A DNA stretch of 59,336 nucleotides from Parafrankia elaeagni (GTDB lineage: Bacteria; Actinomycetota; Actinomycetes; Frankiales; Frankiaceae): the NCBI RefSeq assembly GCF_000374165.1, contig NZ_KB893711.1, positions 1 through 59,336 on the forward strand, in the 5' to 3' direction. A model generated the notes under the pieces. It worked only from the letters and a program-made list of their open reading frames with translations. It made no database searches and was not told where the DNA came from. The position numbers were made by a program, and so were the translations under genes. Below are positions 1 through 59,336 of the stretch, in pieces; position 1 is the first letter of the stretch; each line of letters opens with the position of its first letter.

Positions 1-130
1 ACAACAGTGAGCGGCCGGAGCGGCCTTCGCGGCCGTACAACAGTGAGCGGCCGGAGCGGCCTTCGCGGCCGTACAACAGTGAGCGGCCGGAGCGGTCCTC
101 GCGGCCGTACAACAGTGAGCGGCCGGAGCG
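1..130 (+). repeat. 36-bp in-frame tandem repeat, about 3.6 copies
   Basis: The window opens with direct repeats of exactly 36 bp, the third copy carrying a small change and the fourth truncated. The unit is 12 codons and, in the frame of the following TPR gene, encodes NSERPERPSRPY. There are no spacers, so this is a coding minisatellite and not a CRISPR array. It may continue upstream of the window. Confidence 0.9.
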
Positions 131-1790
131 CGGCACCGGCCCCGCCCGGACAGCTGGGGGCGCGGCCGGTGATCGCCGGCCCAGTGGTCCCGCCAGTCGA
201 TCGTCCTCCGATCGGCCTTCGCCGGAACGAGCGGGCGGTGACAACGGCTCGGCGGGTGGCGCGGTCACCAGTCGCCGCCCGGACGGATCGGCCCCTGAGC
301 GCAGAGAACGGCCAGCCGGGGCCAGCGGGGCTGGGCGACCGGAGACCCGGGGTCGGTTCGCGACCGACAGGCCGGCTCGTGGTGGTACCGGCGGGCCCGA
401 CCGTTCGGCTCGTGGAGGTGGCGGAGGTGTCGGCCGTCCTGCCCGTGGCGCTGGCGGCGGCTTTGACCGTCAGGCCCGCGGAGGCGCAAGCGCGGACAGG
501 CCGGCCCGTGGTGGTGCCGGCGGCCACGGCCGGTCGGGGCCGGCACGGGACGGTGCGGCTCCGCGCCGCCGCCCGCCGGCTCCCCCGCTGCCGGACGAGG
601 CCCGGGCCGAGCTGCTCGACCGGGACATCCGGCGCGACCTGCGGAGTGTGCCTGCACCGCTGGCGGAGACCATCGCCCGGCATCTCGTTGCTGCCGCGAT
701 GCTTGTCGACGAGGATCCCGCGCTGGCTCTGGAACATGCACGGGCGGCTGCCGCGAGGCTGCCGAGAATGGCGGCTGTCCGTGAGGCGGTCGGTGTCGCC
801 GCGTACCACGCCGGCGAGTACGCGGCGGCGCTGCTGGAACTGCGCGCAGCTCGCCGTATCGACGGCTCGCCGCACAACCTGCCGCTGATCGCCGACTCGG
901 AGCGTGGCCTCGGCCGGCCGGAGCGCGCAGTGGACTGCCTGTCGGACCCCGGAGCTGCCGAGCTCGACGCCGCCGGGCGTATCGAACTGCTGATCGTTGT
1001 CTCTGGCGCTCGACGCGACATGGGCCAGCCGGAAGCCGCCGCAGTGCTTCTCCGAGAGCATGCGACGGCCCGGACGGAGCCCAGGCCCTGGACGCCCCGC
1101 CTCTGGTACGCCTACGCCGAGGCGTTGCTGGCTTCGGGTCGTCAGGTCGAGGCGCTGCGCTGGTTCACGGCGACGGCCGGTATCGACGAGGACGAGACCG
1201 ACGCAGCCGAACGGATCTACGAGCTCACCGTCATCGACGACGACGACGCCGCCGATGGCGTGGCCGACGACGACGCTGGCGCCGACGTCGCGGACGATGT
1301 CAGTGCCGACGCCACCGGCGTCGGCACTGACGGAGCGGAGCGAGCGGCGAGCATCCGCGACACAGAGGCCGTGGCAGCTCCACCGGGCATGGCTGAGACA
1401 GATGTGGCCGAGGCGGTCGCTGGGGGAACAGCGGACGAGCCGGCCGACGGGGCCGGACCGGCCGAGGACGCGCTGACCGAGGACGCCGGGACCGGCGAGG
1501 CCGGTGAGGCCGAGTCGGCGGAGCGTGTGGCTATGCCCGCGTTCGAGGGCCCGGTGGACGAGAGCGCCGACACCAGGGGCGATTCCGAGGGGCCCGCACC
1601 GGGCGTGGACGAGGCGACACCGGCTGTTCCCGAGGCCGCGGTCGACTTCTCGGCTGCTGGGGAGGGAGCCGCGGCGACCGTCGCCGCCGACAGCACGGCC
1701 CCCATCCCGGAGATCGTTTTCTCGGATGCTCCGGACGGCGGGGAACAGCCCGCGGTGCCGTCCCGCGCGCAGGACCAGCCGCCGGCCTGA
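3..1790 (+). CDS. TPR-like protein with basic RGG-type N-terminus and acidic C-terminus (5' partial)
   Basis: The reading frame is open from the first bases of the window, so the start lies upstream. In order it shows the 12-residue NSERPERPSRPY repeats, an Arg/Gly/Pro-rich stretch with several RGG and PARGG motifs (bases about 351-540), a helical TPR-like core (about 610-1230) with Ala-rich helix pairs such as ALALEHARAAAARLP and YAAALLELRAARRI, and a long Asp/Glu/Ala-rich tail (about 1180-1780). The core resembles the actinobacterial TPR protein found upstream of the HAD phosphatase-tlyA cluster (Rv1691-like; family recall). The function is not established. TPR cores bind proteins, and RGG tails often bind RNA or drive self-association, so a scaffold role is possible (inference). 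An ATG at 648 would give only the core and tail, but the frame and codon bias continue well upstream of it. Confidence 0.75.
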   Translation, partial: NSERPERPSRPYNSERPERPSRPYNSERPERSSRPYNSERPERGTGPARTAGGAAGDRRPSGPASRSSSDRPSPERAGGDNGSAGGAVTSRRPDGSAPERRERPAGASGAGRPETRGRFATDRPARGGTGGPDRSARGGGGGVGRPARGAGGGFDRQARGGASADRPARGGAGGHGRSGPARDGAAPRRRPPAPPLPDEARAELLDRDIRRDLRSVPAPLAETIARHLVAAAMLVDEDPALALEHARAAAARLPRMAAVREAVGVAAYHAGEYAAALLELRAARRIDGSPHNLPLIADSERGLGRPERAVDCLSDPGAAELDAAGRIELLIVVSGARRDMGQPEAAAVLLREHATARTEPRPWTPRLWYAYAEALLASGRQVEALRWFTATAGIDEDETDAAERIYELTVIDDDDAADGVADDDAGADVADDVSADATGVGTDGAERAASIRDTEAVAAPPGMAETDVAEAVAGGTADEPADGAGPAEDALTEDAGTGEAGEAESAERVAMPAFEGPVDESADTRGDSEGPAPGVDEATPAVPEAAVDFSAAGEGAAATVAADSTAPIPEIVFSDAPDGGEQPAVPSRAQDQPPA

Positions 1791-1845
1791 CGGTGATCCA
1801 CCGCCCGGGATCGACGTGTGCGGACGTCCCGGGCGGTGTCGCCGA

Positions 1846-3159
1846 TCAGTCCAGCGGGCGCATCACCAGGCCGGTACGTGGCTTGGGGGTGAAGAGGGTG
1901 GACTTGCGGGGCATCCGCTCCGCGGCCCCGGCGACGGCGATGACGTCCGTGACCGGGGTCGGGTTGAGCAACAGCGCCACGCCGCCGTGCGCCTGGGCCG
2001 CGGCGACCGCGGCCGGGGCGTCGTGGTGGTAGTCGACGACGCCGACCGTGTCCTCCAGACCCCAGACGTCGGAGATGAGGGCGAGGTGCGCCACGGTCAC
2101 ATCCAGGCCGCGGAAGGCCGCTGACCGGTCCGTGGGCAGGGCCCGGCCGAGCAGGTCGGCCGTGGGCCGGGTCAGCAGGTAGGCGGCCGAGCCGTCGGCG
2201 ATGACGAAGGCGTGGCCGTCGAGGCCGGCCTTCGCGAGATTGTCCAGCAGGCCGGGGAGGACGCCCGCGGTGCCGGTGCCGATGCCGGTGGTGAGTGGGC
2301 GCACGGTGAAGAACTGCTCGGCCCGGGCGACCGCGTCGGCGAGGGTGAGGCCCCGCACGGCGCGGTGGATGGGGTGCACCTGCGGGCCGCTGACGGTCGC
2401 GTCCACCAGGAAGGTGAGCCCGTAGTCCCAGGGGCCGTCGCCGTCGCCCGCGGTGTGGCGTTCGGCCTGGTACTGGCGGTAGGTCGCGTAGCGGTGGTGA
2501 CCGTCGGCGATCACTGCCCGGCGGGGGAGCAGGTCCGCCGCGATGACCTCCAGGGCGGCCGGCTCCTCGATCGTCCACAGTCGGTGGGTCACGCCGTCGG
2601 CGGTGCTGACGTCCATGAGCGGTTCGGTGCGCACGGCAGCCGCGACGGCCTCGCTCGCGGCGCCGCCCCCGTCGTAGAGAAGGAAGATCGGTTCCAGGTT
2701 CGCCTCGGTCGCCCGGGTCAGGGCGAGGCGGTCGGAGACCGGGCCGGCCATGGTGTTCTCGTGCGGCAGCACGATCTGCGCGTCGGGGTCGGCGAGCGCC
2801 AGCGCCCCGACGAGCCCGCGCTGGACGTGGCCGTCCTGACGCTGCTCGTAGACGTAGAGCCGCGGGCTGGTGTCGCGGACCAGGACTCCGCCGGCCAGCC
2901 AGCGTCGGAGCGTCCGCGCCGCCCGTTCGTATCGGTCCGCGCCGTCGTCGACGCGCTCGGGGTCGCGGGGCAGGATCAGCCGGACGGCGTTGTGTTCCGC
3001 CGCCGCCTCCAGCTCGGCGCGCTCGCCGTCGTCGATGACGTCGTAGGGCGGCGAGGTCAGCGCGGCGAGCTCCGGGCCCGCTGCGGCGAAGCGTGCCGCG
3101 CGGAACGGGGCGAGGACCAGGCCGGCAGGAACGGGCACGACGGCGTCGGGGGCAACCAT
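1846..3159 (-). CDS. DUF1015 family protein
   Basis: This 437-residue protein of unknown function belongs to the DUF1015 family, whose members are usually 400-440 aa. The N-terminus has the family's APFRAARF...SPPYDVIDD segment, and further on it shows VIADGHHRYATY and VHPIHRAVRG, all typical of the family. I chose the second ATG (MVAPDAVV) because a TACGAT -10 element ends exactly 7 nt before it, which fits a leaderless mRNA; the upstream in-frame ATG three codons earlier lies inside that element. The gene is divergent from the TPR-HAD pair and sits in the same conserved neighbourhood as the HAD and SCP2 genes. The biochemical role is unknown. Confidence 0.85.
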   Translation of the reverse strand: MVAPDAVVPVPAGLVLAPFRAARFAAAGPELAALTSPPYDVIDDGERAELEAAAEHNAVRLILPRDPERVDDGADRYERAARTLRRWLAGGVLVRDTSPRLYVYEQRQDGHVQRGLVGALALADPDAQIVLPHENTMAGPVSDRLALTRATEANLEPIFLLYDGGGAASEAVAAAVRTEPLMDVSTADGVTHRLWTIEEPAALEVIAADLLPRRAVIADGHHRYATYRQYQAERHTAGDGDGPWDYGLTFLVDATVSGPQVHPIHRAVRGLTLADAVARAEQFFTVRPLTTGIGTGTAGVLPGLLDNLAKAGLDGHAFVIADGSAAYLLTRPTADLLGRALPTDRSAAFRGLDVTVAHLALISDVWGLEDTVGVVDYHHDAPAAVAAAQAHGGVALLLNPTPVTDVIAVAGAAERMPRKSTLFTPKPRTGLVMRPLD

Positions 3160-3166
3160 GACGCGC

Positions 3167-3172
3167 ATCGTA
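3167..3172 (-). promoter_or_regulatory. -10 element (TACGAT) of the DUF1015 gene
   Basis: On the minus strand TACGAT is followed by 7 nt and then ATG. This spacing places the transcription start at or next to the start codon, so the transcript is probably leaderless. No Shine-Dalgarno sequence precedes the ATG. Confidence 0.5.
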
Positions 3173-3386
3173 GGTGCTCGTGCACCCCCGCCGTGTGCGG
3201 CGCCGGCGGGTCCGGGTGGCGCGGAAGACAGGCCGTTATTCCGATGTTGAGGCATCTGAGTGCCGCTTACGGTGACACTGGTGAGGAGGGTGGGACGCCT
3301 CCCTCCCACCTGTGTCGCCGAGGACGCCGGCCGGTGGGGTCGGTCGGGTGTGGGCCGGCTGACTCCGGTGCGGTTGTCGCGCCGCG

Positions 3387-3424
3387 TGATCGTGCTCGGC
3401 ACTGATCGTGCTCGGCACTGATCG
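3387..3424. repeat. 16-bp tandem direct repeat, two full copies
   Basis: The unit TGATCGTGCTCGGCAC occurs twice without a gap and is followed by the first six bases of a third copy. It lies in the 363-bp region between the divergent DUF1015 and TPR genes, where I see no other gene. A short duplication or operator pair are both possible. Confidence 0.7.
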
Positions 3425-3522
3425 CGCGGGCCCGTGGCGCGGCCTGGTGTGGCGTCCTGGCGGTACTGGTGCCGCCGCCGCGGTGGCCACGGCCGTGGCG
3501 GTCCGGACGACGTGGAGGTGCC

Positions 3523-3966
3523 ATGACGGAGGAGTTCGGTTTTCCCGGAGGCAACGGCGTTCCGCACGGCAGCGGTTTCGCGGGCAACGGTTCCCCGGCC
3601 GGGGAGGTCTACGACTGGTATACCCGCGGGATGGCCCTGCTCGGGCATGGCGACGCGAATGCCGCCGTGCAGCTGCTCGGCCACGCGGTCGCCGCCGAGC
3701 CGGCGTCGCCCAGCGTCCGTGAGGCGCTCGGCCGGGCGCAGTTCGAGGCGGGGCAGTACGACGACGCGGTGCGCACCTTCGCCTGGATCGTCGACCGGCA
3801 CCCGACCGACGACTACGCCCAGTTCGGCCTGGGTATGGCGGCCCATCGCACCGGTGACCTGCGGGTCGCGGTGGAGCACCTGGCGCTCGCCGTGGCGATG
3901 CGGCCCGACCTGGCCCACTACGGCGTCGCACTGCGCGGGGCACGTGCCGCGCTGAACCGCGCATGA
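3523..3966 (+). CDS. small TPR-repeat protein
   Basis: The 147-residue product has a Gly-rich N-terminus and then about three tetratricopeptide-like helix pairs (YTRGMALLGHGDANAAVQLL, ALGRAQFEAGQYDDAVRTF, GLGMAAHRTGDLRVAVEHL). The chosen ATG has a good GGAGG ribosome-binding site 4-5 nt upstream; in-frame upstream codons lack one. Its stop overlaps the start of the HAD phosphatase gene (ATGA), implying translational coupling. TPR proteins bind partners, and this one may be a partner or adaptor of the downstream phosphatase, but no specific function is known to me. Confidence 0.85.
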   Translation: MTEEFGFPGGNGVPHGSGFAGNGSPAGEVYDWYTRGMALLGHGDANAAVQLLGHAVAAEPASPSVREALGRAQFEAGQYDDAVRTFAWIVDRHPTDDYAQFGLGMAAHRTGDLRVAVEHLALAVAMRPDLAHYGVALRGARAALNRA

Positions 3967-5057
3967 AGCCACCGTCGGCGCCGGCCAGGGCGCCGCTGTC
4001 GGGGACGTCCCGCCCGCTCACGTCACTGTTCGACGTCGCCCTGCTCGATCTGGACGGCGTCGTGAACCGCGGCGAGCGGGCGGTCCCGCACGCGGCGGCC
4101 GCGATCGAGGCCGCGGGCCGTGACGGGATGCGCTCCGTCTACGTGACGAACAACGCGCTGCGCACGCCGGAGACCGTCGCCGAGCGGCTGACCGGCTTCG
4201 GTGTTCCGGCTACCGCCGCCGAGGTGGTGACATCGGCGCAGGCGGCCGCGCACGTGCTGGCGCAACGGTTGCCGGCGGGCGCGGCGGTGCTGGTCGCCGG
4301 CGGCGCGGGGCTGTGGGAGGCGGTGCGTGCGGAGGGCCTGTCGCCGACGTCCTCGGCCGATGACCGGCCGGCCGCGGTGGTCCAGGGCTTCGACCCGGAG
4401 ATGACCTACGCGCGGCTGGTCGAGGCGGTGCTGGCCGTCCGGGCGGGCGCGTGGTGGGTCGCGAGCAACACGGACCTGACGGTGCCGACCGAGCGTGGTC
4501 TGGCGCCCGGTAACGGCGCGCTGGTCGCGTTTGTCCGAGCCGCGACCGAGGCCGAGCCGGTGGTGACCGGAAAACCGGAGCTGGCGATGCACGCCGAGTC
4601 GGTGCGGCGCAGCGGCGCCCGCGAGCCGATCATCGTCGGGGACCGGCTCGACACCGACATCGAGGCGGGGTCTCGGTCCGGGACGCCGACACTGCTGGTC
4701 TTCACGGGGGTGACCGGGCCGGCGGAGCTGCTCGCGGCGCCACCGCGGCATCGCCCGACGTTCCTCGCCGCCGACCTGCGCGGGCTGCTGCGCCCGCAGC
4801 CGGCCGCGGTGGCGGTGGACGGGGCGTCGCGCTGCGGCTCCTGGGCCTGCGTCATCGACGGGCGGACGCTGCGCTGGCGCCCCGCCGCGGATGCGGACAC
4901 CGCCGATGCGGGCACCGGAGGTGATGACGGTCTGAACGCGCTGCGGGCGGCCTGTGTGCTGGTCTGGTCTGCCGCCGACGCCGGGCACGGGCTGACGGCG
5001 CTGGCGGACGAACGCCCACCGGGATGTGAGGATCTTCGCCTGCCGGCGACCCGATGA
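3963..5057 (+). CDS. HAD-IIA family sugar-phosphatase (NagD-like)
   Basis: Cytosolic HAD superfamily hydrolase of the NagD/PGP class. Motif I is DLDGVV with the nucleophile and acid Asp at residues 29 and 31. Motif II is seen as VTNNAL, a conserved Lys follows in TGKPE, and the acidic motif is IIVGDRLDTDIEAG. The large cap between motifs II and III is typical of type IIA. At 364 aa it is longer than NagD (about 250) because of a C-terminal domain of about 90 residues, as in the mycobacterial Rv1692 class, reported to be a glycerol-phosphate phosphatase (family recall). The start overlaps the TPR stop codon. The substrate cannot be decided from sequence. Confidence 0.85.
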   Translation: MKPPSAPARAPLSGTSRPLTSLFDVALLDLDGVVNRGERAVPHAAAAIEAAGRDGMRSVYVTNNALRTPETVAERLTGFGVPATAAEVVTSAQAAAHVLAQRLPAGAAVLVAGGAGLWEAVRAEGLSPTSSADDRPAAVVQGFDPEMTYARLVEAVLAVRAGAWWVASNTDLTVPTERGLAPGNGALVAFVRAATEAEPVVTGKPELAMHAESVRRSGAREPIIVGDRLDTDIEAGSRSGTPTLLVFTGVTGPAELLAAPPRHRPTFLAADLRGLLRPQPAAVAVDGASRCGSWACVIDGRTLRWRPAADADTADAGTGGDDGLNALRAACVLVWSAADAGHGLTALADERPPGCEDLRLPATR

Positions 5058-5085
5058 GCCACCTCGGAGTCAATGATGATCCGTC

Positions 5086-5424
5086 TCAGAGCAGTGAGCG
5101 GACCCGCAGGAGATCACGGATGCTCGCGTCGACCTTGAGTCGTCCACTGGCCCAGGCGGTGCTCACCGAGAGCCTTCCTTCGGTGACGGCAAGCAGGTCG
5201 TCGCTGCTCAGCGTGAGGGTGATCTGGGCGCCCGGGTGTTCGCCCTCGCCGATGTCCTGCAGGAAGCCGTCGCGGAGATGGCCGGAGAACGTGGTCGCCA
5301 GGTCCGGGATGCGGCATGAGATGACGCGGTCGGGGGTTCGCGGCGGGCGGCGGCCCCGGGCGAGCTCGTCGAGGCGGGAGGCGAGGACGCGCAGCGCTGC
5401 CTCACACTGCACACGGTCGGCCAT
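5086..5424 (-). CDS. SCP2 sterol-binding domain protein
   Basis: A 112-residue protein made up almost entirely of an SCP2-like lipid-binding fold: a short N-terminal helix, then strands ending in ITLTLSSDDLLAVTEGRLSVSTAWASGRLKVDASIRDLL, the classic SCP2 C-terminal pattern. The ATG has GGAGGGG about 10 nt upstream. It converges with the HAD gene, leaving 28 bp between stops. Single-domain SCP2 proteins are common next to tlyA in actinobacteria; their ligands are unknown. Confidence 0.8.
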   Translation of the reverse strand: MADRVQCEAALRVLASRLDELARGRRPPRTPDRVISCRIPDLATTFSGHLRDGFLQDIGEGEHPGAQITLTLSSDDLLAVTEGRLSVSTAWASGRLKVDASIRDLLRVRSLL

Positions 5425-5534
5425 GCCGGACGTTCCCCTCCTCGGCGCCGGGCCGGGACCCGGACGGCTCGGATCCCCCGGCCAGAGACACTAACGCCCG
5501 GACACGCTCCCAGACCGGACCCGCTCGGCCCGGC

Positions 5535-5555
5535 GGGCGGGGCGGGCGGGGCGGG
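5535..5555 (+). other. G-quadruplex-forming motif
   Basis: Five runs of three or four G are separated by single C bases (GGGCGGGGCGGGCGGGGCGGG). This satisfies the G3+N1-7 rule with one-base loops, the most stable predicted class. It lies in the 246-bp region between the divergent SCP2 and small-ORF/tlyA genes, on the strand read toward tlyA. Whether it folds in the cell is not shown by sequence. Confidence 0.5.
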
Positions 5556-5670
5556 AGTGGCGAGGTGAGAGCGACGGGGCCGGCACAGCGGATGTGAGGG
5601 CAGCCACGTGCGCCCCGGCTGATGCGGTGGCCGACCACCAGCGTCACACCGAATGCGAGAGGCTTGTCCG

Positions 5671-5913
5671 GTGAACACCGACGAACTGCCCGCCGAGCTG
5701 ACAGCGGCACTCACGCGGCTCGCCACGCTCCCCGGCCGGCCGGCCGCCGAGCACCTGGAGGTGTTCGAGGACGTGCACAGGCTTCTGGAGGAGTCCCTGC
5801 AGGATCTTGCCGGTGGGCCCGCTGGCCGCGGTGTGCCGGGCCCGCCTGCCGGTTCCGGTCCGCAGGCGGGTTCGGGTGTGCCCGGCGCGGGTGGCGCCCG
5901 GGCTCCTCGGTGA
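5671..5913 (+). CDS. small conserved protein upstream of tlyA
   Basis: This 80-residue protein begins at a GTG that has GAGAGG 8 nt upstream. The first half (NTDELPAELTAALTRLATLPGRPAAEHLEVFEDVHRLLEESL) is a conserved helical segment; the second half is Gly/Pro-rich and probably disordered. A short ORF of this kind sits immediately before tlyA in many actinobacteria (Rv1693 position). Function unknown. An ATG six codons earlier is in frame but has a poorer site. Confidence 0.7.
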   Translation: MNTDELPAELTAALTRLATLPGRPAAEHLEVFEDVHRLLEESLQDLAGGPAGRGVPGPPAGSGPQAGSGVPGAGGARAPR

Positions 5914-5930
5914 GGCGGGCGGGATCGTCG

Positions 5931-7025
5931 ATGGCACGTCGGACCCGTCTGGACGTCGAGCTTGTCCGTCGCCGGCTGGTGTCCTCCCGGGAGCGGGCGG
6001 CCGAGGCGATCTCCGCCGGCCGGGTCCGTGTCGGCGGGGTCCCGGCGGCGAAGGCCGCGACGATGGTCGACATGTCGGCGTCGATCGTCGTCGTGACCGA
6101 GGACGATCCGGGCTACGCCTCCCGCGGGGCGCACAAACTGGTCGGCGCCTTCGAGGCGTTCGGCGCCGCGCCACCGCCTCTCGGTCCGCCACCGCCTCTC
6201 GGTCCGCCACCGTCTCCCGGCCCACCGCCGTCTCCCGGCCCACCGCCGTCTCCCGGCCCACCGCCTCTCGGCTCCGCGGATCCGGACTCCGCGGATCCCG
6301 GCCCCGCTGAGTCGGGATCGATGCCGGACCCGTGGCCCGGGCTGGTCGTGGCGGGGCGGCGCTGCCTGGATGTCGGGGCCTCCACCGGCGGCTTCACCGA
6401 CGTGCTGCTGCGGTACGGCGCTCGGGAGGTGGTGGCTGTCGACGTCGGCTACGGGCAGCTTGTCTGGCGGCTGCGCACTGATCCGCGGGTTTTCGTGCTG
6501 GACCGGACGAACGCCCGCCACCTGTCCCTCGATCAGGTCGGGGAGCCGGTGGAACTGGTCGTGGGTGATCTGTCGTTCATCTCGCTGGAGCTGGTGTTGC
6601 CGGCGCTGCGTGCGTGCGCTGCGCCCGGCGCCGACTTCGTCCTGCTGGTCAAGCCGCAGTTCGAGGTCGGGCGGGAGCTCCTCGGTGCCGGCGGTGTCGT
6701 CCGTGATGTGGCCCTGCACGCGAGTGCGGTGCGGTCCGTCGCTCAGGCGGCCCTGGGCCTCGGGCTCGGCGTCCGCGGGGTGGTCGCGAGCCCCCTGCCG
6801 GGGCCCGCGGGCAACGTCGAATACCTTCTGTGGCTGCGTGCCGATGCCGTGCCGGGCTCGGGGGAGGTCGAGGCGATGATCGCCGGTGCGATCGCGGCGG
6901 GACCCGCGGGTGACCGGGCCGGCTCCGGCCCGCAGCCGTTCGGCCCGGGGCCCGGCCTGCCGGATCCGGGATCGTCGGGCCCGACCGGGTCCGCCTCTCC
7001 GACCACCCCCCCGAGGACCGGCTGA
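5931..7025 (+). CDS. tlyA: TlyA-type 2'-O-methyltransferase with a proline-rich interdomain insertion
   Basis: TlyA methylates ribose 2'-OH groups of 16S and 23S rRNA, which affects capreomycin sensitivity (family knowledge). Residues 1-60 form the S4 RNA-binding domain; the FtsJ-like methyltransferase domain starts near 140 with the SAM site CLDVGASTGGFTDVLL and continues with LVKPQFEVG and SPLPGPAGNVEYLLWLR. Unlike the usual protein of about 268 aa, this has 364. About 58 residues of PPPLG/PPPSPG repeats and SADPDSADPG sequence lie between EAF and VAGRRCLD, and a Gly/Pro-rich tail of about 45 residues is added. The short linker that reads RAWV before SRGAHKL in M. tuberculosis (recalled) is PGYA here. 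The stop overlaps the nadK start (TGATG). Confidence 0.92.
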   Translation: MARRTRLDVELVRRRLVSSRERAAEAISAGRVRVGGVPAAKAATMVDMSASIVVVTEDDPGYASRGAHKLVGAFEAFGAAPPPLGPPPPLGPPPSPGPPPSPGPPPSPGPPPLGSADPDSADPGPAESGSMPDPWPGLVVAGRRCLDVGASTGGFTDVLLRYGAREVVAVDVGYGQLVWRLRTDPRVFVLDRTNARHLSLDQVGEPVELVVGDLSFISLELVLPALRACAAPGADFVLLVKPQFEVGRELLGAGGVVRDVALHASAVRSVAQAALGLGLGVRGVVASPLPGPAGNVEYLLWLRADAVPGSGEVEAMIAGAIAAGPAGDRAGSGPQPFGPGPGLPDPGSSGPTGSASPTTPPRTG

Positions 7026-7939
7026 TGACCCGTGAGGTGCTCGTCGTCACCCATCCCCGCCGCTCCGTGGTGCGGGAGAGCGCACAGCGGGTGCTGGAGA
7101 TGCTCGGCGCGGCCGGGGTCTCCCCGCGGGTCCTGCGCGACGAGGCGGAGCTGCTCGACCTCGCCGCGCCGAACGTGGTCCCGGCGGATGTCGACGCCGC
7201 CGTCGGGGCGGAGCTGGTGCTCGTCCTGGGGGGCGACGGCAGCCTGCTGCGGGGAGCGGAGTTCGCGCGTTCGGCCGACATCCCGCTGCTCGGCGTCAAC
7301 TTGGGCCACGTCGGGTTCCTGGCCGAGGCGGAGCCCGACGCGCTGGCGGCCACGGTCGAGCACGTGGTGCGCAAGGAGTACTCCGTCGAGGAGCGGATGA
7401 CCGTCGACGTGACGGTCCGCCACCAGGGCGAGGTGATCTACACCGGCTGGGCGCTCAACGAGATGTCGCTGGAGAAGGCCGAGCGGGCCCGGATGCTGGA
7501 GTGCGTCCTGGAGATCGACGGCCGGCCGCTGTCCCGGTGGGGCTGCGACGGCGTGATCTGCTCGACGCCGACGGGGTCGACGGCGTATGCGTTCTCTGCC
7601 GGCGGGCCGGTGATGTGGCCGGGGGTGGAGGCGCTGCTCGTCGTGCCGATCAGTGCCCATGCGCTGTTCGCCCGGCCGCTGGTCCTCGCGCCGGGGGCGA
7701 CGGTGGCGATCGAGGTCCTGCCGGACGTCCCGGCGGTGCTGTACTGCGACGGGCGCCGGCTGGTGGACGTCCCCCAGCTGTCGCGGGTCGAGGTGGTCCG
7801 GGGGCGGCGCCCGGTGCGGCTCGCGGTGATCAGACCACGGCAGTTCACCGACCGCCTCGTCGCCAAGTTCGACCTGCCGGTGGCCGGCTGGCGGGGTGAA
7901 CGGCGCGCTGACCGGTACCTGCGCCCGCCCGGGACGTGA
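7025..7939 (+). CDS. nadK: NAD kinase
   Basis: Phosphorylates NAD to NADP in the cytosol using ATP or polyphosphate. The signature GGDG is at residues 69-72 (VLVLGGDGSLLRGAEF), followed by LLGVNLGHVGFLAE and the conserved CSTPTGSTAYAFSAGGP segment that shapes the NAD site. At 304 aa it has the usual length. Translation is probably coupled to tlyA, whose stop overlaps its ATG, and the gene order tlyA-nadK-recN is conserved across actinobacteria. Confidence 0.95.
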   Translation: MTREVLVVTHPRRSVVRESAQRVLEMLGAAGVSPRVLRDEAELLDLAAPNVVPADVDAAVGAELVLVLGGDGSLLRGAEFARSADIPLLGVNLGHVGFLAEAEPDALAATVEHVVRKEYSVEERMTVDVTVRHQGEVIYTGWALNEMSLEKAERARMLECVLEIDGRPLSRWGCDGVICSTPTGSTAYAFSAGGPVMWPGVEALLVVPISAHALFARPLVLAPGATVAIEVLPDVPAVLYCDGRRLVDVPQLSRVEVVRGRRPVRLAVIRPRQFTDRLVAKFDLPVAGWRGERRADRYLRPPGT

Positions 7940-8003
7940 CGGGAATCGGCGGCTCGCCGGTCATTCCCCGTTTTCCGGGTGCCGGGTGAGGGGTGGGTGA
8001 CGC

Positions 8004-8009
8004 TAGAGT
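8004..8009 (+). promoter_or_regulatory. -10 element (TAGAGT) of recN
   Basis: TAGAGT is followed by 7 nt and then the GTG used as the recN start. The spacing predicts a leaderless mRNA and gives recN its own promoter within the nadK-recN gap. Confidence 0.55.
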
Positions 8010-8016
8010 TCGGGAC

Positions 8017-9768
8017 GTGCTCGAGGAGATTCGTATCCGCGGGCTCGGCGTGATCGATGACGCGGTCCTCGATCTGGCACCGGGGCTGACGGTGGTCACC
8101 GGTGAGACCGGCGCGGGCAAGACCATGATCGTGCAGGGGCTCGGCCTGCTGACCGGCGGGCGGGCCGACTACGCCCTGGTCTCCTCGCGCCTGGGGCGTG
8201 CCTCCGTGGAGGCCCGCCTCGTCGTGCCGCCGGAGTCCGCGCTGGTGAAACGGGTCCGCGAGCTCGACGGCGAGCTCGACGACGATGTGATCATCGTGGG
8301 GCGCACGCTGACCGCGGAGGGGCGTTCCCGCGCGCAGCTGGCCGGCCGGTCCGTGCCCGCGAGTGTCCTCGCCGAGATCACCGAGAACGCGATCGCCGTC
8401 CACGGTCAGTCCGAGGCACAGCGGCTGCGGCGTCCCTCGACCCAGCGGGACGCCCTCGACCGGTTCGCCGGGCCCGCCGTCGCCGAGCCGCTGGCCCGCT
8501 ACGGGCGGGTCCACACGAGGCTGGCGAAGGTGCGGGCCCGGCTCACCGAGATCACCGGGCGGGCCCGGGAGCGCGCGCAGGAGGCCGAGCTACTGCGCCT
8601 CGGGCTCGACGAGGTGGAACGGGTCGCCCCGCAGCCCGGGGAGGATGTGGCGCTCGGCGCCGAGCTCAGCCGGCTGGAGCACGCCGAGACGCTGGTGCAG
8701 TCGGCGCGGTCCGCCCACGGCGCCCTGGTCAGCGATCCCGCCGCCGGGGACGACGTGCCGGGGGCGGTCGACCTGGTCGGTGCCGCCCGCCGGGTCGTCG
8801 CGGGCGACGCCTCCCTCGACCCGGCGCTCGGCGAGCTCGCGAACCGGCTCACCGAGGTGGCGACCCTGCTCGCCGACGTCGCCGCGGACCTCGCGTCCTA
8901 CGGGGCGGGGGTGGAGTCCGACCCGGCCCGGCTCGCGCACGCCCAGGCCCGCAAGGCCGAGCTGACGGCGCTCGCCCGCGCCCACGGTACGGACGTCGAC
9001 GGCGTCCTGGCCTGGGCGGACACGGCGGGGCGCCGGCTGCTGGAGCTCGACGGTGACGGTGACCAGTCCGGCGCGCTGGCAGCCGAACGCGACGAGCTGA
9101 CCGCCGAGCTCGCCGCGCTGGCGGAACGGATCAGCGCCGCCCGGTCCGCCGCCGCCGAGCGGTTCGGGGTGGCGGTGGCGGCGGAGCTCGCCGGCCTGGC
9201 GATGCCCCGGGCGCGGGTCGAGGCGGTCGTCGTGCAGCGCGACGACCCCACCGGGTTGCCCGTCCGTGGCCGGACGGTGGCCTTCGGCCCGAGCGGGATC
9301 GACGACGTGGAGCTGCGGCTGGTGCCGCATCCGGGGGCCCCCGCCCGCCCGGTCGAGAAGGGCGCCTCCGGCGGTGAGCTCTCCCGGGTGATGCTGGCGA
9401 TCGAGGTGGTGCTCGCCGCCGCCGACGCCGGCGCGACCATGGTGTTCGACGAGGTCGATGCGGGAGTGGGCGGCCGCGCCGCGGTCGAGATCGGCCGCCG
9501 GCTCGCCCGGCTCGCCCGCACCCACCAGGTCCTGTGCATCACGCACCTGCCACAGGTCGCGGCGTTCGCCGACCGGCACCTGGTCGTGCACAAGGCCGAC
9601 GACGGCTCGGTGACCCGCAGCGGCGTGGTGGCGCTCGACGGGCCGGAGCGGGTGCGCGAGCTGTCCCGGATGCTGGCGGGCCAGGAGGAGAGCACGCTGG
9701 CCCGCGGCCACGCCGAGGAGCTCCTCGCCGCCGCGGCGGCGGACAAGGCCGAACTCGCCCGCCCCTGA
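8017..9768 (+). CDS. recN: DNA repair protein RecN
   Basis: SMC-like ATPase of double-strand break repair. The Walker A motif GETGAGKT lies at residues 29-36, the ABC signature is in SGGELSRVMLAIEVV, and Walker B is MVFDEVDAGVGG, with CITHLPQVAAFAD after it. The middle part is predicted helical/coiled. Length is 583 aa, normal for the family. I start at GTG 8017 (VLEEIRIRGLGVID), which matches the family N-terminus and the leaderless promoter; a GTG eight codons earlier is the alternative. In M. tuberculosis two other genes sit between recN and pyrG (recalled), but here only 123 bp separate them. Confidence 0.95.
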   Translation: MLEEIRIRGLGVIDDAVLDLAPGLTVVTGETGAGKTMIVQGLGLLTGGRADYALVSSRLGRASVEARLVVPPESALVKRVRELDGELDDDVIIVGRTLTAEGRSRAQLAGRSVPASVLAEITENAIAVHGQSEAQRLRRPSTQRDALDRFAGPAVAEPLARYGRVHTRLAKVRARLTEITGRARERAQEAELLRLGLDEVERVAPQPGEDVALGAELSRLEHAETLVQSARSAHGALVSDPAAGDDVPGAVDLVGAARRVVAGDASLDPALGELANRLTEVATLLADVAADLASYGAGVESDPARLAHAQARKAELTALARAHGTDVDGVLAWADTAGRRLLELDGDGDQSGALAAERDELTAELAALAERISAARSAAAERFGVAVAAELAGLAMPRARVEAVVVQRDDPTGLPVRGRTVAFGPSGIDDVELRLVPHPGAPARPVEKGASGGELSRVMLAIEVVLAAADAGATMVFDEVDAGVGGRAAVEIGRRLARLARTHQVLCITHLPQVAAFADRHLVVHKADDGSVTRSGVVALDGPERVRELSRMLAGQEESTLARGHAEELLAAAAADKAELARP

Positions 9769-9891
9769 CGACCGGCCCGGAGCGCGGTGGCCTGCGGTGG
9801 GGCGCCCGGCAGGCCTGTTCGGTCCGGTGTTACCGTGAAGACCCGTGGAGGCGCCGGGGCCGGTACCGGCGGCGTGACCACGGGAGTCCGC

Positions 9892-11639
<1,748 letters not shown>

Positions 11640-11643
<4 letters not shown>

Positions 11644-12263
11644 GCGAGGCGGCACACAGCTACGAGGTGGCCGACAGCTCCGTCGTCTACCAGGGGCGGA
11701 TCATCGCCGTCCGGCGTGACATGGTGCGGATGCCCGACGGCGACACCTCCCAGCGGGATGTCGTGGTGCACCCCGGTGCGGTCGGGGTGGTGGCACTGGA
11801 CGACCGGGAACGGGTCGTGATGGTGCGCCAGTACCGGCACCCGGTGCGCGGCCCGCTCTGGGAGCTGCCGGCAGGCCTGCTGGACGTCCCCGGGGAGCCG
11901 GCGTCCCTCGCGGCCGCCCGGGAGCTCGCGGAGGAGGCGGGCCTGCGGGCCGGCCGCATCGACCTGCTCGTCGACGTGTACGCCTCACCGGGGATGACCG
12001 ACGAGGCCTACCGCGTGTTCCTCGCCCGCGACCTGCGGGAGATCCCCACGGCCCAGCGGTACGTCGGGGTGCACGAGGAGGCGGAGATGGCGATCACCCG
12101 CGTCGACCTGTCCGACGCGGTGGACCAGGTCATGCGCGGGGAGATCACCAACGCGATGGCGATGATCGGCCTGCTGGCGGCCTACCGTGCCCGGGCGGAC
12201 GGTTTCCGCGGCCTGCGGCCGGTCGACGCCGCCTGGTCGGCCCGGCCCACCGCGGGCGGCTGA
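11640..12263 (+). CDS. Nudix hydrolase, ADP-ribose pyrophosphatase type
   Basis: Likely hydrolyses ADP-ribose to AMP and ribose-5-phosphate. The Nudix box is seen as GLLDVPGE...RELAEEAGL, with one extra residue between the first Gly and Glu, as I recall for the mycobacterial Rv1700 orthologue. It is preceded by [21 protein letters not shown], typical of ADP-ribose pyrophosphatases. Length 207 aa. The GTG overlaps the pyrG stop codon. The pyrG-nudix-xerD order is conserved, but here two genes on the other strand lie between this gene and xerD. Confidence 0.9.
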
Positions 12264-12313
12264 CGGCCGCTGCCGTCACCATCCGGCCGGCGGCGGCCGG
12301 CGGCGACCGTTGC

Positions 12314-12336
12314 GCCAGCCAGCCAGCCAGCCAGCC
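12314..12336. repeat. (GCCA) tetranucleotide microsatellite, 5.75 units
   Basis: Five GCCA units plus GCC occur in the 92-bp gap between the convergent Nudix and PKD-protein genes. Such tracts can slip in length. No coding frame is affected. Confidence 0.8.
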
Positions 12337-12355
12337 GTCCCGGCCGGCCGGTGTG

Positions 12356-13279
12356 TCAGTCGTTGCCGACGAGGACGCCGCCGGCCTCCTCGACCGTGAT
12401 CGTCTCGGTGGCGGTGAGGATGACGTCGTCCAGCGGGAACGCCTGCCCCACCCCGGGGACGGTGAAGTAGCCGTTCCAGGTCACGGTGAGCGTGACCTGG
12501 TAGGTGCCGGGGCGGCGGTAGGAGTGGGCGACGTAGGCGTCCGGATGGTCACGTGGCGAGATCGCCGGGTCGTAGGGGCGGCCGGGTGCGTCGGGGCCGC
12601 TCTCCCCGTCGCCGAAGCGCCAGGCGTAGTGCGGCGCGGCGCTGATCGTCGCCAGCACCGGTTCGGTGACGTCGAAGGTGAACGCCGCCGGCACCGCCGT
12701 GTGCATGATCGACGGGAGGTTGGCGAAGCTGTTCCCGACCGGCTGGATCACCACCCCCGGGGTGGGCAGCAGCTCCTCCCGCAGGTAGTCGGCGAACTGG
12801 GCGGCGAGGTCGTCGACCGCGATCCCGTCGGGGTCGTAGAGCACCGGCCCGCACTCCGCGACAAGGGCGTCGTACTCGGCCCGCTCGGCCTCGGTCATCT
12901 CCGGGGCGGCGCCGACACCGGTCAGCAGCTGGCAGAGGGCGTCCGGGTCGGGCGGGCAGTCGTCGCCGCAGCCGGCTCCGCCCCCGCCGCCTCCGCTGTC
13001 GATCGGCACCTGCTCGAGCAGGCCGTTGTGGTAGCGGTACTGGTAGCCACGGTCCGTGGCCCGGGTGTCGCAGCTGCCCCAGTGGGCGCCGGCACAGCCG
13101 GTCTGCGAGGGGGGCTGCGGCGCCGCCGCGGCCGGTCGGGCCGCCAGACCGGGAAGCAGGCCGGGCCCCGGGCCGGGGCCCACCACCGCGGACGTCAGCG
13201 CGGCGCCGGTCAGCGCGACGGTGGTCAGTACGGCGGCGGCGACCCGCCCGCGGTGGCGGCTCACCGGGTGGCGGCTCAC
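12356..13279 (-). CDS. secreted PKD-domain protein
   Basis: The 307-residue product starts with a basic stretch (SRHPVSRHRGR) and a hydrophobic segment VAAAVLTTVALTGAALTSAVVG, a signal peptide or anchor, followed by an Ala/Pro-rich stretch. A Cys-containing region follows (GCAGAHWGSCD, GCGDDCPPDPDALC, with six Gly between). The C-terminal 90 residues form a PKD-like Ig fold (YAWRFGDGESGP ... YVAHSYRRPGTYQVTLTVTW). PKD domains mediate cell-surface protein or glycan contacts. The GTG start overlaps the stop of the upstream lipoprotein gene, so the two are probably co-translated; a second GTG 15 bp downstream comes from a small duplication. Function unknown. Confidence 0.8.
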   Translation of the reverse strand: MSRHPVSRHRGRVAAAVLTTVALTGAALTSAVVGPGPGPGLLPGLAARPAAAAPQPPSQTGCAGAHWGSCDTRATDRGYQYRYHNGLLEQVPIDSGGGGGGAGCGDDCPPDPDALCQLLTGVGAAPEMTEAERAEYDALVAECGPVLYDPDGIAVDDLAAQFADYLREELLPTPGVVIQPVGNSFANLPSIMHTAVPAAFTFDVTEPVLATISAAPHYAWRFGDGESGPDAPGRPYDPAISPRDHPDAYVAHSYRRPGTYQVTLTVTWNGYFTVPGVGQAFPLDDVILTATETITVEEAGGVLVGND

Positions 13280-13962
13280 CGGGTGGCCCCCGCGGCGTAG
13301 ACGATGTTCTGGATGCGCCAGCCGGGGCCGGTCAGGACGAGCCGGGCGGTGGCCGCCCGGGCCGGGACACCGGGCTCCAGACCGGCGTCGCGGCCCGCCG
13401 GGTCGAGGAGCCGAACCGGGCGGGCCGTGGCGGTGAACCGGACGTCGACGACGGTGCCCCGCCGCTCGCCCGCGGCGAGGCCGGTGATCTCGTAGGGGGG
13501 TGTCGCGGTCCGCACGCCGTTCTGGTCGAGGTGGCGGGTCATGCCGACGTCCAGCGCGCAGGTCTGGCAGCCGGGCAGCGCGGTGTCGGCGGTGTCGGCG
13601 ACGCGCCCGTCGCGCGCGGCGGCGTTGATCTCGGCGAAGTAGGCCCCGACGACCTGGGCGGCGCGAGCGGGGGAGCTGGGCGGCACCGGGGCTCCGCTCC
13701 CGGCGGAGGCGGAGGGGACGGGCCCTCCGGGCGCCGCCGGACTGCCGGAGGCCGCGGCGGCACCCGCATCCGCTGCCTCCCCCGTTCCCGCGGCGCCGGT
13801 GGCGGAGCCGGGGCGGGGCGGGGCCGGCGCGCCGCCCGGCCGGCCCGAGCCCCCGCAACCGGCGAGCAGCGAGCCCGCGCAGAGCGTGAGGATGACCGAG
13901 ACGGCGGCAATGAGGACCCCCGGGGATGCGGCGCGGCGTGACGATCCCGCGTCCGTCCGCAC
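13276..13962 (-). CDS. lipoprotein, possibly DUF6318-like
   Basis: The N-terminus is a lipoprotein signal: RRAASPGVLIAAVSVILTLCAGSLLAGC, with lipobox LLAGC and the lipidated Cys about 30 residues in. A Pro/Ala/Gly-rich spacer leads to a globular C-terminal domain (VVGAYFAEINAAARDGRVADTADTALPGCQTCALDVGM) with a CxxC pair, ending in a strand-rich part (GTVVDVRFTATARPVRLLD, ARLVLTGPGWRIQNIVYA). It resembles NTF2-like or DUF6318 lipoproteins, though I am not certain. I use the GTG that lies 7 nt after a TATCGT -10 box; a GTG three codons upstream is possible. It is coupled to the PKD gene and likely works with it outside the membrane. Confidence 0.75.
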   Translation of the reverse strand: MRTDAGSSRRAASPGVLIAAVSVILTLCAGSLLAGCGGSGRPGGAPAPPRPGSATGAAGTGEAADAGAAAASGSPAAPGGPVPSASAGSGAPVPPSSPARAAQVVGAYFAEINAAARDGRVADTADTALPGCQTCALDVGMTRHLDQNGVRTATPPYEITGLAAGERRGTVVDVRFTATARPVRLLDPAGRDAGLEPGVPARAATARLVLTGPGWRIQNIVYAAGATR

Positions 13963-13969
13963 AAGGTGC

Positions 13970-13975
13970 ACGATA
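13970..13975 (-). promoter_or_regulatory. -10 element (TATCGT) of the lipoprotein-PKD operon
   Basis: On the minus strand TATCGT is followed by 7 nt and GTG. It faces the divergent xerD promoter about 55 bp away. Confidence 0.45.
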
Positions 13976-14029
13976 GACGTTTCCCAGCGCCGTCGGGACG
14001 GGCACCGGCGAACCGGAGCCGCCGCCCCC

Positions 14030-14035
14030 TAATAT
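14030..14035 (+). promoter_or_regulatory. -10 element (TAATAT) of xerD
   Basis: TAATAT, very AT-rich for this DNA, ends 7 nt before the xerD ATG pair. The spacing predicts a leaderless transcript. Confidence 0.55.
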
Positions 14036-14042
14036 CAGTTCG

Positions 14043-15284
14043 ATGATGACCACGGCGGGCGGTGACGATGCCGGCCGCCGTGGGGCAGCGGGCGACCCGG
14101 CCCACCCTGGCCAGGTCATCGACCGCTATCTGGATCATGTTGGCCGTGAGCGGGGGCTGGCCCGAAACTCGGTCCTCGCCTACCGGCGCGACCTACGCCG
14201 CTACCGAGAGTACCTGGCAGCGCGGAACCTCGATGCACTGGGCGCGGTTGACGCGGTCCAGATCGCGGACTTCGCCGCCGCGCTGCGCACCGGCGATGCC
14301 GAGCACCCGCCACTGGCACCGGCCTCGGTTGCCCGGATGCTGGTCGCGGTCCGGTCGTTGCACCGGTTCGCGGTCCGGGAAGGGGACGTCGAAGCGGACG
14401 TGTCGCTTCCGGTCCGGGCACCGCTGCCCCCGCGGCGCCCGCCGCGCGCGCTGACTGTGGAACAGGTCGCCGCGGTCCTTGCCGCCGCCGGCCTCGCCGC
14501 CCGCCAGGACGCGGCGTTCCCGATCGGGACGTCGCGAGCTGGAGCGACACCGGCCGGGGAGCCGTTGGCTGGGGAGCCGTTGGTCGGGAATCCGTTGGTC
14601 GGGGAGATGTCGGCCGCGCCGGCGGGGGAGGCCCGATCCGGGCGGGCCGGTGGCGGGCCGACCCCGGTGGTGGCACCCGCCGGACCGCCTGCCGGCGCGA
14701 AGGTGCCGGCAGGCCCGGATCCGTCCGGGCTGGCCCGGCGGTTGCGCACCGCAGCCCTGCTCGAACTGCTCTACGGCACCGGCGCGCGAATCTCGGAGGC
14801 GGTCGGGCTCGACCTCGACGACCTCGACCTGGAACGGTCCGTGGTGCGGCTGCGCGCCCGGCGTGGCCGGGTCAGGGCCGTTCCGCTGAGCCATGGCACC
14901 GTGACGGCGTTGGAGCGCTACCTGCGACGCGGCCGGCCGTTGCTGGCCGGCTCCGGGCCCGAGGTGACGCGGGGCCCGGGCGCAGCCGTGTTCGTGTCCC
15001 GCCGTGGGACCAGGCTGTCCCGACAGAGCGCCTGGTCGGTGCTGCGGGCCGCGGCGGATGCCGCCGGGGTGGACGGGGCTTCACCGCACGTGCTGCGGCA
15101 CTCGTTCGCGGCCCACCTGCTCGACGGCGGGGCGGACGTGCGGGTGGTCCAGGAGCTGCTGGGCCATGCCTCGGTGAGCACGACCCAGATCTACACGCTG
15201 GTCACGCCGGACGCCACTGTGGATCTGCCGGTCGACGGGCCACCCCGCCGGCCGGAGACGGGACCACCCGCCCCCGGCGCATGA
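14043..15284 (+). CDS. xerD: tyrosine recombinase, XerD-like, with linker insertion and no hairpin lysine
   Basis: XerD with XerC resolves chromosome dimers at dif. Residues 25-120 form the SAM-like core-binding domain (VIDRYLDHVGRERGLARNSV). The catalytic domain shows R249 (TGARISEAVGLDLDDLDLE), H349-x-x-R352 (HVLRHSFAAHLL), H375 (LLGHASVSTTQIY) and nucleophile Y384. Family members are about 300-320 aa, whereas this has 413: residues about 155-228 form an Ala/Gly/Pro insertion with a 15-bp DNA repeat (GEPLA/GEPLV/GNPLV). The beta-hairpin that normally holds the catalytic Lys reads RARRGRVRAVPLS and has no Lys. Position after pyrG-nudix supports xerD over other integrases. An ATG pair marks the start, with no ribosome-binding site. 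Confidence 0.85.
   Translation: MMTTAGGDDAGRRGAAGDPAHPGQVIDRYLDHVGRERGLARNSVLAYRRDLRRYREYLAARNLDALGAVDAVQIADFAAALRTGDAEHPPLAPASVARMLVAVRSLHRFAVREGDVEADVSLPVRAPLPPRRPPRALTVEQVAAVLAAAGLAARQDAAFPIGTSRAGATPAGEPLAGEPLVGNPLVGEMSAAPAGEARSGRAGGGPTPVVAPAGPPAGAKVPAGPDPSGLARRLRTAALLELLYGTGARISEAVGLDLDDLDLERSVVRLRARRGRVRAVPLSHGTVTALERYLRRGRPLLAGSGPEVTRGPGAAVFVSRRGTRLSRQSAWSVLRAAADAAGVDGASPHVLRHSFAAHLLDGGADVRVVQELLGHASVSTTQIYTLVTPDATVDLPVDGPPRRPETGPPAPGA
14561..14608 (+). repeat. 15-bp coding tandem repeats inside xerD
   Basis: About three imperfect units of the pattern GGGGAGCCGTTGGCT run in frame and encode GEPLA, GEPLV and GNPLV within the interdomain insertion of the recombinase. Confidence 0.7.
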
Positions 15285-15345
15285 CCGGCTGCCCTGCTCG
15301 TGCAGGGCGCCCCGCACGGGCGCCCGGGACCGCGTCGCGGCGTGC

Positions 15346-15564
15346 TCAGGACGGTGTGTACGGCCCCAAGCTCGGCATCCCGTTGGACGGCGCGGGCGAA
15401 GGAACCCCGCCGACCCCGCCCACCGACTGGTTGCTGCGCTCGGCAAGGGTCTCGCCCACCTTGCGCGCGATCGCTTCCATCAGGCGCAGTGCCTGCGGCA
15501 GCGACAGGTTCAGCACCACTTCGCTGTCGTTCGTCATCGCGAAGCGAACCGACACGTCCGCCAT
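15346..15564 (-). CDS. small conserved hypothetical protein
   Basis: This 72-residue protein begins MADVSVRFAMTNDSEVVLNLSLPQALRLMEAIARKVGETLAERSN and ends in a Gly/Pro/Ser tail. The start ATG has GAGAGG about 8 nt upstream. The first 50 residues have a beta-strand followed by a long amphipathic helix. I do not recognise a family and propose no function. It converges with xerD. Confidence 0.65.
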   Translation of the reverse strand: MADVSVRFAMTNDSEVVLNLSLPQALRLMEAIARKVGETLAERSNQSVGGVGGVPSPAPSNGMPSLGPYTPS

Positions 15565-15728
15565 TGCTCGACCTCTCTCGCCTGACTCGGAAGTTCTGCC
15601 TACCGAAGATCTGTGTGGTGCATGTGACTCGGAACGGTACGGCCCATCTCGGACGAACGCACGCTCGGGGTTGCCCGAAACCTGCCGCCCCTCACGGTGC
15701 GTCGCATCGCCGGCGCTCCATGTTGTGG

Positions 15729-15884
15729 TCAGAGTTCTGTGAGGATCTGCCACTCGTGCTGCTCCTTCGCCGGTCGCGACGCATCGCCGGGGTGTCCGGG
15801 CTGCCACCCGACGGGCCGGGGTTCAGACGGGCCCTGGGGGCGCGGTCGCGATCGTAGCTGCCCCGTTGTTCCCTCATAGTCCAC
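15729..15884 (-). CDS. possible small protein (51 aa)
   Basis: A GTG-started frame on the minus strand ends in AKEQHEWQILTEL, and its second half has strongly G/C third codon positions as real genes here do. The first half is Arg/Pro-rich. No clear ribosome-binding site precedes the GTG, and overlapping frames in this 660-bp region are also open, so this is a candidate only. It lies 164 bp upstream of the small hypothetical gene on the same strand. Confidence 0.35.
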   Translation of the reverse strand: MDYEGTTGQLRSRPRPQGPSEPRPVGWQPGHPGDASRPAKEQHEWQILTEL

Positions 15885-16170
15885 TATCGGGTGAGTGCCC
15901 CTTTCGGGGGGTCGGAGAAATGTCCTCCCGGTTGCGTTGTCGAGCTTGTGCGTCCGCAAACCCCGTGCGATGGGGGCTTCCGGCCAGTCATGGCCCCCGC
16001 CGGGCGCCCCTTCGGGCGGTGCGACGACACCGCGACGCCGCGTGAGGCCCGGGCCGCGGCGGCGGCGGCCCGGGCCCGCCGGGCTGGCGCCGCCCCCGGC
16101 CGGCGCCGCCCGCCCGAGTCCACCGGACGCCCGCCGGGACCGACCGTGGAAGCCGTGAACTGGGAGCGGC
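15885..16170. other. intergenic region without a recognised gene
   Basis: I see no convincing gene here. Two small hairpins are visible: CCCC-tttcg-GGGG near 15898 and CGCCC-cttc-GGGCG at 16005-16018. The rest is GC-rich sequence upstream of npdG. Confidence 0.5.
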
Positions 16171-16185
16171 GTCACAGGCTGTGAC
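16171..16185. promoter_or_regulatory. perfect 15-bp palindrome upstream of npdG
   Basis: GTCACAG-G-CTGTGAC is a perfect 7+1+7 inverted repeat placed 42 bp before the npdG start. Its size and position fit an operator for a dimeric repressor or activator; the protein is not identified. Confidence 0.5.
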
Positions 16186-16227
16186 ACGGGTCGGCATGTG
16201 CGGGCGGATTCGGGCAGGATGAGGTCC

Positions 16228-16911
16228 GTGACCTCAGTCTCAACCCCTCTCCCTGACGTGTCGTCCCTTGTGATCGGTATCCTCGGCGGCTCTGGGCCGC
16301 AGGGTGGCGGCCTCGCGGTCCGCTTCGCCCTGGCGGGCCACCAGGTGCTGGTCGGCTCGCGCTCGGCTGACCGCGGGCGGGATGCCGCCGCCAAGCTGGC
16401 CGGTTCCGGGCGGCGCATCGAGGGCGGGGACAACGCCGACGTCGCCGAGCGGGCGGACGTCGTGATCGTCGCGGTGCCGTGGGAGGGCCATGGCGAGCTC
16501 CTCGCCGATCTGCGCAAGCAGCTCGCCGGGAAGATCGTCATCGACTGTGTGAACCCGATGGGCTTCGACAAGGGCGGCGCCTTCGCGCTGCCCGTCGCGG
16601 AGGGCAGCGCCGCGCAGCAGGCCGCGGCCGTGCTGCCCGACAGCACCGTCGTCGGCGCGTTCCACCACGTCTCCGCCGTCCTGCTCATGGACGAGACGGT
16701 CGCGTCGATCGACACCGACATCCTGGTGATCGGCGACGACCGCCCCGCGACCGACACGGTGATAGCGCTTGCGAACCAGATCACCGGCATGCGCGGTATC
16801 TACGCCGGCAAGCTGCGCAACGCCGGCCAGGTCGAGGCGCTCACCGCGAACCTCATCTCGGTCAACCGCCGCTACAAGGCGCACGCCGGCCTGCGCGTCA
16901 CCGACGTCTGA
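16228..16911 (+). CDS. npdG: NADPH-dependent F420 reductase
   Basis: Transfers hydride between NADP(H) and coenzyme F420. The N-terminal Rossmann fold begins SLVIGILGGSGPQGGGLAVRFALAGHQVLVGSRS, the Gly-rich loop plus the SRS segment that binds the 2'-phosphate of NADP. Later motifs include VIVAVPWEGH, IVIDCVNPMGF and VVGAFHHVSA, typical of NpdG/Fno. Length 227 aa is normal. GTG 16228 has GAGG just upstream; an ATG three codons earlier is the alternative. Supplying F420H2 would support F420-dependent enzymes, possibly including the Ddn-like protein near 53 kb (inference). Confidence 0.9.
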   Translation: MTSVSTPLPDVSSLVIGILGGSGPQGGGLAVRFALAGHQVLVGSRSADRGRDAAAKLAGSGRRIEGGDNADVAERADVVIVAVPWEGHGELLADLRKQLAGKIVIDCVNPMGFDKGGAFALPVAEGSAAQQAAAVLPDSTVVGAFHHVSAVLLMDETVASIDTDILVIGDDRPATDTVIALANQITGMRGIYAGKLRNAGQVEALTANLISVNRRYKAHAGLRVTDV

Positions 16912-16915
16912 GCCC

Positions 16916-17794
16916 GTGGTGGCGGGTTCGGCAGTGCCGCCGGTCGACCCGTCGAGGCCGCCGGTCGACCCGTCGAGGCCGCCGGCCGGCTCGGCGCAGC
17001 CGCGGGAGGAGCCGGCGCAGCCGCGGGACGACCTGGGAAACCCGGTGCCCGTCCCCGCGGAGGTCCGGCGCGTCGTCTCGCTGGTGCCGAGCCTGAGCGA
17101 GTCGGTCGCGGCGAGCGCGCCGGGCCTGCTGGTGGGGGCGACCGACTGGTGCACCCATCCCGGGGATCTGGCGGTGACCCGGGTCCGCGGGACCAAGAAC
17201 CCGGACCTCGAGCGGATCGCCGCGCTGGCACCGGACCTGGTCTGCGCCAACGCCGAGGAGAACCGTCAAATCGATCTCGACGCGCTGCGTGCCGCCGGGC
17301 TCGCCGTCTGGGTGACCGCGCCGACGACCGTCCCCGCGGCGCTGCACAGCCTCGACCGGCTGCTGCGCCTGGGCTGCCGGCTGCCGCGTCCGGCCTGGCT
17401 CACGACCGCGGAGCAGGCCTGGGCCGAGCCGTACCGGGGGCCACGCCGCCGGGCGGTCATCCCGATCTGGCGCCGGCCGTGGATGGCGGTCGGCCGGGAC
17501 ACCTTCACCGGTGACGTGCTGGCGCGGCTCGGTGTGGACAACGCGCTCGGCGGCTCCGAGCAGCGCTACCCGCGGGTGGACGTCGCCGCCCTGCCGCCGC
17601 ACGATCTGGTGGTGCTGCCGGACGAGCCATACGCCTTCAGCCCGTCCGACGGCCCGGAGGCGTTCGCGGTGCCCGCGGTGTGCGTCTCCGGACGCCTGCT
17701 CACCTGGTACGGCCCGTCACTGGTCGAGGCCCGGGCCAGCCTGGCCGCGGCACTGGCCGCCAGCCCGGGCCCCGGGGCTGCTCAGGAGCGGTGA
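16916..17794 (+). CDS. helical-backbone metal receptor (BtuF-like, cytosolic)
   Basis: The protein resembles periplasmic cobalamin/iron-siderophore binding proteins: RRVVSLVPSLSESVAASAPGLLVGATDWCTHP, then a long linking helix and a second lobe (VIPIWRRPWMAVGRDTFTGDVLARLGVDNALGG). It has no signal peptide or lipobox; the first 45 residues are low-complexity, with a repeated PVDPSRPP segment. Actinobacteria often carry such non-exported members whose ligand is unknown. It begins 4 bp after npdG and is probably in the same operon. An internal GTG near 17044 would remove the low-complexity part. Confidence 0.75.
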   Translation: MVAGSAVPPVDPSRPPVDPSRPPAGSAQPREEPAQPRDDLGNPVPVPAEVRRVVSLVPSLSESVAASAPGLLVGATDWCTHPGDLAVTRVRGTKNPDLERIAALAPDLVCANAEENRQIDLDALRAAGLAVWVTAPTTVPAALHSLDRLLRLGCRLPRPAWLTTAEQAWAEPYRGPRRRAVIPIWRRPWMAVGRDTFTGDVLARLGVDNALGGSEQRYPRVDVAALPPHDLVVLPDEPYAFSPSDGPEAFAVPAVCVSGRLLTWYGPSLVEARASLAAALAASPGPGAAQER

Positions 17795-17799
17795 CTGGT

Positions 17800-17833
17800 G
17801 CGGACGGGCCTCAGTAGCGGACGGGCCTCAGTA
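17800..17833. repeat. 17-bp tandem duplication across the panB 3' end
   Basis: The sequence GCGGACGGGCCTCAGTA occurs twice in direct succession. The second copy contains the panB stop codon on the minus strand, so the first is an extra downstream stop-containing copy. Confidence 0.8.
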
Positions 17834-18838
17834 GCTGTGTTCGACGGTCGGGTACACCCCGCGTGACACCTCGTCGCTGTACGCCGTGGCCGCTTCGGCC
17901 AGCGCCGTGCGCAGGTCGGCGAAGCGCTTGACGAAGCGGGGGGCGGGACCGCCGGTCAGGCCGGCCATGTCCTGCCAGACCAGTACCTGGGCATCGCAGT
18001 CGGCACCCGCGCCGATCCCCACGGTGGAGATCACCAGCTCCTTGGTGATCCGAGCCGCCAGGTCGGCGGGGACGACCTCCAGCACGACCGCGAACGCACC
18101 GGCCTCCTGCAGGCCGTGCGCGTCGGCGAGCAGCACCTCACCGGCCCGGTCACGGCCCTGCACGCGGTAGCCGCCGAAGGCGTGCACGCTCTGCGGGGTG
18201 AGGCCCAGGTGCCCGATCACCGGGATGCCGGCAGCCACCAGTGTCTCGACCTGGGGCAGCACCCGGGCACCGCCCTCCAGCTTGACGGCCTGCGCGCCGC
18301 CCTCCTTGAGGAAGCGGGCCGCGGTCGCCAGCGCCTGCTCGGGGCTGGCCTGGTAGGAGCCGAACGGCAGGTCCGCGACGACCATCGCGTTCGGGGCGCC
18401 GCGCACGACCCCGCGGACCAGGGGGATCAGCTCGTCCACGGTGATCGGGACGGTGGTCTCGTAGCCGTAGACGGTGTTGGCCGCCGAGTCGCCGACGAGC
18501 AGGACCGGGATCCCGGCCTCGTCGAAGATCCCGGCCGTGGTGACGTCGTAGGCGGTGAGCATGGCCCACTTCTGGCCCCGCTCCTTGGCCGCGCGGACGT
18601 CGCGGACCGTGGTCCGCCCGGGGCGGGCGCCGCGAAGCGAGCCCCGCGCCTGCGCCGGGGCCTGAGGGGCCTGAGGGGCCTGAGGCTGAGCTGGGGCCGC
18701 CGTCGCAGTGGTGGAACGGGCCGGGGTCGGCGCGCCGTAGAGCGTCGCCGCCTCGTCCGGGCCGGCGGGGGAGCCGGCCCCCGCTCCGGGGCCGGCGGGG
18801 TTGCTGATCGCGGAGGGGTTGCTGATCGATGACGTCAT
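17828..18838 (-). CDS. panB: ketopantoate hydroxymethyltransferase
   Basis: Catalyses the first committed step of pantothenate synthesis, adding a hydroxymethyl group from methylene-THF to 2-oxoisovalerate. The TIM barrel begins near residue 75: [36 protein letters not shown] (Mg2+-binding Asp), then [11 protein letters not shown] and [22 protein letters not shown]. Length 336 aa exceeds the usual 265-280 because of a 70-residue Ala/Pro/Gln-rich N-terminal extension ([12 protein letters not shown]). The ATG has GGGAG 6-7 nt upstream, so the extension is probably real. The gene is monocistronic, opposite the metal-receptor gene. Confidence 0.94.
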
Positions 18839-19085
18839 GCGAACTCCCGGTGATCCGTCCGGGCGCGGGATCGCGTCCCGGCGTGTCCCCATGCTGCCAC
18901 CGACCGGGCCACCGCCGATAGACCTGTGACCGGCCTGCAACGCCGGCGGTGCCGCCGTCGCAATCGGATGCGCCCGGCGGCGCGCGGACGTACTCTACGA
19001 TCTTGGGAACGCGGCCGTGCTTCCACGGCCGCGCGGCGGTGCGACGAAGGCGCGGGTGGCATACGGGCATGCGAATGGCGGTCGG

Positions 19086-19742
19086 ATGACGGTGGCGCAT
19101 GCCAGCGGGACGGATCCCCGTGGACGCCAGGCACCCCCACCCTCGGGGGTGGCCCGTCCCCCGGGCCGGCCTCCGGGGCGACCCCGCGACACCCGGCGTG
19201 ACCCGCTGATCATCGAGGCGACCCTCGCGGCGCTGGCCGACAACGGTTTCGGGGGCCTGTCGATGGAGGCGGTCGCCGCGGCCGCGGGTGTGGGGAAGGC
19301 CACCGTCTACCGCCGCTGGCCGACGAAGGGCGCCCTGGTCGCCGACGCGCTGGCGACGCTCGCGGAGTCGCACGAGCCGCATGACACCGGGTCGCTGCGC
19401 GACGACCTGGTCGCCGCGGTGAACGCGGTGCGCCGGCACAACATCCAGACGCTGTCCGGGCGGATCATGCCGCGGCTGCTCGCCGAGAAGGAGAGCCACC
19501 CGGACCTGTTCGACACCTACCGCCAGCAGGTGATCGTCCCCTCCCGGGAGCAGGTCGCGAGCGTGCTGCGGCGCGGGGTGGCCGCCGGGGAGCTGCGGGC
19601 CGACCTCGACATCGACCTGGCGACGGACATGCTCGTCGGCCCGGTCTCCTACCGGCAGTACACCGGCGGCAGCCACGAGGTGACCGGCACCCGGATCGGC
19701 CAGATCGTGGACACCGTCCTGGGCGGCATCCGCGCCCGCTGA
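19086..19742 (+). CDS. TetR/AcrR family regulator
   Basis: The DNA-binding domain is clear: IIEATLAALADNGFGGLSMEAVAAAAGVGKATVYRRWPTKGALVADAL, with the helix-turn-helix in the AAAAGVGKATVYRRW part. The C-terminal domain (IMPRLLAEKESHPDLFDTYRQQVIVPSREQVASVLRRGVAAGEL) is of the common TetR C-terminal type seen with RRW-class regulators. About 40 residues of Pro/Gly/Arg sequence precede the HTH. Starts at GTG 19017 (9-15 nt after TACTCT/TACGAT boxes) and at ATG 19086 are both possible. It is divergent from panB; its target is unknown. Confidence 0.85.
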   Translation: MTVAHASGTDPRGRQAPPPSGVARPPGRPPGRPRDTRRDPLIIEATLAALADNGFGGLSMEAVAAAAGVGKATVYRRWPTKGALVADALATLAESHEPHDTGSLRDDLVAAVNAVRRHNIQTLSGRIMPRLLAEKESHPDLFDTYRQQVIVPSREQVASVLRRGVAAGELRADLDIDLATDMLVGPVSYRQYTGGSHEVTGTRIGQIVDTVLGGIRAR

Positions 19743-19818
19743 CCGGCTGTCGCGTCACGGGTGGGCCGCGTGGCGGGGGCCGGCTGCCCGGCGGTCACCG
19801 ACCGTGCGCGTAATCCCG

Positions 19819-19847
19819 TTGGGGGTGTCGGAGCGCACGGGTAGCAT
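19819..19847 (+). promoter_or_regulatory. candidate thrS promoter (TTGGGG-17-TAGCAT)
   Basis: A -35-like TTGGGG and a -10-like TAGCAT are separated by exactly 17 bp. The predicted transcript would carry a leader of about 120 nt before the thrS GTG, including the three cacaagtc repeats. Confidence 0.45.
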
Positions 19848-19876
19848 CGCGGTCGGGACGCACCTGGCGTCCCTGC

Positions 19877-19916
19877 CACAAGTCATCCCTGTCACAAGTC
19901 GTGCATGTCACAAGTC
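19877..19916 (+). repeat. CACAAGTC repeated three times at 16-bp intervals in the thrS leader
   Basis: The octamer CACAAGTC begins at 19877, 19893 and 19909, exactly 16 bp apart, with similar flanks (CCTGT/GCATGT). It lies after the candidate promoter and before the ribosome-binding site of thrS, so it would be in the mRNA leader. Confidence 0.7.
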
Positions 19917-19972
19917 GTGTCCGGGGCGCGGGGGACGCGCCCGGCCATCCGTCCACACAGCAGGAGAGTCCG

Positions 19973-21949
19973 GTGTCCGACGTCCGCATTACCGTCCAGC
20001 GAGGTCAGCAGGCCGAGGAGCGGGTGGTGCGGACGGGTACCACGGCCGCCGGGCTGTTCGAGGGCGAGCGGTCGGTGGTCGCCGCCCGGGTCGGCGGGGT
20101 CCAGCGTGACCTGGCCCATCCGCTCGCCGAGGGCGACGTCGTCGAGCCGATCACCGTCGACTCGCCCGACGGGCGGGCCATCGTCCGCCACTCCTGTGCC
20201 CACGTCGTGGCCCAGGCTGTGCAGGACCTGTTCCCCAAGGCCCGGCTCGGCATCGGCCCGCCGATCCAGGACGGCTTCTACTACGACTTCGACGTCGAGC
20301 GGCCGTTCACCCCCGAGGACCTGAAGGCGGTGGAGAAGCGCGCCCAGGAGATCATCAAGGCCGGGCAGCGGTTCTCCCGCCGGGTGGTCAGCGAGGACGA
20401 GGCGCGCACCGAGCTCGCCGACGAGCCCTACAAGATCGAGCTGATCGGGCTGAAGTCCAGCGCCGGGTCGGACGACGAGGCCGGGGTCGAGGTGGGCGAG
20501 GGTGAGCTCACCATCTACGACAACCTCGACCCGAAGAGCGGCGAGCTGTGCTGGAAGGACCTGTGCCGCGGGCCGCACGTGCCCACCACCCGGCACATCC
20601 CGGCGTTCGCGGTGCAGCGCTCGGCGGCGGCCTACTGGCGGGGCAGCGAGCGCAACCCGCAGCTGCAGCGCATCTACGGCACCGCCTGGGAGTCGCGGGA
20701 CGCGCTGAAGGCCTACCAGCACCGCCTCGCCGAGGCGGAGAAGCGTGACCACCGCCGCCTCGGCGCCGAGCTGGACCTCTTCTCCTTCCCGACCGAGATC
20801 GGCCCGGGCCTCGCCGTCTTCCACCCCAAGGGCGGCGCGATCCGCACCGTCATGGAGGACTACTCGCGGCGCCGGCACATCGAGGCCGGCTACGAGTTCG
20901 TCAACACCCCGCACATCACCAAGTCCGACCTGTACGAGATCTCCGGGCACCTCGACTGGTTCGCCGACGGCATGTACCCGCCCATGCAGCTCGACGGCGG
21001 GGCGGACTACTACCTCAAGCCGATGAACTGCCCGATGCACATCCTGATCTTCCGGTCGCGCGGCCGGTCGTACCGGGAGCTGCCGCTGCGGCTGTTCGAG
21101 TTCGGCACCGTCTACCGGTACGAGAAGTCCGGCGTGGTGCACGGCCTGACCCGGGTCCGCGGGCTCACCCAGGACGACGCGCACCTGTTCTGCACCCGGG
21201 AGCAGCTGCCGACCGAGCTCGACACCGTCCTGAAGTTCGTGCTGGGCCTGCTGCGCGACTACGGCCTGGCGGACTTCTACCTGGAGCTGTCGACCCGGCC
21301 CGAGGGCAAGGCGATCGGCTCGGACGAGGAGTGGGAGGAGGCGACCGAGCTGCTGCGCGAGGCCGCCTCCAAGCAGGACCTCGAGCTCGTCATGGACCCG
21401 GGCGGCGGCGCGTTCTACGGGCCGAAGATCTCGGTGCAGGCCCGCGACGCGATCGGCCGCACCTGGCAGCTGTCCACCATCCAGGTCGACTTCCAGCTCC
21501 CGCAGCGCTTCGACATGACCTACCAGGCGGCGGACGGCACCCGCCAGCGCCCGTTCATGATTCACCGGGCGCTGTTCGGGACGATCGAGCGTTTCTTCGC
21601 CATCCTGCTGGAGCACTACGCGGGGGCGCTGCCGCCGTGGCTGGCCCCGGTGCAGGTCGTCGGCATCCCGATCACCGACGAGCACGTCCCCTACCTGGCC
21701 GGCGTCGCCGCGAAGCTGCGGGAGCGCGGCATCCGGGTCGAGGTCGACTCCTCCGACGACCGGATGCAGAAGAAGATCCGCACGGCGCAGAAGCAGAAGG
21801 TGCCGTTCATGCTGCTCGCCGGCGACGAGGACGTCGCCAAGGGTGCGGTTTCCTTCCGCTTCCGGGACGGCACGCAGCGCAACGGCGTGCCGATGGACGA
21901 GGCGGTCGCCGAGATCCTCGACGCCGTGGACCGCCGCATCCAGGTCTGA
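19973..21949 (+). CDS. thrS: threonyl-tRNA synthetase
   Basis: Charges tRNA-Thr. It has the TGS domain at residues 1-65, the second additional editing domain ([16 protein letters not shown]), the class II catalytic core with [56 protein letters not shown] (motif 2 and a zinc-ligand Cys), and a C-terminal anticodon-binding domain ([17 protein letters not shown]). Length 658 aa is normal. The GTG start has AGGAGAG about 6 nt upstream. A candidate promoter and a repeat-bearing leader lie upstream. Confidence 0.96.
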
Positions 21950-22330
21950 CCGGGGCCGGAGACCGCGGCGCCAGGCTGCGCCGGGGGCCGTCGGGCTGGC
22001 GGGCCGCCAGGCTGCTGGATGGCTGAGGGGCCGGCGTGGGCTACTCCGTCCGGCAGCCGGTCGGAGCCGAGCCGGCCCGGCACGGGCTCGGCGGGCGGCG
22101 GAGCTGACCGCAATCCGGTGCGCGGGTGGTGCTCCCGGCGGTTGCGGCCGCGCAACTTCGCCGTGACGCGCGATGCCTGGGGCGGGATCTGTCGCTACCC
22201 TCGGGCAAAGTACCCGGTGGCGCCGAGCCCCCGCCCGGAGCCGTCCGGGCGGGCGGCGGTTCCGGGCCAGACTGCCGGTAGATGACTCGGCTCGCCGTGC
22301 CGACGAGTCCGCACTGCGCGCGGAGGGCCC
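21950..22330. other. intergenic region between thrS and glnA2
   Basis: This 381-bp stretch has no convincing gene. It contains a 9-bp perfect hairpin (CCGCCCGGA-gccg-TCCGGGCGG, 22231-22252) without a U-run. A TACCCT -10-like hexamer is at 22196-22201. I see no GlnR-type box here. Confidence 0.45.
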
Positions 22331-23689
22331 ATGGACAAGCAACAGGAATTCGTTCTTCGCACACTCGAGGAACGGGACATCCGTTTCGTCCGGCTCTGGT
22401 TCACCGACGTGCTCGGGGTGCTGAAGTCCGTCGAGATCGCACCGGCGGAGCTGGAGGGCGCGCTCGCGGAGGGCATCGGCTTCGACGGCTCGGCGATCGA
22501 GGGCTTCGCCCGGGTGCACGAGGCGGACATGCTGGCCCGGCCCGACCCGTCGACCTTCCAGGTCCTGCCGTGGCGCGGTGAGCACCCGATGACCGCCCGC
22601 ATGTTCTGCGACCTGGTGATGCCGGACGGCCTGCCGGCGGCCACGGACTCCCGCTGGGTGCTGCGCCGCACGCTGGCGAAGGCGGCGGACGCCGGATTCA
22701 CCTTCTACACCCATCCGGAGATCGAGTTCTTCCTCCTCAAGGAGCCGCCGACCCGCGGGCGCCCGGTGCCGGAGCCGGTCGACGAGTCGGGCTACTTCGA
22801 CCTGACCCCGAACGACATCAGCCACGACTTCCGCCAGCAGGCGATCAGCGTCCTGGAGCGGCTCGGCATCTCGGTGGAGTTCAGCCACCACGAGGTGGCG
22901 CCGGGCCAGCAGGAGATCGACCTGCGCTACGCCGACGCGCTCACCATCGCCGACAACATCATGACCTTCCGTCAGGTGGTGAAGGAGGTGGCGCTGCGGC
23001 AGGGCATCTACGCGACGTTCATGCCCAAGCCGTTCAGCGCCCAGGCCGGCTCGGGCATGCACACCCACATGAGCCTGTTCGAGGGGGACCGCAACGCCTT
23101 CCACGACCCGACCGACGAGTACCAGCTCTCCAAGGTGGCGAAGGCCTTCATCGCCGGGGTGCTGGCGCACGCCGCGGAGATCACCGCGGTGACGAACCAG
23201 TGGGTCAACTCCTACAAGCGCCTCGTCGGTGACCAGCGCGCCGGGGAGCTCATCGAGGCCCCCGCCTACGTCTGCTGGGGTCACAACAACCGGTCGGCGT
23301 TGGTGCGGGTCCCGCTGTACAAGCTGAACAAGTCGAACGCCGCGCGGGTCGAGTTCCGCTCGCCGGACAGCGCCTGCAACCCCTACCTCACCTTCGCGCT
23401 CATGCTCGCCGCCGGGCTGCGCGGGGTGCAGAACGGGTACGAGCTGCCGCCCCCGGCGGCCGACGACGTGTGGACGCTGACCGACTCCCAGCGCCGCGAG
23501 CGGGGCATCACCGCGTTGCCCGGCTCGCTCGCCGAGGCGATCACGGCGATGGAGGGCTCGTCGCTGGTCCGCGAGACCTTCGGTGACGAGTTGTTCGACT
23601 TCTTCCTGCGGAACAAGCGGTCCGAGTGGACGGAGTACCGCCGGCAGGTCACGCCCTTCGAGATCGACCGGTACCTCCCGACGTTGTGA
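22331..23689 (+). CDS. glnA2: glutamine synthetase type I, GlnA2-like
   Basis: The 452-residue protein has the type I glutamine synthetase fold: beta-Grasp N-terminus (FVRLWFTDVLGVLKSVEIAPAELEGALAEGIGFDGSAIEGF), metal and ammonium ligands in HPEIEFFLL and HHEVAPGQQEIDLRYADAL, and the ATP/glutamate site FMPKPFSAQAGSGMHTHMSLF and NSYKRLV. At the adenylylation loop it reads QNGYELPPPAADDVW rather than the [10 protein letters not shown] of GlnA1, so regulation by GlnE is doubtful. Mycobacterial and Streptomyces GlnA2 relatives are dispensable and may act on other amine substrates (family recall). Its last bases overlap glnE (GTGA). The start follows a good GGAGGG site. Confidence 0.88.
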   Translation: MDKQQEFVLRTLEERDIRFVRLWFTDVLGVLKSVEIAPAELEGALAEGIGFDGSAIEGFARVHEADMLARPDPSTFQVLPWRGEHPMTARMFCDLVMPDGLPAATDSRWVLRRTLAKAADAGFTFYTHPEIEFFLLKEPPTRGRPVPEPVDESGYFDLTPNDISHDFRQQAISVLERLGISVEFSHHEVAPGQQEIDLRYADALTIADNIMTFRQVVKEVALRQGIYATFMPKPFSAQAGSGMHTHMSLFEGDRNAFHDPTDEYQLSKVAKAFIAGVLAHAAEITAVTNQWVNSYKRLVGDQRAGELIEAPAYVCWGHNNRSALVRVPLYKLNKSNAARVEFRSPDSACNPYLTFALMLAAGLRGVQNGYELPPPAADDVWTLTDSQRRERGITALPGSLAEAITAMEGSSLVRETFGDELFDFFLRNKRSEWTEYRRQVTPFEIDRYLPTL

Positions 23690-26600
23690 CCGCCCGGCGG
23701 GCGACCGTCGCCGCCCAGCTCGCGCGGCTCGGTTTCTCCGACGTCGAGCGGGTCGCGGCGACCATGCGGCGAATCGGGCTGCTGCCGGCTGCCGGTGAGA
23801 CGGCTGCCGGTGAGACGGCGGCGGGCGAGACAGCTGCGCGCGAGGCGGCGGCGGGCGGGGCGGCGGCGGGCGGGGCGGCGGGTGACGGGAGTGCCGCCGG
23901 GTTCCCGGTCAGTGCGATCGTCGGCGAACTCGCCGCGGCAGCCGATCCCGATCTGGCGCTGCGCAGCCTGGAACGGCTGCTCGCCGCCCAGCCCGCGGGG
24001 GAGGGCGACCGGGTGTTGGCCGCGCTCGCCGGGAGCCCGGGCCTGCGCCGCCGGCTGATCGCAGTCCTGGGGGCGAGCTCGGCGCTGGGTGATCATCTCG
24101 CCGCGCATCCCGCCGACTGGGCGGTTCTTGCCTCCGACACGGCTCTGGCAGGCCCGCCGGACGCGACGGCCGCCCGGGCGGACCTGCTCCATGCCGTCGG
24201 CGCCGACCCCGCGGCCGCCCAGCCCCGGGCCGGCGGCGACGGCCCGGAAGTGCTTGACGCACTGCGGCTCTCCTACCGCCGAGCCCAGCTGGTCCTCGCC
24301 GCCCGTGACCTGACCGGCGCCGTGTCGCTGGACGATGCGACAGCGGAGCTCGCCGACCTCGCCGGGGCGGCGCTCGACGCCGCCCTCGCGGTGGCCCGTG
24401 CCGGGCTCGGCCCGGTCGAGCCCCCCGTCCGCCTGGCGATCATCGGCATGGGCAAGTGCGGCGGGCGCGAGCTGAACTACGTGAGCGACGTGGACGTCCT
24501 GTTCATCGCCGAACCAGAGGCGGGCGCCGGCGTCGACGCGGCGCTGCGGACCGCCACCCGGCTGGCCGAAGGCGTCGTGCGGGCCTGCGGGCTGACGACC
24601 CCGGCCGGGGAGCTGTTCCAGGTCGACGTCAACCTGCGGCCCGAGGGCCGCCACGGCGCTCTGGTGCGGACCCTCGACAGCCACCGGGCCTACTACCGTC
24701 GCTGGGCCCGTACCTGGGAGTTCCAGGCGCTGCTGAAGGCCCGGCCGATCGCCGGCGACCCCGAGCTGGGGCAGCGTTTCGCGGCGATGATCGGGCCGAT
24801 GGTGTGGACGGCGGCCTCCCGCCCGGACTTCGTGGTGGACATCCGCGCCATGCGGCGCCGGGTGGAGCGCTCCCTGTCGCGCTCCGAGGCCGACCGCAAC
24901 CTCAAACTGGGCCCGGGCGGGCTGCGGGACGTCGAGTTCGCGGTGCAGCTGCTGCAGCTCGTCCACGGCCGGACGGACGGCAAGCTGCAGGTGGCGTCCA
25001 CGCTGGACGCCCTCGACGGCCTCGCCCGCGGCGGGTATGTCGGGCGCCGGGACGCCGCCGGGCTCGCCGACGCGTACCGGTTCCTGCGCACAGCCGAGCA
25101 CCGCCTGCAGCTGCAGCGGCTGCGGCGCGTGCACACCCTGCCGCGTGACCCGGCCGAACTGCGCTGGCTCGCCCGCTGCCTGGGGCTGCCGGGCGCCGCC
25201 GAGCTGACGGACGAGCACCGGCGGGTGGCCCGGTCCGTCCGCAGCCTGCACGAGAAGCTCTTCTACCAGCCGCTGCTGGAGGCCGTCGCCCGGCTGTCGG
25301 CGGAGGAGATGCGCCTGACGCCGCAGGAGGCCGCCGACCGGCTGGCCGCACTCGGCTTCGCCGACCCCGCTCGTTCGCTGCGCCACATCGAGGCGCTGAC
25401 CAACGGGGTGAGCCGGACCGCCACCATCCAGCGGCACCTGCTGCCGGCGATGCTGCCGGCCTTCGCCGACGCACCCGAACCGGACGCCGGCCTGCTGGCC
25501 TACCGGCAGGTGAGTGATGCGCTCGGGCGCACCCCGTGGTATCTGCGGCTGCTGCGGGACTCCGCCGGTGCCGCGGACCGCCTCGCCCGGCTGCTCGCGA
25601 CGAGCCGGTACGTCGCCGACCTGATGACCCGCGCACCCGAGTCGGTACGTCTGCTGCGCACCGAGGACGAGCTGCGGCCGGTGCCCCGCGAGGCCCTGTC
25701 CCGGACCCTGCTCGCGGTCGCCCACCGCAACCCCGACGCCCTGGACGCGGTCGGACGCGCGCGGGCCGTGCACCGGGTCGAGCTGGTCCGGGTCGCCTGC
25801 GCGGACCTGCTGGGCCTGCTGGACGTCGGCGCCGTCGGCCGGGCACTGTCGGACGCGGCCGCCGCCACCATCGAGGCCGCTCTGTTCGTCGCCCGCCGCC
25901 AGGTTCTCGGTAGCGAGCCAGAGGAGCACAGGGAGCCGGGGGAGCACCGCGGGCCGGGGGAGCACCGCGGGCCGGAGGAGCACAGGGAGCCAGGCGAGCG
26001 CAGGGAGGCGGGCGGGGGCCTGCTGCGCCTCGGCGTGGTGGCCATGGGCCGCCTCGGCGGAGGCGAACTGTCCTACGGCAGTGATGCCGATGTGCTCTTC
26101 GTGCACGAGCCGGGCCCGGGCCTCGACGAGGTGGAGGCGGCCCGGCTGGCCGCCGCGATCATCGGGGAGCTGCACCGCCTGCTCGCGCTACCGGGCCCGG
26201 ACCCGCCGCTGCGGCTGGACGCGGCGCTGCGCCCGGAGGGCCGCGGCGGCCCGCTCTCCCGCACACTGGACGCCTACGCGGCCTACTATGGCCGCTGGTC
26301 GGCGGGCTGGGAGGCACAGGCACTTCTGCGCGCCCGGCCGGTCGCCGGCGACCGGGAGCTCGGCGGGCGGCTGTGCCGGCTCGTCGACCGGGTCCGCTAC
26401 CCCGACCAGCTGCCGGACGGTGCCATCGCCGAGGTGCTGCGGCTGCGCGGCCGGATGGAGCAGGAGCGCATTCCCCGCGGGGTGGACCACGGCCTGCACG
26501 TGAAGTTCGGGCCCGGCGGGCTGACCGACGTCGAGTGGACTCTGCAGGTCCTGCAGTTGCGGCACGCGGCACGGCTGCCCGCGCTGCGCACGACGGCGAC

Positions 26601-26889
26601 CCGGGAGGGGCTGCGCGCCGCCGCCGACGCCGGCCTGCTCACCCCGGGGGAGCTCGCGGCCCTGGATGCCGCCTGGACGCTGGCGTCCCGGATCCGCAAC
26701 GGGATCATGCTGACCTCCGGCCAGGCCGGCGACCTGCTGCCGGCGAGCCGGCCGGGGCTGGAGCGGGTCGCCCGTGCCCTTGGCTACCCGGCGGAGAAGG
26801 TGGAGGCGCTGCCGGATGACTACCGCCGGGTAGCCGCCCGGGCACGCTCGGTGGCTGACGACGTCCTCGACCACGAACGGGCGGGCTAG
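23686..26889 (+). CDS. glnE: bifunctional glutamine synthetase adenylyltransferase/adenylyl-removing enzyme
   Basis: GlnE adds and removes AMP on a GlnA tyrosine, turning the enzyme off and on with nitrogen status. Two nucleotidyltransferase halves are seen: the removing domain with GKCGGRELNYVSDVDVLFI (residues about 255-275) and the adenylylating domain with GRLGGGELSYGSDADVLFVHEP (about 785-805). Each carries the G-G/S-DxD pattern, and each is followed by a helical region (LKFGPGGLTDVEW, LKLGPGGLRDVEF). At 1067 aa it exceeds E. coli GlnE (about 945). Extra sequence includes ETAAG repeats near residues 38-65 and an EHREPGEHRGPGEHRGP insertion between the halves. Coupled to glnA2. Confidence 0.94.
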   Translation: MTARRATVAAQLARLGFSDVERVAATMRRIGLLPAAGETAAGETAAGETAAREAAAGGAAAGGAAGDGSAAGFPVSAIVGELAAAADPDLALRSLERLLAAQPAGEGDRVLAALAGSPGLRRRLIAVLGASSALGDHLAAHPADWAVLASDTALAGPPDATAARADLLHAVGADPAAAQPRAGGDGPEVLDALRLSYRRAQLVLAARDLTGAVSLDDATAELADLAGAALDAALAVARAGLGPVEPPVRLAIIGMGKCGGRELNYVSDVDVLFIAEPEAGAGVDAALRTATRLAEGVVRACGLTTPAGELFQVDVNLRPEGRHGALVRTLDSHRAYYRRWARTWEFQALLKARPIAGDPELGQRFAAMIGPMVWTAASRPDFVVDIRAMRRRVERSLSRSEADRNLKLGPGGLRDVEFAVQLLQLVHGRTDGKLQVASTLDALDGLARGGYVGRRDAAGLADAYRFLRTAEHRLQLQRLRRVHTLPRDPAELRWLARCLGLPGAAELTDEHRRVARSVRSLHEKLFYQPLLEAVARLSAEEMRLTPQEAADRLAALGFADPARSLRHIEALTNGVSRTATIQRHLLPAMLPAFADAPEPDAGLLAYRQVSDALGRTPWYLRLLRDSAGAADRLARLLATSRYVADLMTRAPESVRLLRTEDELRPVPREALSRTLLAVAHRNPDALDAVGRARAVHRVELVRVACADLLGLLDVGAVGRALSDAAAATIEAALFVARRQVLGSEPEEHREPGEHRGPGEHRGPEEHREPGERREAGGGLLRLGVVAMGRLGGGELSYGSDADVLFVHEPGPGLDEVEAARLAAAIIGELHRLLALPGPDPPLRLDAALRPEGRGGPLSRTLDAYAAYYGRWSAGWEAQALLRARPVAGDRELGGRLCRLVDRVRYPDQLPDGAIAEVLRLRGRMEQERIPRGVDHGLHVKFGPGGLTDVEWTLQVLQLRHAARLPALRTTATREGLRAAADAGLLTPGELAALDAAWTLASRIRNGIMLTSGQAGDLLPASRPGLERVARALGYPAEKVEALPDDYRRVAARARSVADDVLDHERAG
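23797..23880 (+). repeat. 15-bp coding repeats in the glnE N-terminus
   Basis: Imperfect copies of GCCGGTGAGACGGCT run in frame, encoding AGETA units and then AAGGA units. They form a low-complexity loop in the GlnE N-terminal region. Confidence 0.7.
25914..25995 (+). repeat. coding repeats between the two halves of glnE
   Basis: Direct repeats built around GGGGAGCACCGCGGGCCG encode EHREPGEHRGPGEHRGPEEHR. The array sits at the junction between the adenylyl-removing half and the adenylylating half. Confidence 0.75.
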
Positions 26890-26932
26890 CGGCGGACCGG
26901 AGCGGACCGAACTCGGCGGGCTGGCCGCGGCC

Positions 26933-26951
26933 CCGGCGCGTGCGGCGCCGG
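26933..26951. terminator. hairpin between convergent glnE and glnII
   Basis: CCGGCGC-gtgcg-GCGCCGG is a perfect 7-bp stem in the 124-bp gap between two convergent genes. There is no T-run, so terminator activity in either direction is only suggested. Confidence 0.4.
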
Positions 26952-27013
26952 AACCGCGACCTGTGCTGTCGTGACCAGCGGGCCGTGCGGTGGGTCCGCT
27001 GGTCGGTGGTCGG

Positions 27014-28069
27014 TCAGACCGAGACGGTCGCGTCGGCGGTCTGTGACGGTACGAACAGGGTCGGCTTGTCGCCGGCCAGCGCGCTGCAGCAGGTGTCGAC
27101 GATCAGCGCGGAGACCACATACGGGTCCATGTTCGCGTTCGGCCGGCGGTCCTCGATCCAGCCCTTCTTGGCCTTCTCGACAGCCCACGGGATGCGGATG
27201 GACGCGCCGCGGTCCGAGGCACCCCAGGAGAACTTGTTCCACGGGGCGGTCTCGTGCTGGCCGGTCAGGCGGTCCTGGATGCCCGTCCCGTAGTGGGTGA
27301 CGTGCTCCATGACCCGGGTGCCCAGCGCCTCGCAGACGGCGACGATCGCGTCCCAGCTCTCCATGGTCTGCTTCGTGGAGAAGTTGGTGTGCGCGCCGGC
27401 ACCGTTCCAGTCACCGAGCACCGGCTTGGCGGCGAAGGACACCGTGGTGTCGAAGTCCTCGGCGATCCGGTGCAGCAGCCAGCGGCCGAGCCAGATGTGG
27501 TCACCGATCGCCGGCGTCGGCAGGACGCCGATCTGGAACTCCCACTGGCCCATCATGACCTCGGCGTTGGTGCCCTCGATCGCGAGACCGGCGTCCAGGC
27601 AGGCCTGGGTGTGCCGCTCGACGATGGCACGGCCGGGCATCTTCTCGCCGCCGACGCCGCAGTAGTACGGGCCCTGCGGCTCGGGGAAGCCGGTCGCCGG
27701 CCAGCCCAGCGGCCGGCCGTTCTGGAAGAACGTGTACTCCTGCTCGATGCCGAAGTTCGGCGTCATGTCCGCGTACTTCTCGGCCACCTTGCGGGCCGCG
27801 GCGCGGGTGTTCGTCGGGTGCGGCGTGAAGTCGGTCAGCTGTACCTCGCACAGGACGAGGACGTTGTCGCCACCGCGCAGCGGGTCCGGGACGGTGAAGA
27901 CGGGCTGCAGCACGCAGTCGGAGTTCGAACCCGGGGCCTGGTTGGTGCTGGAGCCGTCGAAGCCCCAGATCTCCGGCTCCTTGCCGCTCTTCACGATGCG
28001 GGTCTTGCTCCGCATCAACGGCTCCGGCTTGGTGCCGTCGATCCAGATGTACTCGGCCTGATAGCTCAC
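27014..28069 (-). CDS. glnII: glutamine synthetase type II (eukaryote-like)
   Basis: A 351-residue type II glutamine synthetase, found among bacteria mainly in rhizobia, Frankia and Streptomyces. Visible motifs are WGFDGSSTNQAPGSNSDCVLQPV near the N-terminus, FGIEQEYTFF, PAPYYCGVGG-like PYYCGVGGEKMPGRAIVERH, and VLGDWNGAGAHTNFSTK of the ATP/glutamate site. It lacks the adenylylation loop, so GlnE should not act on it. GTG start with GGGGAG 5 nt upstream. A GlnR-like box lies 117-154 bp upstream. In Frankia GSII is associated with nitrogen-limited growth and nitrogen fixation (family knowledge). Confidence 0.96.
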   Translation of the reverse strand: MSYQAEYIWIDGTKPEPLMRSKTRIVKSGKEPEIWGFDGSSTNQAPGSNSDCVLQPVFTVPDPLRGGDNVLVLCEVQLTDFTPHPTNTRAAARKVAEKYADMTPNFGIEQEYTFFQNGRPLGWPATGFPEPQGPYYCGVGGEKMPGRAIVERHTQACLDAGLAIEGTNAEVMMGQWEFQIGVLPTPAIGDHIWLGRWLLHRIAEDFDTTVSFAAKPVLGDWNGAGAHTNFSTKQTMESWDAIVAVCEALGTRVMEHVTHYGTGIQDRLTGQHETAPWNKFSWGASDRGASIRIPWAVEKAKKGWIEDRRPNANMDPYVVSALIVDTCCSALAGDKPTLFVPSQTADATVSV

Positions 28070-28091
28070 TCATACTCCCCGTGGTTGACGT

Positions 28092-28101
28092 GTCACGTGA
28101 C
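28092..28101. promoter_or_regulatory. perfect palindrome GTCACGTGAC in the glnII leader/promoter
   Basis: The 10-bp palindrome lies 23 bp upstream of the glnII start codon. It could be an operator or part of the leader; the binding protein is unknown. Confidence 0.35.
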
Positions 28102-28185
28102 GGAGCGACTGTGTGATCGGCCGGGGGAGGGCCGACCCCCGGCCGCGACTGACGGGAGGGTTCGTCCGGAGCTTGGTCGGGCCTG

Positions 28186-28223
28186 GTTTCCAATCAGTTC
28201 CCGCATTGTTAATTCTCGGTCAC
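28186..28223 (-). promoter_or_regulatory. GlnR-like binding site upstream of glnII
   Basis: Read toward glnII the half-sites are GTGAC, TTAAC, GGAAC and GAAAC, each separated by exactly 6 nt. The actinobacterial GlnR pattern is GTnAC-n6-GAAAC repeated (family knowledge); the first and fourth half-sites match fully and the third in four of five positions. The surrounding patch is AT-rich for this DNA. This suggests induction of glnII under nitrogen limitation. Confidence 0.65.
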
Positions 28224-28318
28224 TCGGGCGTTGCGGGGGTGGCGTGGCGGTGGCGGCGGGCCGAATAGTGGGAGGGGCGCGGGAGACGGCGGCCGGAAAA
28301 GTTGTCGTAACGACAGAA

Positions 28319-28350
28319 GGCCCGTGTCCGGGGGTTCATGGACACGGGCC
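28319..28350 (-). terminator. terminator-like hairpin downstream of glnA
   Basis: An 11-bp perfect stem, GGCCCGTGTCC/GGACACGGGCC with a 10-nt loop, stands about 210 bp after the glnA stop. On the minus strand it is followed by the T-rich TTCTGTCGTT, so it most likely ends glnA transcription before the glnII promoter. The rest of the 493-bp glnA-glnII interval holds no gene that I can see. Confidence 0.6.
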
Positions 28351-28562
28351 GTCCGTTGTCGGCCGATCCCGGCGAGGCGGTGCCGGACCTATTCAGGTAA
28401 GACCTGTGCGCAGGTCGCCGGTGGTAGACCGATGGCCCGGCGGGCGGGGCCACAGGTCATGCCCGAGGCCGTCGCCCGAGGGCCGGCACGGTGTGACGAG
28501 AGGTGCCGGGACCCGATGGTGGCGCCGGTCCGGACCAGTCGGAAATCCGGGGCTGCCCGGGG

Positions 28563-29987
28563 CTAGATGTCGTAGTAGAGGCTGAACTCGTAGGGGTGGG
28601 GGCGGAGCCGGATGGCGTCCACCTCGTTCACCCGCTTGTAGTCGATCCAGGTCTCGATCAGGTCGGGAGTGAACACGTTCCCGGCACGCAGGAATTCGTT
28701 GTCGGCCTCGAGGGCGTCCAGCACCTTCTCCAGGGAGCCGGGCACCTGCGGGACGGCGGCGAGCTCGTCCGGCGGCAGCTCGTAGAGGTCCTTGTCGATC
28801 GGGTCCGGCGGGTCGATCTTGTTCTTGACGCCGTCCAGGCCGGCCATCAGCATCGCCGCGAACGCCAGGTAGGGGTTGCAGCTCGGGTCGGGCACGCGGA
28901 ACTCGACCCGCTTCGCCTTCGGGGAGTCGCCGCCGAGCGGAATCCGGCAGCACGCCGAGCGGTTGCGGGCCGAGTAGACCAGGTTGACCGGGGCCTCGTA
29001 GCCGGGCACCAGTCGCCGGTAGGAGTTCGTGGTCGGGTTGGTGAACGCGAGCAGGGCCGGGGCGTGGTGCAGCAGGCCGCCGATGTAGTGCCGGGCGGTG
29101 TCGGACAGGCCGCCGTACCCGTTGGGGCTGTAGAAGAGCGGCTCGCCGTCCTTCCAGAGGCTCTGGTGTGTGTGCATGCCGGAGCCGTTGTCCTCGAACA
29201 GCGGCTTGGGCATGAAGGTGACCGTCTTGCCCCGGCTGCGCGCCACGTTGCGGATCACGTACTTGTAGAGCATCAGGTTGTCGGCGGTCTTGAGCAGCGT
29301 GTCGTACCTGATGTCGATCTCCGCCTGGCCGGCGGTGCCGACCTCGTGGTGCTGCATCTCGACGGTGATGCCGACGTCGAACAGCACCCGGGTCATCTCC
29401 GAGCGCAGGTCGGTGAAGTGGTCCGTCGGCGGCACCGGGAAGTAGCCCCCCTTGAAGCGGGGCTTGTACCCGAGGTTGCCGCCCTCCTCCTTGCGCGCGG
29501 TGTTCCACGCGGCCTCGACCGAGTCGACGGCGTGCATCGAGCCGTAGGGGCTGTAGTCGTACCGGACGTCGTCGAAGATGTAGAACTCGGCTTCCGGGCC
29601 GAAGTACGCGGTGTCGGCGATGCCGGTGCCGCGCAGGTACTCCTCGGCCTTCTTCGCGATGTTGCGCGGGTCGCGCGAGTACTGCTCCTTGGTGATCGGG
29701 TCGTGGATGAAGAAGGTCATCGCGAGGGTCGAGTGCTCGCGGAAGGGGTCGACAAACGCGGTGCGGGGGTCCGGCAGCAGCAGCATGTCGGATTCGTGGA
29801 TCGCCTGGAACCCGCGGATCGACGAGCCGTCGAACATGAGGCCATCGCTGAAGACCGACTGGGAGAAGACCTCCGTCGGGATAGTGAAGTGCTGCATGAC
29901 GCCGGGAAGGTCACAGAATCGTACGTCAATGAACAGAACTTTTTCGTCCCGGATATAACGGAGCACGTCGTCGGCGTTCGTGAACAT
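28563..29987 (-). CDS. glnA: glutamine synthetase type I
   Basis: The main ammonium-assimilating glutamine synthetase (474 aa, dodecamer). Motifs: [77 protein letters not shown], and [29 protein letters not shown]. The adenylylation loop [12 protein letters not shown] is intact with the target Tyr at about residue 402, making this the expected GlnE substrate. ATG with GGAGG 5 nt upstream. The first 50 codons use more A/T than the rest of the gene. A GlnR-like box lies about 90-115 bp upstream. Confidence 0.97.
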
Positions 29988-30024
29988 CCACCCTCCAGCG
30001 TTGTTCAGGCTTCCAATGACTGAC

Positions 30025-30030
30025 AGAGTA
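30025..30030 (-). promoter_or_regulatory. candidate -10 element (TACTCT) of glnA
   Basis: On the minus strand TACTCT sits 38 bp before the glnA start codon, below a GlnR-like box. No recognisable -35 hexamer is present, consistent with activator dependence. Confidence 0.4.
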
Positions 30031-30075
30031 CGCTCTGATCGCTGGCGTGGCGGCACGGCGTGGCGTACCCGGGAA

Positions 30076-30102
30076 ATCACTACACTGTTTCTGGGATGTT
30101 AC
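30076..30102 (-). promoter_or_regulatory. GlnR-like binding site upstream of glnA
   Basis: Read toward glnA: GTAAC-n6-GAAAC-n6-GTGAT. The first two half-sites match the actinobacterial GlnR consensus GTnAC-n6-GAAAC exactly and the third in four of five bases, all at 11-bp spacing. The centre lies about 60 bp upstream of the candidate -10, a usual activator distance. Confidence 0.7.
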
Positions 30103-30156
30103 CTTAGTGGTGTCTGTGACGTTGTGTCATCGCCCGGATGGTGCGGGCGCGCCGCA

Positions 30157-30162
30157 TAGGCT
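30157..30162 (+). promoter_or_regulatory. -10 element (TAGGCT) of the RDD gene
   Basis: TAGGCT ends 6 nt before the GTG start of the RDD gene. This implies a leaderless transcript. Confidence 0.5.
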
Positions 30163-30168
30163 TGCGTC

Positions 30169-30645
30169 GTGGGACGCGCACTCGGAGGTTGGCTGGAAGG
30201 GCCCGGGCTGCCCCGGGACACACCGCCCGGAGCCCGGCTCGGGCTACCGGCTGACGGGCCTGGGTCGGTGGTGGGCTTCGGGCCGCGCATCGTCGCCTAC
30301 CTCGTCGACGCGGTCATCGCGAACCTGCTGGTCGGCGTGCTGTTCATCGTCGGGCTCGACGCAGCGGCGGACATCCGCGGGCTGGCGGTCTACGGGGCCT
30401 TCCTCCTGGAGGAGTTCCTGCTGGTCGCCGTGGCCGGGCAGACCATCGGCATGCGTCTCGCCGGCATCCGGGTGATCCGGGCCCGTGACGGCGCGCGGCA
30501 GAGCTGGTCCTGGATCGCGGTGCGGACACTGCTGCTCGCCCTGCTGGTGCCCGCCTTCATCTGGGACCGTGATCTGCGTGGCACGCACGACCGTGCCGCC
30601 GGCACGGTCGTGGTGCGTGACGCGGTGGTCCCGACCGGCGCCTGA
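30169..30645 (+). CDS. RDD family membrane protein
   Basis: A 158-residue membrane protein with the RDD domain: GFGPRIVAYLVDAVIANLLVGVLFIVGL (first helix, with R and D in RIVAYLVD), AFLLEEFLLVAVAGQTIGMRLAGIRVIR, and WIAVRTLLLALLVPAFIWDRDLRGTHDRAAGT. The role of RDD proteins is not settled; some have been linked to ion transport. It sits between glnA and the DUF4191 gene as in mycobacteria (Rv2219A position). The GTG start follows a leaderless promoter. Confidence 0.85.
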   Translation: MGRALGGWLEGPGLPRDTPPGARLGLPADGPGSVVGFGPRIVAYLVDAVIANLLVGVLFIVGLDAAADIRGLAVYGAFLLEEFLLVAVAGQTIGMRLAGIRVIRARDGARQSWSWIAVRTLLLALLVPAFIWDRDLRGTHDRAAGTVVVRDAVVPTGA

Positions 30646-30725
30646 GCGCGGCTACCCGCTACTGCTGCTGTGTCCTGGCCGTAGCGCCGCAGGCAGGCGG
30701 AGGCCACGGCCGAGGAGAAAACAGA

Positions 30726-30758
30726 GCGGACCCGTGCTGGGGGTCAGCGCGGGTCCGC
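30726..30758. terminator. hairpin between convergent RDD and DUF4191 genes
   Basis: GCGGACCCG and CGGGTCCGC form a perfect 9-bp stem around a 15-nt loop. It lies between two convergent genes and may stop transcription from either side, although no T-run is present. Confidence 0.45.
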
Positions 30759-30790
30759 CGGGCGCGTGAGCGCGGGTCTGCGGGTGCGGA

Positions 30791-31669
30791 TCAGCGCGGG
30801 CGGCCGCCGCGGGAGATGTTGCGGGGGATCGGGCCCTTCGGGATGGGCAGGGCCGGGGCGCTCACGGCCCGCAGTCGGCGCTCGAGGGCGTCGACGTCCC
30901 GCTTGCGCAGCTCGCGGCGCATCCGCATGAGGGTGCTCTGCAGCTTCGGCAGCGGGATCTCACCCTCGCCGGTGCCGACGATGTAGTCGGTCAGCGGCGC
31001 CTCACCGACGATCTTGCGAATGCGGCGCTTCTCGGCGACCAGCAGCTCCCGCGGACCGCGGCCACGGCCCTCGGCGATCAGCACAACCCCGGCGCGACAG
31101 ACCACGCGATGGACCACGTCCTGGTGCCGGTTCACACCGACCGCCGGGGTGAGGCGCCAGTCGCCCCGCATGCGCTCCACCACACCTGCCGCGGCGCCGG
31201 GCTTGCCCTCCATCTCGGCATACGCGGTTCGCTGCACCCGGCGGCTGAAGACGTTGAGCGCCACGACGACGCCGAGCAGGATCGCGATCGGCAGCCACAG
31301 GTAGAGCGGGCCCACGAAGACACCCAGGAGCACACCGACCACGACAGGAACGGCCAGCCCGAGGAGGGACCACCACAGCACGCTGGGGTCGCGCTCGCGG
31401 GTGATCTTGTAGACGAGCCGGATCTGGGCGAGCTTGCTGGTCCCGCCGCCGCCCGCGCCCTTCCTGCCGCCGCCCGCGTCAGGCGACTTCTCGCCGCGGT
31501 CCGCGCCGCGCGAGCCGCCCCCGGTGCCCGACGCCCGAGCGGCGCCCTTACCGGTACCGCCCGACTGCCCCGACCGGCGGGATGCCCCGCCACCCGATGT
31601 CCCGTCCTTACCCGCGGCCGCCAGTACCGGCTCCCCGCCGGCACCGGACGGCTTCCTCCGCAGCGCCAT
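30791..31669 (-). CDS. DUF4191 membrane protein
   Basis: The 292-residue protein has about 80 residues of Gly/Lys/Arg/Ala-rich sequence, then LAQIRLVYKITRERDPSVLWW, two transmembrane segments (LLGLAVPVVVGVLLGVFVGPLYLWLPIAILLGVVVALNVF), and a basic cytosolic domain (RRVQRTAYAEMEGKPGAAAGVVERMRGDWRLTPAVGVNRHQDVVHRVV). This is the DUF4191 family, found beside lipA in mycobacteria (Rv2219). Function unknown. Confidence 0.85.
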   Translation of the reverse strand: MALRRKPSGAGGEPVLAAAGKDGTSGGGASRRSGQSGGTGKGAARASGTGGGSRGADRGEKSPDAGGGRKGAGGGGTSKLAQIRLVYKITRERDPSVLWWSLLGLAVPVVVGVLLGVFVGPLYLWLPIAILLGVVVALNVFSRRVQRTAYAEMEGKPGAAAGVVERMRGDWRLTPAVGVNRHQDVVHRVVCRAGVVLIAEGRGRGPRELLVAEKRRIRKIVGEAPLTDYIVGTGEGEIPLPKLQSTLMRMRRELRKRDVDALERRLRAVSAPALPIPKGPIPRNISRGGRPR

Positions 31670-31726
31670 AGCCGCGAGCCTACGGCTTCGCGGCGCCTGC
31701 CTGGCGGGTGGTCGACGCCAGGTGGT

Positions 31727-32158
31727 TCAGGAGGGCGCGCCCACGGTCGCCGGCGGACGGGCCGCGGCGAGCCGCGGCCGGGAGATCCGGGACCCGGCTG
31801 CCACCGGGGCACGCGGTGGCACACACGGCGGCGGTGCTGCGGACGGCACGGTCGCGACGACCGGCGCGGGCTGCGCCGACGGGTCGGGAGCGGGATCGAA
31901 CGCGGACACGGAGATCTGGTCGACCCACTGGTAGCCGGTTGTGACGTGAAGGTCGGTGGCGGCGCGCCAGGCGTTGTGGCGGGCCGTGCGCTGGCCGCCG
32001 TGGGGAAGAACGAGAAGGGTCAGTTCCTCAAGTGCGTTGAGCAGTGAGCGGAGCACGGTGTCGACGACCTCCCGACGCGGTCGTGGCGCCCGGGGCGGGA
32101 CAGGTCCCGCCGGAACAGCACTGAGTGTGAACGGCGCAGGTGTCATCCGGATATCCAC
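31727..32158 (-). CDS. hypothetical protein with a conserved-looking core
   Basis: A 143-residue product. The middle part VVDTVLRSLLNALEELTLLVLPHGGQRTARHNAWRAATDLHVTTGYQWVDQISVSAFDP looks like a folded helical domain; both ends are Pro/Ala/Arg-rich. I do not recognise the family. The GTG at 32158 and an ATG four codons later are both possible starts. It lies between lipA and the DUF4191 gene, same strand. Confidence 0.55.
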   Translation of the reverse strand: MDIRMTPAPFTLSAVPAGPVPPRAPRPRREVVDTVLRSLLNALEELTLLVLPHGGQRTARHNAWRAATDLHVTTGYQWVDQISVSAFDPAPDPSAQPAPVVATVPSAAPPPCVPPRAPVAAGSRISRPRLAAARPPATVGAPS

Positions 32159-32263
32159 TCCGATGGCGGCAACCCCTACACCGCGGACGCCACGTTTCTC
32201 GTGACGACCGCGTGACGCAGCTCCGAGCCTAGTCGCAGGCGGTGGCCCTCACCAGCGCGACCG

Positions 32264-33250
32264 TCACCCCACGTGAGAGTCGTGCGACACACTTTCGGGC
32301 AGAACGCCCTCGGAAGCCACATTGCCATTACGGAATGTGACTGCCTGTTGGTAGAGGCGGCCTGCCCGGTAGGAGGAGCGGACCAGCGGCCCCGACATCA
32401 CCCCGGCGAAGCCGATCGCGGTCGCGCGCTGCTCCCAGGCGACGAACTCCTCGGGCCGGACCCAGCGCTCGACGGGGTGGTGGCGCGGGGTCGGGCGCAG
32501 GTACTGGGTGACGGTCAGCAGGTCGCAGCCGGCGCGGTGCAGCGCGGTCATCGCCTCGTCGACCTCCTCGTCGGTCTCGCCGAGGCCGAGGATCAGGTTC
32601 GACTTGGTGACCAGACCGGCGGCGCGGGCCCGGGTGAGGACCTCCAGCGAGCGCTCGTAGCGGAAGCCGGGCCGGATCCGGCGGAAGATCCTCGGCACCG
32701 TCTCCAGGTTGTGCGCGAGCACCTCCGGCGTGGCCCCGAAGACCTCGTCGAGCTGGTCGGCGTGGCCGGCGAAGTCCGGGATCAGCACCTCGACCCCCGT
32801 CCCCGGGGACTGCTCGTGGATGCGGCGGACCGTCTCCGCGTACAGCCAGGCGCCGCCGTCGGGCAGGTCGTCGCGGGCGACGCCGGTCACGGTGGCGTAC
32901 CGCAGCCCCATGGTCGACACCGACTCGGCGACCCGGCGGGGCTCGTCGACGTCCAGCGGGGCCGGGCGGCCGGTGTCGATCTGGCAGAAGTCGCAGCGGC
33001 GGGTGCAGACGTCCCCGCCGATCAGGAAGGTCGCCTCGCGGTCCTCCCAGCACTCGTAGATGTTCGGGCAGCCGGCCTCCTCGCACACCGTGTGCAGGCC
33101 CGCCCCGCGCACCAGACTGCGCATGTCGGTGTACTCGGGGCCGGTGCGCATCCGGGTACGGATCCACGGCGGCTTGCGCTCGATCGGCGTCTGCGCGTTA
33201 CGCGCCTCCAGACGCAGCAACGGCCGGCCCTCCGGTGCGACGGCGGTCAT
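32264..33250 (-). CDS. lipA: lipoyl synthase
   Basis: Radical SAM enzyme that inserts two sulfurs into protein-bound octanoyl groups. The auxiliary cluster Cys are in [12 protein letters not shown] (CX4CX5C) and the radical SAM Cys are in CTRRCDFCQ (CX3CX2C). The conserved C-terminal [10 protein letters not shown] supplies the Ser ligand. Length 328 aa is normal. Its ATG overlaps the lipB stop (ATGA), so the two are co-translated; together they lipoylate the E2 protein encoded 5 kb away and the glycine cleavage H protein. Confidence 0.96.
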
Positions 33251-33969
33251 CGGGTCGTCCTCCCGTCGGCGCGCCCGACGCCGATCAGGTCGGGCGGACT
33301 GGTCTGGTCACTGTCGGTCTTCGGCGTGCGGCGGGCCGGCGCCTCACGGCCGGCGGCGAGATAGTCGCCGATCGCCCGGGTGAGGTGCCGCTCGACCACC
33401 GGACGGGCCTCGGCGACAGGCAGCGGCCGCCCCAGCTCCCGGCTCAGACTGGTCACCCCCGCGTCGGAGATTCCGCAGGGCACGATCCGGCCGAAGGCGG
33501 ACAGCGCGGGATCGCAGTTGACCGCGAAGCCGTGACAGGTCACCTTCCAGCTGACCCGCACCCCGATCGCGGCCAGCTTGCGCTGCCCGTCGGACGTCCA
33601 GACGCCGGTGCGGCCCTCGACGCGGCGGGCGGGCAGGCCGAACTCGGAGCAGGCCACGATCAGGCCGGCCTCCAGCGCGCGGACGTAGGCGACGACGTCC
33701 AGCGGCATCGGCAGCCGCACGATGGGGTAACCGACGAGCTGCCCCGGGCCGTGCCAGGTGATGCCGCCGCCCCGGTCGACGTCGACGACGGGAGTGCCGT
33801 CGACCGGGCGGTCACCCGCGCCGGTCCGCCGGCCCGCGGTGTAGACCTCGGGATGCTCGAGCAGGATCAGCGTGTCCTCGCCGCGCCCGTGGCGGCGCTC
33901 CTCGGCCAGAGCCCGCTGCATGCTCCAGGCCTCGTGATATGGAACGACACCCAACCGGAGGACATCCAC
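33247..33969 (-). CDS. lipB: octanoyltransferase
   Basis: Transfers octanoate from acyl carrier protein to lipoyl domains. Motifs: [51 protein letters not shown], with the conserved [14 protein letters not shown], then [45 protein letters not shown], containing the catalytic Lys and Cys. 240 aa. I use the GTG ([15 protein letters not shown]) that lies exactly 6 nt after TACGCT; it matches the family N-terminus. Confidence 0.95.
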
Positions 33970-33975
33970 CGTCCG

Positions 33976-33981
33976 AGCGTA
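33976..33981 (-). promoter_or_regulatory. -10 element (TACGCT) of lipB-lipA
   Basis: On the minus strand TACGCT is followed by 6 nt and then GTG, the lipB start, implying a leaderless lipB-lipA mRNA. Confidence 0.5.
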
Positions 33982-34024
33982 CGCCGGTGGGGCGAACAGG
34001 CCGGGCCATCGGCGGGCGCCAGCG

Positions 34025-34084
34025 CCCCGCCAGCGCCCCACCGGTGTCAGCGGCCCCACCGGTGTCAGCGCCCCACCGGTGTCA
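34025..34084. repeat. short direct repeats between lipB and the S51 gene
   Basis: The motif CCCCACCGGTGTCAGCG occurs three times with small spacers (GCGCCCCACCGGTGTCAGCGGCCCCACC...), the last copy reaching the stop codon of the S51 peptidase gene. CCACCGGTG within it is nearly palindromic. Confidence 0.65.
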
Positions 34085-34834
34085 GCGACCTCCGCCTTCC
34101 CCGCCCGTCCGCGCTTCGGACAGCAGCCGGGGGGTGACGCGGGTCTCGACGGCCCTGCCGCCCGGGCCCGGCTCGACCCGCCAGGCGTACGCGTCGGGTC
34201 GGTCGGCGACCGCCTCGACGAGCTCCGTCCCGCGGAAGTGCAGGCCGACGCCGTCGTCGGTGGCCCAGCCGGCGGGCAGTGTCCCATCGGCCACCAGCCG
34301 CTGGTACAGCGGTCGGCGGGCCGCCTCGGAGTCATAGTGCGGGGTGTTGCTGTGGGGCAGCAGGGCCAGCCCGTTCGTCACCGGGCGCAGGTCCGGGCCG
34401 AACGAGTCGGTGGTGCCACCGACGTGCCAGCACAGCGAGCCGGCGGAGACGCCTCCGAGGACCACTCCGGCCTCCCACGCCGCGCGCAGGATCTCGCCCA
34501 GGCCGTGTACCCGCCACACGGCGAGCAGGTTCGCCACGCTGCCGCCGCCGACCCAGATGACGTCCTGCGCGAGCAGGTGACGTCGGACGTCGGCGACCGA
34601 CGGCATCGGGAACAGTGCGAGGTGGGAGACGACGACCTCGGGGCGGTCCCGGTTCAGCGCGGCGTAGCCGCGGGCGTAGGCGGACTGGTCGTCGCCGAGC
34701 GCGGTCTGGAGCAGGCACAGTCGGGGCCGGCCGGAGGTCGCCGCCACCGCGATCGCATGGTCGAGCAGCGGCCCCACCCGGGCGCCCCACCGGCCGTCGG
34801 GCTGGAAGCCGCCGCTTGCCGCGAGGATCTGCAC
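34082..34834 (-). CDS. S51 family peptidase (cyanophycinase/peptidase E-like)
   Basis: A 250-residue class I glutamine amidotransferase-like hydrolase. The nucleophile elbow [11 protein letters not shown] holds the S51 serine, and [16 protein letters not shown] and [15 protein letters not shown] are typical of the family. The GTG start has AGGAG about 7 nt upstream. Peptidase E enzymes cut Asp-X dipeptides and cyanophycinases cut cyanophycin; the sequence does not decide between them. Cytosolic, no signal peptide. It lies upstream of lipB on the same strand but lipB has its own promoter. Confidence 0.82.
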
Positions 34835-34998
34835 GTCAGGACTCCTGGTTGACCGGCCCGGTGACCCGGGGTGGCTGGATGACGGGGTAGCAGCGTGGCA
34901 GGCCGCGCTGCCGGGCGCCCCGGCGGACCATTGCCGTCATACGGGAGGAAGTTATCCACAGCGCGGAAAACTCTTCTGCGTGGGGGGCCCGTTGCGCC

Positions 34999-35004
34999 TA
35001 GCGT
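34999..35004 (+). promoter_or_regulatory. -10 element (TAGCGT) of the pseudokinase gene
   Basis: TAGCGT ends 6 nt before the GTG start, implying a leaderless transcript. Confidence 0.5.
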
Positions 35005-35010
35005 CGATTC

Positions 35011-36891
35011 GTGACCTTCACCGACGAATCCGGCGAACGGCCCGGGCGACGCGGCGGCGATCCCGTGGTGCCGGGCATCTTCCTGCGCCACCGCCACTAC
35101 GACGCCGGCGCCGGCGAGGTCTGGTCAGGCCGCGCCGAGCGTCTCGGCACGGTTGTCACCGTCCGCTACGTGCGGCTTCCGGCCGATCCGTTGCTGCGCG
35201 CCGAGGCTGTCGACGAGGCCCGCCGGCAGCTGGACGTCCGCCATCCGCACCTGGCCGCGGTGACCGGCGCGATCCCCACGCCCGACGGGCTGGCCGTCGT
35301 CTCCGAGCCGGTGGAGGAGACCATCAGCCTGTCCAGGCTCCTGGCGGCCCGCGGCCGGCTCGATCCGGGTGAGGTGGTGACGATCGGCCTGCCCGTGGCG
35401 CAGGCGCTCGCCGTGGCGCACGAGGCAGGGCTGGTCCACGGCGAGCTGACCGCGCTCGACATCCTGCTGGAGGCGAACGGCCGGCCGCTCCTCACCGGTA
35501 CCGGCATCGCCGGTCTGACCAGCCCCGGGTTGTCGACCGCCGACGACGTGCGCGATCTCGCCGATCTCCTGCTCGGCGCGATGCGGCAGGCCACCGGCCC
35601 CGACGCGGCCGCGGTGGCGGTCGCGGTGGCGCTGGCGCTGGTCGACGACCCGCGGCGCCGGCCCTCGGCGGCCGAGCTGGCTGCCGGCCTGGCCCGCAGC
35701 ACCACCCCGCTGCCGGTCCGGATGACAGCGGTGCCGGCCGACGCGCCCGTCATCGACGTCGAACCACTCCCGGACGACGGGTGGGGGGAGCCGACCGGCG
35801 CGAGCTCCGGCCACGGCGAGGGCGAGGGCGAGCAGAGAGACGACCCGTGGGCCACCGGCCCCGAGTGGCAGAGCGGCCGGATCCCGGAGGCGGCCACCGG
35901 CGATGCCGATCTGGGCGGCGACCTCTCGGGCGGTGAGCCGGCGGGGCTCGATCCCGCCTGGGATGATCCCCGCGGCGCGGGCGGTCCCGCCCGCCAGGCA
36001 ACGGCCGGGGAACCGCAGGCCGAGGCCGCCCATGAGGGCGGCAGCGAGGACACCGGGGCGGGCAGCGGGTGGCCGCGCGACGGCCGCACGGCGCCGTCCG
36101 ACCCGTCCCAGCTGGTGGGTGCGCTGCCGCCGACCGAGCGGGAGCGCAGGCCCCGGCCCCCTCGCAGCGGCGGGCGGGCGGGCCGGCCGGCCACAGGCCG
36201 GGCCGGGCGCCCAGCCGCGTCGGGGCGCCGTGGCGCACCGGGCGGAGCAGGCCACGTCCGGGGGCGCGGTGCCGGGCGTGACGGCGGGCGCGGCGGCGCG
36301 GGGCGGCGGGCCGGCGGCACCGCGCGGAGCCGGCTGCTGCTTCCGGTGGTCGGCTGCGTCGGGCTTGTGGCGGTCGTCATCGCGGCCGTGCTGATGAGTG
36401 GTGGTGGTCCCGAGGGCTCCGAGGGGAGACCGGCCGCCGCGACGGCCGGCGGTGGCAGCCAGCGGGACTCGAGCGCCACCCCGGTGAACGGTCGCTCCCC
36501 GGAACAGGCCTGGCGTGCGGTCCTGGACGAGCTCAACAGCGCGCGCAGCGCCGCCTTCGAGCGGGCCGACCCGGCCACCCTTGCCGGTGCCGACGCGCCG
36601 GGCAGCCCGGCGCTGAGCCACGACGAGGGGCTGATCGGCGAGATGCGGGAGCGCGGCGTGCACGCCACCCCGGTCCGTGTCCAGATCGTCGACCTGGTGA
36701 TCCGGTCGGAGAGCGCGGACGAGGTGGTCCTGCGGGTCACCGAGAGCATCGAGCCCTACGACTTCGTCGACGCCGCGGGCACGGTGCAGGCGAGCGAGCC
36801 CCGGGTGCCGCCGAGCACCAGGGACCTGACCCTGCGGCGGACAGAGGGTGGGTGGCGGCTGGCCAGCAGTGCGTCGGTCGCGCCCGGCTGA
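35011..36891 (+). CDS. transmembrane pseudokinase (Hanks-type fold without catalytic residues)
   Basis: Residues about 20-235 follow the bacterial Ser/Thr kinase fold, including the spacing of its key motifs, but those motifs are changed. The ATP-binding Lys of the VAIK strand is Arg (VTVRYV, R52), HRDLKPxNIL reads HGELTALDIL (143-152), and DFG reads GTG (163-165). A Gly/Arg/Pro/Asp-rich region of about 200 residues follows, then one transmembrane helix (LLLPVVGCVGLVAVVIAAVLM, about 440-460). An outer domain of about 155 residues completes it (SPEQAWRAVLDELNSARSAAFERADPATLAG). Catalysis is very unlikely, so a scaffold or sensor role is expected (inference). It overlaps nothing and converges with the epimerase gene 5 bp away. 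Confidence 0.8.
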   Translation: MTFTDESGERPGRRGGDPVVPGIFLRHRHYDAGAGEVWSGRAERLGTVVTVRYVRLPADPLLRAEAVDEARRQLDVRHPHLAAVTGAIPTPDGLAVVSEPVEETISLSRLLAARGRLDPGEVVTIGLPVAQALAVAHEAGLVHGELTALDILLEANGRPLLTGTGIAGLTSPGLSTADDVRDLADLLLGAMRQATGPDAAAVAVAVALALVDDPRRRPSAAELAAGLARSTTPLPVRMTAVPADAPVIDVEPLPDDGWGEPTGASSGHGEGEGEQRDDPWATGPEWQSGRIPEAATGDADLGGDLSGGEPAGLDPAWDDPRGAGGPARQATAGEPQAEAAHEGGSEDTGAGSGWPRDGRTAPSDPSQLVGALPPTERERRPRPPRSGGRAGRPATGRAGRPAASGRRGAPGGAGHVRGRGAGRDGGRGGAGRRAGGTARSRLLLPVVGCVGLVAVVIAAVLMSGGGPEGSEGRPAAATAGGGSQRDSSATPVNGRSPEQAWRAVLDELNSARSAAFERADPATLAGADAPGSPALSHDEGLIGEMRERGVHATPVRVQIVDLVIRSESADEVVLRVTESIEPYDFVDAAGTVQASEPRVPPSTRDLTLRRTEGGWRLASSASVAPG

Positions 36892-36896
36892 GCCGG

Positions 36897-37808
36897 TCAG
36901 GTACCGGAGCGGAGCGCCTCCGAGAGCGCGGAGGCCAGATCCGGGTGGGCGAAAGCGAAACCGGCTCCGAGCAGGGCGGCCGGGGTGAGGCGCTGGGAGG
37001 CGAACACCCCCTCGTCCGCGAACGCACCGAGGGCCAGGCGCAGCGCCGCCCGCGGCACCCGTGCCACGGCGGGGCGGCGCACGGCGTGGGCCAGGGCGGT
37101 GGTGAACTCGGCGTTGGTCACCGGATGGGGGGCGACCAGGTTCACCGGCCCCCGCACCTCCTCCGCGCCCAGCAGGAAGCGCAGCGCCCCGACCGTGTCG
37201 ATCAGGCTGATCCAGCTCAGCCACTGCCGACCGGAACCGAGCCGCCCGCCCGCCCCGAGGCGGAAGATCGGGAGCAGGCGGGGGAGCATGCCGCCGCGGG
37301 CGGAAAGCACGATGCCGGTGCGCAGGTGCACGACCCGGAGGCCGGCCTGGTCGGCTGCCGTGGTGGCGGCCTCCCAGTCGCGGGCGAGGCCGGCGAGGAA
37401 CCCGTCGCCGGGGGCGGCGGACTCGTCCAGGGCGGCCGTCTCCGACCCCGCCGCAGTGCCGTACCAGCCGATGGCGCTGCCCGAGAGCAGGACCCGTGGG
37501 GCCGGGGAGAGACCCGCCAGGGTTTCGGCGAGCAGCCGGGTGCCGTCGATCCGGCTCGACCGCAGCCGCTGTCTGTAGTCCGAGGTCCACCGGTGGTCAC
37601 CGATGCCCGCGCCGGCCAGGTTCACCACCGCGTCGACGCCCCGCAGCGCGGTGGGATCCAGCATGCCGGCGGCCGGATCCCACCGGATCTCCGACGGTTC
37701 GCCCGGGGGGCGGCGGACGATCCGTACGACCTCATGGCCGTCTGCCCGCAGCGCGGGGAGCAGCGCGGAGCCGATCAGCCCCGATGATCCGGTGACGGCC
37801 ACCTTCAT
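36897..37808 (-). CDS. TIGR01777 family NAD-dependent epimerase/dehydratase-like protein
   Basis: An extended short-chain dehydrogenase fold of 303 aa: VAVTGSSGLIGSALLPALRADGHEVVRIVRR (NAD(P)-binding Gly-rich loop), GVDAVVNLAGAGIGDHRW, LLSGSAIGWYGT (place of the YxxxK motif, with Y in GWYG), and a C-terminal DUF1731 domain (RVPRAALRLALGAFADEGVFASQRLTPAALLGAGFAFAHPDLASAL). Substrate unknown. The gene is next to the E2/lipoate genes in mycobacteria too (Rv2216). Confidence 0.9.
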   Translation of the reverse strand: MKVAVTGSSGLIGSALLPALRADGHEVVRIVRRPPGEPSEIRWDPAAGMLDPTALRGVDAVVNLAGAGIGDHRWTSDYRQRLRSSRIDGTRLLAETLAGLSPAPRVLLSGSAIGWYGTAAGSETAALDESAAPGDGFLAGLARDWEAATTAADQAGLRVVHLRTGIVLSARGGMLPRLLPIFRLGAGGRLGSGRQWLSWISLIDTVGALRFLLGAEEVRGPVNLVAPHPVTNAEFTTALAHAVRRPAVARVPRAALRLALGAFADEGVFASQRLTPAALLGAGFAFAHPDLASALSEALRSGT

Positions 37809-37870
37809 GCGCCGGGCTCCTCGCCTGCTCGATCAACCATCTCGACCGCCGTGCCAGGCACGTTCAGCGC

Positions 37871-37935
37871 CGTAGCCGACCGTAGCCGACCGTAGCCGAC
37901 CGTAGCCGACCGTAGCCGACCGTAGCCGACCGTAG
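37871..37935. repeat. decamer tandem repeat CGTAGCCGAC, six perfect copies plus a partial
   Basis: Six identical 10-bp units are followed by CGTAG and then divergent sequence. The array lies in the 240-bp gap between the E2 gene and the epimerase gene, 63 bp before the epimerase start. Each unit read toward the epimerase contains TACGGT, which fits the TANNNT -10 pattern, once per helical turn. Confidence 0.95.
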
Positions 37936-38048
37936 TTGAACAGCGACGGCGACGGCGGTGGCGGCCAGGAGGGCTGGGAGTGAGGCCGGTGTGACCCGGC
38001 CCGCGGCCCGTGACCCGCGTCTGACCGCCACCACTGCGTCGTGCCTGT

Positions 38049-39497
38049 CTACAGCCCCAGCTCGGCCTCGAAGGCACCTTCCTCGAGCCGGCTGGCCACC
38101 GCGGTGAGGAAACGGGCCGCGTCGGCGCCGTCAACGATCCGGTGGTCGTAGGTCAGTGCCAGGTAGACCTTCGACCGGACCGCGACGACCTCGCCGAGCT
38201 CGGGATCCGTGACCACCGCCGGCCGCTTCACGACCGTCCCGGTGCCCAGGATCGCCACCTGCGGCTGGTTGAGGATCGGGGTGTCGAACAGCGCACCCCG
38301 GCTGCCGGTGTTGGTGAGGGTGAAGGTGCCCCCGCCCAGGTCGTCCGGGGAGACCTGGTTGGCGCGGGTGCGGGCGGCAAGCTCGTCGATCTTGCGTGCC
38401 ATGCCGCTCAGGTTCAGGTCACTCGCGCTGTGGATGACCGGGACGACCAGGCCGCGGTCGGTGTCGACCGCGATGCCGAGGTTCTCCGAGTCGTGGTAGG
38501 TGACGGTGCCCGCCTCCAGGTCGATGCTGGAGTTGATCACCGGGTGCTCGCGCAGCGCCTCACAGGCGGCGACCGCGAAGAAGGGCAGGAACGACAGCTT
38601 CACGCCCTCGCGGGCGGCGAAGGCACCCTTGGCCCGGTCGCGCAGCTTCGCGATCCGGGTGACGTCCGCCTCCACGACGGTCGTGAGCTGCGCGCTGATC
38701 TGCAGCGACTCGACCATCCGGCGGGCGACGAGGGAACGCAGCCGGGTGAGCTTCTCGGTGCGACCGCGGGCCGCGGCCGTGGCGGGAGCCGTCGCCGGTG
38801 CGCTGGCCGGCCGCGCCGCCGGTGCGGCCGCGGCCACCGGTGCGGCGGGAGCGGGCGGTGCTGCCTGCGCGGGGGCCGGGGCCGTCTGCGACCGCGCCGC
38901 GTCCTGGATGTCCTGCTTGGTGATGCGTCCGCCCGGGCCGCTGCCGGTGACCGAACCGAGATCGACGCCGAGCTCGGCCGCCATCTTGCGGACCAGCGGC
39001 GTCACGTACCGGCCCAGGCCGTCCGCTCCGGCGTCCGGGGCGGACGCGGCGGCCGGGGCCTGCGCCGGGACGGGTGCGGGGGCCGGTGCGGGCGGCGGAG
39101 TCGGGGCCGGTGCGGGCGGCGGCGTCGGCGTGGGAGCGGGCTTCGGCGCGGGTGCGGGCGGCGGCGTCGGCGCAGGAGCCGGCGGTGCGGGCGCAGCGGC
39201 CTGTGCCGGGGCCGGCTCGGGCTGTGCGGCCGGGGCCGCGCCGTCACCGGAGCCCGCCGCCCCGTCCTCGATGACAGCCAGTTCGACGCCGACCTCGACG
39301 GTCTCGTCCTCGGCGACCTTGATCGAACTCAGGACGCCGGAGGCGGGCGCGGGGATCTCGGTGTCGACCTTGTCGGTGCTGACCTCGAGCAGCGGCTCGT
39401 CGGCCTCGACGCGCTCGCCTTCCTTCTTCAGCCAGCGGGTGACCGTCCCCTCGGAGACGCTCTCCCCGAGGCGGGGCATTGTGACGGATACTGACAT
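38049..39497 (-). CDS. sucB: dihydrolipoamide acyltransferase (E2 of 2-oxoglutarate/pyruvate dehydrogenase)
   Basis: The E2 core transfers acyl groups from a lipoyl arm to CoA. Domains: one lipoyl domain (residues 1-80, lipoylated Lys in [13 protein letters not shown]), an Ala/Pro linker of about 70 residues, an E3/E1-binding domain ([35 protein letters not shown]), a second Ala/Pro linker, and the catalytic domain with [15 protein letters not shown] (HxxxD) near the C-terminus. 482 aa. The M. tuberculosis DlaT has more than one lipoyl domain (recalled). It is 82 bp downstream of lpd on the same strand. Whether it serves the pyruvate or the 2-oxoglutarate complex is not decided by sequence. 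Confidence 0.92.
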
Positions 39498-39579
39498 GCT
39501 GACAACGACTCCTTCGTCGCGCCCGACGTCCGTCCCGGTGCCCGGTCGGGCGGCCGGCGCGGACGGCGGGCACCGCAGG

Positions 39580-40962
39580 CTAACTGTGGACGTGCAGTGG
39601 CTTGCCGGCGAGAGCGAGGTGCGCCTCGCCGAGCGCCTCGGAGAGGGTCGGGTGCGGGTGGAGCAGCTGGGCGACGTCGGAGGGGTAGGCCTCCCAGTTG
39701 GTGATGAGCTGGGCCTCGGCGATCAGCTCGCCGACCCGGTCGCCCACCATGTGGACGCCCAGGACGGGGCCGTCCTTCGCGGCGACGACGGTCACCGCTC
39801 CGGTCGAGCGCAGGATGCGGGCCTTGCCGTTGCCGGCCAGGTGGTACGTGGCGGTGCTGATCTCCCCGTGACGTTCCCGGGCGGCGGCCGCGGTCAGGCC
39901 GACGGACGCCACCTCGGGATGAGAGTAGGTGACCTTCGGGACGTTGTCGTGGTCGACCGGAACCGGGTCGAGCCCGGCCAGCCGCTCCGCAACCAGGATG
40001 CCCTCGGCGAACGCCAGATGGGCCAGCTGGAGCCCCGGTCGGAGGTCCCCGAGCGCGGAGACCGTGGGGACGTTCGTGCGCAGGTGCCGGTCGACGACGA
40101 CATGCCCGCGGTCCGTGGCGATCCCGATGCCGGCGAGGCCGAGCCCGGCGGAGACCGGGCCGCGCCCCACCGCGACCAGGAGCAGCTCGGCGCCGAGCGT
40201 CGAGCCGTCCGCCAGGGTGACGGTCACGCCCTGGTCGGTGGCCTTGGCGTCGCTGAGCGCCGCTCCGAGGCGCAGCGTGATGCCGCGCCCGCGGAAGGCG
40301 CGTTCCAGCAGCTTCGAGCTGGCCTCGTCCTCGGCGGGCACCAGGTGGGGGAGGGCTTCGACGAGCGTCACCTCGGCGCCGAACGAGCGCCACAGCGAGG
40401 CGAACTCACACCCGATCGCGCCACCACCGAGGACCACCACCGAGGCGGGTACCCGCGTCAGCGCGAGCGCGTCGTTGCTGTCGATCACCCGGTGGTGGTC
40501 GACGTCCAGGCCGGGGAGGGCGCGCGGGGCGGAGCCGGTGGCGAGCAGCAGGTGCCGGCCCTCGACGAGACGGTCCCCGACGGCCACGGCGGTCGGGGAG
40601 ACGACCTGGCCGGTTCCCTCGACCACCTCGATGCCGCGGGAGCGCACCAGGCCGGTCAGGCCCTTGTGGAGGCCGTCCACGACCGAGTCGCGGTAGCCGG
40701 CCACGCCGGCCATGTCGATCCCGTCCAGCGTGGCGTGCACGCCGACGGCGGCGCTGCCGGTGACGGTGTCGACGACCTCCGCCGCGTGCAGCAGGGCCTT
40801 GGTCGGAATGCAGCCGCGGTGCAGGCAGGTGCCACCGAGCTTGTCCTTCTCGACCACCACGACCCGCAGGCCGAGCTCGGCCGCCCGCAGCGCGGCGGCG
40901 TACCCGCCGCTGCCGCCGCCGAGGACGACGAGGTCGACAGGACCGTCCGCTGTGCCCGCCAC
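39580..40962 (-). CDS. lpdA: dihydrolipoyl dehydrogenase
   Basis: FAD enzyme (E3) that reoxidises lipoyl groups with NAD. N-terminal FAD-binding [22 protein letters not shown], the redox disulfide [16 protein letters not shown] (CX4C), NAD-binding [27 protein letters not shown], and the C-terminal interface [10 protein letters not shown]-like [16 protein letters not shown] with the catalytic His. 460 aa. Followed by the E2 gene, making an E3-E2 pair. Confidence 0.95.
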
Positions 40963-41167
40963 GCGAGGGTCCCTTCGTCGTCAGCTTGCGGACTGCGGGT
41001 CACGGCCCGGCGGCGGCGGGAGCGTGGCCGTCGTCGCAGACCGGTGAGCCTGGCCGGAACGACTGTGCGGAAAGGGGACTGATGTCCCCCGCCCGGACCG
41101 CTCCGGCTGGGACCAGTCTTTCACGCGGAGGCGCGCTGTCTGGACAGACGGCGCCGACTGTGCCGCA

Positions 41168-42799
41168 TTACGCGACGTCGTGGTGGCCCGGCTCACCGGC
41201 GCCCGCACGATCCTCGGCGAGCTGCACGAGCGTGCGCACGATGGCCCCGGTCCCGCCCTTGGGGGTGTAGCCGTAGGGCTCGCCGCCGTTCCAGGAGGGG
41301 CCGGCGATGTCGACGTGCGCCCACGGGATCTCCTCGGGCACGAAGGCGGCGAGGAAGTGGGCGGCCAGCAGCATGCCGGCGTCCCGGTTGCCGCCGGGGG
41401 CGACGTTCGCCAGGTCGGCCACGGCCGAGTCCAGGCTCTTGCGCAGCTCCTGGGGCATCGGCATCGGCCAGACGGTCTCCCCGGCCCGGCCGGCGGCGGC
41501 TGCGACGGTGTCCGGCGCGTCGCCGCGGCCCATCACCCCGGCGGTGCGGGTGCCCAGCGCCACGATCTGTGCGCCGGTGAGGGTGGCGACGTCGACGATC
41601 AGTGCCGGCTCCTCCTCGGCGGCGCTGGCCAGCGCGTCCCCGAGCACCAGCCGGCCCTCGGCGTCGGTGTTGAGCACCTCGACCCGCTTGCCGCCGCGCA
41701 GAGTGATCACGTCGGACGGGCGGATGGCGTCGCCGGAGGGCATGTTCTCCGCGCACGGCATCCAGCCGGTCAGGTTCAGCGGGAGGCCCAGCCGGGCCAC
41801 GGCCACGACCGCGGCGAGCACCGAGGCGGCGCCGGCCATGTCGCTCTTCATCCACTCCATGGACACCGGCGGCTTGAGCGACAGGCCGCCGGAGTCGAAG
41901 GTGATGCCCTTGCCCACCAGTGCCAGATCGGTGTCGGGGCCGCCGCCCTCCGAGGCCGACCCGGCGGTACCCGCAGCCTCGGCGCCCGCGTACCGCAGGC
42001 GGATGAGCCGCGGCGGGTTGGCCGACCCCTGGCCGACGCCGAGCAGGCCGCCGTAGCCGCCCTCGGCGAGGGCGGTCTCGTCCAGCACCGTCACCTCGAC
42101 GCCGGCGGCGGCGGCCCGCTCCGTCGCGATCTCGGCGAGCCGGGCCGGGGAGAGATGGCTCGGCGGGGTGTTCACCAGGTCCCGGACGAGGGCGACGGCC
42201 TCGGCCACGATGCCCGCCCGCTCCAGCGCGGCCTCCGCCGGCGCCACGCCGGCCGGATCGTCGACCACCAGGACGATCTCCCGGACGGGCGCCGGCCCGT
42301 TCGCGGCGGACCGCAGGCTGTCGAAGGCGTAGGCCCCGAGCAGCGAGCCCTCGGCCGCGGCCCGCAGTGACGCAGGCGTCAGCCCGCCGGGGGCGAGCGC
42401 GAGTGTGGTGGCGACCCGGCGGGTGCCGGCCAGCGTGCGCACCGCCGCGCCGGCGGCCCGCCGCAACGTCTCGTGCGCGGGGCTGCCCTGGCTGGCCTGG
42501 GCGCCCTCGCTGCCGCCGGCGGCCCAGCTCGCCGTGAACGTGCTGTGGTCCCCGACGCCGACCGCGAGCACGGTGGGTGCCTTCGTGGCGCCGAGCGTCG
42601 CGAAGCGCACGGTGTTCCCGATGGCGCCGGTCGCCCCGAGGTCGGCGAGGATCCGGGCCAGCCGGCCGCCGAGCGCGGCGTCGATCGCGCCGGCCCCGCC
42701 GAGGGGGACCGGGCCGTCGTCACCGCTGGCCATGCCGATCACGATCGTGTCGACGTCAAGATCGGTGAGGATGGTGGCGGAGGCAGCGGTGACGGTCAT
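41168..42799 (-). CDS. pepA: leucyl aminopeptidase (M17)
   Basis: Dinuclear metal aminopeptidase of 543 aa. The C-terminal catalytic domain shows [34 protein letters not shown] and the family signature [10 protein letters not shown], with metal-ligand Asp and Glu residues; the N-terminal domain ([14 protein letters not shown]...) is more divergent. PepA can also bind DNA in some bacteria. The start ATG lies 6 nt after TACGCT. Position next to gcvT matches mycobacteria (Rv2213). Confidence 0.94.
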
Positions 42800-42805
42800 G
42801 GCCTC

Positions 42806-42811
42806 AGCGTA
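42806..42811 (-). promoter_or_regulatory. -10 element (TACGCT) of pepA
   Basis: On the minus strand TACGCT, 6 nt, then ATG. Identical in sequence and spacing to the gcvT and lipB elements. Confidence 0.55.
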
Positions 42812-42828
42812 TTGGCCGCCCGCGCGTG

Positions 42829-42986
42829 TGCCTCGGTGTGGCATCTCGGTGTGGCATCGCCGTGCCGGTGTGGCATCGCCGTGCCAGCTCGGCAGCGCCG
42901 TGCCGGCTCGGCAGCGCCGCGGGCAGGCCGGTGGCCAGTCGGGCAGCGCTCCCGGCGGCGCAGCTCACTCCCGGCGGCGCAGCTCG
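42829..42986. repeat. mosaic of short tandem repeats between pepA and gcvT
   Basis: The divergent intergenic region contains CGGTGTGGCATC in several copies, GGCATCGCCGTGCC twice, CTCGGCAGCGCCG twice, and CTCCCGGCGGCGCAGCTC twice in tandem (about 42949-42985). It carries no gene that I can see and separates two leaderless promoters. Confidence 0.75.
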
Positions 42987-43035
42987 ACCATCCGGGCGAT
43001 CCCCGGCCGACCCGCCGGAGCGCTCCGCGGGCGGT

Positions 43036-43041
43036 TACGCT
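43036..43041 (+). promoter_or_regulatory. -10 element (TACGCT) of gcvT
   Basis: TACGCT, 6 nt, then the gcvT ATG; predicts a leaderless transcript. A leaderless start leaves no room for a glycine riboswitch. Confidence 0.55.
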
Positions 43042-43047
43042 GCCGGC

Positions 43048-44145
43048 ATGACAGAGCTGCGCCGGTCCCCGCTGCACGAGCGGCATGTCGAGCTGGGCGC
43101 CAAACTGGCCGCCTTCGGCGGGTGGCAGATGCCGATCGAGTACGCCGGGCGCGGGGTCCTGGCCGAGCACGCGGCCGTGCGTTCCGCCGTCGGTGTCTTC
43201 GACGTGAGCCACCTGGGCAAGGCCCGGGTGGCCGGGCCCGGTGCCGTCGACTTCGTCAACGCCTGCCTGACCAACGACCTGCGCCGGATCGGTCCCGGCC
43301 AGGCGCAGTACACGCTGTGCTGCGACGAGACCGGCGGCGTCGTCGACGACCTGATCGCGTACTACTACGCCGACGACGACGTGTTCCTCGTCCCGAACGC
43401 GGCGAACTCGGGCGCGGTCGTCGGGCGGCTGGCCGCCGCCGCGCCGGCAGAGGTGGCGGTGACGGACCTGCACACCGGCTTCGCCGTCCTGGCCGTGCAG
43501 GGGCCCGCCTCGGTCGAGGTGCTGGGCGCGCTCGGCCTGCCCGCCGACGGGGCCTACATGACCTTCGCCGACGCGGAGTGGAAGGGGCGGCCGGTCGTGG
43601 TCTGCCGGTCGGGCTACACCGGCGAGACCGGGTTCGAGCTGCTGCCCCGCTGGGAGGACGCGGTCCCGCTCTGGGACGAGGTGCTGGCGGTCGCGGCCCG
43701 GCTCGGTGGCCTTCCCTGTGGTCTCGGTGCCCGTGACACCCTGCGGACCGAGATGGGCTACCCGCTGCACGGCCAGGACCTCTCGTCCACCATCAGCCCG
43801 GTGCAGGCCCGCTCCGGCTGGGCTGTCGGGTGGGACAAGCCGGCCTTCTGGGGCCGCGACGCGCTGCTCGCGGAGCGGGCCGCCGGGCCGGCACGGTCGC
43901 TGTGGGGCCTGCGGTCGAACGACCGCGGCATCCCCCGCCCGCACATGCGGGTGAACGGCGCGGACGGTGCCGAGCTCGGCGAGGTCACCAGCGGCACCTT
44001 CTCGCCGACCCTGCGTCAGGGCATCGGCCTCGCCCTGCTCGACCGGTCGGTCACCGCCGGCGACACCGTCACGGTGGACGTCCGCGGCCGCAGCTCGGCG
44101 ATGACGGTCGTCCGCCCGCCGTTCGTCTCCGCCTCCCCGCGCTGA
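43048..44145 (+). CDS. gcvT: glycine cleavage system aminomethyltransferase (T protein)
   Basis: Transfers the methylene group from the lipoyl arm of H protein to tetrahydrofolate. Motifs: [58 protein letters not shown], the DVSHLG folate-site segment, and [20 protein letters not shown] with FWGRDALL. 365 aa, normal. The H and P proteins are not nearby; the lone gcvT next to pepA is also the mycobacterial arrangement. Confidence 0.93.
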
Positions 44146-44160
44146 GACACCAGGACCAGC

Positions 44161-44202
44161 CGAGGCACCAGGACTAGTCGAGGCACCAGGACTAGTCGAG
44201 GC
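44161..44202. repeat. 18-bp tandem repeat across the cobS 3' end
   Basis: CGAGGCACCAGGACTAGT occurs twice in tandem, followed by CGAGGC, and a degenerate copy precedes it inside the gcvT 3' flank. The cobS stop codon lies within the second copy. Confidence 0.85.
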
Positions 44203-45019
44203 CGACGAGCCGCAGGGCCGGGGTCGGAATGGTCATCGCCATCGTGACCAGACTGACCATGGCGGTGATCTCGACGGTCGCGCCGAGGGTGTCACCGGTG
44301 ACGCCGCCGAACCGGCGGACCAGCCGGCGGCGGAGCAGGAAGGCGGCGCCCAGCGCGACGGCCACGGCGACCACGGCGCGGACCGCACGGCCGTTGTCTC
44401 CGCCGTGGAAGTCGAACCGCCCGGCCAGCGCCGCGACGGCGAACACCCCGGCGGTGGCCAGGACCGCGTCCCGGCGCCGCACGGTGCCGGCGACCAGCGC
44501 TCCAAGTCCGTCCGGCCGGGCCGCGGGCACTCCCTCGACGCACGACCAGGTCGCCGCGAGCCGGCTCGCCATCGCCGCGACCAGGATGGAGACCGTGCCG
44601 CGGTGGGCGGCGATCGCGGTGCTCAGCGCCGAGACCTGGACGAGCACCACGAACAGCACCGTGACCGCGCCGAAGGCCCCGATGGTCGACTCGCGCATGA
44701 CGGCCAGCACCCGCTCGCGCCCGCCACGGACGCCGACCGCGTCCGCCACGTCAGCCAGTCCGTCCAGGTGCAGGCCGCGGGTGAGCCCGGCGAGCAGCGC
44801 CACACCGACGACGGCCGGCAGCAGTGTCTGCGGGCTGCCGGTCGGCGGCTTGGTCATGATCCGCATCGCCACCACCACCAGGGCGCAGACGAACCCGAGA
44901 GCGAACCCCACGGCGGGGGCGGCGACCATGGCCCGGCCAGCCACGGTGCGGTCCAGGCGCTCGGGGCCGCGGATCGGCACGACCGTGAGCAGGGTGACGG
45001 CTGCGCGTGCCCCGATCAC
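44192..45019 (-). CDS. cobS: adenosylcobinamide-GDP ribazoletransferase (cobalamin synthase)
   Basis: Integral membrane enzyme joining adenosylcobinamide-GDP and alpha-ribazole. The start of the protein AAVTLLTVVPIRGPERL, the GLTRGLHLDGLADVADAVG segment with conserved Asp residues, several hydrophobic helices, and LGGVTGDTLGATVEIT near the C-terminus identify it. I use GTG 45019, which gives 275 aa with the usual N-terminus; a GTG at 45073 would overlap cobT by 47 bp. It lies directly after cobT on the same strand. Confidence 0.92.
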   Translation of the reverse strand: MIGARAAVTLLTVVPIRGPERLDRTVAGRAMVAAPAVGFALGFVCALVVVAMRIMTKPPTGSPQTLLPAVVGVALLAGLTRGLHLDGLADVADAVGVRGGRERVLAVMRESTIGAFGAVTVLFVVLVQVSALSTAIAAHRGTVSILVAAMASRLAATWSCVEGVPAARPDGLGALVAGTVRRRDAVLATAGVFAVAALAGRFDFHGGDNGRAVRAVVAVAVALGAAFLLRRRLVRRFGGVTGDTLGATVEITAMVSLVTMAMTIPTPALRLVGLD

Positions 45020-45026
45020 GCGGCCG

Positions 45027-46268
45027 TCATGGGGTACCCGGGCCGGCGCCGTCGAAGTCCTCCGCGCCGTCACTGCCCGCGCCGTCTTGGGCCGCTCCGG
45101 TGGGGAGGACGTCCTTGCTGCTGACGCCGGCCTGGTCGAAGGTGGCCATCTCGGCGAGGGTGCGCTGCGCCGCCAGCAGCAGCGGCACGGCGAGCAGCGC
45201 GCCGGTGCCCTCCCCGAGGCGCAGGCCGGCGTCGACGAGCGGCTCCAGCCCGAGGTGGTCGAGCACGAAACGCTGCGACGGCTCCGGTGAGCGGGTGCCC
45301 GCGACCCACCACTCCTTCGCCCCGGGCGCGATCCGTTCGGCGGCGAGTGCCGCCGCGCAGACGATCACGCCGTCCAGGACCACCGGGGTGCGCCGGACGC
45401 TGGCCTGCACGAGCAGCCCGGCGAGCGCGGCGAGATCCGCCCCGCCGGCGACCCGCAGGACGGAGAGCGCGTTGCCGGAGTAGGGCCGGGAGCGGCGCAT
45501 CGCGTCGCGGATGGCCGCCACCTTGACCATCCAGCGCTGGTCGTCGATGCCGGTGCCGCGCCCGACGACGTCCACCGGCTCCCGGTCCAGCAGTGTGCCG
45601 ACGACCGCCGCCGCGGGAGTGGTGTTCCCGATGCCCATCTCGCCGGGGACGAGCAGGTCCGCCCCGGCGTCGATCTCCTCGTCCGCGATCAGGCGGCCGA
45701 CGGCGAACGCCGCGTCGACCTCGGCCGGGGTCAGCGCGTCGACCTGGTCGATCCGGCCGCTCGCGCGCCGGACCCGGTACCGCTCGGGCGGGGCCGTGCC
45801 GTCCACCCCGCCCGGGGAGGTCGGCAGCGGGGTGTCGACGGCGACGTCCACCACCCGCACCGACGCCCCGACCCCGCGGGCGAGGACGTTGACGGCCGCG
45901 CCGCCGGCGGCGAAGTTCGCCACCATCTGCGCGGTGACCTCGGCCGGGAAGGCGGACACGCCGGCGCTGGCGATGCCGTGGTCACCGGCGATGACGACGA
46001 CCCGGATGCGGGCCGGCGGTCGCGGCGGGCACAGGCCCTGGGCGCCGGCGATCCAGACCGACAGCTCCTCCAGCCGGCCGAGGGCACCTGGCGGTTTGGT
46101 GAGGATGCCCTGGCGCCGGCGCGCGGCGTCCATCGCCGCCCGGTCGAGGTCCGGCACGGCGGGAACGGCGTCCGACGCGGGGGCCGGCGCCGGAGCGGGG
46201 GCGGCGGGTGCGAGGGGCGCCGTGGATGCCGCGGGCGGCTCGGGCGGCTCGGGCGAGGTGGTGTCCAC
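45027..46268 (-). CDS. cobT: nicotinate-nucleotide-dimethylbenzimidazole phosphoribosyltransferase
   Basis: Makes alpha-ribazole phosphate from the lower base and nicotinate mononucleotide. Motifs: [66 protein letters not shown], and [16 protein letters not shown] with the family's GIGNTT. The C-terminal active-site Glu is in [16 protein letters not shown]. 413 aa including an Ala/Pro N-terminal extension of about 45 residues and an acidic tail. GTG start with AAGGA upstream. No cobalamin riboswitch is visible ahead of it. Confidence 0.94.
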
Positions 46269-46439
46269 AGGTCCTTATTACCTGATCGTCACCTGGTGGC
46301 CGATCGCCGGGCGAGCCGGGTGGAGAGTGATCCGGTAATTTGCCGGTGTGTCTGTACCGGAGCGGCCGACATCCTTCAGGTCCGCCGGACGGCGGCGGAC
46401 ACGTGACCGGGCGCTGCGCGCTGGGGGAGGGGGGACCCG

Positions 46440-49400
46440 TTGGACCCTGTTCGTGGCCGATCCGTCTTCCTGAGCCACACCACCGAGCTGCGGCGTTTCC
46501 CCCGGGACCGCTCGTTCGTCGCGGCCGCCGAGCGCGCGATCGCGCTTGCCGGCGACCGGGCCGTCGACATGGAGTACTTCGGTGCCCGGGCGCAGAGCCC
46601 CGCCGACTTCTGCGTGCGCCAGGTCAAGGAATGCGACGTCTACATCGGCCTCATCGGGTTCCGCTACGGATCACCCGTCCGGGAGATGCCGCACCTTTCC
46701 TACACCGAGCTGGAGTTTCAGGCGGCGACCGAGGCGGGCCTGCCGCGGCTGGTGTTTCTGCTGGACGACGACGCCGAGGTGCCGTTCCGCGAGTTCCTCG
46801 ACCGTGAGTACGGCGACCGTCAGGAGGCGTTCCGCCGGCGGCTGCGCGACGCCGGGGTGATCGTCGCCGACTTCCGTGACGGGCTGCTGGAGACGGCTGT
46901 GCTCGGTGCCCTGGTCAATCTGCGCGAACGCGGCGACCGGCCGGTGCGCCCGGAGCTGCCGGAGGCATCACCTGCGCCGGTGCGGCCGCCGTCCATGGTG
47001 CCCCCCGTCCGGGGGCTGATCGAGCGGCCCGCGCTCGCCGAGGAGGTCCTGGGCAGGCTGCTGGCCGCGGGCAGCCCGGCCGAAGCCCCGGCCGGCGGCG
47101 GGCCGGCACCGGGCGGGCCGGCACCAGGCGGGCCGGGCGACGGCGAGATCCCCCGCCCGGTGGTGCTCGCCGGAGCCGGCGGGTTCGGGAAGACGACGCT
47201 GGCGGCCGCGGTGTGCGCGAGCCCGCGCGTGGCGTCCCGGTTCGACGGCGGCGTGCTGTGGGTGACGCTCGGCGAGTCGCTCGGCGGCGCGCACCTGGCA
47301 GACCGGATCAACGACCTGAGCGAGGCGCTGTCCGGGGTCAGACCGACCCTGTCCGACCCCGAGCAGGCCGGCTTCCGGCTCGGCGAGCTGCTCGGCCGGG
47401 AGCGCCGCCTGCTGGTCCTCGACGACGTGTGGCGGCGGGCCCAGCTCCGCCCGTTCCTCGCCGGCGGCCCCGGGTGCGTCCGGCTGATCACCACCCGGAT
47501 GCGTGGGCTGGTCCCCGACGGCGACATCCTCCAGGTGCCGGCGATGGCCGACAGCGAAGCCGCCAGCCTGCTCTCCCGCGACCTGCCAGCCCGGCTGCCC
47601 GAGCCGCTGCTGCGCCGGCTGCTGGTGGTCACCGGCCGCTGGCCGGTGCTGCTCTCCCTGGTCAACCGGGCGGTGGCACGGCAGGCCCGGGACGGCATGC
47701 CGGTGCGGCGGGCGGCCGAGCGGGTGCTGCGTCGCCTCGAACGGCGCGGCCCCACGGCGCTGGACGTCAGCCGGGTCGAGGAACGCGCGCTCGCTGTCGA
47801 GGCCACGCTGTCCGCGAGCCTGGGTCTGCTCACCGGCGACGACCTGGAGCGCTACCTGGAGCTCGCGGTGTTCGGCGAGGACGTGGAGATCCCACGGGAC
47901 GTTCTGGAGACCTACTGGGCGGCCACCGGCGATCTCGACCGCGACGAGGTCGACGACCTGTGTCAGGAGCTCTCCGACCTGTCTCTCGTGGTTGCCTACC
48001 GCCGCGACCCGCCGTCCCTGGTGCTGCAGGACGTGCTGCGGACCTACCTGCGCTCCCGGGTCGGCCCGGCGCGGCTGCGCGACCTCGACGGCGTCCTGTG
48101 TGACGCGCTCGCTCGCATGATCGACCGTGCGACCGGAGGTGTGGGCGCCGCCGGGCGGCGTCCCGTGCGGTGGTGGACGGCGCCGGAGCAGTCCGGCTAC
48201 CTGTGGGGGCACCTCGCGGGCCACCTGGCCGGAGCCGGCCGTGTCGACGAGCTGGTCGCACTGCTCGGGGACCTGCGCTGGACGGTCGGCAAGCTCGCCG
48301 TGGGCCGGCTCGGCCCGGTCGCCGTCGAGGCGGACCTCGACGTGGCCGCCGCGCTGCGGCCGGACGACCCGGTGCTGGCCGCGCTGAGCCGCGCGCTCGG
48401 CCAGAACGCGCACCTGCTCGGGCCCACCGAGCCGCCGGAGGCCCTCGGCGCGGTCCTGCTCAGCAGGCTGGACGGCATTCGCACCCTCGAACCGGCCCGG
48501 GCCGCGCTCGCCGCCCGGCTCCAGGGCCCGCGCCTGGTCAACCGGTGGGCACTGCCCGACCAGCCGCACCCCGCGCTGCGGCGAGTCCTGGCCGGGCACA
48601 GCCAGCAGGTGCACGCGCTGGCGGTGGCACCCGACGGGAGGTGGCTCGCCTCCGCCGGGATGGACGGGACGGTCCGCACCTGGACGGCGGGCGCGGGGGC
48701 GGCGCGGTCGGTGTTCACCGGGCACGTCGGCAGTGTGCTGGGCACTGCCGTGGCGCCGGACAGCAGCTGGCTCGTCTCGGCGGGTGCGGACGGCACCCTG
48801 CGGGTCTGGGATGTGCCAGACGAGAAGGATGCCGGAGAGTTCCTCGGTGGCGGTGGCGGTGGCGGTGGCGGTGCCGGCGCAGGTGCGGGCGGCCCTGGCG
48901 CGGCCGGGGGGATCGGTGGTGCCGAGCCGGCGGCGCGTCTCGTGCTGCGCGGGCACCGCGGCCCGGTGAACGGGTGTGCGGTGAGCGCCGACGGCGCGTC
49001 GGTGTACTCGGTCGGTGCCGACGGCACCCTGCGGGTCTGGGACGCCGTCACCGGCCGGGTCCGCCTGGTCATGCCGGTGGCGGGCGGCGCCCTGCGCTGC
49101 TGCGTGGCCGGCCCCGACGGTCCTGACGGCCCGACCCTGGCCGTGGCCGGGGACGACGGGTTCATCTGGTTGCTCGACCCGCGTACCGACGGTCCGTCGA
49201 CCGGTGAGCGGCGCATGCTCGAGCGGAGCCCGGACAGGCCGGCCACCGACGAGCGGCGGACGGTGGTGCGGGGTGGCGTGGCCGGAGCCGCGGCGGGACG
49301 CCCCGGTGGGCGGGACGGCCCGGCGGGCGGCGGCGCGCGGCGTGGCCCGCTCGCCGGCCACGCCGGCCCGGTGCTCGCGCTTGCCCTCGGCCCGGGTGGC

Positions 49401-50603
49401 AGCTGGCTGGTCTCGGCCGGCGAGGACGGCACGGTGCGGCGCTGGGACGCCCGCACCGGCCGGCAGATCGGGGTGATCGGCGACGGCGGCCGCCCGGTCC
49501 GCTCCTGCGCGCTGGCTCCGGACGGTGCGTTCCTCGTCGCGCCGGACGGGGGTGTGATCGCCGTGCGGGACCCGCTCAGCGGCGCCCAGCGGGCCGAGCT
49601 GACCGGAGCGATCGGTACCCGGGCCTGTGTGGTCGCTCCCGACGGCTCCTGGATCGCCTCCGGCGGCCGCTACGGCACGATCCGGGTCTGGAGCACCGGC
49701 AGCGACCTGCCCCGCCTGTCGAGCGGGGGGCGCAACGAGGGCTCCCGTGGCTGCGCCGTCGTCGCAGCCACGGCCGGGTCGGCCGGGTCGGCCGGGTACG
49801 TCGTGTCGTCCAGTGACGACGGGACGGTCACCGCGTGGGACCTGGGGACAGGCGAGCCCGGCGCGGCGATGGTGGGACTGCCCGGCCCTGCCCGCGGCTG
49901 TCGGGCCGCCCCCGACGGCAGCTGGGTCGTCGTGCCGGCCCAGCCGGACGCACTGCGGCTGTGGGATCCGGCCACCGGCAACGTGCGGGCGGTGCTCACC
50001 GCGGACGTCGCCGTGCTCGGCTTCACCGTGGCCGCGGACGGCACCTGGGTCGCGGGTGGCTGCGAGGACGGCTCGGTGCGGCTCTGGGACACCGAGTCCG
50101 GCGAGTGGATGGCCACCTTCACCGGCCACACCGCGCGGGTCCTCGCCGCCGTGGCCGGGCCGGACGGCAGCTGGCTCGCCTCCGCCGGAGACGACGCGAC
50201 CGTGCGGATCTGGGATGTCGTGACCCTGGAGCAGCGCAGGCTGCTGGGTGGGCACCGCGGGCCGGTGCTCGGCCTCGCGACCGACCCGGCCGGCCGGGTG
50301 CTGGCCTCGGCCGGGCTGGACCACACCGTGCGGATCTGGGACGTCCCGACCGGCGAGCCGCTGGCCGTCCTGGCGGGGCACGTGCACACGGTGCGGGAGG
50401 TGGCCTTCTCCCCGGACGGCGCCTGGCTCGCCACCGCGGGCGGTGACGGGTCGGTGCGTATCTGGGACCCGCGGACCTGGGCCTGCCGCACCATGATCCG
50501 CTTCGAGGGTGCCGCGCGCGGCTGCGCCTGGTCACCGGACGGGTCCAGTCTCGCGGTCGCAGGCTCGTCCGGGCTGTACCTGTACTCGCTCCTGCCCGGC
50601 TGA
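46440..50603 (+). CDS. DUF4062 / NB-ARC / WD40 STAND protein (NLR-like)
   Basis: A 1387-residue multidomain protein. Residues about 8-110 are a DUF4062 domain ([58 protein letters not shown]). Residues about 190-560 form an NB-ARC NTPase: P-loop GAGGFGKTT near 245, Walker B LLVLDDVW near 327, sensor LITTRMR, and a winged-helix part. A helical linker reaches about 710, then fourteen WD40-like repeats end the protein, probably two seven-bladed propellers, with a poly-Gly spacer in repeat 2-3. The TTG start has GGAGGGG upstream. Such proteins act as oligomerising switches in bacterial signalling or antiphage defence, and DUF4062/WD40 combinations occur in animal NWD1-like proteins (family knowledge). 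No partner effector gene is adjacent. It is flanked on both sides by cob genes on the opposite strand. Confidence 0.9.
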
Positions 50604-50670
50604 GAGCCGGTCGGCGGCGCCGGGTCGGCCCAGCGGCCGCCGGCCGAGCGGCCGCCGGCCGAGCCGCGGG

Positions 50671-52146
50671 TCAGCGCGGGCGCAGCCGGACGGGGACGCC
50701 CGCCACGGCCAGCCACACCTCGTCGGACTCGGCCGCGAGCCGCGCGTTGACCTCGCCGAGGCGGTCGACGAACCGGCGCCCCAGCGGGGTCGGCGCGACG
50801 GGACCCGAGCCGGCCTCGTCGGTCACCGCGACCACCCGCCGGCGGGTGGCGCGCCAGGCGTCGACCAGGCCGGCCACGGACTGCGCGAAGTCGGGCTCCT
50901 CCAGACGCGCCGCGACCCACAGCGAGATGCTGTCGATGAGCAGCGGCGGCCCGGGGGAGCGCAGCAGCGGCTCGAGATCGAGGGTCTCGACGGTGGCCCA
51001 CCGCCCGGGGCGGCGGTCCCGGTGCGTCTGGATCCGGGCGGCCCAGTCGGCGTCGGAGCCGTCCGCGGGGCGGCCGGTGGCCACGTAGACGACGTCCGGC
51101 TCGGCGAGCAGCTGGTGCTCGGCATGGGCGGACTTGCCCGACCGGGTGCCACCGGTGATCAGGATGCGGCGCGCCGTCTCCGGGGACGGCGCCGCCGCCG
51201 GCGCCGAAAGCGGAGCCGCGCGCATCGGGGCCGGCATCGGGGCCGAGGCACTGCCGGCCGGGATGTCGAGGACCGTGCCGTCCGGCGGGGCCTGCGCGCC
51301 CAGCTCGGCCAGCCGCCGGGCCAGTTCGTCCCCGGGCGGGTTGCGGTGGCTCAGGTGGACCGCGAGCACCCGGGTGCCGGGCCCGACTGCGCCGAGGCCG
51401 CGCAGCTGGGCGACGAGCCCGGTGAACGACGGCAGGTCCAGGTGCTCGCCGAAGCCGGGGCGGTCGCCGTTGTTCTCCTCGAGCAGCACGACGTCGAACG
51501 CCCGGCCGGTCAGCGCGGCCAGTGTCTCGGGCGGCAGCGGCGCGGCCGTGTCGCAGCCGTACAGCAGGCGTGCCCCGTCGGGCGCCGTCACGTCGTAGAG
51601 CACGGCCGGCCCGATGTCGGCACCGCCGTGCCGGGCCGCGACCGGACGCACCAGGTAGCGCGAACCGCCGTCCGATCCGGCCTCACCGGCCTCACCGGGT
51701 TCGTCGGCCTCACCGGGTTCGCCGAGTTCGAGCGGGCCGCCCGCGACGGCGGGCAGCAGCCGCAGCGGCGAGCCGTCGGTACCGGGCTCGCGGCCCTCCC
51801 AGCGGCGGAGGAAGGTTCGACAGACGTCCAGCGCGGCGGGCGGCGCCACGATGTCCAGCGGCTCCTGCGCGACGCTGGACCACGACCGCCACATCAGGGC
51901 GTCGGGACCGAGATGGTCGGGGTGAGCGTGCCCGATCAGGACGTGGCGCAGCCCGGCCAGGCTCACCCCGAACCGGGCCGCGGCCCGCGGGACGTCCGGA
52001 CCGAAGTCGAGCAGCAGCCGCCCGTCGACGAGGACGGCGGTCTGACCGCGGGGCCCGTGCACGCGGGCCCACCCACAGGACGCGCACTCGCACCACGGGT
52101 TCGGCCATCCGTCGGCCGAACCCGTGCCCAGCAGGGTGAGCCGCAT
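50671..52146 (-). CDS. cobU: fusion of PhnP-like MBL-fold hydrolase and adenosylcobinamide kinase/guanylyltransferase
   Basis: Residues 1-300 form a metallo-beta-lactamase fold: the N-terminal LLGTGSADGWP, a CxCx2C structural zinc site (Cys 19, 21, 24, as in PhnP), and the HxHxDH motif in HVLIGHAHPDHLG. Residues about 325-491 are CobU: P-loop RILITGGTRSGKSAHAE, VYVATGRP, IQTHRDRRPGRWATVE, and LIDSISLWVAARL. CobU phosphorylates and then guanylylates adenosylcobinamide. 491 aa. The region between (about 300-325) is Ala/Pro-rich. It follows a 59-residue membrane protein gene by 19 bp on the same strand. The MBL half is not a standard partner of CobU in E. coli or Salmonella. Confidence 0.88.
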   Translation of the reverse strand: MRLTLLGTGSADGWPNPWCECASCGWARVHGPRGQTAVLVDGRLLLDFGPDVPRAAARFGVSLAGLRHVLIGHAHPDHLGPDALMWRSWSSVAQEPLDIVAPPAALDVCRTFLRRWEGREPGTDGSPLRLLPAVAGGPLELGEPGEADEPGEAGEAGSDGGSRYLVRPVAARHGGADIGPAVLYDVTAPDGARLLYGCDTAAPLPPETLAALTGRAFDVVLLEENNGDRPGFGEHLDLPSFTGLVAQLRGLGAVGPGTRVLAVHLSHRNPPGDELARRLAELGAQAPPDGTVLDIPAGSASAPMPAPMRAAPLSAPAAAPSPETARRILITGGTRSGKSAHAEHQLLAEPDVVYVATGRPADGSDADWAARIQTHRDRRPGRWATVETLDLEPLLRSPGPPLLIDSISLWVAARLEEPDFAQSVAGLVDAWRATRRRVVAVTDEAGSGPVAPTPLGRRFVDRLGEVNARLAAESDEVWLAVAGVPVRLRPR

Positions 52147-52165
52147 GTCTGTCGAGCCCCGGCGG

Positions 52166-52345
52166 TCAGTGGTGGGCGTGCGGGTGGCGCTTGCGCTCCC
52201 AGAGGGTCATCAGCGTGAGGATCACGGCGAGTGCGGCGATCGCGCCGAAGGTGGCCAGGGTGGCGGCCCACCAGACCATGCCGCCCTCCTCGTGGTGCTC
52301 GGCTGTCTCGGCGAGTACCGCCGCGGCGGTGTAGGCGGGAGTCAC
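52166..52345 (-). CDS. small membrane protein with His-rich tail
   Basis: A 59-residue protein. It reads VTPAYTAAAVLAETAEHHEEGG, then one transmembrane helix (VWWAATLATFGAIAALAVILTLMTLW), then a short basic tail ERKRHPHAHH. The GTG has AGGAAGG 6 nt upstream, an excellent site. It begins the operon with the MBL-cobU fusion. I do not recognise it. The histidines at both ends of the helix suggest metal binding, and a link to cobalt is possible but unproven. Confidence 0.75.
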   Translation of the reverse strand: MTPAYTAAAVLAETAEHHEEGGMVWWAATLATFGAIAALAVILTLMTLWERKRHPHAHH

Positions 52346-52675
52346 TGCTGCCTTCCTCTCTGCAGAACTGGCCCGGGCCGGGTCGAGGTGCGTCGGTCGA
52401 GCGTGCCGGGCGGCGCGCGGGCCGCGGCCGGAACCGACGTTACCGACCCACGGGTGGCTGATGCCGTGCCTGCGCCAGGATCTGCGGGGTTGTGCCCGGA
52501 TCTCCGGGCCACCGCGCGCGGGGACGCCGGGCCGAGGGTCCTGGTGGTCTCCGGTCGCGTGTGGCCGTCATCCGCGGGGTGGACACGCTTGGATGGGGGG
52601 ATGGGCATCTCCCGAGGTGGGTGGTGGCCCCGGCCGGGCGGCCCACGCCGCCGGACGTCGGGAAGGACGTGGACC
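52346..52675. other. intergenic region between divergent small genes
   Basis: This 330-bp region holds no gene that I recognise. A TAACGT -10-like element on the minus strand (52437-52442) could drive the small membrane protein and cobU operon. Confidence 0.4.
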
Positions 52676-52888
52676 GTGAGCTGGACCTGGCGTTACGAGG
52701 GAGAGGACGGCTCGGTCGTGGCGGTGGGCGGCGCGAACGGGTCGGAGTCGTTCACCAGTCAGGGCGACGCCGAGACGTGGATCGGCGAGACCTGGCGGGA
52801 GCTGCTGGACCTGGGTGTGACACAGGTGAGCCTGCTCGAGGCAGGCACCCGGGTGTACGGGCCGATGAGCCTGCGTCCGGTGACCTGA
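52676..52888 (+). CDS. small conserved protein (MSWTWRYE family)
   Basis: A 70-residue protein reading SWTWRYEGEDGSVVAVGG...FTSQGDAETWIGETWRELLDLGVTQVSLLEAGTRVYGPMSL. The pattern is a two-strand hairpin, a helix with conserved Trp, and a final strand. Closely similar short proteins occur widely in Streptomyces and relatives (family recall), with no known function. The GTG has GGAAGG about 9 nt upstream. Confidence 0.75.
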   Translation: MSWTWRYEGEDGSVVAVGGANGSESFTSQGDAETWIGETWRELLDLGVTQVSLLEAGTRVYGPMSLRPVT

Positions 52889-52989
52889 GCGGCCGGTACA
52901 CCTGCCGGGCCTGTGGGCCCGGCGCCGGGGGCCGCAGAGCCCGGCGGGCGAAGTCACATCGATCGGGCCCGAAGGGGTTGACGCCCCAG

Positions 52990-53034
52990 CGGCTAACGGT
53001 GTTAGCTATCGATGTCAGCTAACACCGTTAGCCG
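52990..53034. promoter_or_regulatory. double palindromic operator for the adjacent TetR regulator
   Basis: Two perfect 18-bp arms, CGGCTAACGGTGTTAGCT and AGCTAACACCGTTAGCCG, are separated by 9 nt. Each arm is itself a palindrome of the form GCTAAC-n3-GTTAGC, so there are two TetR-size sites and one larger inverted repeat. The element is 39 bp upstream of the nitroreductase-tetR operon and AT-rich against its surroundings. Confidence 0.75.
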
Positions 53035-53073
53035 CCGTGGGGTGGCTTCGACGACCCGAGCGAGGCGAAGATC

Positions 53074-53589
53074 ATGACAGCGCAGGATGTCGACACAGCC
53101 CGCCAGGACACAGCCCGGCAGAGCACGGCCCGCCAGGACACGGCCAGGCACTACCGCAGACCCGGCTGGTTCACCCGGAACCTGTTCAACAGGTCGGTGA
53201 TGCTGTCCACCGGAATCGGGCTGAGCCTGTGGGGGAGCCGGGTGCTGGAGGTGCGCGGCCGGACCTCGGGAGAGATCCGCCGGATCCCGGTCAACCTGCT
53301 CGACCTGGACGGGCAGCAGTACCTCGTCTCGGCCCGCGGGCACGGCCAGTGGGTCCGCAACGTCCGTGCGGCCGGCGGGGAGCTGTCGCTCGTCCTGGGA
53401 CGCCGGCGGACGGGTTACCAGGCGGTCGAGCTGACCGACGCGGCGAAGGTCCCGGTGCTCCGGGCGTACCTGGCGAAGTGGAAAGCGGAGGTGGGCGTGT
53501 TCTTCGACGGGGTGGGCCCGGATTCGACGGACGAGGAACTGGCGCGGATCGCGCCGAGGCACCCGGCCTTCGTCCTCACCCGGCGGTGA
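53074..53589 (+). CDS. deazaflavin (F420)-dependent nitroreductase family protein
   Basis: A 171-residue protein of the Ddn/nitroreductase family that uses F420H2. Visible features: VLEVRGRTSGEIRRIPVNLLDLDGQQYLVSARGHGQWVRNVRAAG, the split-barrel core typical of these enzymes. The first 25 residues are an extension with ARQDTARQSTARQDTARH repeats not found in relatives. The ATG has a weak GAGG site. It overlaps the tetR gene (GTGA), so regulator and enzyme are made together. Substrate unknown; quinones or xenobiotics are usual for the family. Confidence 0.87.
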   Translation: MTAQDVDTARQDTARQSTARQDTARHYRRPGWFTRNLFNRSVMLSTGIGLSLWGSRVLEVRGRTSGEIRRIPVNLLDLDGQQYLVSARGHGQWVRNVRAAGGELSLVLGRRRTGYQAVELTDAAKVPVLRAYLAKWKAEVGVFFDGVGPDSTDEELARIAPRHPAFVLTRR

Positions 53590-54200
53590 GCGTGGCAGGC
53601 GGTGCGCCCACGCCCGTCCCGGCGCCGCCGGCGCTCCCGCTCCCGCGGACCGCGCCGCGCCCGGAGCCGCCGGTCCGCTCCTCGCGGGCGGCCGAGATCG
53701 TCGAGGCGGCGCAGCGGCTGCTGGAGACCGAGGGCGCGGAGTCGCTCACCATGCGCCGGCTCGGTGAGGTGCTCGGCATCCGCGCGCCGTCGCTGTACAA
53801 GCACCTGCCCGGCAAGCCCGCGGTGGAGACGGCACTGATCGAGACCGCGCTCTGGGAGATCGGTGACGCGCTGCACCGGGTGGTGGACGCGGCCGGCCCC
53901 GACGACGTCGTGGGCCGGCTGCTGGCCGAGTACCGGCGGTTCGCCCTGGCACGGCCGAACCTCTACCGGCTGTCCGCTGCCGACCCGATCGGGCGGGCCG
54001 ACCTCACGCCCGGCCTGGAGGGCTGGTCAGGCGAGCCCTTCTACCGCGCCACCGCGGAGCCGTACGTCGCCCAGGCCCTGTGGGCGGCGGCGCACGGCAC
54101 CGTGATGCTGGAGCTGTCCGACCGGTTCCTGCCCGGCTCCGATCTGGACCGGACGTGGGCGGCGCTGGCCAGGGCCTTCACCGCCCACGCGGGCGACTGA
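53586..54200 (+). CDS. TetR family regulator with WHG-type C-terminal domain
   Basis: A 204-residue regulator. After about 30 Pro/Ala residues the HTH domain reads RAAEIVEAAQRLLETEGAESLTMRRLGEVLGIRAPSLYKHLPGKPAVETALIETALWEIGDAL. The C-terminal part (RRFALARPNLYRLSAADPIGRADL...ALWAAAHGTVMLELSDRF) matches the TetR WHG-type domain, which includes HGTVMLEL. The GTG overlaps the nitroreductase stop codon. The palindromic pair upstream of the operon is its likely autoregulatory operator. Confidence 0.88.
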   Translation: MSVAGGAPTPVPAPPALPLPRTAPRPEPPVRSSRAAEIVEAAQRLLETEGAESLTMRRLGEVLGIRAPSLYKHLPGKPAVETALIETALWEIGDALHRVVDAAGPDDVVGRLLAEYRRFALARPNLYRLSAADPIGRADLTPGLEGWSGEPFYRATAEPYVAQALWAAAHGTVMLELSDRFLPGSDLDRTWAALARAFTAHAGD

Positions 54201-54256
54201 CGGGCCGTCGGAGACCGATGGCCGCCGGGCAGGCCAGCGGCGGAGGCCCGTCAGTC
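54195..54256. terminator. bidirectional terminator formed by the two convergent gene ends
   Basis: GACTGACGGGCC (54195-54206) and GGCCCGTCAGTC (54245-54256) are perfect inverted repeats. Each contains the final Asp codon and TGA stop of one of the convergent genes. The loop contains a second hairpin (GGCC-g-TCGG-aga-CCGA-t-GGCC). Probable shared terminator. Confidence 0.6.
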
Positions 54257-55228
54257 TCCTTCCGGCTCGAGGACGGCGACGTGGGCGAGGACCTCGTCGA
54301 TGCGGGCCAGCAACGCCGGTTCGAGGACCACGCCGGAGGCACCGACGTTGTCCTTCACCTGCTCCGGCCGGGTCGCCCCGACGATGGCCGAGGCCACGTT
54401 GGTGTTCTGCAGCACCCACGCGACCGCCAGCTGCGCCATCGTCAGCCCCGCGTCGGCGGCGATCGGGCGCAGGTTCTGGACGGCGCCGAGCACCTCGTCG
54501 GTCAGGAACCGGGCGATGAAGCCGGCTCCGCTGCCCGCCGTCGCACGGCTGCCCGACGGCGGCGGCTGGCCGGGCAGGTACTTGCCGGTCAGGACGCCCT
54601 GGGCGATCGGCGACCAGACGATCTGCGAGATGCCGAGGTCCCGGGACATCGGGACGACGTCGGTCTCGATCGGCCGCCACAGCATCGAGTACTGCGGCTG
54701 GTTGGAGATGATCCGGTCGAGGCCGAGCTCGCCGGCGAGGCGCACGGCGTCGGTGATCTGCTGCGCCGTCCACTCCGAGACGCCGACGTAGAGGACCTTG
54801 CCGGCGCGTACCAGGTCGTCGAAGGCGCGCAGCGTCTCCTCGAGCGGCACCGTCGGGTCGTAGCGGTGTGCCTGGTAGAGGTCGATGTGGTCGGTGTTCA
54901 GGCGGCGCAGGGAGTTGTGCGCCGACTCGATGATGTGCTTGCGGCCCAGGCCCTTGTCGTTCTCACCCGGGCCGGTCGGCCAGAAGACCTTGGTGAACAG
55001 CTCGTAGGATTCGCGGCGCACGCCGTCGAGCGCCTTGCCGAGCACGGACTCCGCCCGGGTCTGGGCGTAGACGTCCGCGGTGTCGAAGGTGGTGATGCCC
55101 TCGTCGAGGGCGGCGTGCACGCAGGCGGTCGCGGCGTCGGCCTCGATCTGGTCACCATGGGTGATCCAGTTGCCGTAGGAGATCTCGCTGACCGACAGTC
55201 CGCTGCGTCCGAGGCGTCGATGCTTCAC
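54251..55228 (-). CDS. aldo/keto reductase (AKR, potassium-channel beta-subunit-like)
   Basis: A 325-residue NADPH-dependent reductase. Catalytic tetrad: Asp and Tyr in TTFDTADVYAQ, Lys in LFTKVFW, and His in YQAHRYDPTVPLEETLRAFDDLV. The C-terminal NADP site is in IVWSPIAQGVLTGKY and AIVGATRPEQVKDN. Overall it resembles YghZ/Kv-beta type AKRs. GTG start with AGG 8 nt upstream. Substrate not predictable. A 171-bp gap without a gene separates it from the DUF3043 gene. Confidence 0.9.
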   Translation of the reverse strand: MKHRRLGRSGLSVSEISYGNWITHGDQIEADAATACVHAALDEGITTFDTADVYAQTRAESVLGKALDGVRRESYELFTKVFWPTGPGENDKGLGRKHIIESAHNSLRRLNTDHIDLYQAHRYDPTVPLEETLRAFDDLVRAGKVLYVGVSEWTAQQITDAVRLAGELGLDRIISNQPQYSMLWRPIETDVVPMSRDLGISQIVWSPIAQGVLTGKYLPGQPPPSGSRATAGSGAGFIARFLTDEVLGAVQNLRPIAADAGLTMAQLAVAWVLQNTNVASAIVGATRPEQVKDNVGASGVVLEPALLARIDEVLAHVAVLEPEGD

Positions 55229-55399
55229 ATCCGAACCTTTTCACACCCTCGATGGCGACTCGGCCCGCCGCACCGGTCACCCGGCGGCGCCGAACCGCCT
55301 GTGCACGGGCCCGCAGCGGCCGCGAGCCCGCCGCGGCCGGGCGGCTGGCCGCCGCGGCCGCGACCGGACGGCTGGCCGACGGGGCAGCCGCCCGGGGCC

Positions 55400-56032
55400 T
55401 CAGCGGCCGGAGCGGGAGACCCGGGGCCGGGGCATCCGCCAGCGGCGGGGCAGCAGCGCGCGCTGGGCGGAGTAGGCCCGCACGCGGACGCCCGAGTCCG
55501 GGTGCTTCTCGGCCACGAGCCGGGTCACCTGCCGGCCGAGCACGAACGAGTCGACGACGACCGCGACGATGCCGACCAGCATCAGGTAGGTGGCCGAGAG
55601 CCGGACATAGTCGTTCGGCACCAGGCCGCCGACGAAGTAGACGGCGGCGATGAGCAGGAAGACCGGGCCGACGTTCAGCCGGGTGTCCACGAAGTCGCGG
55701 GCGATCACCCGCTCCGGGGCCCGCTCGCGGGGCGGGAGCCTGCTGATGTCGCCGGACAGCATGGCGGCCCGGTACTGCTGGCTCTGCTCACGCCGCTCGG
55801 AGCGCTGCTGCCGGCGGCCCTCCTTGCCGGTCGCCCTCGTGCGCCCGGCACCGGTGGCGCCGCGCGGCCGGGCTGCCCGGGCCTGGGCGCGGGTCGGAGT
55901 CGGGCGTCCCTTGCCCGCCGTGACCCGGGCGTTGCCGGTGGTCGCCTCCGCGGGTCCGACCTCGACGAGGTCGGCGGCCGCGCCGCCCGCCGGGTCGGCC
56001 GGATCGGTCTTGCGCTTCTTCAACAGGGCCAT
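55400..56032 (-). CDS. DUF3043 membrane protein
   Basis: A 210-residue protein: about 100 basic, Gln/Arg/Ala-rich residues (RQQRSERREQSQQYRAAMLSGD), the conserved LPPRERAPERVIARDFVDTRLNVGPVF, two transmembrane helices (VFLLIAAVYFVGGLV and YLMLVGIVAVVVDSFVLG), and a basic tail. This is DUF3043, found near cobS/cobT in mycobacteria (Rv2206). Its ATG overlaps the nadA stop (TGATG), so it is co-translated with quinolinate synthase. Function unknown. Confidence 0.85.
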   Translation of the reverse strand: MALLKKRKTDPADPAGGAAADLVEVGPAEATTGNARVTAGKGRPTPTRAQARAARPRGATGAGRTRATGKEGRRQQRSERREQSQQYRAAMLSGDISRLPPRERAPERVIARDFVDTRLNVGPVFLLIAAVYFVGGLVPNDYVRLSATYLMLVGIVAVVVDSFVLGRQVTRLVAEKHPDSGVRVRAYSAQRALLPRRWRMPRPRVSRSGR

Positions 56033-57219
56033 CAGGGCAGTGCCAACATCTGGTCGAGGGCCTTCCGGGCGTAGGTCGCGACCTCGGGGTCGACGGTGAT
56101 CCGGTTCACGGTCTCCCCACGGGCGAGCGCTTCGAGTGTCCACACCAGGTGCGGCATGTCGATGCGGTTCATCGTGGAGCAGAAGCACACCGTACGGTCG
56201 AGGAAGACGATCTTCTTGTCGGGATGGCGGTTCGCCAGCCGTTGTACCAGGTTCAGCTCGGTTCCCACGGCGAACACCGACCCGGACGGGGCCTCATCCA
56301 CCACCTTGATGATGTATTCGGTGGATCCGACCAGGTCGGCGGCGGCCACCACCTCACGCTGGCACTCGGGGTGCACCAGCACCCGCACCTGCGGGACGCG
56401 GGCCCGCACCTCGTCCACACACCGGAGGGTGAACCGGCCGTGGACCGAGCAGTGCCCGCGCCACAGGATCATGCGCGCGTCGCGGAGCTGGGCGCGGGTC
56501 AGCCCGCCACCCGGGCGCCGCGGGTCGTAGACCACGCAGTCGGCCTCGGACATGCCCATCCTGTCGATGGCGGTGTTGCGGCCCAGATGCTGGTCCGGCA
56601 GGAACACGACCCGCTTCCCGCGCCGCTCGCCGAACGCCCACCCCAGGGCCCGCTCGGCGTTCGAGGAGGTGCAGATCGTCCCGCCGTGGCGCCCGGTGAA
56701 GGCCTTGATCGCCGCGGAGGAGTTCATGTAGCTGACCGGGACGGTGTCGGCGGCGACACCCGCGTCGAGCAGGTCGTCCCAGGCCTGTGCCACCTGCTCC
56801 GCCGTCGCCATGTCGGCCATCGAGCAGCCCGCGGCCAGGTCCGGCAGGATCACCCGCTGGTGGTCGGCGGTCAGGATGTCCGCGCTCTCGGCCATGAAGT
56901 GCACACCACAGAACACGATCGAGCTGGCGTCGGGCCGGGCCGCGGCCTGCTGGGCGAGCTTGAACGAGTCACCGGTCACGTCGGCGAAGGCGATCACGTC
57001 GTCGCGCTGGTAGTGGTGCCCCAGGATGAACACGTCGTCGCCGAGCGCGGCCTTGGCGGCCGCCGCCCGCTCGGCCAGCTGGGGGTCGGCGGCCGGCGGC
57101 AGGTCACCGGGGCACTCGACTCCCCGCTCGCTGTCGGGATCGGCCTCGCGCCCGAGCAGGAGCAGGGCGAGCGGCGACGCGGTGACGCCCAGGCGTTCCA
57201 GGGCCGGGTTGGTGGTCAT
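56032..57219 (-). CDS. nadA: quinolinate synthase
   Basis: [4Fe-4S] enzyme condensing iminoaspartate with dihydroxyacetone phosphate in de novo NAD synthesis. Motifs: DVFILGHHYQRDDVIAFADVTGDSFKLAQQAA, VFCGVHFMAESADIL, cluster Cys in LAAGCSMADMA and VHPECQREV and, probably, TVCFCSTMN. 395 aa. The ATG has GGAG 6 nt upstream. nadB and nadC are not in the window. It shares an intergenic region with the Fe-S carrier gene transcribed the other way. Confidence 0.94.
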   Translation of the reverse strand: MTTNPALERLGVTASPLALLLLGREADPDSERGVECPGDLPPAADPQLAERAAAAKAALGDDVFILGHHYQRDDVIAFADVTGDSFKLAQQAAARPDASSIVFCGVHFMAESADILTADHQRVILPDLAAGCSMADMATAEQVAQAWDDLLDAGVAADTVPVSYMNSSAAIKAFTGRHGGTICTSSNAERALGWAFGERRGKRVVFLPDQHLGRNTAIDRMGMSEADCVVYDPRRPGGGLTRAQLRDARMILWRGHCSVHGRFTLRCVDEVRARVPQVRVLVHPECQREVVAAADLVGSTEYIIKVVDEAPSGSVFAVGTELNLVQRLANRHPDKKIVFLDRTVCFCSTMNRIDMPHLVWTLEALARGETVNRITVDPEVATYARKALDQMLALP

Positions 57220-57400
57220 GTCCGCTCCTTCGGGCTGGCCCGGGTGGGCCGCCGCGCTCGCTGCTCGTGGGCTCGGCCGGGCCGTCGCGGGCCCGGTGTC
57301 GTCGCGGCGGGCCTCCGCCGGCCGCGGCGGGAGCAACCCCGCGAAAGTGTGCCCTTCACGACAGTGTCCCCACGGGTCCCGTGCACTAATGGTCGTTGAG

Positions 57401-57406
57401 ACTCTA
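57401..57406 (-). promoter_or_regulatory. candidate -10 element (TAGAGT) of nadA
   Basis: TAGAGT on the minus strand, with TTGCGC 19 bp upstream, would start a transcript with a leader of about 175 nt. The leader itself shows no structure that I recognise. Confidence 0.35.
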
Positions 57407-57505
57407 ACTCCGGATCGCCTGGTCCGCGCAAAGTTGGACCGGTCGGACCTGTGAAGCGGGGACGGATGTCACTTGCGCGTCGTGGCCGACCTCCCCATCG
57501 CTGGC

Positions 57506-57511
57506 TACGAT
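57506..57511 (+). promoter_or_regulatory. candidate -10 element (TACGAT) of the ErpA-type gene
   Basis: TACGAT lies 161 bp before the ATG of the IscA/ErpA gene, just upstream of the structured leader. No clear -35 element is seen. Confidence 0.4.
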
Positions 57512-57548
57512 GGGAAGCGGATCCTTGCTCGCGGTGTTGAGCAGGAAC

Positions 57549-57601
57549 GGCGACACGACATGTGTGTCGCCCGTGAGGGGTCGCCGCCCGGGCGTCCCCT
57601 C
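57549..57601 (+). promoter_or_regulatory. structured mRNA leader of the ErpA-type gene
   Basis: Two adjacent hairpins: GGCGACAC-gacatgt-GTGTCGCC (8-bp perfect stem, 57549-57571), and a stem of GAGGGG (57575-57580) with CCCCTC (57596-57601) around an inner CGCCCGGGCG palindrome. A short ACCAG-caaat-CTGGT stem follows near 57617. The element sits between the candidate promoter and the ribosome-binding site. I do not recognise a known riboswitch class. Confidence 0.5.
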
Positions 57602-57671
57602 GCGTACGGCCGCCATGGGTACCAGCAAATCTGGTGAACCTGGCACGTCCACAGGGCAGGGAGCAGCCCCT

Positions 57672-58031
57672 ATGACCGTGCAGGACACAACCGAGACCGA
57701 GACCACGAGCAGCGTCGTTCTCACCGACACGGCCGCCGGCAAGGTGAAGACCCTGCTCGAGCAGGAGGGGAGGGACGACCTCCAGCTCCGTATCGCCGTG
57801 CAGCCCGGCGGATGCTCCGGCATGCGCTACCAGCTGTTCTTCGACGAGCGCAAGCTCGACGGGGACACCGTCCTCGACTTCTCCGGCGTCAAGGTCGCCG
57901 TGGACCGGATGAGCTTCCCGTACCTCGGCGGCGCGACGATCGACTTCGTCGACACCATCGAGAAGCAGGGCTTCACGATCGACAACCCGAACGCGCAGGG
58001 CTCCTGCGCGTGTGGAGACTCCTTCCACTGA
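57672..58031 (+). CDS. erpA: HesB/IscA/ErpA-type iron-sulfur cluster carrier protein
   Basis: A 119-residue A-type carrier: VVLTDTAAGKVKTLLEQEGRDDLQLRIAVQPGGCSGMRYQLFFDE, then the pair in SCACGDSFH at the C-terminus. The three conserved Cys (GGCSG and CACG) match the family. It delivers Fe-S clusters to target proteins. The N-terminal 15 residues are Thr/Glu-rich. GGGAG lies about 9 nt before the ATG. The leader upstream contains two hairpins, and a strong terminator follows. The Fe-S enzyme NadA is encoded divergently. Confidence 0.93.
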   Translation: MTVQDTTETETTSSVVLTDTAAGKVKTLLEQEGRDDLQLRIAVQPGGCSGMRYQLFFDERKLDGDTVLDFSGVKVAVDRMSFPYLGGATIDFVDTIEKQGFTIDNPNAQGSCACGDSFH

Positions 58032-58155
58032 TCGGTCCGGGGTGGGGCGGCGCCGTTCCGGCGGCAGCCGCCCCGCTCCGACCCGACCCGCGGCGGAGTC
58101 CGTATTGCACAGATCGATCCCGTACGAAGCGGCGCACGCCGTTTCGCGCGGAGCG

Positions 58156-58187
58156 AGCCCGGCATGACATCGCGGTCATGCCGGGCT
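58156..58187 (+). terminator. rho-independent terminator of the ErpA-type gene
   Basis: AGCCCGGCATGAC-atcgcg-GTCATGCCGGGCT is a perfect 13-bp stem with a 6-nt loop, followed by tcaccttttccc with a run of four T. It lies 125 bp after the stop codon. Confidence 0.85.
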
Positions 58188-58267
58188 TCACCTTTTCCCG
58201 CCGTACCAGCGCCGTACAGGGATCGTCCTGCCCGCGCCCAGCCGCCAGGCCGCTGGGGGGTGGGCGG

Positions 58268-58273
58268 TAGGCT
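58268..58273 (+). promoter_or_regulatory. -10 element (TAGGCT) of the PfkB kinase gene
   Basis: TAGGCT is followed by 8 nt and the GTG start. Leaderless transcription is likely. Confidence 0.5.
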
Positions 58274-58281
58274 GCGTGTTC

Positions 58282-59262
58282 GTGCGTATCGCCGTGACTG
58301 GTTCCATTGCCACCGACCACCTCATGCGCTTTCCTGGGCGCTTCGCCGAGCAGCTGCTCGCGGATCAGCTTGAGCGGGTCTCGTTGTCGTTCCTCGTGGA
58401 CGAGCTCAGCATCCGCCGCGGGGGGGTCGCCGCGAACATCAGCTTCGGCCTGGGGCGCCTCGGCCTCAACCCGATCCTGGTCGGAGCCGTCGGCGAGGAC
58501 TTCGCCGACTACCGTTCCTGGCTCGACCGGCACGGCGTGGACACCGCCTCGGTCCGGGTGAGCGAGATCGCCCACACCGCGCGCTTCGTGTGCACCACGG
58601 ACAACGACCTCTGCCAGATCGCGTCGTTCTACCCCGGCGCGATGAGTGAGGCGGCCAGCGTCGAGCTCCGCCCGGTGGCGGAACGCTTCGGCGGCCTCGA
58701 CCTCGTCGTCGTCAGCCCCAACGACCCGCAGGCGATGCTCCGCCACACGGCGGAGTGCCGGGAGCGCGGCTACCCCTTCGCCGCCGATCCCTCCCAGCAG
58801 CTCGCGACGATGGACGGCGACAGCATCCGTTCGCTCGTCGACGGCGCCGCCTACCTGTTCTGCAACGAGTACGAGAAGGCGCTGCTGGCGTCCAAGACCG
58901 GCCTGACCGACGAGGAGATCCTCGCCATGGTCGGGGTCCGGGTCACGACGCTGGGCAAGGACGGTGTCGTCATCGAGTCCGCCGACGGCGAGGCCGTCAA
59001 GGTGCCGGTCGTGCCCGCGCGCAGCACGCCGGACCCGACCGGTGTCGGCGACGCCTTCCGCGCCGGGTTCCTCGCCGGCATCTCCTGGGAGCTGTCGCTG
59101 GAGCGGTCCGCCCAGGTCGGGGCGCTGCTGGCGACCACGGTGCTGGAGACCGTCGGCACCCAGGAGTACAGCCTGGAGCGGACCGAGGTCGTGGCGCGGC
59201 TCACCGAGACCTACGGCGCCGAGGCCGCGGCCGAGATCGCCGCACACCTGCGCTCCGCCTGA
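58282..59262 (+). CDS. PfkB family carbohydrate/adenosine kinase
   Basis: A 326-residue ribokinase-fold enzyme. It begins RIAVTGSIATDHLMRFPGRFAEQLL, shows the lid/substrate part in RRGGVAANISFGLGRLGLNPILVGAVGEDFADY, and the catalytic PfkB signature DPTGVGDAFRAGFLAG with base Asp. It is closest to the actinobacterial adenosine kinase type (Rv2202c AdoK), which phosphorylates adenosine (family recall); carbohydrate substrates cannot be excluded. The GTG used fits the leaderless promoter; another GTG two codons earlier is possible. Confidence 0.88.
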   Translation: MRIAVTGSIATDHLMRFPGRFAEQLLADQLERVSLSFLVDELSIRRGGVAANISFGLGRLGLNPILVGAVGEDFADYRSWLDRHGVDTASVRVSEIAHTARFVCTTDNDLCQIASFYPGAMSEAASVELRPVAERFGGLDLVVVSPNDPQAMLRHTAECRERGYPFAADPSQQLATMDGDSIRSLVDGAAYLFCNEYEKALLASKTGLTDEEILAMVGVRVTTLGKDGVVIESADGEAVKVPVVPARSTPDPTGVGDAFRAGFLAGISWELSLERSAQVGALLATTVLETVGTQEYSLERTEVVARLTETYGAEAAAEIAAHLRSA

Positions 59263-59269
59263 TCCTCGC

Positions 59270-59336
59270 TCAGTGGACCCGGCGGACAAGGTAGGCGTCG
59301 CCTCCGCCCGGAGGCGGCGTCGTCGCGGCGGGGGGC
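59270..59336 (-). CDS. C-terminal end of a convergent gene (3' fragment, candidate)
   Basis: From the window edge a minus-strand frame ends in PPPGGGDAYLVRRVH and a TGA 8 bp after the kinase stop. The Pro/Thr-rich run before it and the tight convergence suggest the tail of the next gene, but only 21 codons are visible and the product cannot be named. The same bases also form an 8-bp hairpin, CGCCTCCG-cc-CGGAGGCG. Confidence 0.3.
   Translation of the reverse strand, partial: PPAATTPPPGGGDAYLVRRVH

Follow-up and report, generated by a model that had tools for sequence, protein, structure and literature searches.

An old chromosomal STAND gene of Frankia and its sister genera joins a DUF4062 domain, a predicted NADase, to an APAF-1-type body

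DUF4062 is described as a TIR-like NADase domain in the available parts of a bioRxiv preprint of May 2026 (PMC13174449). NADase activity is assigned there to a short bacterial protein, KpSwz, whose DUF4062 NADase (E97) acts in abortive infection, and to human TEP1, whose DUF4062 domain (E1008) is active (PMC13174449, 2026). Human NWD1, NWD2 and NPHP3 carry the same kind of N-terminal domain and are reported in the same parts to have no NADase activity. Here, we describe a gene in which such a domain precedes an APAF-1-type STAND body. The combination of a DUF4062 domain, a predicted NADase, with this body is new, and each kind is already known. A search of literature titles found no paper on this STAND gene.

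The gene lies in a 59,336-nucleotide stretch of Parafrankia elaeagni DNA (the window). An initial annotation had proposed a single NLR-like STAND protein with the domain order DUF4062-NTPase-WD40 and 14 WD40 units forming two seven-bladed propellers. The window does encode one protein of 1387 residues at 46440-50603 on the plus strand; both Pfam and a structural model bear out the domain order, and the strand count in the model gives the two propellers. The protein runs from DUF4062 (TIR-like) through an NB-ARC/APAF-1-type NTPase and helical domains to 14 WD40 blades, with the following features:

46440..50603, plus strand: STAND protein gene, 1387 amino acids, TTG start (reading frame; coding nature by dN/dS)
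46458..46934, plus strand: DUF4062/TIR-like domain, residues 7-165 (Pfam PF13271; KpSwz profile match; secondary structure of the model)
46713..46715, plus strand: E92, candidate catalytic Glu, the second Glu of TELEF, in predicted helix 88-99 (conservation; KpSwz alignment)
46935..47147, plus strand: variable linker, residues 166-236 (21 orthologues, 28-70% identical where they align, with many gaps; low pLDDT)
47148..48119, plus strand: NB-ARC, HD1 and winged-helix domain, residues 237-560 (Pfam, phmmer, fold match)
47172..47198, plus strand: Walker A, residues 245-253 (sequence motif, orthologue alignment)
47409..47432, plus strand: Walker B LLVLDDVW, residues 324-331 (sequence motif, orthologue alignment)
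47487..47498, plus strand: ITTR motif, residues 350-353 (TTR invariant in the alignment)
48120..48530, plus strand: helical domain (APAF1_C/HD2-like), residues 561-697 (Pfam; superposition on APAF-1)
48531..48542, plus strand: strand 698-701, taken as the one that the second propeller otherwise lacks for closure (inferred from strand count)
48567..49703, plus strand: first seven-bladed WD40 propeller, about residues 710-1088 (model, strand count)
49704..50594, plus strand: second seven-bladed WD40 propeller, about residues 1089-1385 (strand count)

The N-terminal half was modelled with moderate confidence (mean pLDDT 75.5, pTM 0.49), and within the linker pLDDT was low at residues 167-181 and 214-234. 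In that model, DUF4062 forms five alternating beta-alpha (strand-helix) units. The domain scored 58.4 bits on the fragment against a Pfam cut-off of 24.7 (PF13271), and Pfam gave no other match within residues 1-180, so the N-terminus holds no CARD. Run against a PDB set, a profile built on the window's domain (A2, 11 sequences) matched KpSwz (10wc_A, E=6.7e-7), whereas human TEP1 reached only E=1.5 in the same search. In the Foldseek lists the NTPase fills the 50 matches listed, and the fact that KpSwz is not among them is no evidence either way.

E92 is kept in all 23 cob-site copies read, including the window's (21 of 21 rows of alignment A1, plus L005 and L017), and E90, two residues ahead, is Gln in L057. 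Twelve of the 13 paralogues with the same layout elsewhere in the family match the pattern with an E92-type Glu; L078 does not. In the model, E92 lies in helix 88-99, the position that the catalytic Glu takes in TIR NADases. In the profile alignment with 10wc_A, E92 faces an Ala of the deposited KpSwz chain. The available text describes the cryo-EM construct as E97A (PMC13174449), so the simplest view is that this Ala replaces the catalytic residue and that E92 corresponds to E97 of KpSwz. Since DUF4062 is reported as an NADase (PMC13174449, available parts) and the position of its catalytic Glu is conserved, the effector probably lies within the STAND protein itself, and we infer NADase activity for its DUF4062 domain. 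The proposals that the N-terminal domain is the likely effector and that the protein probably acts alone both stand.

The NTPase is of the NB-ARC type. NB-ARC scored 56 bits in Pfam, while NACHT reached 15 bits, under its cut-off of 26.7. APAF-1 was the best match in both sequence and fold, with a phmmer match at E=7.2e-14 and an agreeing fold match. Both APAF-1-specific Pfam models fall under their cut-offs (APAF-1-like_WHD, 22.8 bits against 27; PF17908 in the helical domain, 19.3 bits against 22.8), whereas strong matches came from the NB-ARC model, phmmer and the fold search. The model superposes on APAF-1 up to residue 693 with an rmsd of 8.7 A, the relative pose of the domains not being the same. 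With Walker A and Walker B in NB-ARC, a winged helix and a helical domain, the protein has the features of an APAF-1-type STAND NTPase, and the STAND/NLR-like assignment holds. The comparison with NWD1-like proteins holds in domain order and fails in the NTPase, which is not the NACHT of TEP1 and NWD1.

In the WD40 region, 560 residues aligned with the propeller structure 2ymu (rmsd 10.8), and the first propeller contains low-confidence loops at 796-827 and 917-965. The WD40 domains of fungal HET genes are hypervariable sensors, and a sensor of this kind is not supported here: the blades keep the same linear order across 20 orthologue rows (alignment A3), WD40 dN/dS is 0.18-0.48, and the top-face loops, if they differ at all, vary less than the rest. 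For this measure we took the d-a and b-c loops as the presumed ligand face and left out L015 and L056; the difference, top face minus others, was -0.094 (permutation p 0.052, 27 vs 26 loops). Top-face loops that vary no more than others argue against an arms race, and together with the colinear blades they suit a conserved ligand more than a rapid arms race. This pattern supports a function but speaks against the simplest picture of an immune receptor.

The gene stands among cobalamin genes, with these flanking features:

44192..45073, minus strand: cobS (Pfam CobS)
45027..46268, minus strand: cobT, divergent 5' neighbour (NCBIfam TIGR03160)
46332..46346, plus strand: 15-base element CCGGTAATTTGCCGG in the divergent intergenic region of cobT and the STAND gene (genus conservation)
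50671..52146, minus strand: metallo-beta-lactamase-fold (MBL)/CobU fusion, convergent 3' neighbour (Pfam)

We inspected 26 cob-site loci singly, two decayed and one split among them. Of the genes searched, the closest on the 5' side was an opposite-strand cobT in 23 and a same-strand cobS in three; the nearest searched 3' gene was MBL-cobU in 17 and another gene in five, with nothing in the examined stretch in four. cobT or cobS stays the 5' neighbour even where cobTS is inverted (three loci) or MBL-cobU is not adjacent (five). This search looked for the window's own genes only, and others may intervene, likeliest in large gaps (3.3 kb in L009). A minus-strand ORF at 42796-43944 was rejected as a neighbour gene: it overlaps GcvT in antisense and its dN/dS exceeds 1 in 10 of 11 pairs, the exception being L003-L061 (0.63). 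It was left out of the tree-distance and neighbour comparisons.

All seven genomes of the genus have CCGGTAATTTGCCGG here: L003, L004, L005, L018 and L050 match the window letter for letter, and L061 differs by one base. At up to one mismatch it is single copy in the window's genome, and it was not seen in three aligned Frankia intergenic regions. It is a possible promoter or operator of cobT or the STAND gene; its persistence beside a decayed STAND gene in two genomes would suit an element of cobT. No Rfam RNA, cobalamin riboswitch included, was found in the window at the gathering threshold. No sigma-70-like promoter or terminator appeared at either gene end, a result that is uninformative at this G+C. 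PADLOC gave no match in seven neighbouring window ORFs other than cobS and cobT, some of which may not be genes. For the STAND protein itself, no PADLOC-DB 2.0.0 model covered the NTPase or effector, and the sole match, HEAT-ARM_XIII, fell in the WD40 part.

Scanning 84,980 species genomes by a method that detects close relatives only gave 17 loci, of which 16 are in Frankia, Parafrankia or Pseudofrankia; in the seventeenth, from Actinosynnema, the match is confined to the WD40 part. These loci were found by sequence and not by site, and cobT or cobS lies on the 5' side in all 15 that cover that side, while L011, the sixteenth, has MBL-cobU on its 3' side. Separately, residues 1-560 matched 15 plasmid records, one of which covers DUF4062 and the NTPase (Paraburkholderia, 28% identity) and has almost no annotation.

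The family survey comprised 36 genomes, and the order contains the same 36. The cob site is occupied in 28 of them, counting whole, cut, split and decayed copies and a relic: an open frame in 22, a gene cut only by contig ends in two (G028, G032), a split frame in G013, decayed copies in G001 and G005, which lack identical portions of the N-terminus, NTPase and helical domain, and a relic in G014. The relic, 55 WD40 codons in expected orientation in a short cobU-cobT gap, is weak (41 bits, 40% identity) and points to loss there instead of an empty site. Among the open frames, the helical region of G034/L015 aligns badly (30%), as a compensating frameshift pair would produce. No copy was seen at the site in eight genomes (G007, G008, G012, G016, G019, G021, G022 and G031), a count that rests on search rows for G008, G012, G019 and G022, some assemblies being incomplete; some of these lineages may never have had one. 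At the cob site the gene is thus absent or decayed in 11 of 36 genomes, and at least two decays are documented (G001/G005 and G014). Searches in 16 family genomes found cobT in 16 and MBL-cobU in 15. At least six genomes with the gene absent or decayed keep cobT and cobU (G001, G005, G007, G014, G016 and G021), so the STAND gene is not needed for cobalamin synthesis. The comparison of the cobT-cobU interval had been suggested by the initial annotation, and occupancy in 28 of 36 genomes comes near to one half of the condition that it had set against its reading, namely that all relatives carry the gene in this place; the other half is lack of a defence or signalling phenotype.

Against the 13 paralogues, the cob-site copies form a single clade (24 of 24, support 0.96) that spans Frankia, Parafrankia and Pseudofrankia; no paralogue has cobT, cobS or MBL-cobU in the flanking stretch examined. 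Its tree distances follow those of GcvT (r=0.955, 19 taxa, 11 of 16 splits shared), MBL-CobU (0.942, 14 taxa, 9 of 11) and PepA (0.915, 17 taxa, 11 of 14), with a lower value for CobT (0.736, 23 taxa, 12 of 20). Well-supported splits contradicted numbered none for GcvT and PepA and one each for MBL-CobU and CobT. Most simply, the STAND gene was inherited vertically along with its neighbourhood, and it is an old chromosomal component of Frankia and its sister genera.

Selection was estimated by Nei-Gojobori dN/dS in 12 pairs. Values were 0.017-0.187 for DUF4062, 0.078-0.345 for NB-ARC, 0.11-0.58 for the helical domain and 0.064-0.50 for cobT in the same pairs. Of the four domains, DUF4062 gave the lowest dN/dS in 9 of 12 pairs, NB-ARC being marginally lower in window-L005, L003-L061 and window-L003, and it was below cobT in 11 of 12. 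The STAND gene is therefore real, well formed and under purifying selection, which in those nine pairs is tightest on the predicted NADase domain.

We consider it moderately probable that the protein is a vertically inherited, single-protein, ligand-triggered switch that depletes NAD+, APAF-1-like and with a NADase replacing the CARD. This reading draws on the domain layout, on the conservation of catalytic and nucleotide-binding residues, and on a gene that is vertically inherited, under purifying selection and repeatedly decayed; NADase activity, oligomerisation, cell death and a trigger are proposed by analogy. As in APAF-1, NB-ARC would hold ADP at rest with the two propellers folded back on it. 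Binding of a trigger by the propellers would lead to nucleotide exchange and assembly of an NB-ARC wheel, which would crowd the N-terminal DUF4062/TIR-like domains and allow NAD+ hydrolysis via E92, much as rings of NB-ARC gather the TIR domains of TIR-NLRs. From KpSwz, TEP1 and TIR-NLRs, cell death or growth stop would be expected, and the outcome could be abortive infection protecting the filament against phage. Frankia is a multicellular bacterium, and fixed-site vertical inheritance is unusual among antiphage systems. Related conflict systems are argued to be concentrated in multicellular bacteria (PMC7159879, available parts). Phage defence is the likeliest predicted use, abortive infection being the first guess because reported DUF4062 and bacterial STAND proteins act in this way (PMC13174449; PMC10907252; available parts of both). 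The fixed site and the absence of a PADLOC match among the seven scanned neighbours argue against this use.

The same reports of antiphage STAND and DUF4062 proteins are what would favour a recently acquired antiphage gene inserted into the cob region, as the initial annotation had it. That origin is highly improbable and the claim of an insertion is not supported: the copies form one clade at one site in most of the family, the distances follow GcvT, MBL-CobU and PepA, and the G014 gap, with its WD40 relic, looks like loss. A regulator with a housekeeping or developmental role, tied to the cob genes, is fairly unlikely. It would sense a cobamide, pyridine-nucleotide or developmental signal and trim NAD+ outside defence, and it would account for cobT or cobS as nearest searched 5' gene in all 26 cob-site loci, for the purifying selection and for an intergenic element conserved within the genus. 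CobT is a nicotinate-nucleotide phosphoribosyltransferase (NCBIfam TIGR03160), so CobT and the predicted NADase, encoded by divergent genes, would both act on pyridine nucleotides. A functional link between the STAND gene and cobT is thus possible, but a shared neighbourhood can last without one, and the gene is absent or decayed in 11 genomes, at least six of which retain cobT and cobU. It is also unlikely that DUF4062 is a catalytically silent adaptor that only oligomerises and recruits partners, as perhaps in human NWD1, NWD2 and NPHP3. The reported inactivity of these proteins on NAD+ (PMC13174449, available parts) lends it some weight, but E92 is strictly conserved and, among the window's own genes searched, no conserved adjacent partner other than the cob genes appeared.

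One distinctly unlikely extension of the NAD+-depleting switch would make it a domesticated bacterial apoptosome of filamentous nitrogen-fixing actinobacteria: a core, vertically inherited APAF-1 body with its own NAD+-destroying executioner and a conserved, perhaps internal, ligand, tied to the adjacent cobT. It would then be a bacterial counterpart, and possibly a forerunner, of APAF-1 and TEP1-like switches. The gene offers a natural bacterial case of a predicted DUF4062 enzyme wired to a full APAF-1-type body at one site across genera, and natural loss and truncation alleles exist in its family. It can now be tested whether an apoptosome-like assembly drives a bacterial NADase, what the propellers sense, and whether immune-type STANDs turn into core genes of multicellular bacteria.

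Compared with known systems, the plant TIR-NLRs carry leucine-rich repeats and not WD40; RPP1, for example, has a canonical TIR with such repeats, whereas the STAND protein has DUF4062 and WD40. APAF-1, which has 15 WD40 blades against the 14 here, shares NB-ARC, winged helix, helical domain and two propellers, but its CARD is replaced by the predicted TIR-like NADase domain and no caspase partner was seen. LypABC of Caulobacter (CARD-NLR-like) is likewise a bacterial APAF1-like NLR but consists of several genes with CARD-like and TPR-like parts, none of the parts described being DUF4062 (PMC13236601, available text). Human TEP1, NWD1 and NWD2 (PMC13174449, available parts) have in common the order of DUF4062, STAND NTPase, helical domain and WD40, but their NTPase is NACHT and the STAND protein's is NB-ARC; a further difference is that no TROVE domain was found in the scanned fragments (residues 1-180, 231-567 and 561-707). 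Swarozyc (KpSwz) is alike in being a single protein with a DUF4062/TIR-like domain whose catalytic Glu position is kept, but its sensor is a short HTH/winged AUX domain that binds phage portal (PMC13174449, available parts). In place of the Swarozyc layout, DUF4062 followed by HTH/winged AUX, the C-terminal part of the STAND protein consists of NB-ARC, the helical domain and 14 WD40 blades. Unlike the antiphage Swarozyc, the gene has no defence gene among the scanned neighbours. By layout it is not a Swarozyc, and by its NTPase not a TEP1/NWD1 protein, yet its effector step should be like that of both.

The STAND gene lacks parts of its coding sequence in two of the cob-site copies from relatives:

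L018:7305–9547, STAND-gene copy of EUN1f with missing parts
L050:3612–5828, STAND-gene copy of the family genome G005 with missing parts

Neither copy has the NADase, and each also lacks most of the NTPase and a portion of the helical domain; the missing stretches lie at matching places in EUN1f and G005. The G005 copy retains an open frame of 769 aa, and a frame change occurs within the WD40 part of the EUN1f copy. At another cob-site locus, L015, the helical region (about 10780–11070) aligned to the window protein at 30% and reads as if it carried two frameshifts.

A short element occupies the upstream intergenic region:

46332–46346, CCGGTAATTTGCCGG, in the gap that separates cobT from the STAND gene

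The seven genomes of the genus all carry CCGGTAATTTGCCGG, six exactly and one with a single mismatch; in the window's genome it occurs once when up to one mismatch is allowed. Pfam identified a metallo-beta-lactamase-fold domain as the N-terminal fusion partner of CobU (50671–52146). Two overlapping features lie on the other side of cobT:

42826–44145, plus strand, GcvT gene
42796–43944, minus strand, long ORF antisense to the GcvT gene

The minus-strand ORF behaves as non-coding.

The second DUF4062 of the window's genome lies in the C-terminal part (residues 322–410) of a 484-aa ORF (L067:6124–7578, contig C50) that adjoins an SHMT-like gene. This DUF4062 retains the TELEF motif, and Pfam gave no other match in the ORF. 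Further DUF4062 STANDs occur at four loci among the family genomes. Pfam assigned DUF4062-AAA/NB-ARC-TPR to L081 and DUF4062-NACHT-HEAT to L084 (2463 aa); the lengths and P-loop motifs of L082 and L083 suggest that they are, respectively, counterparts of these two.
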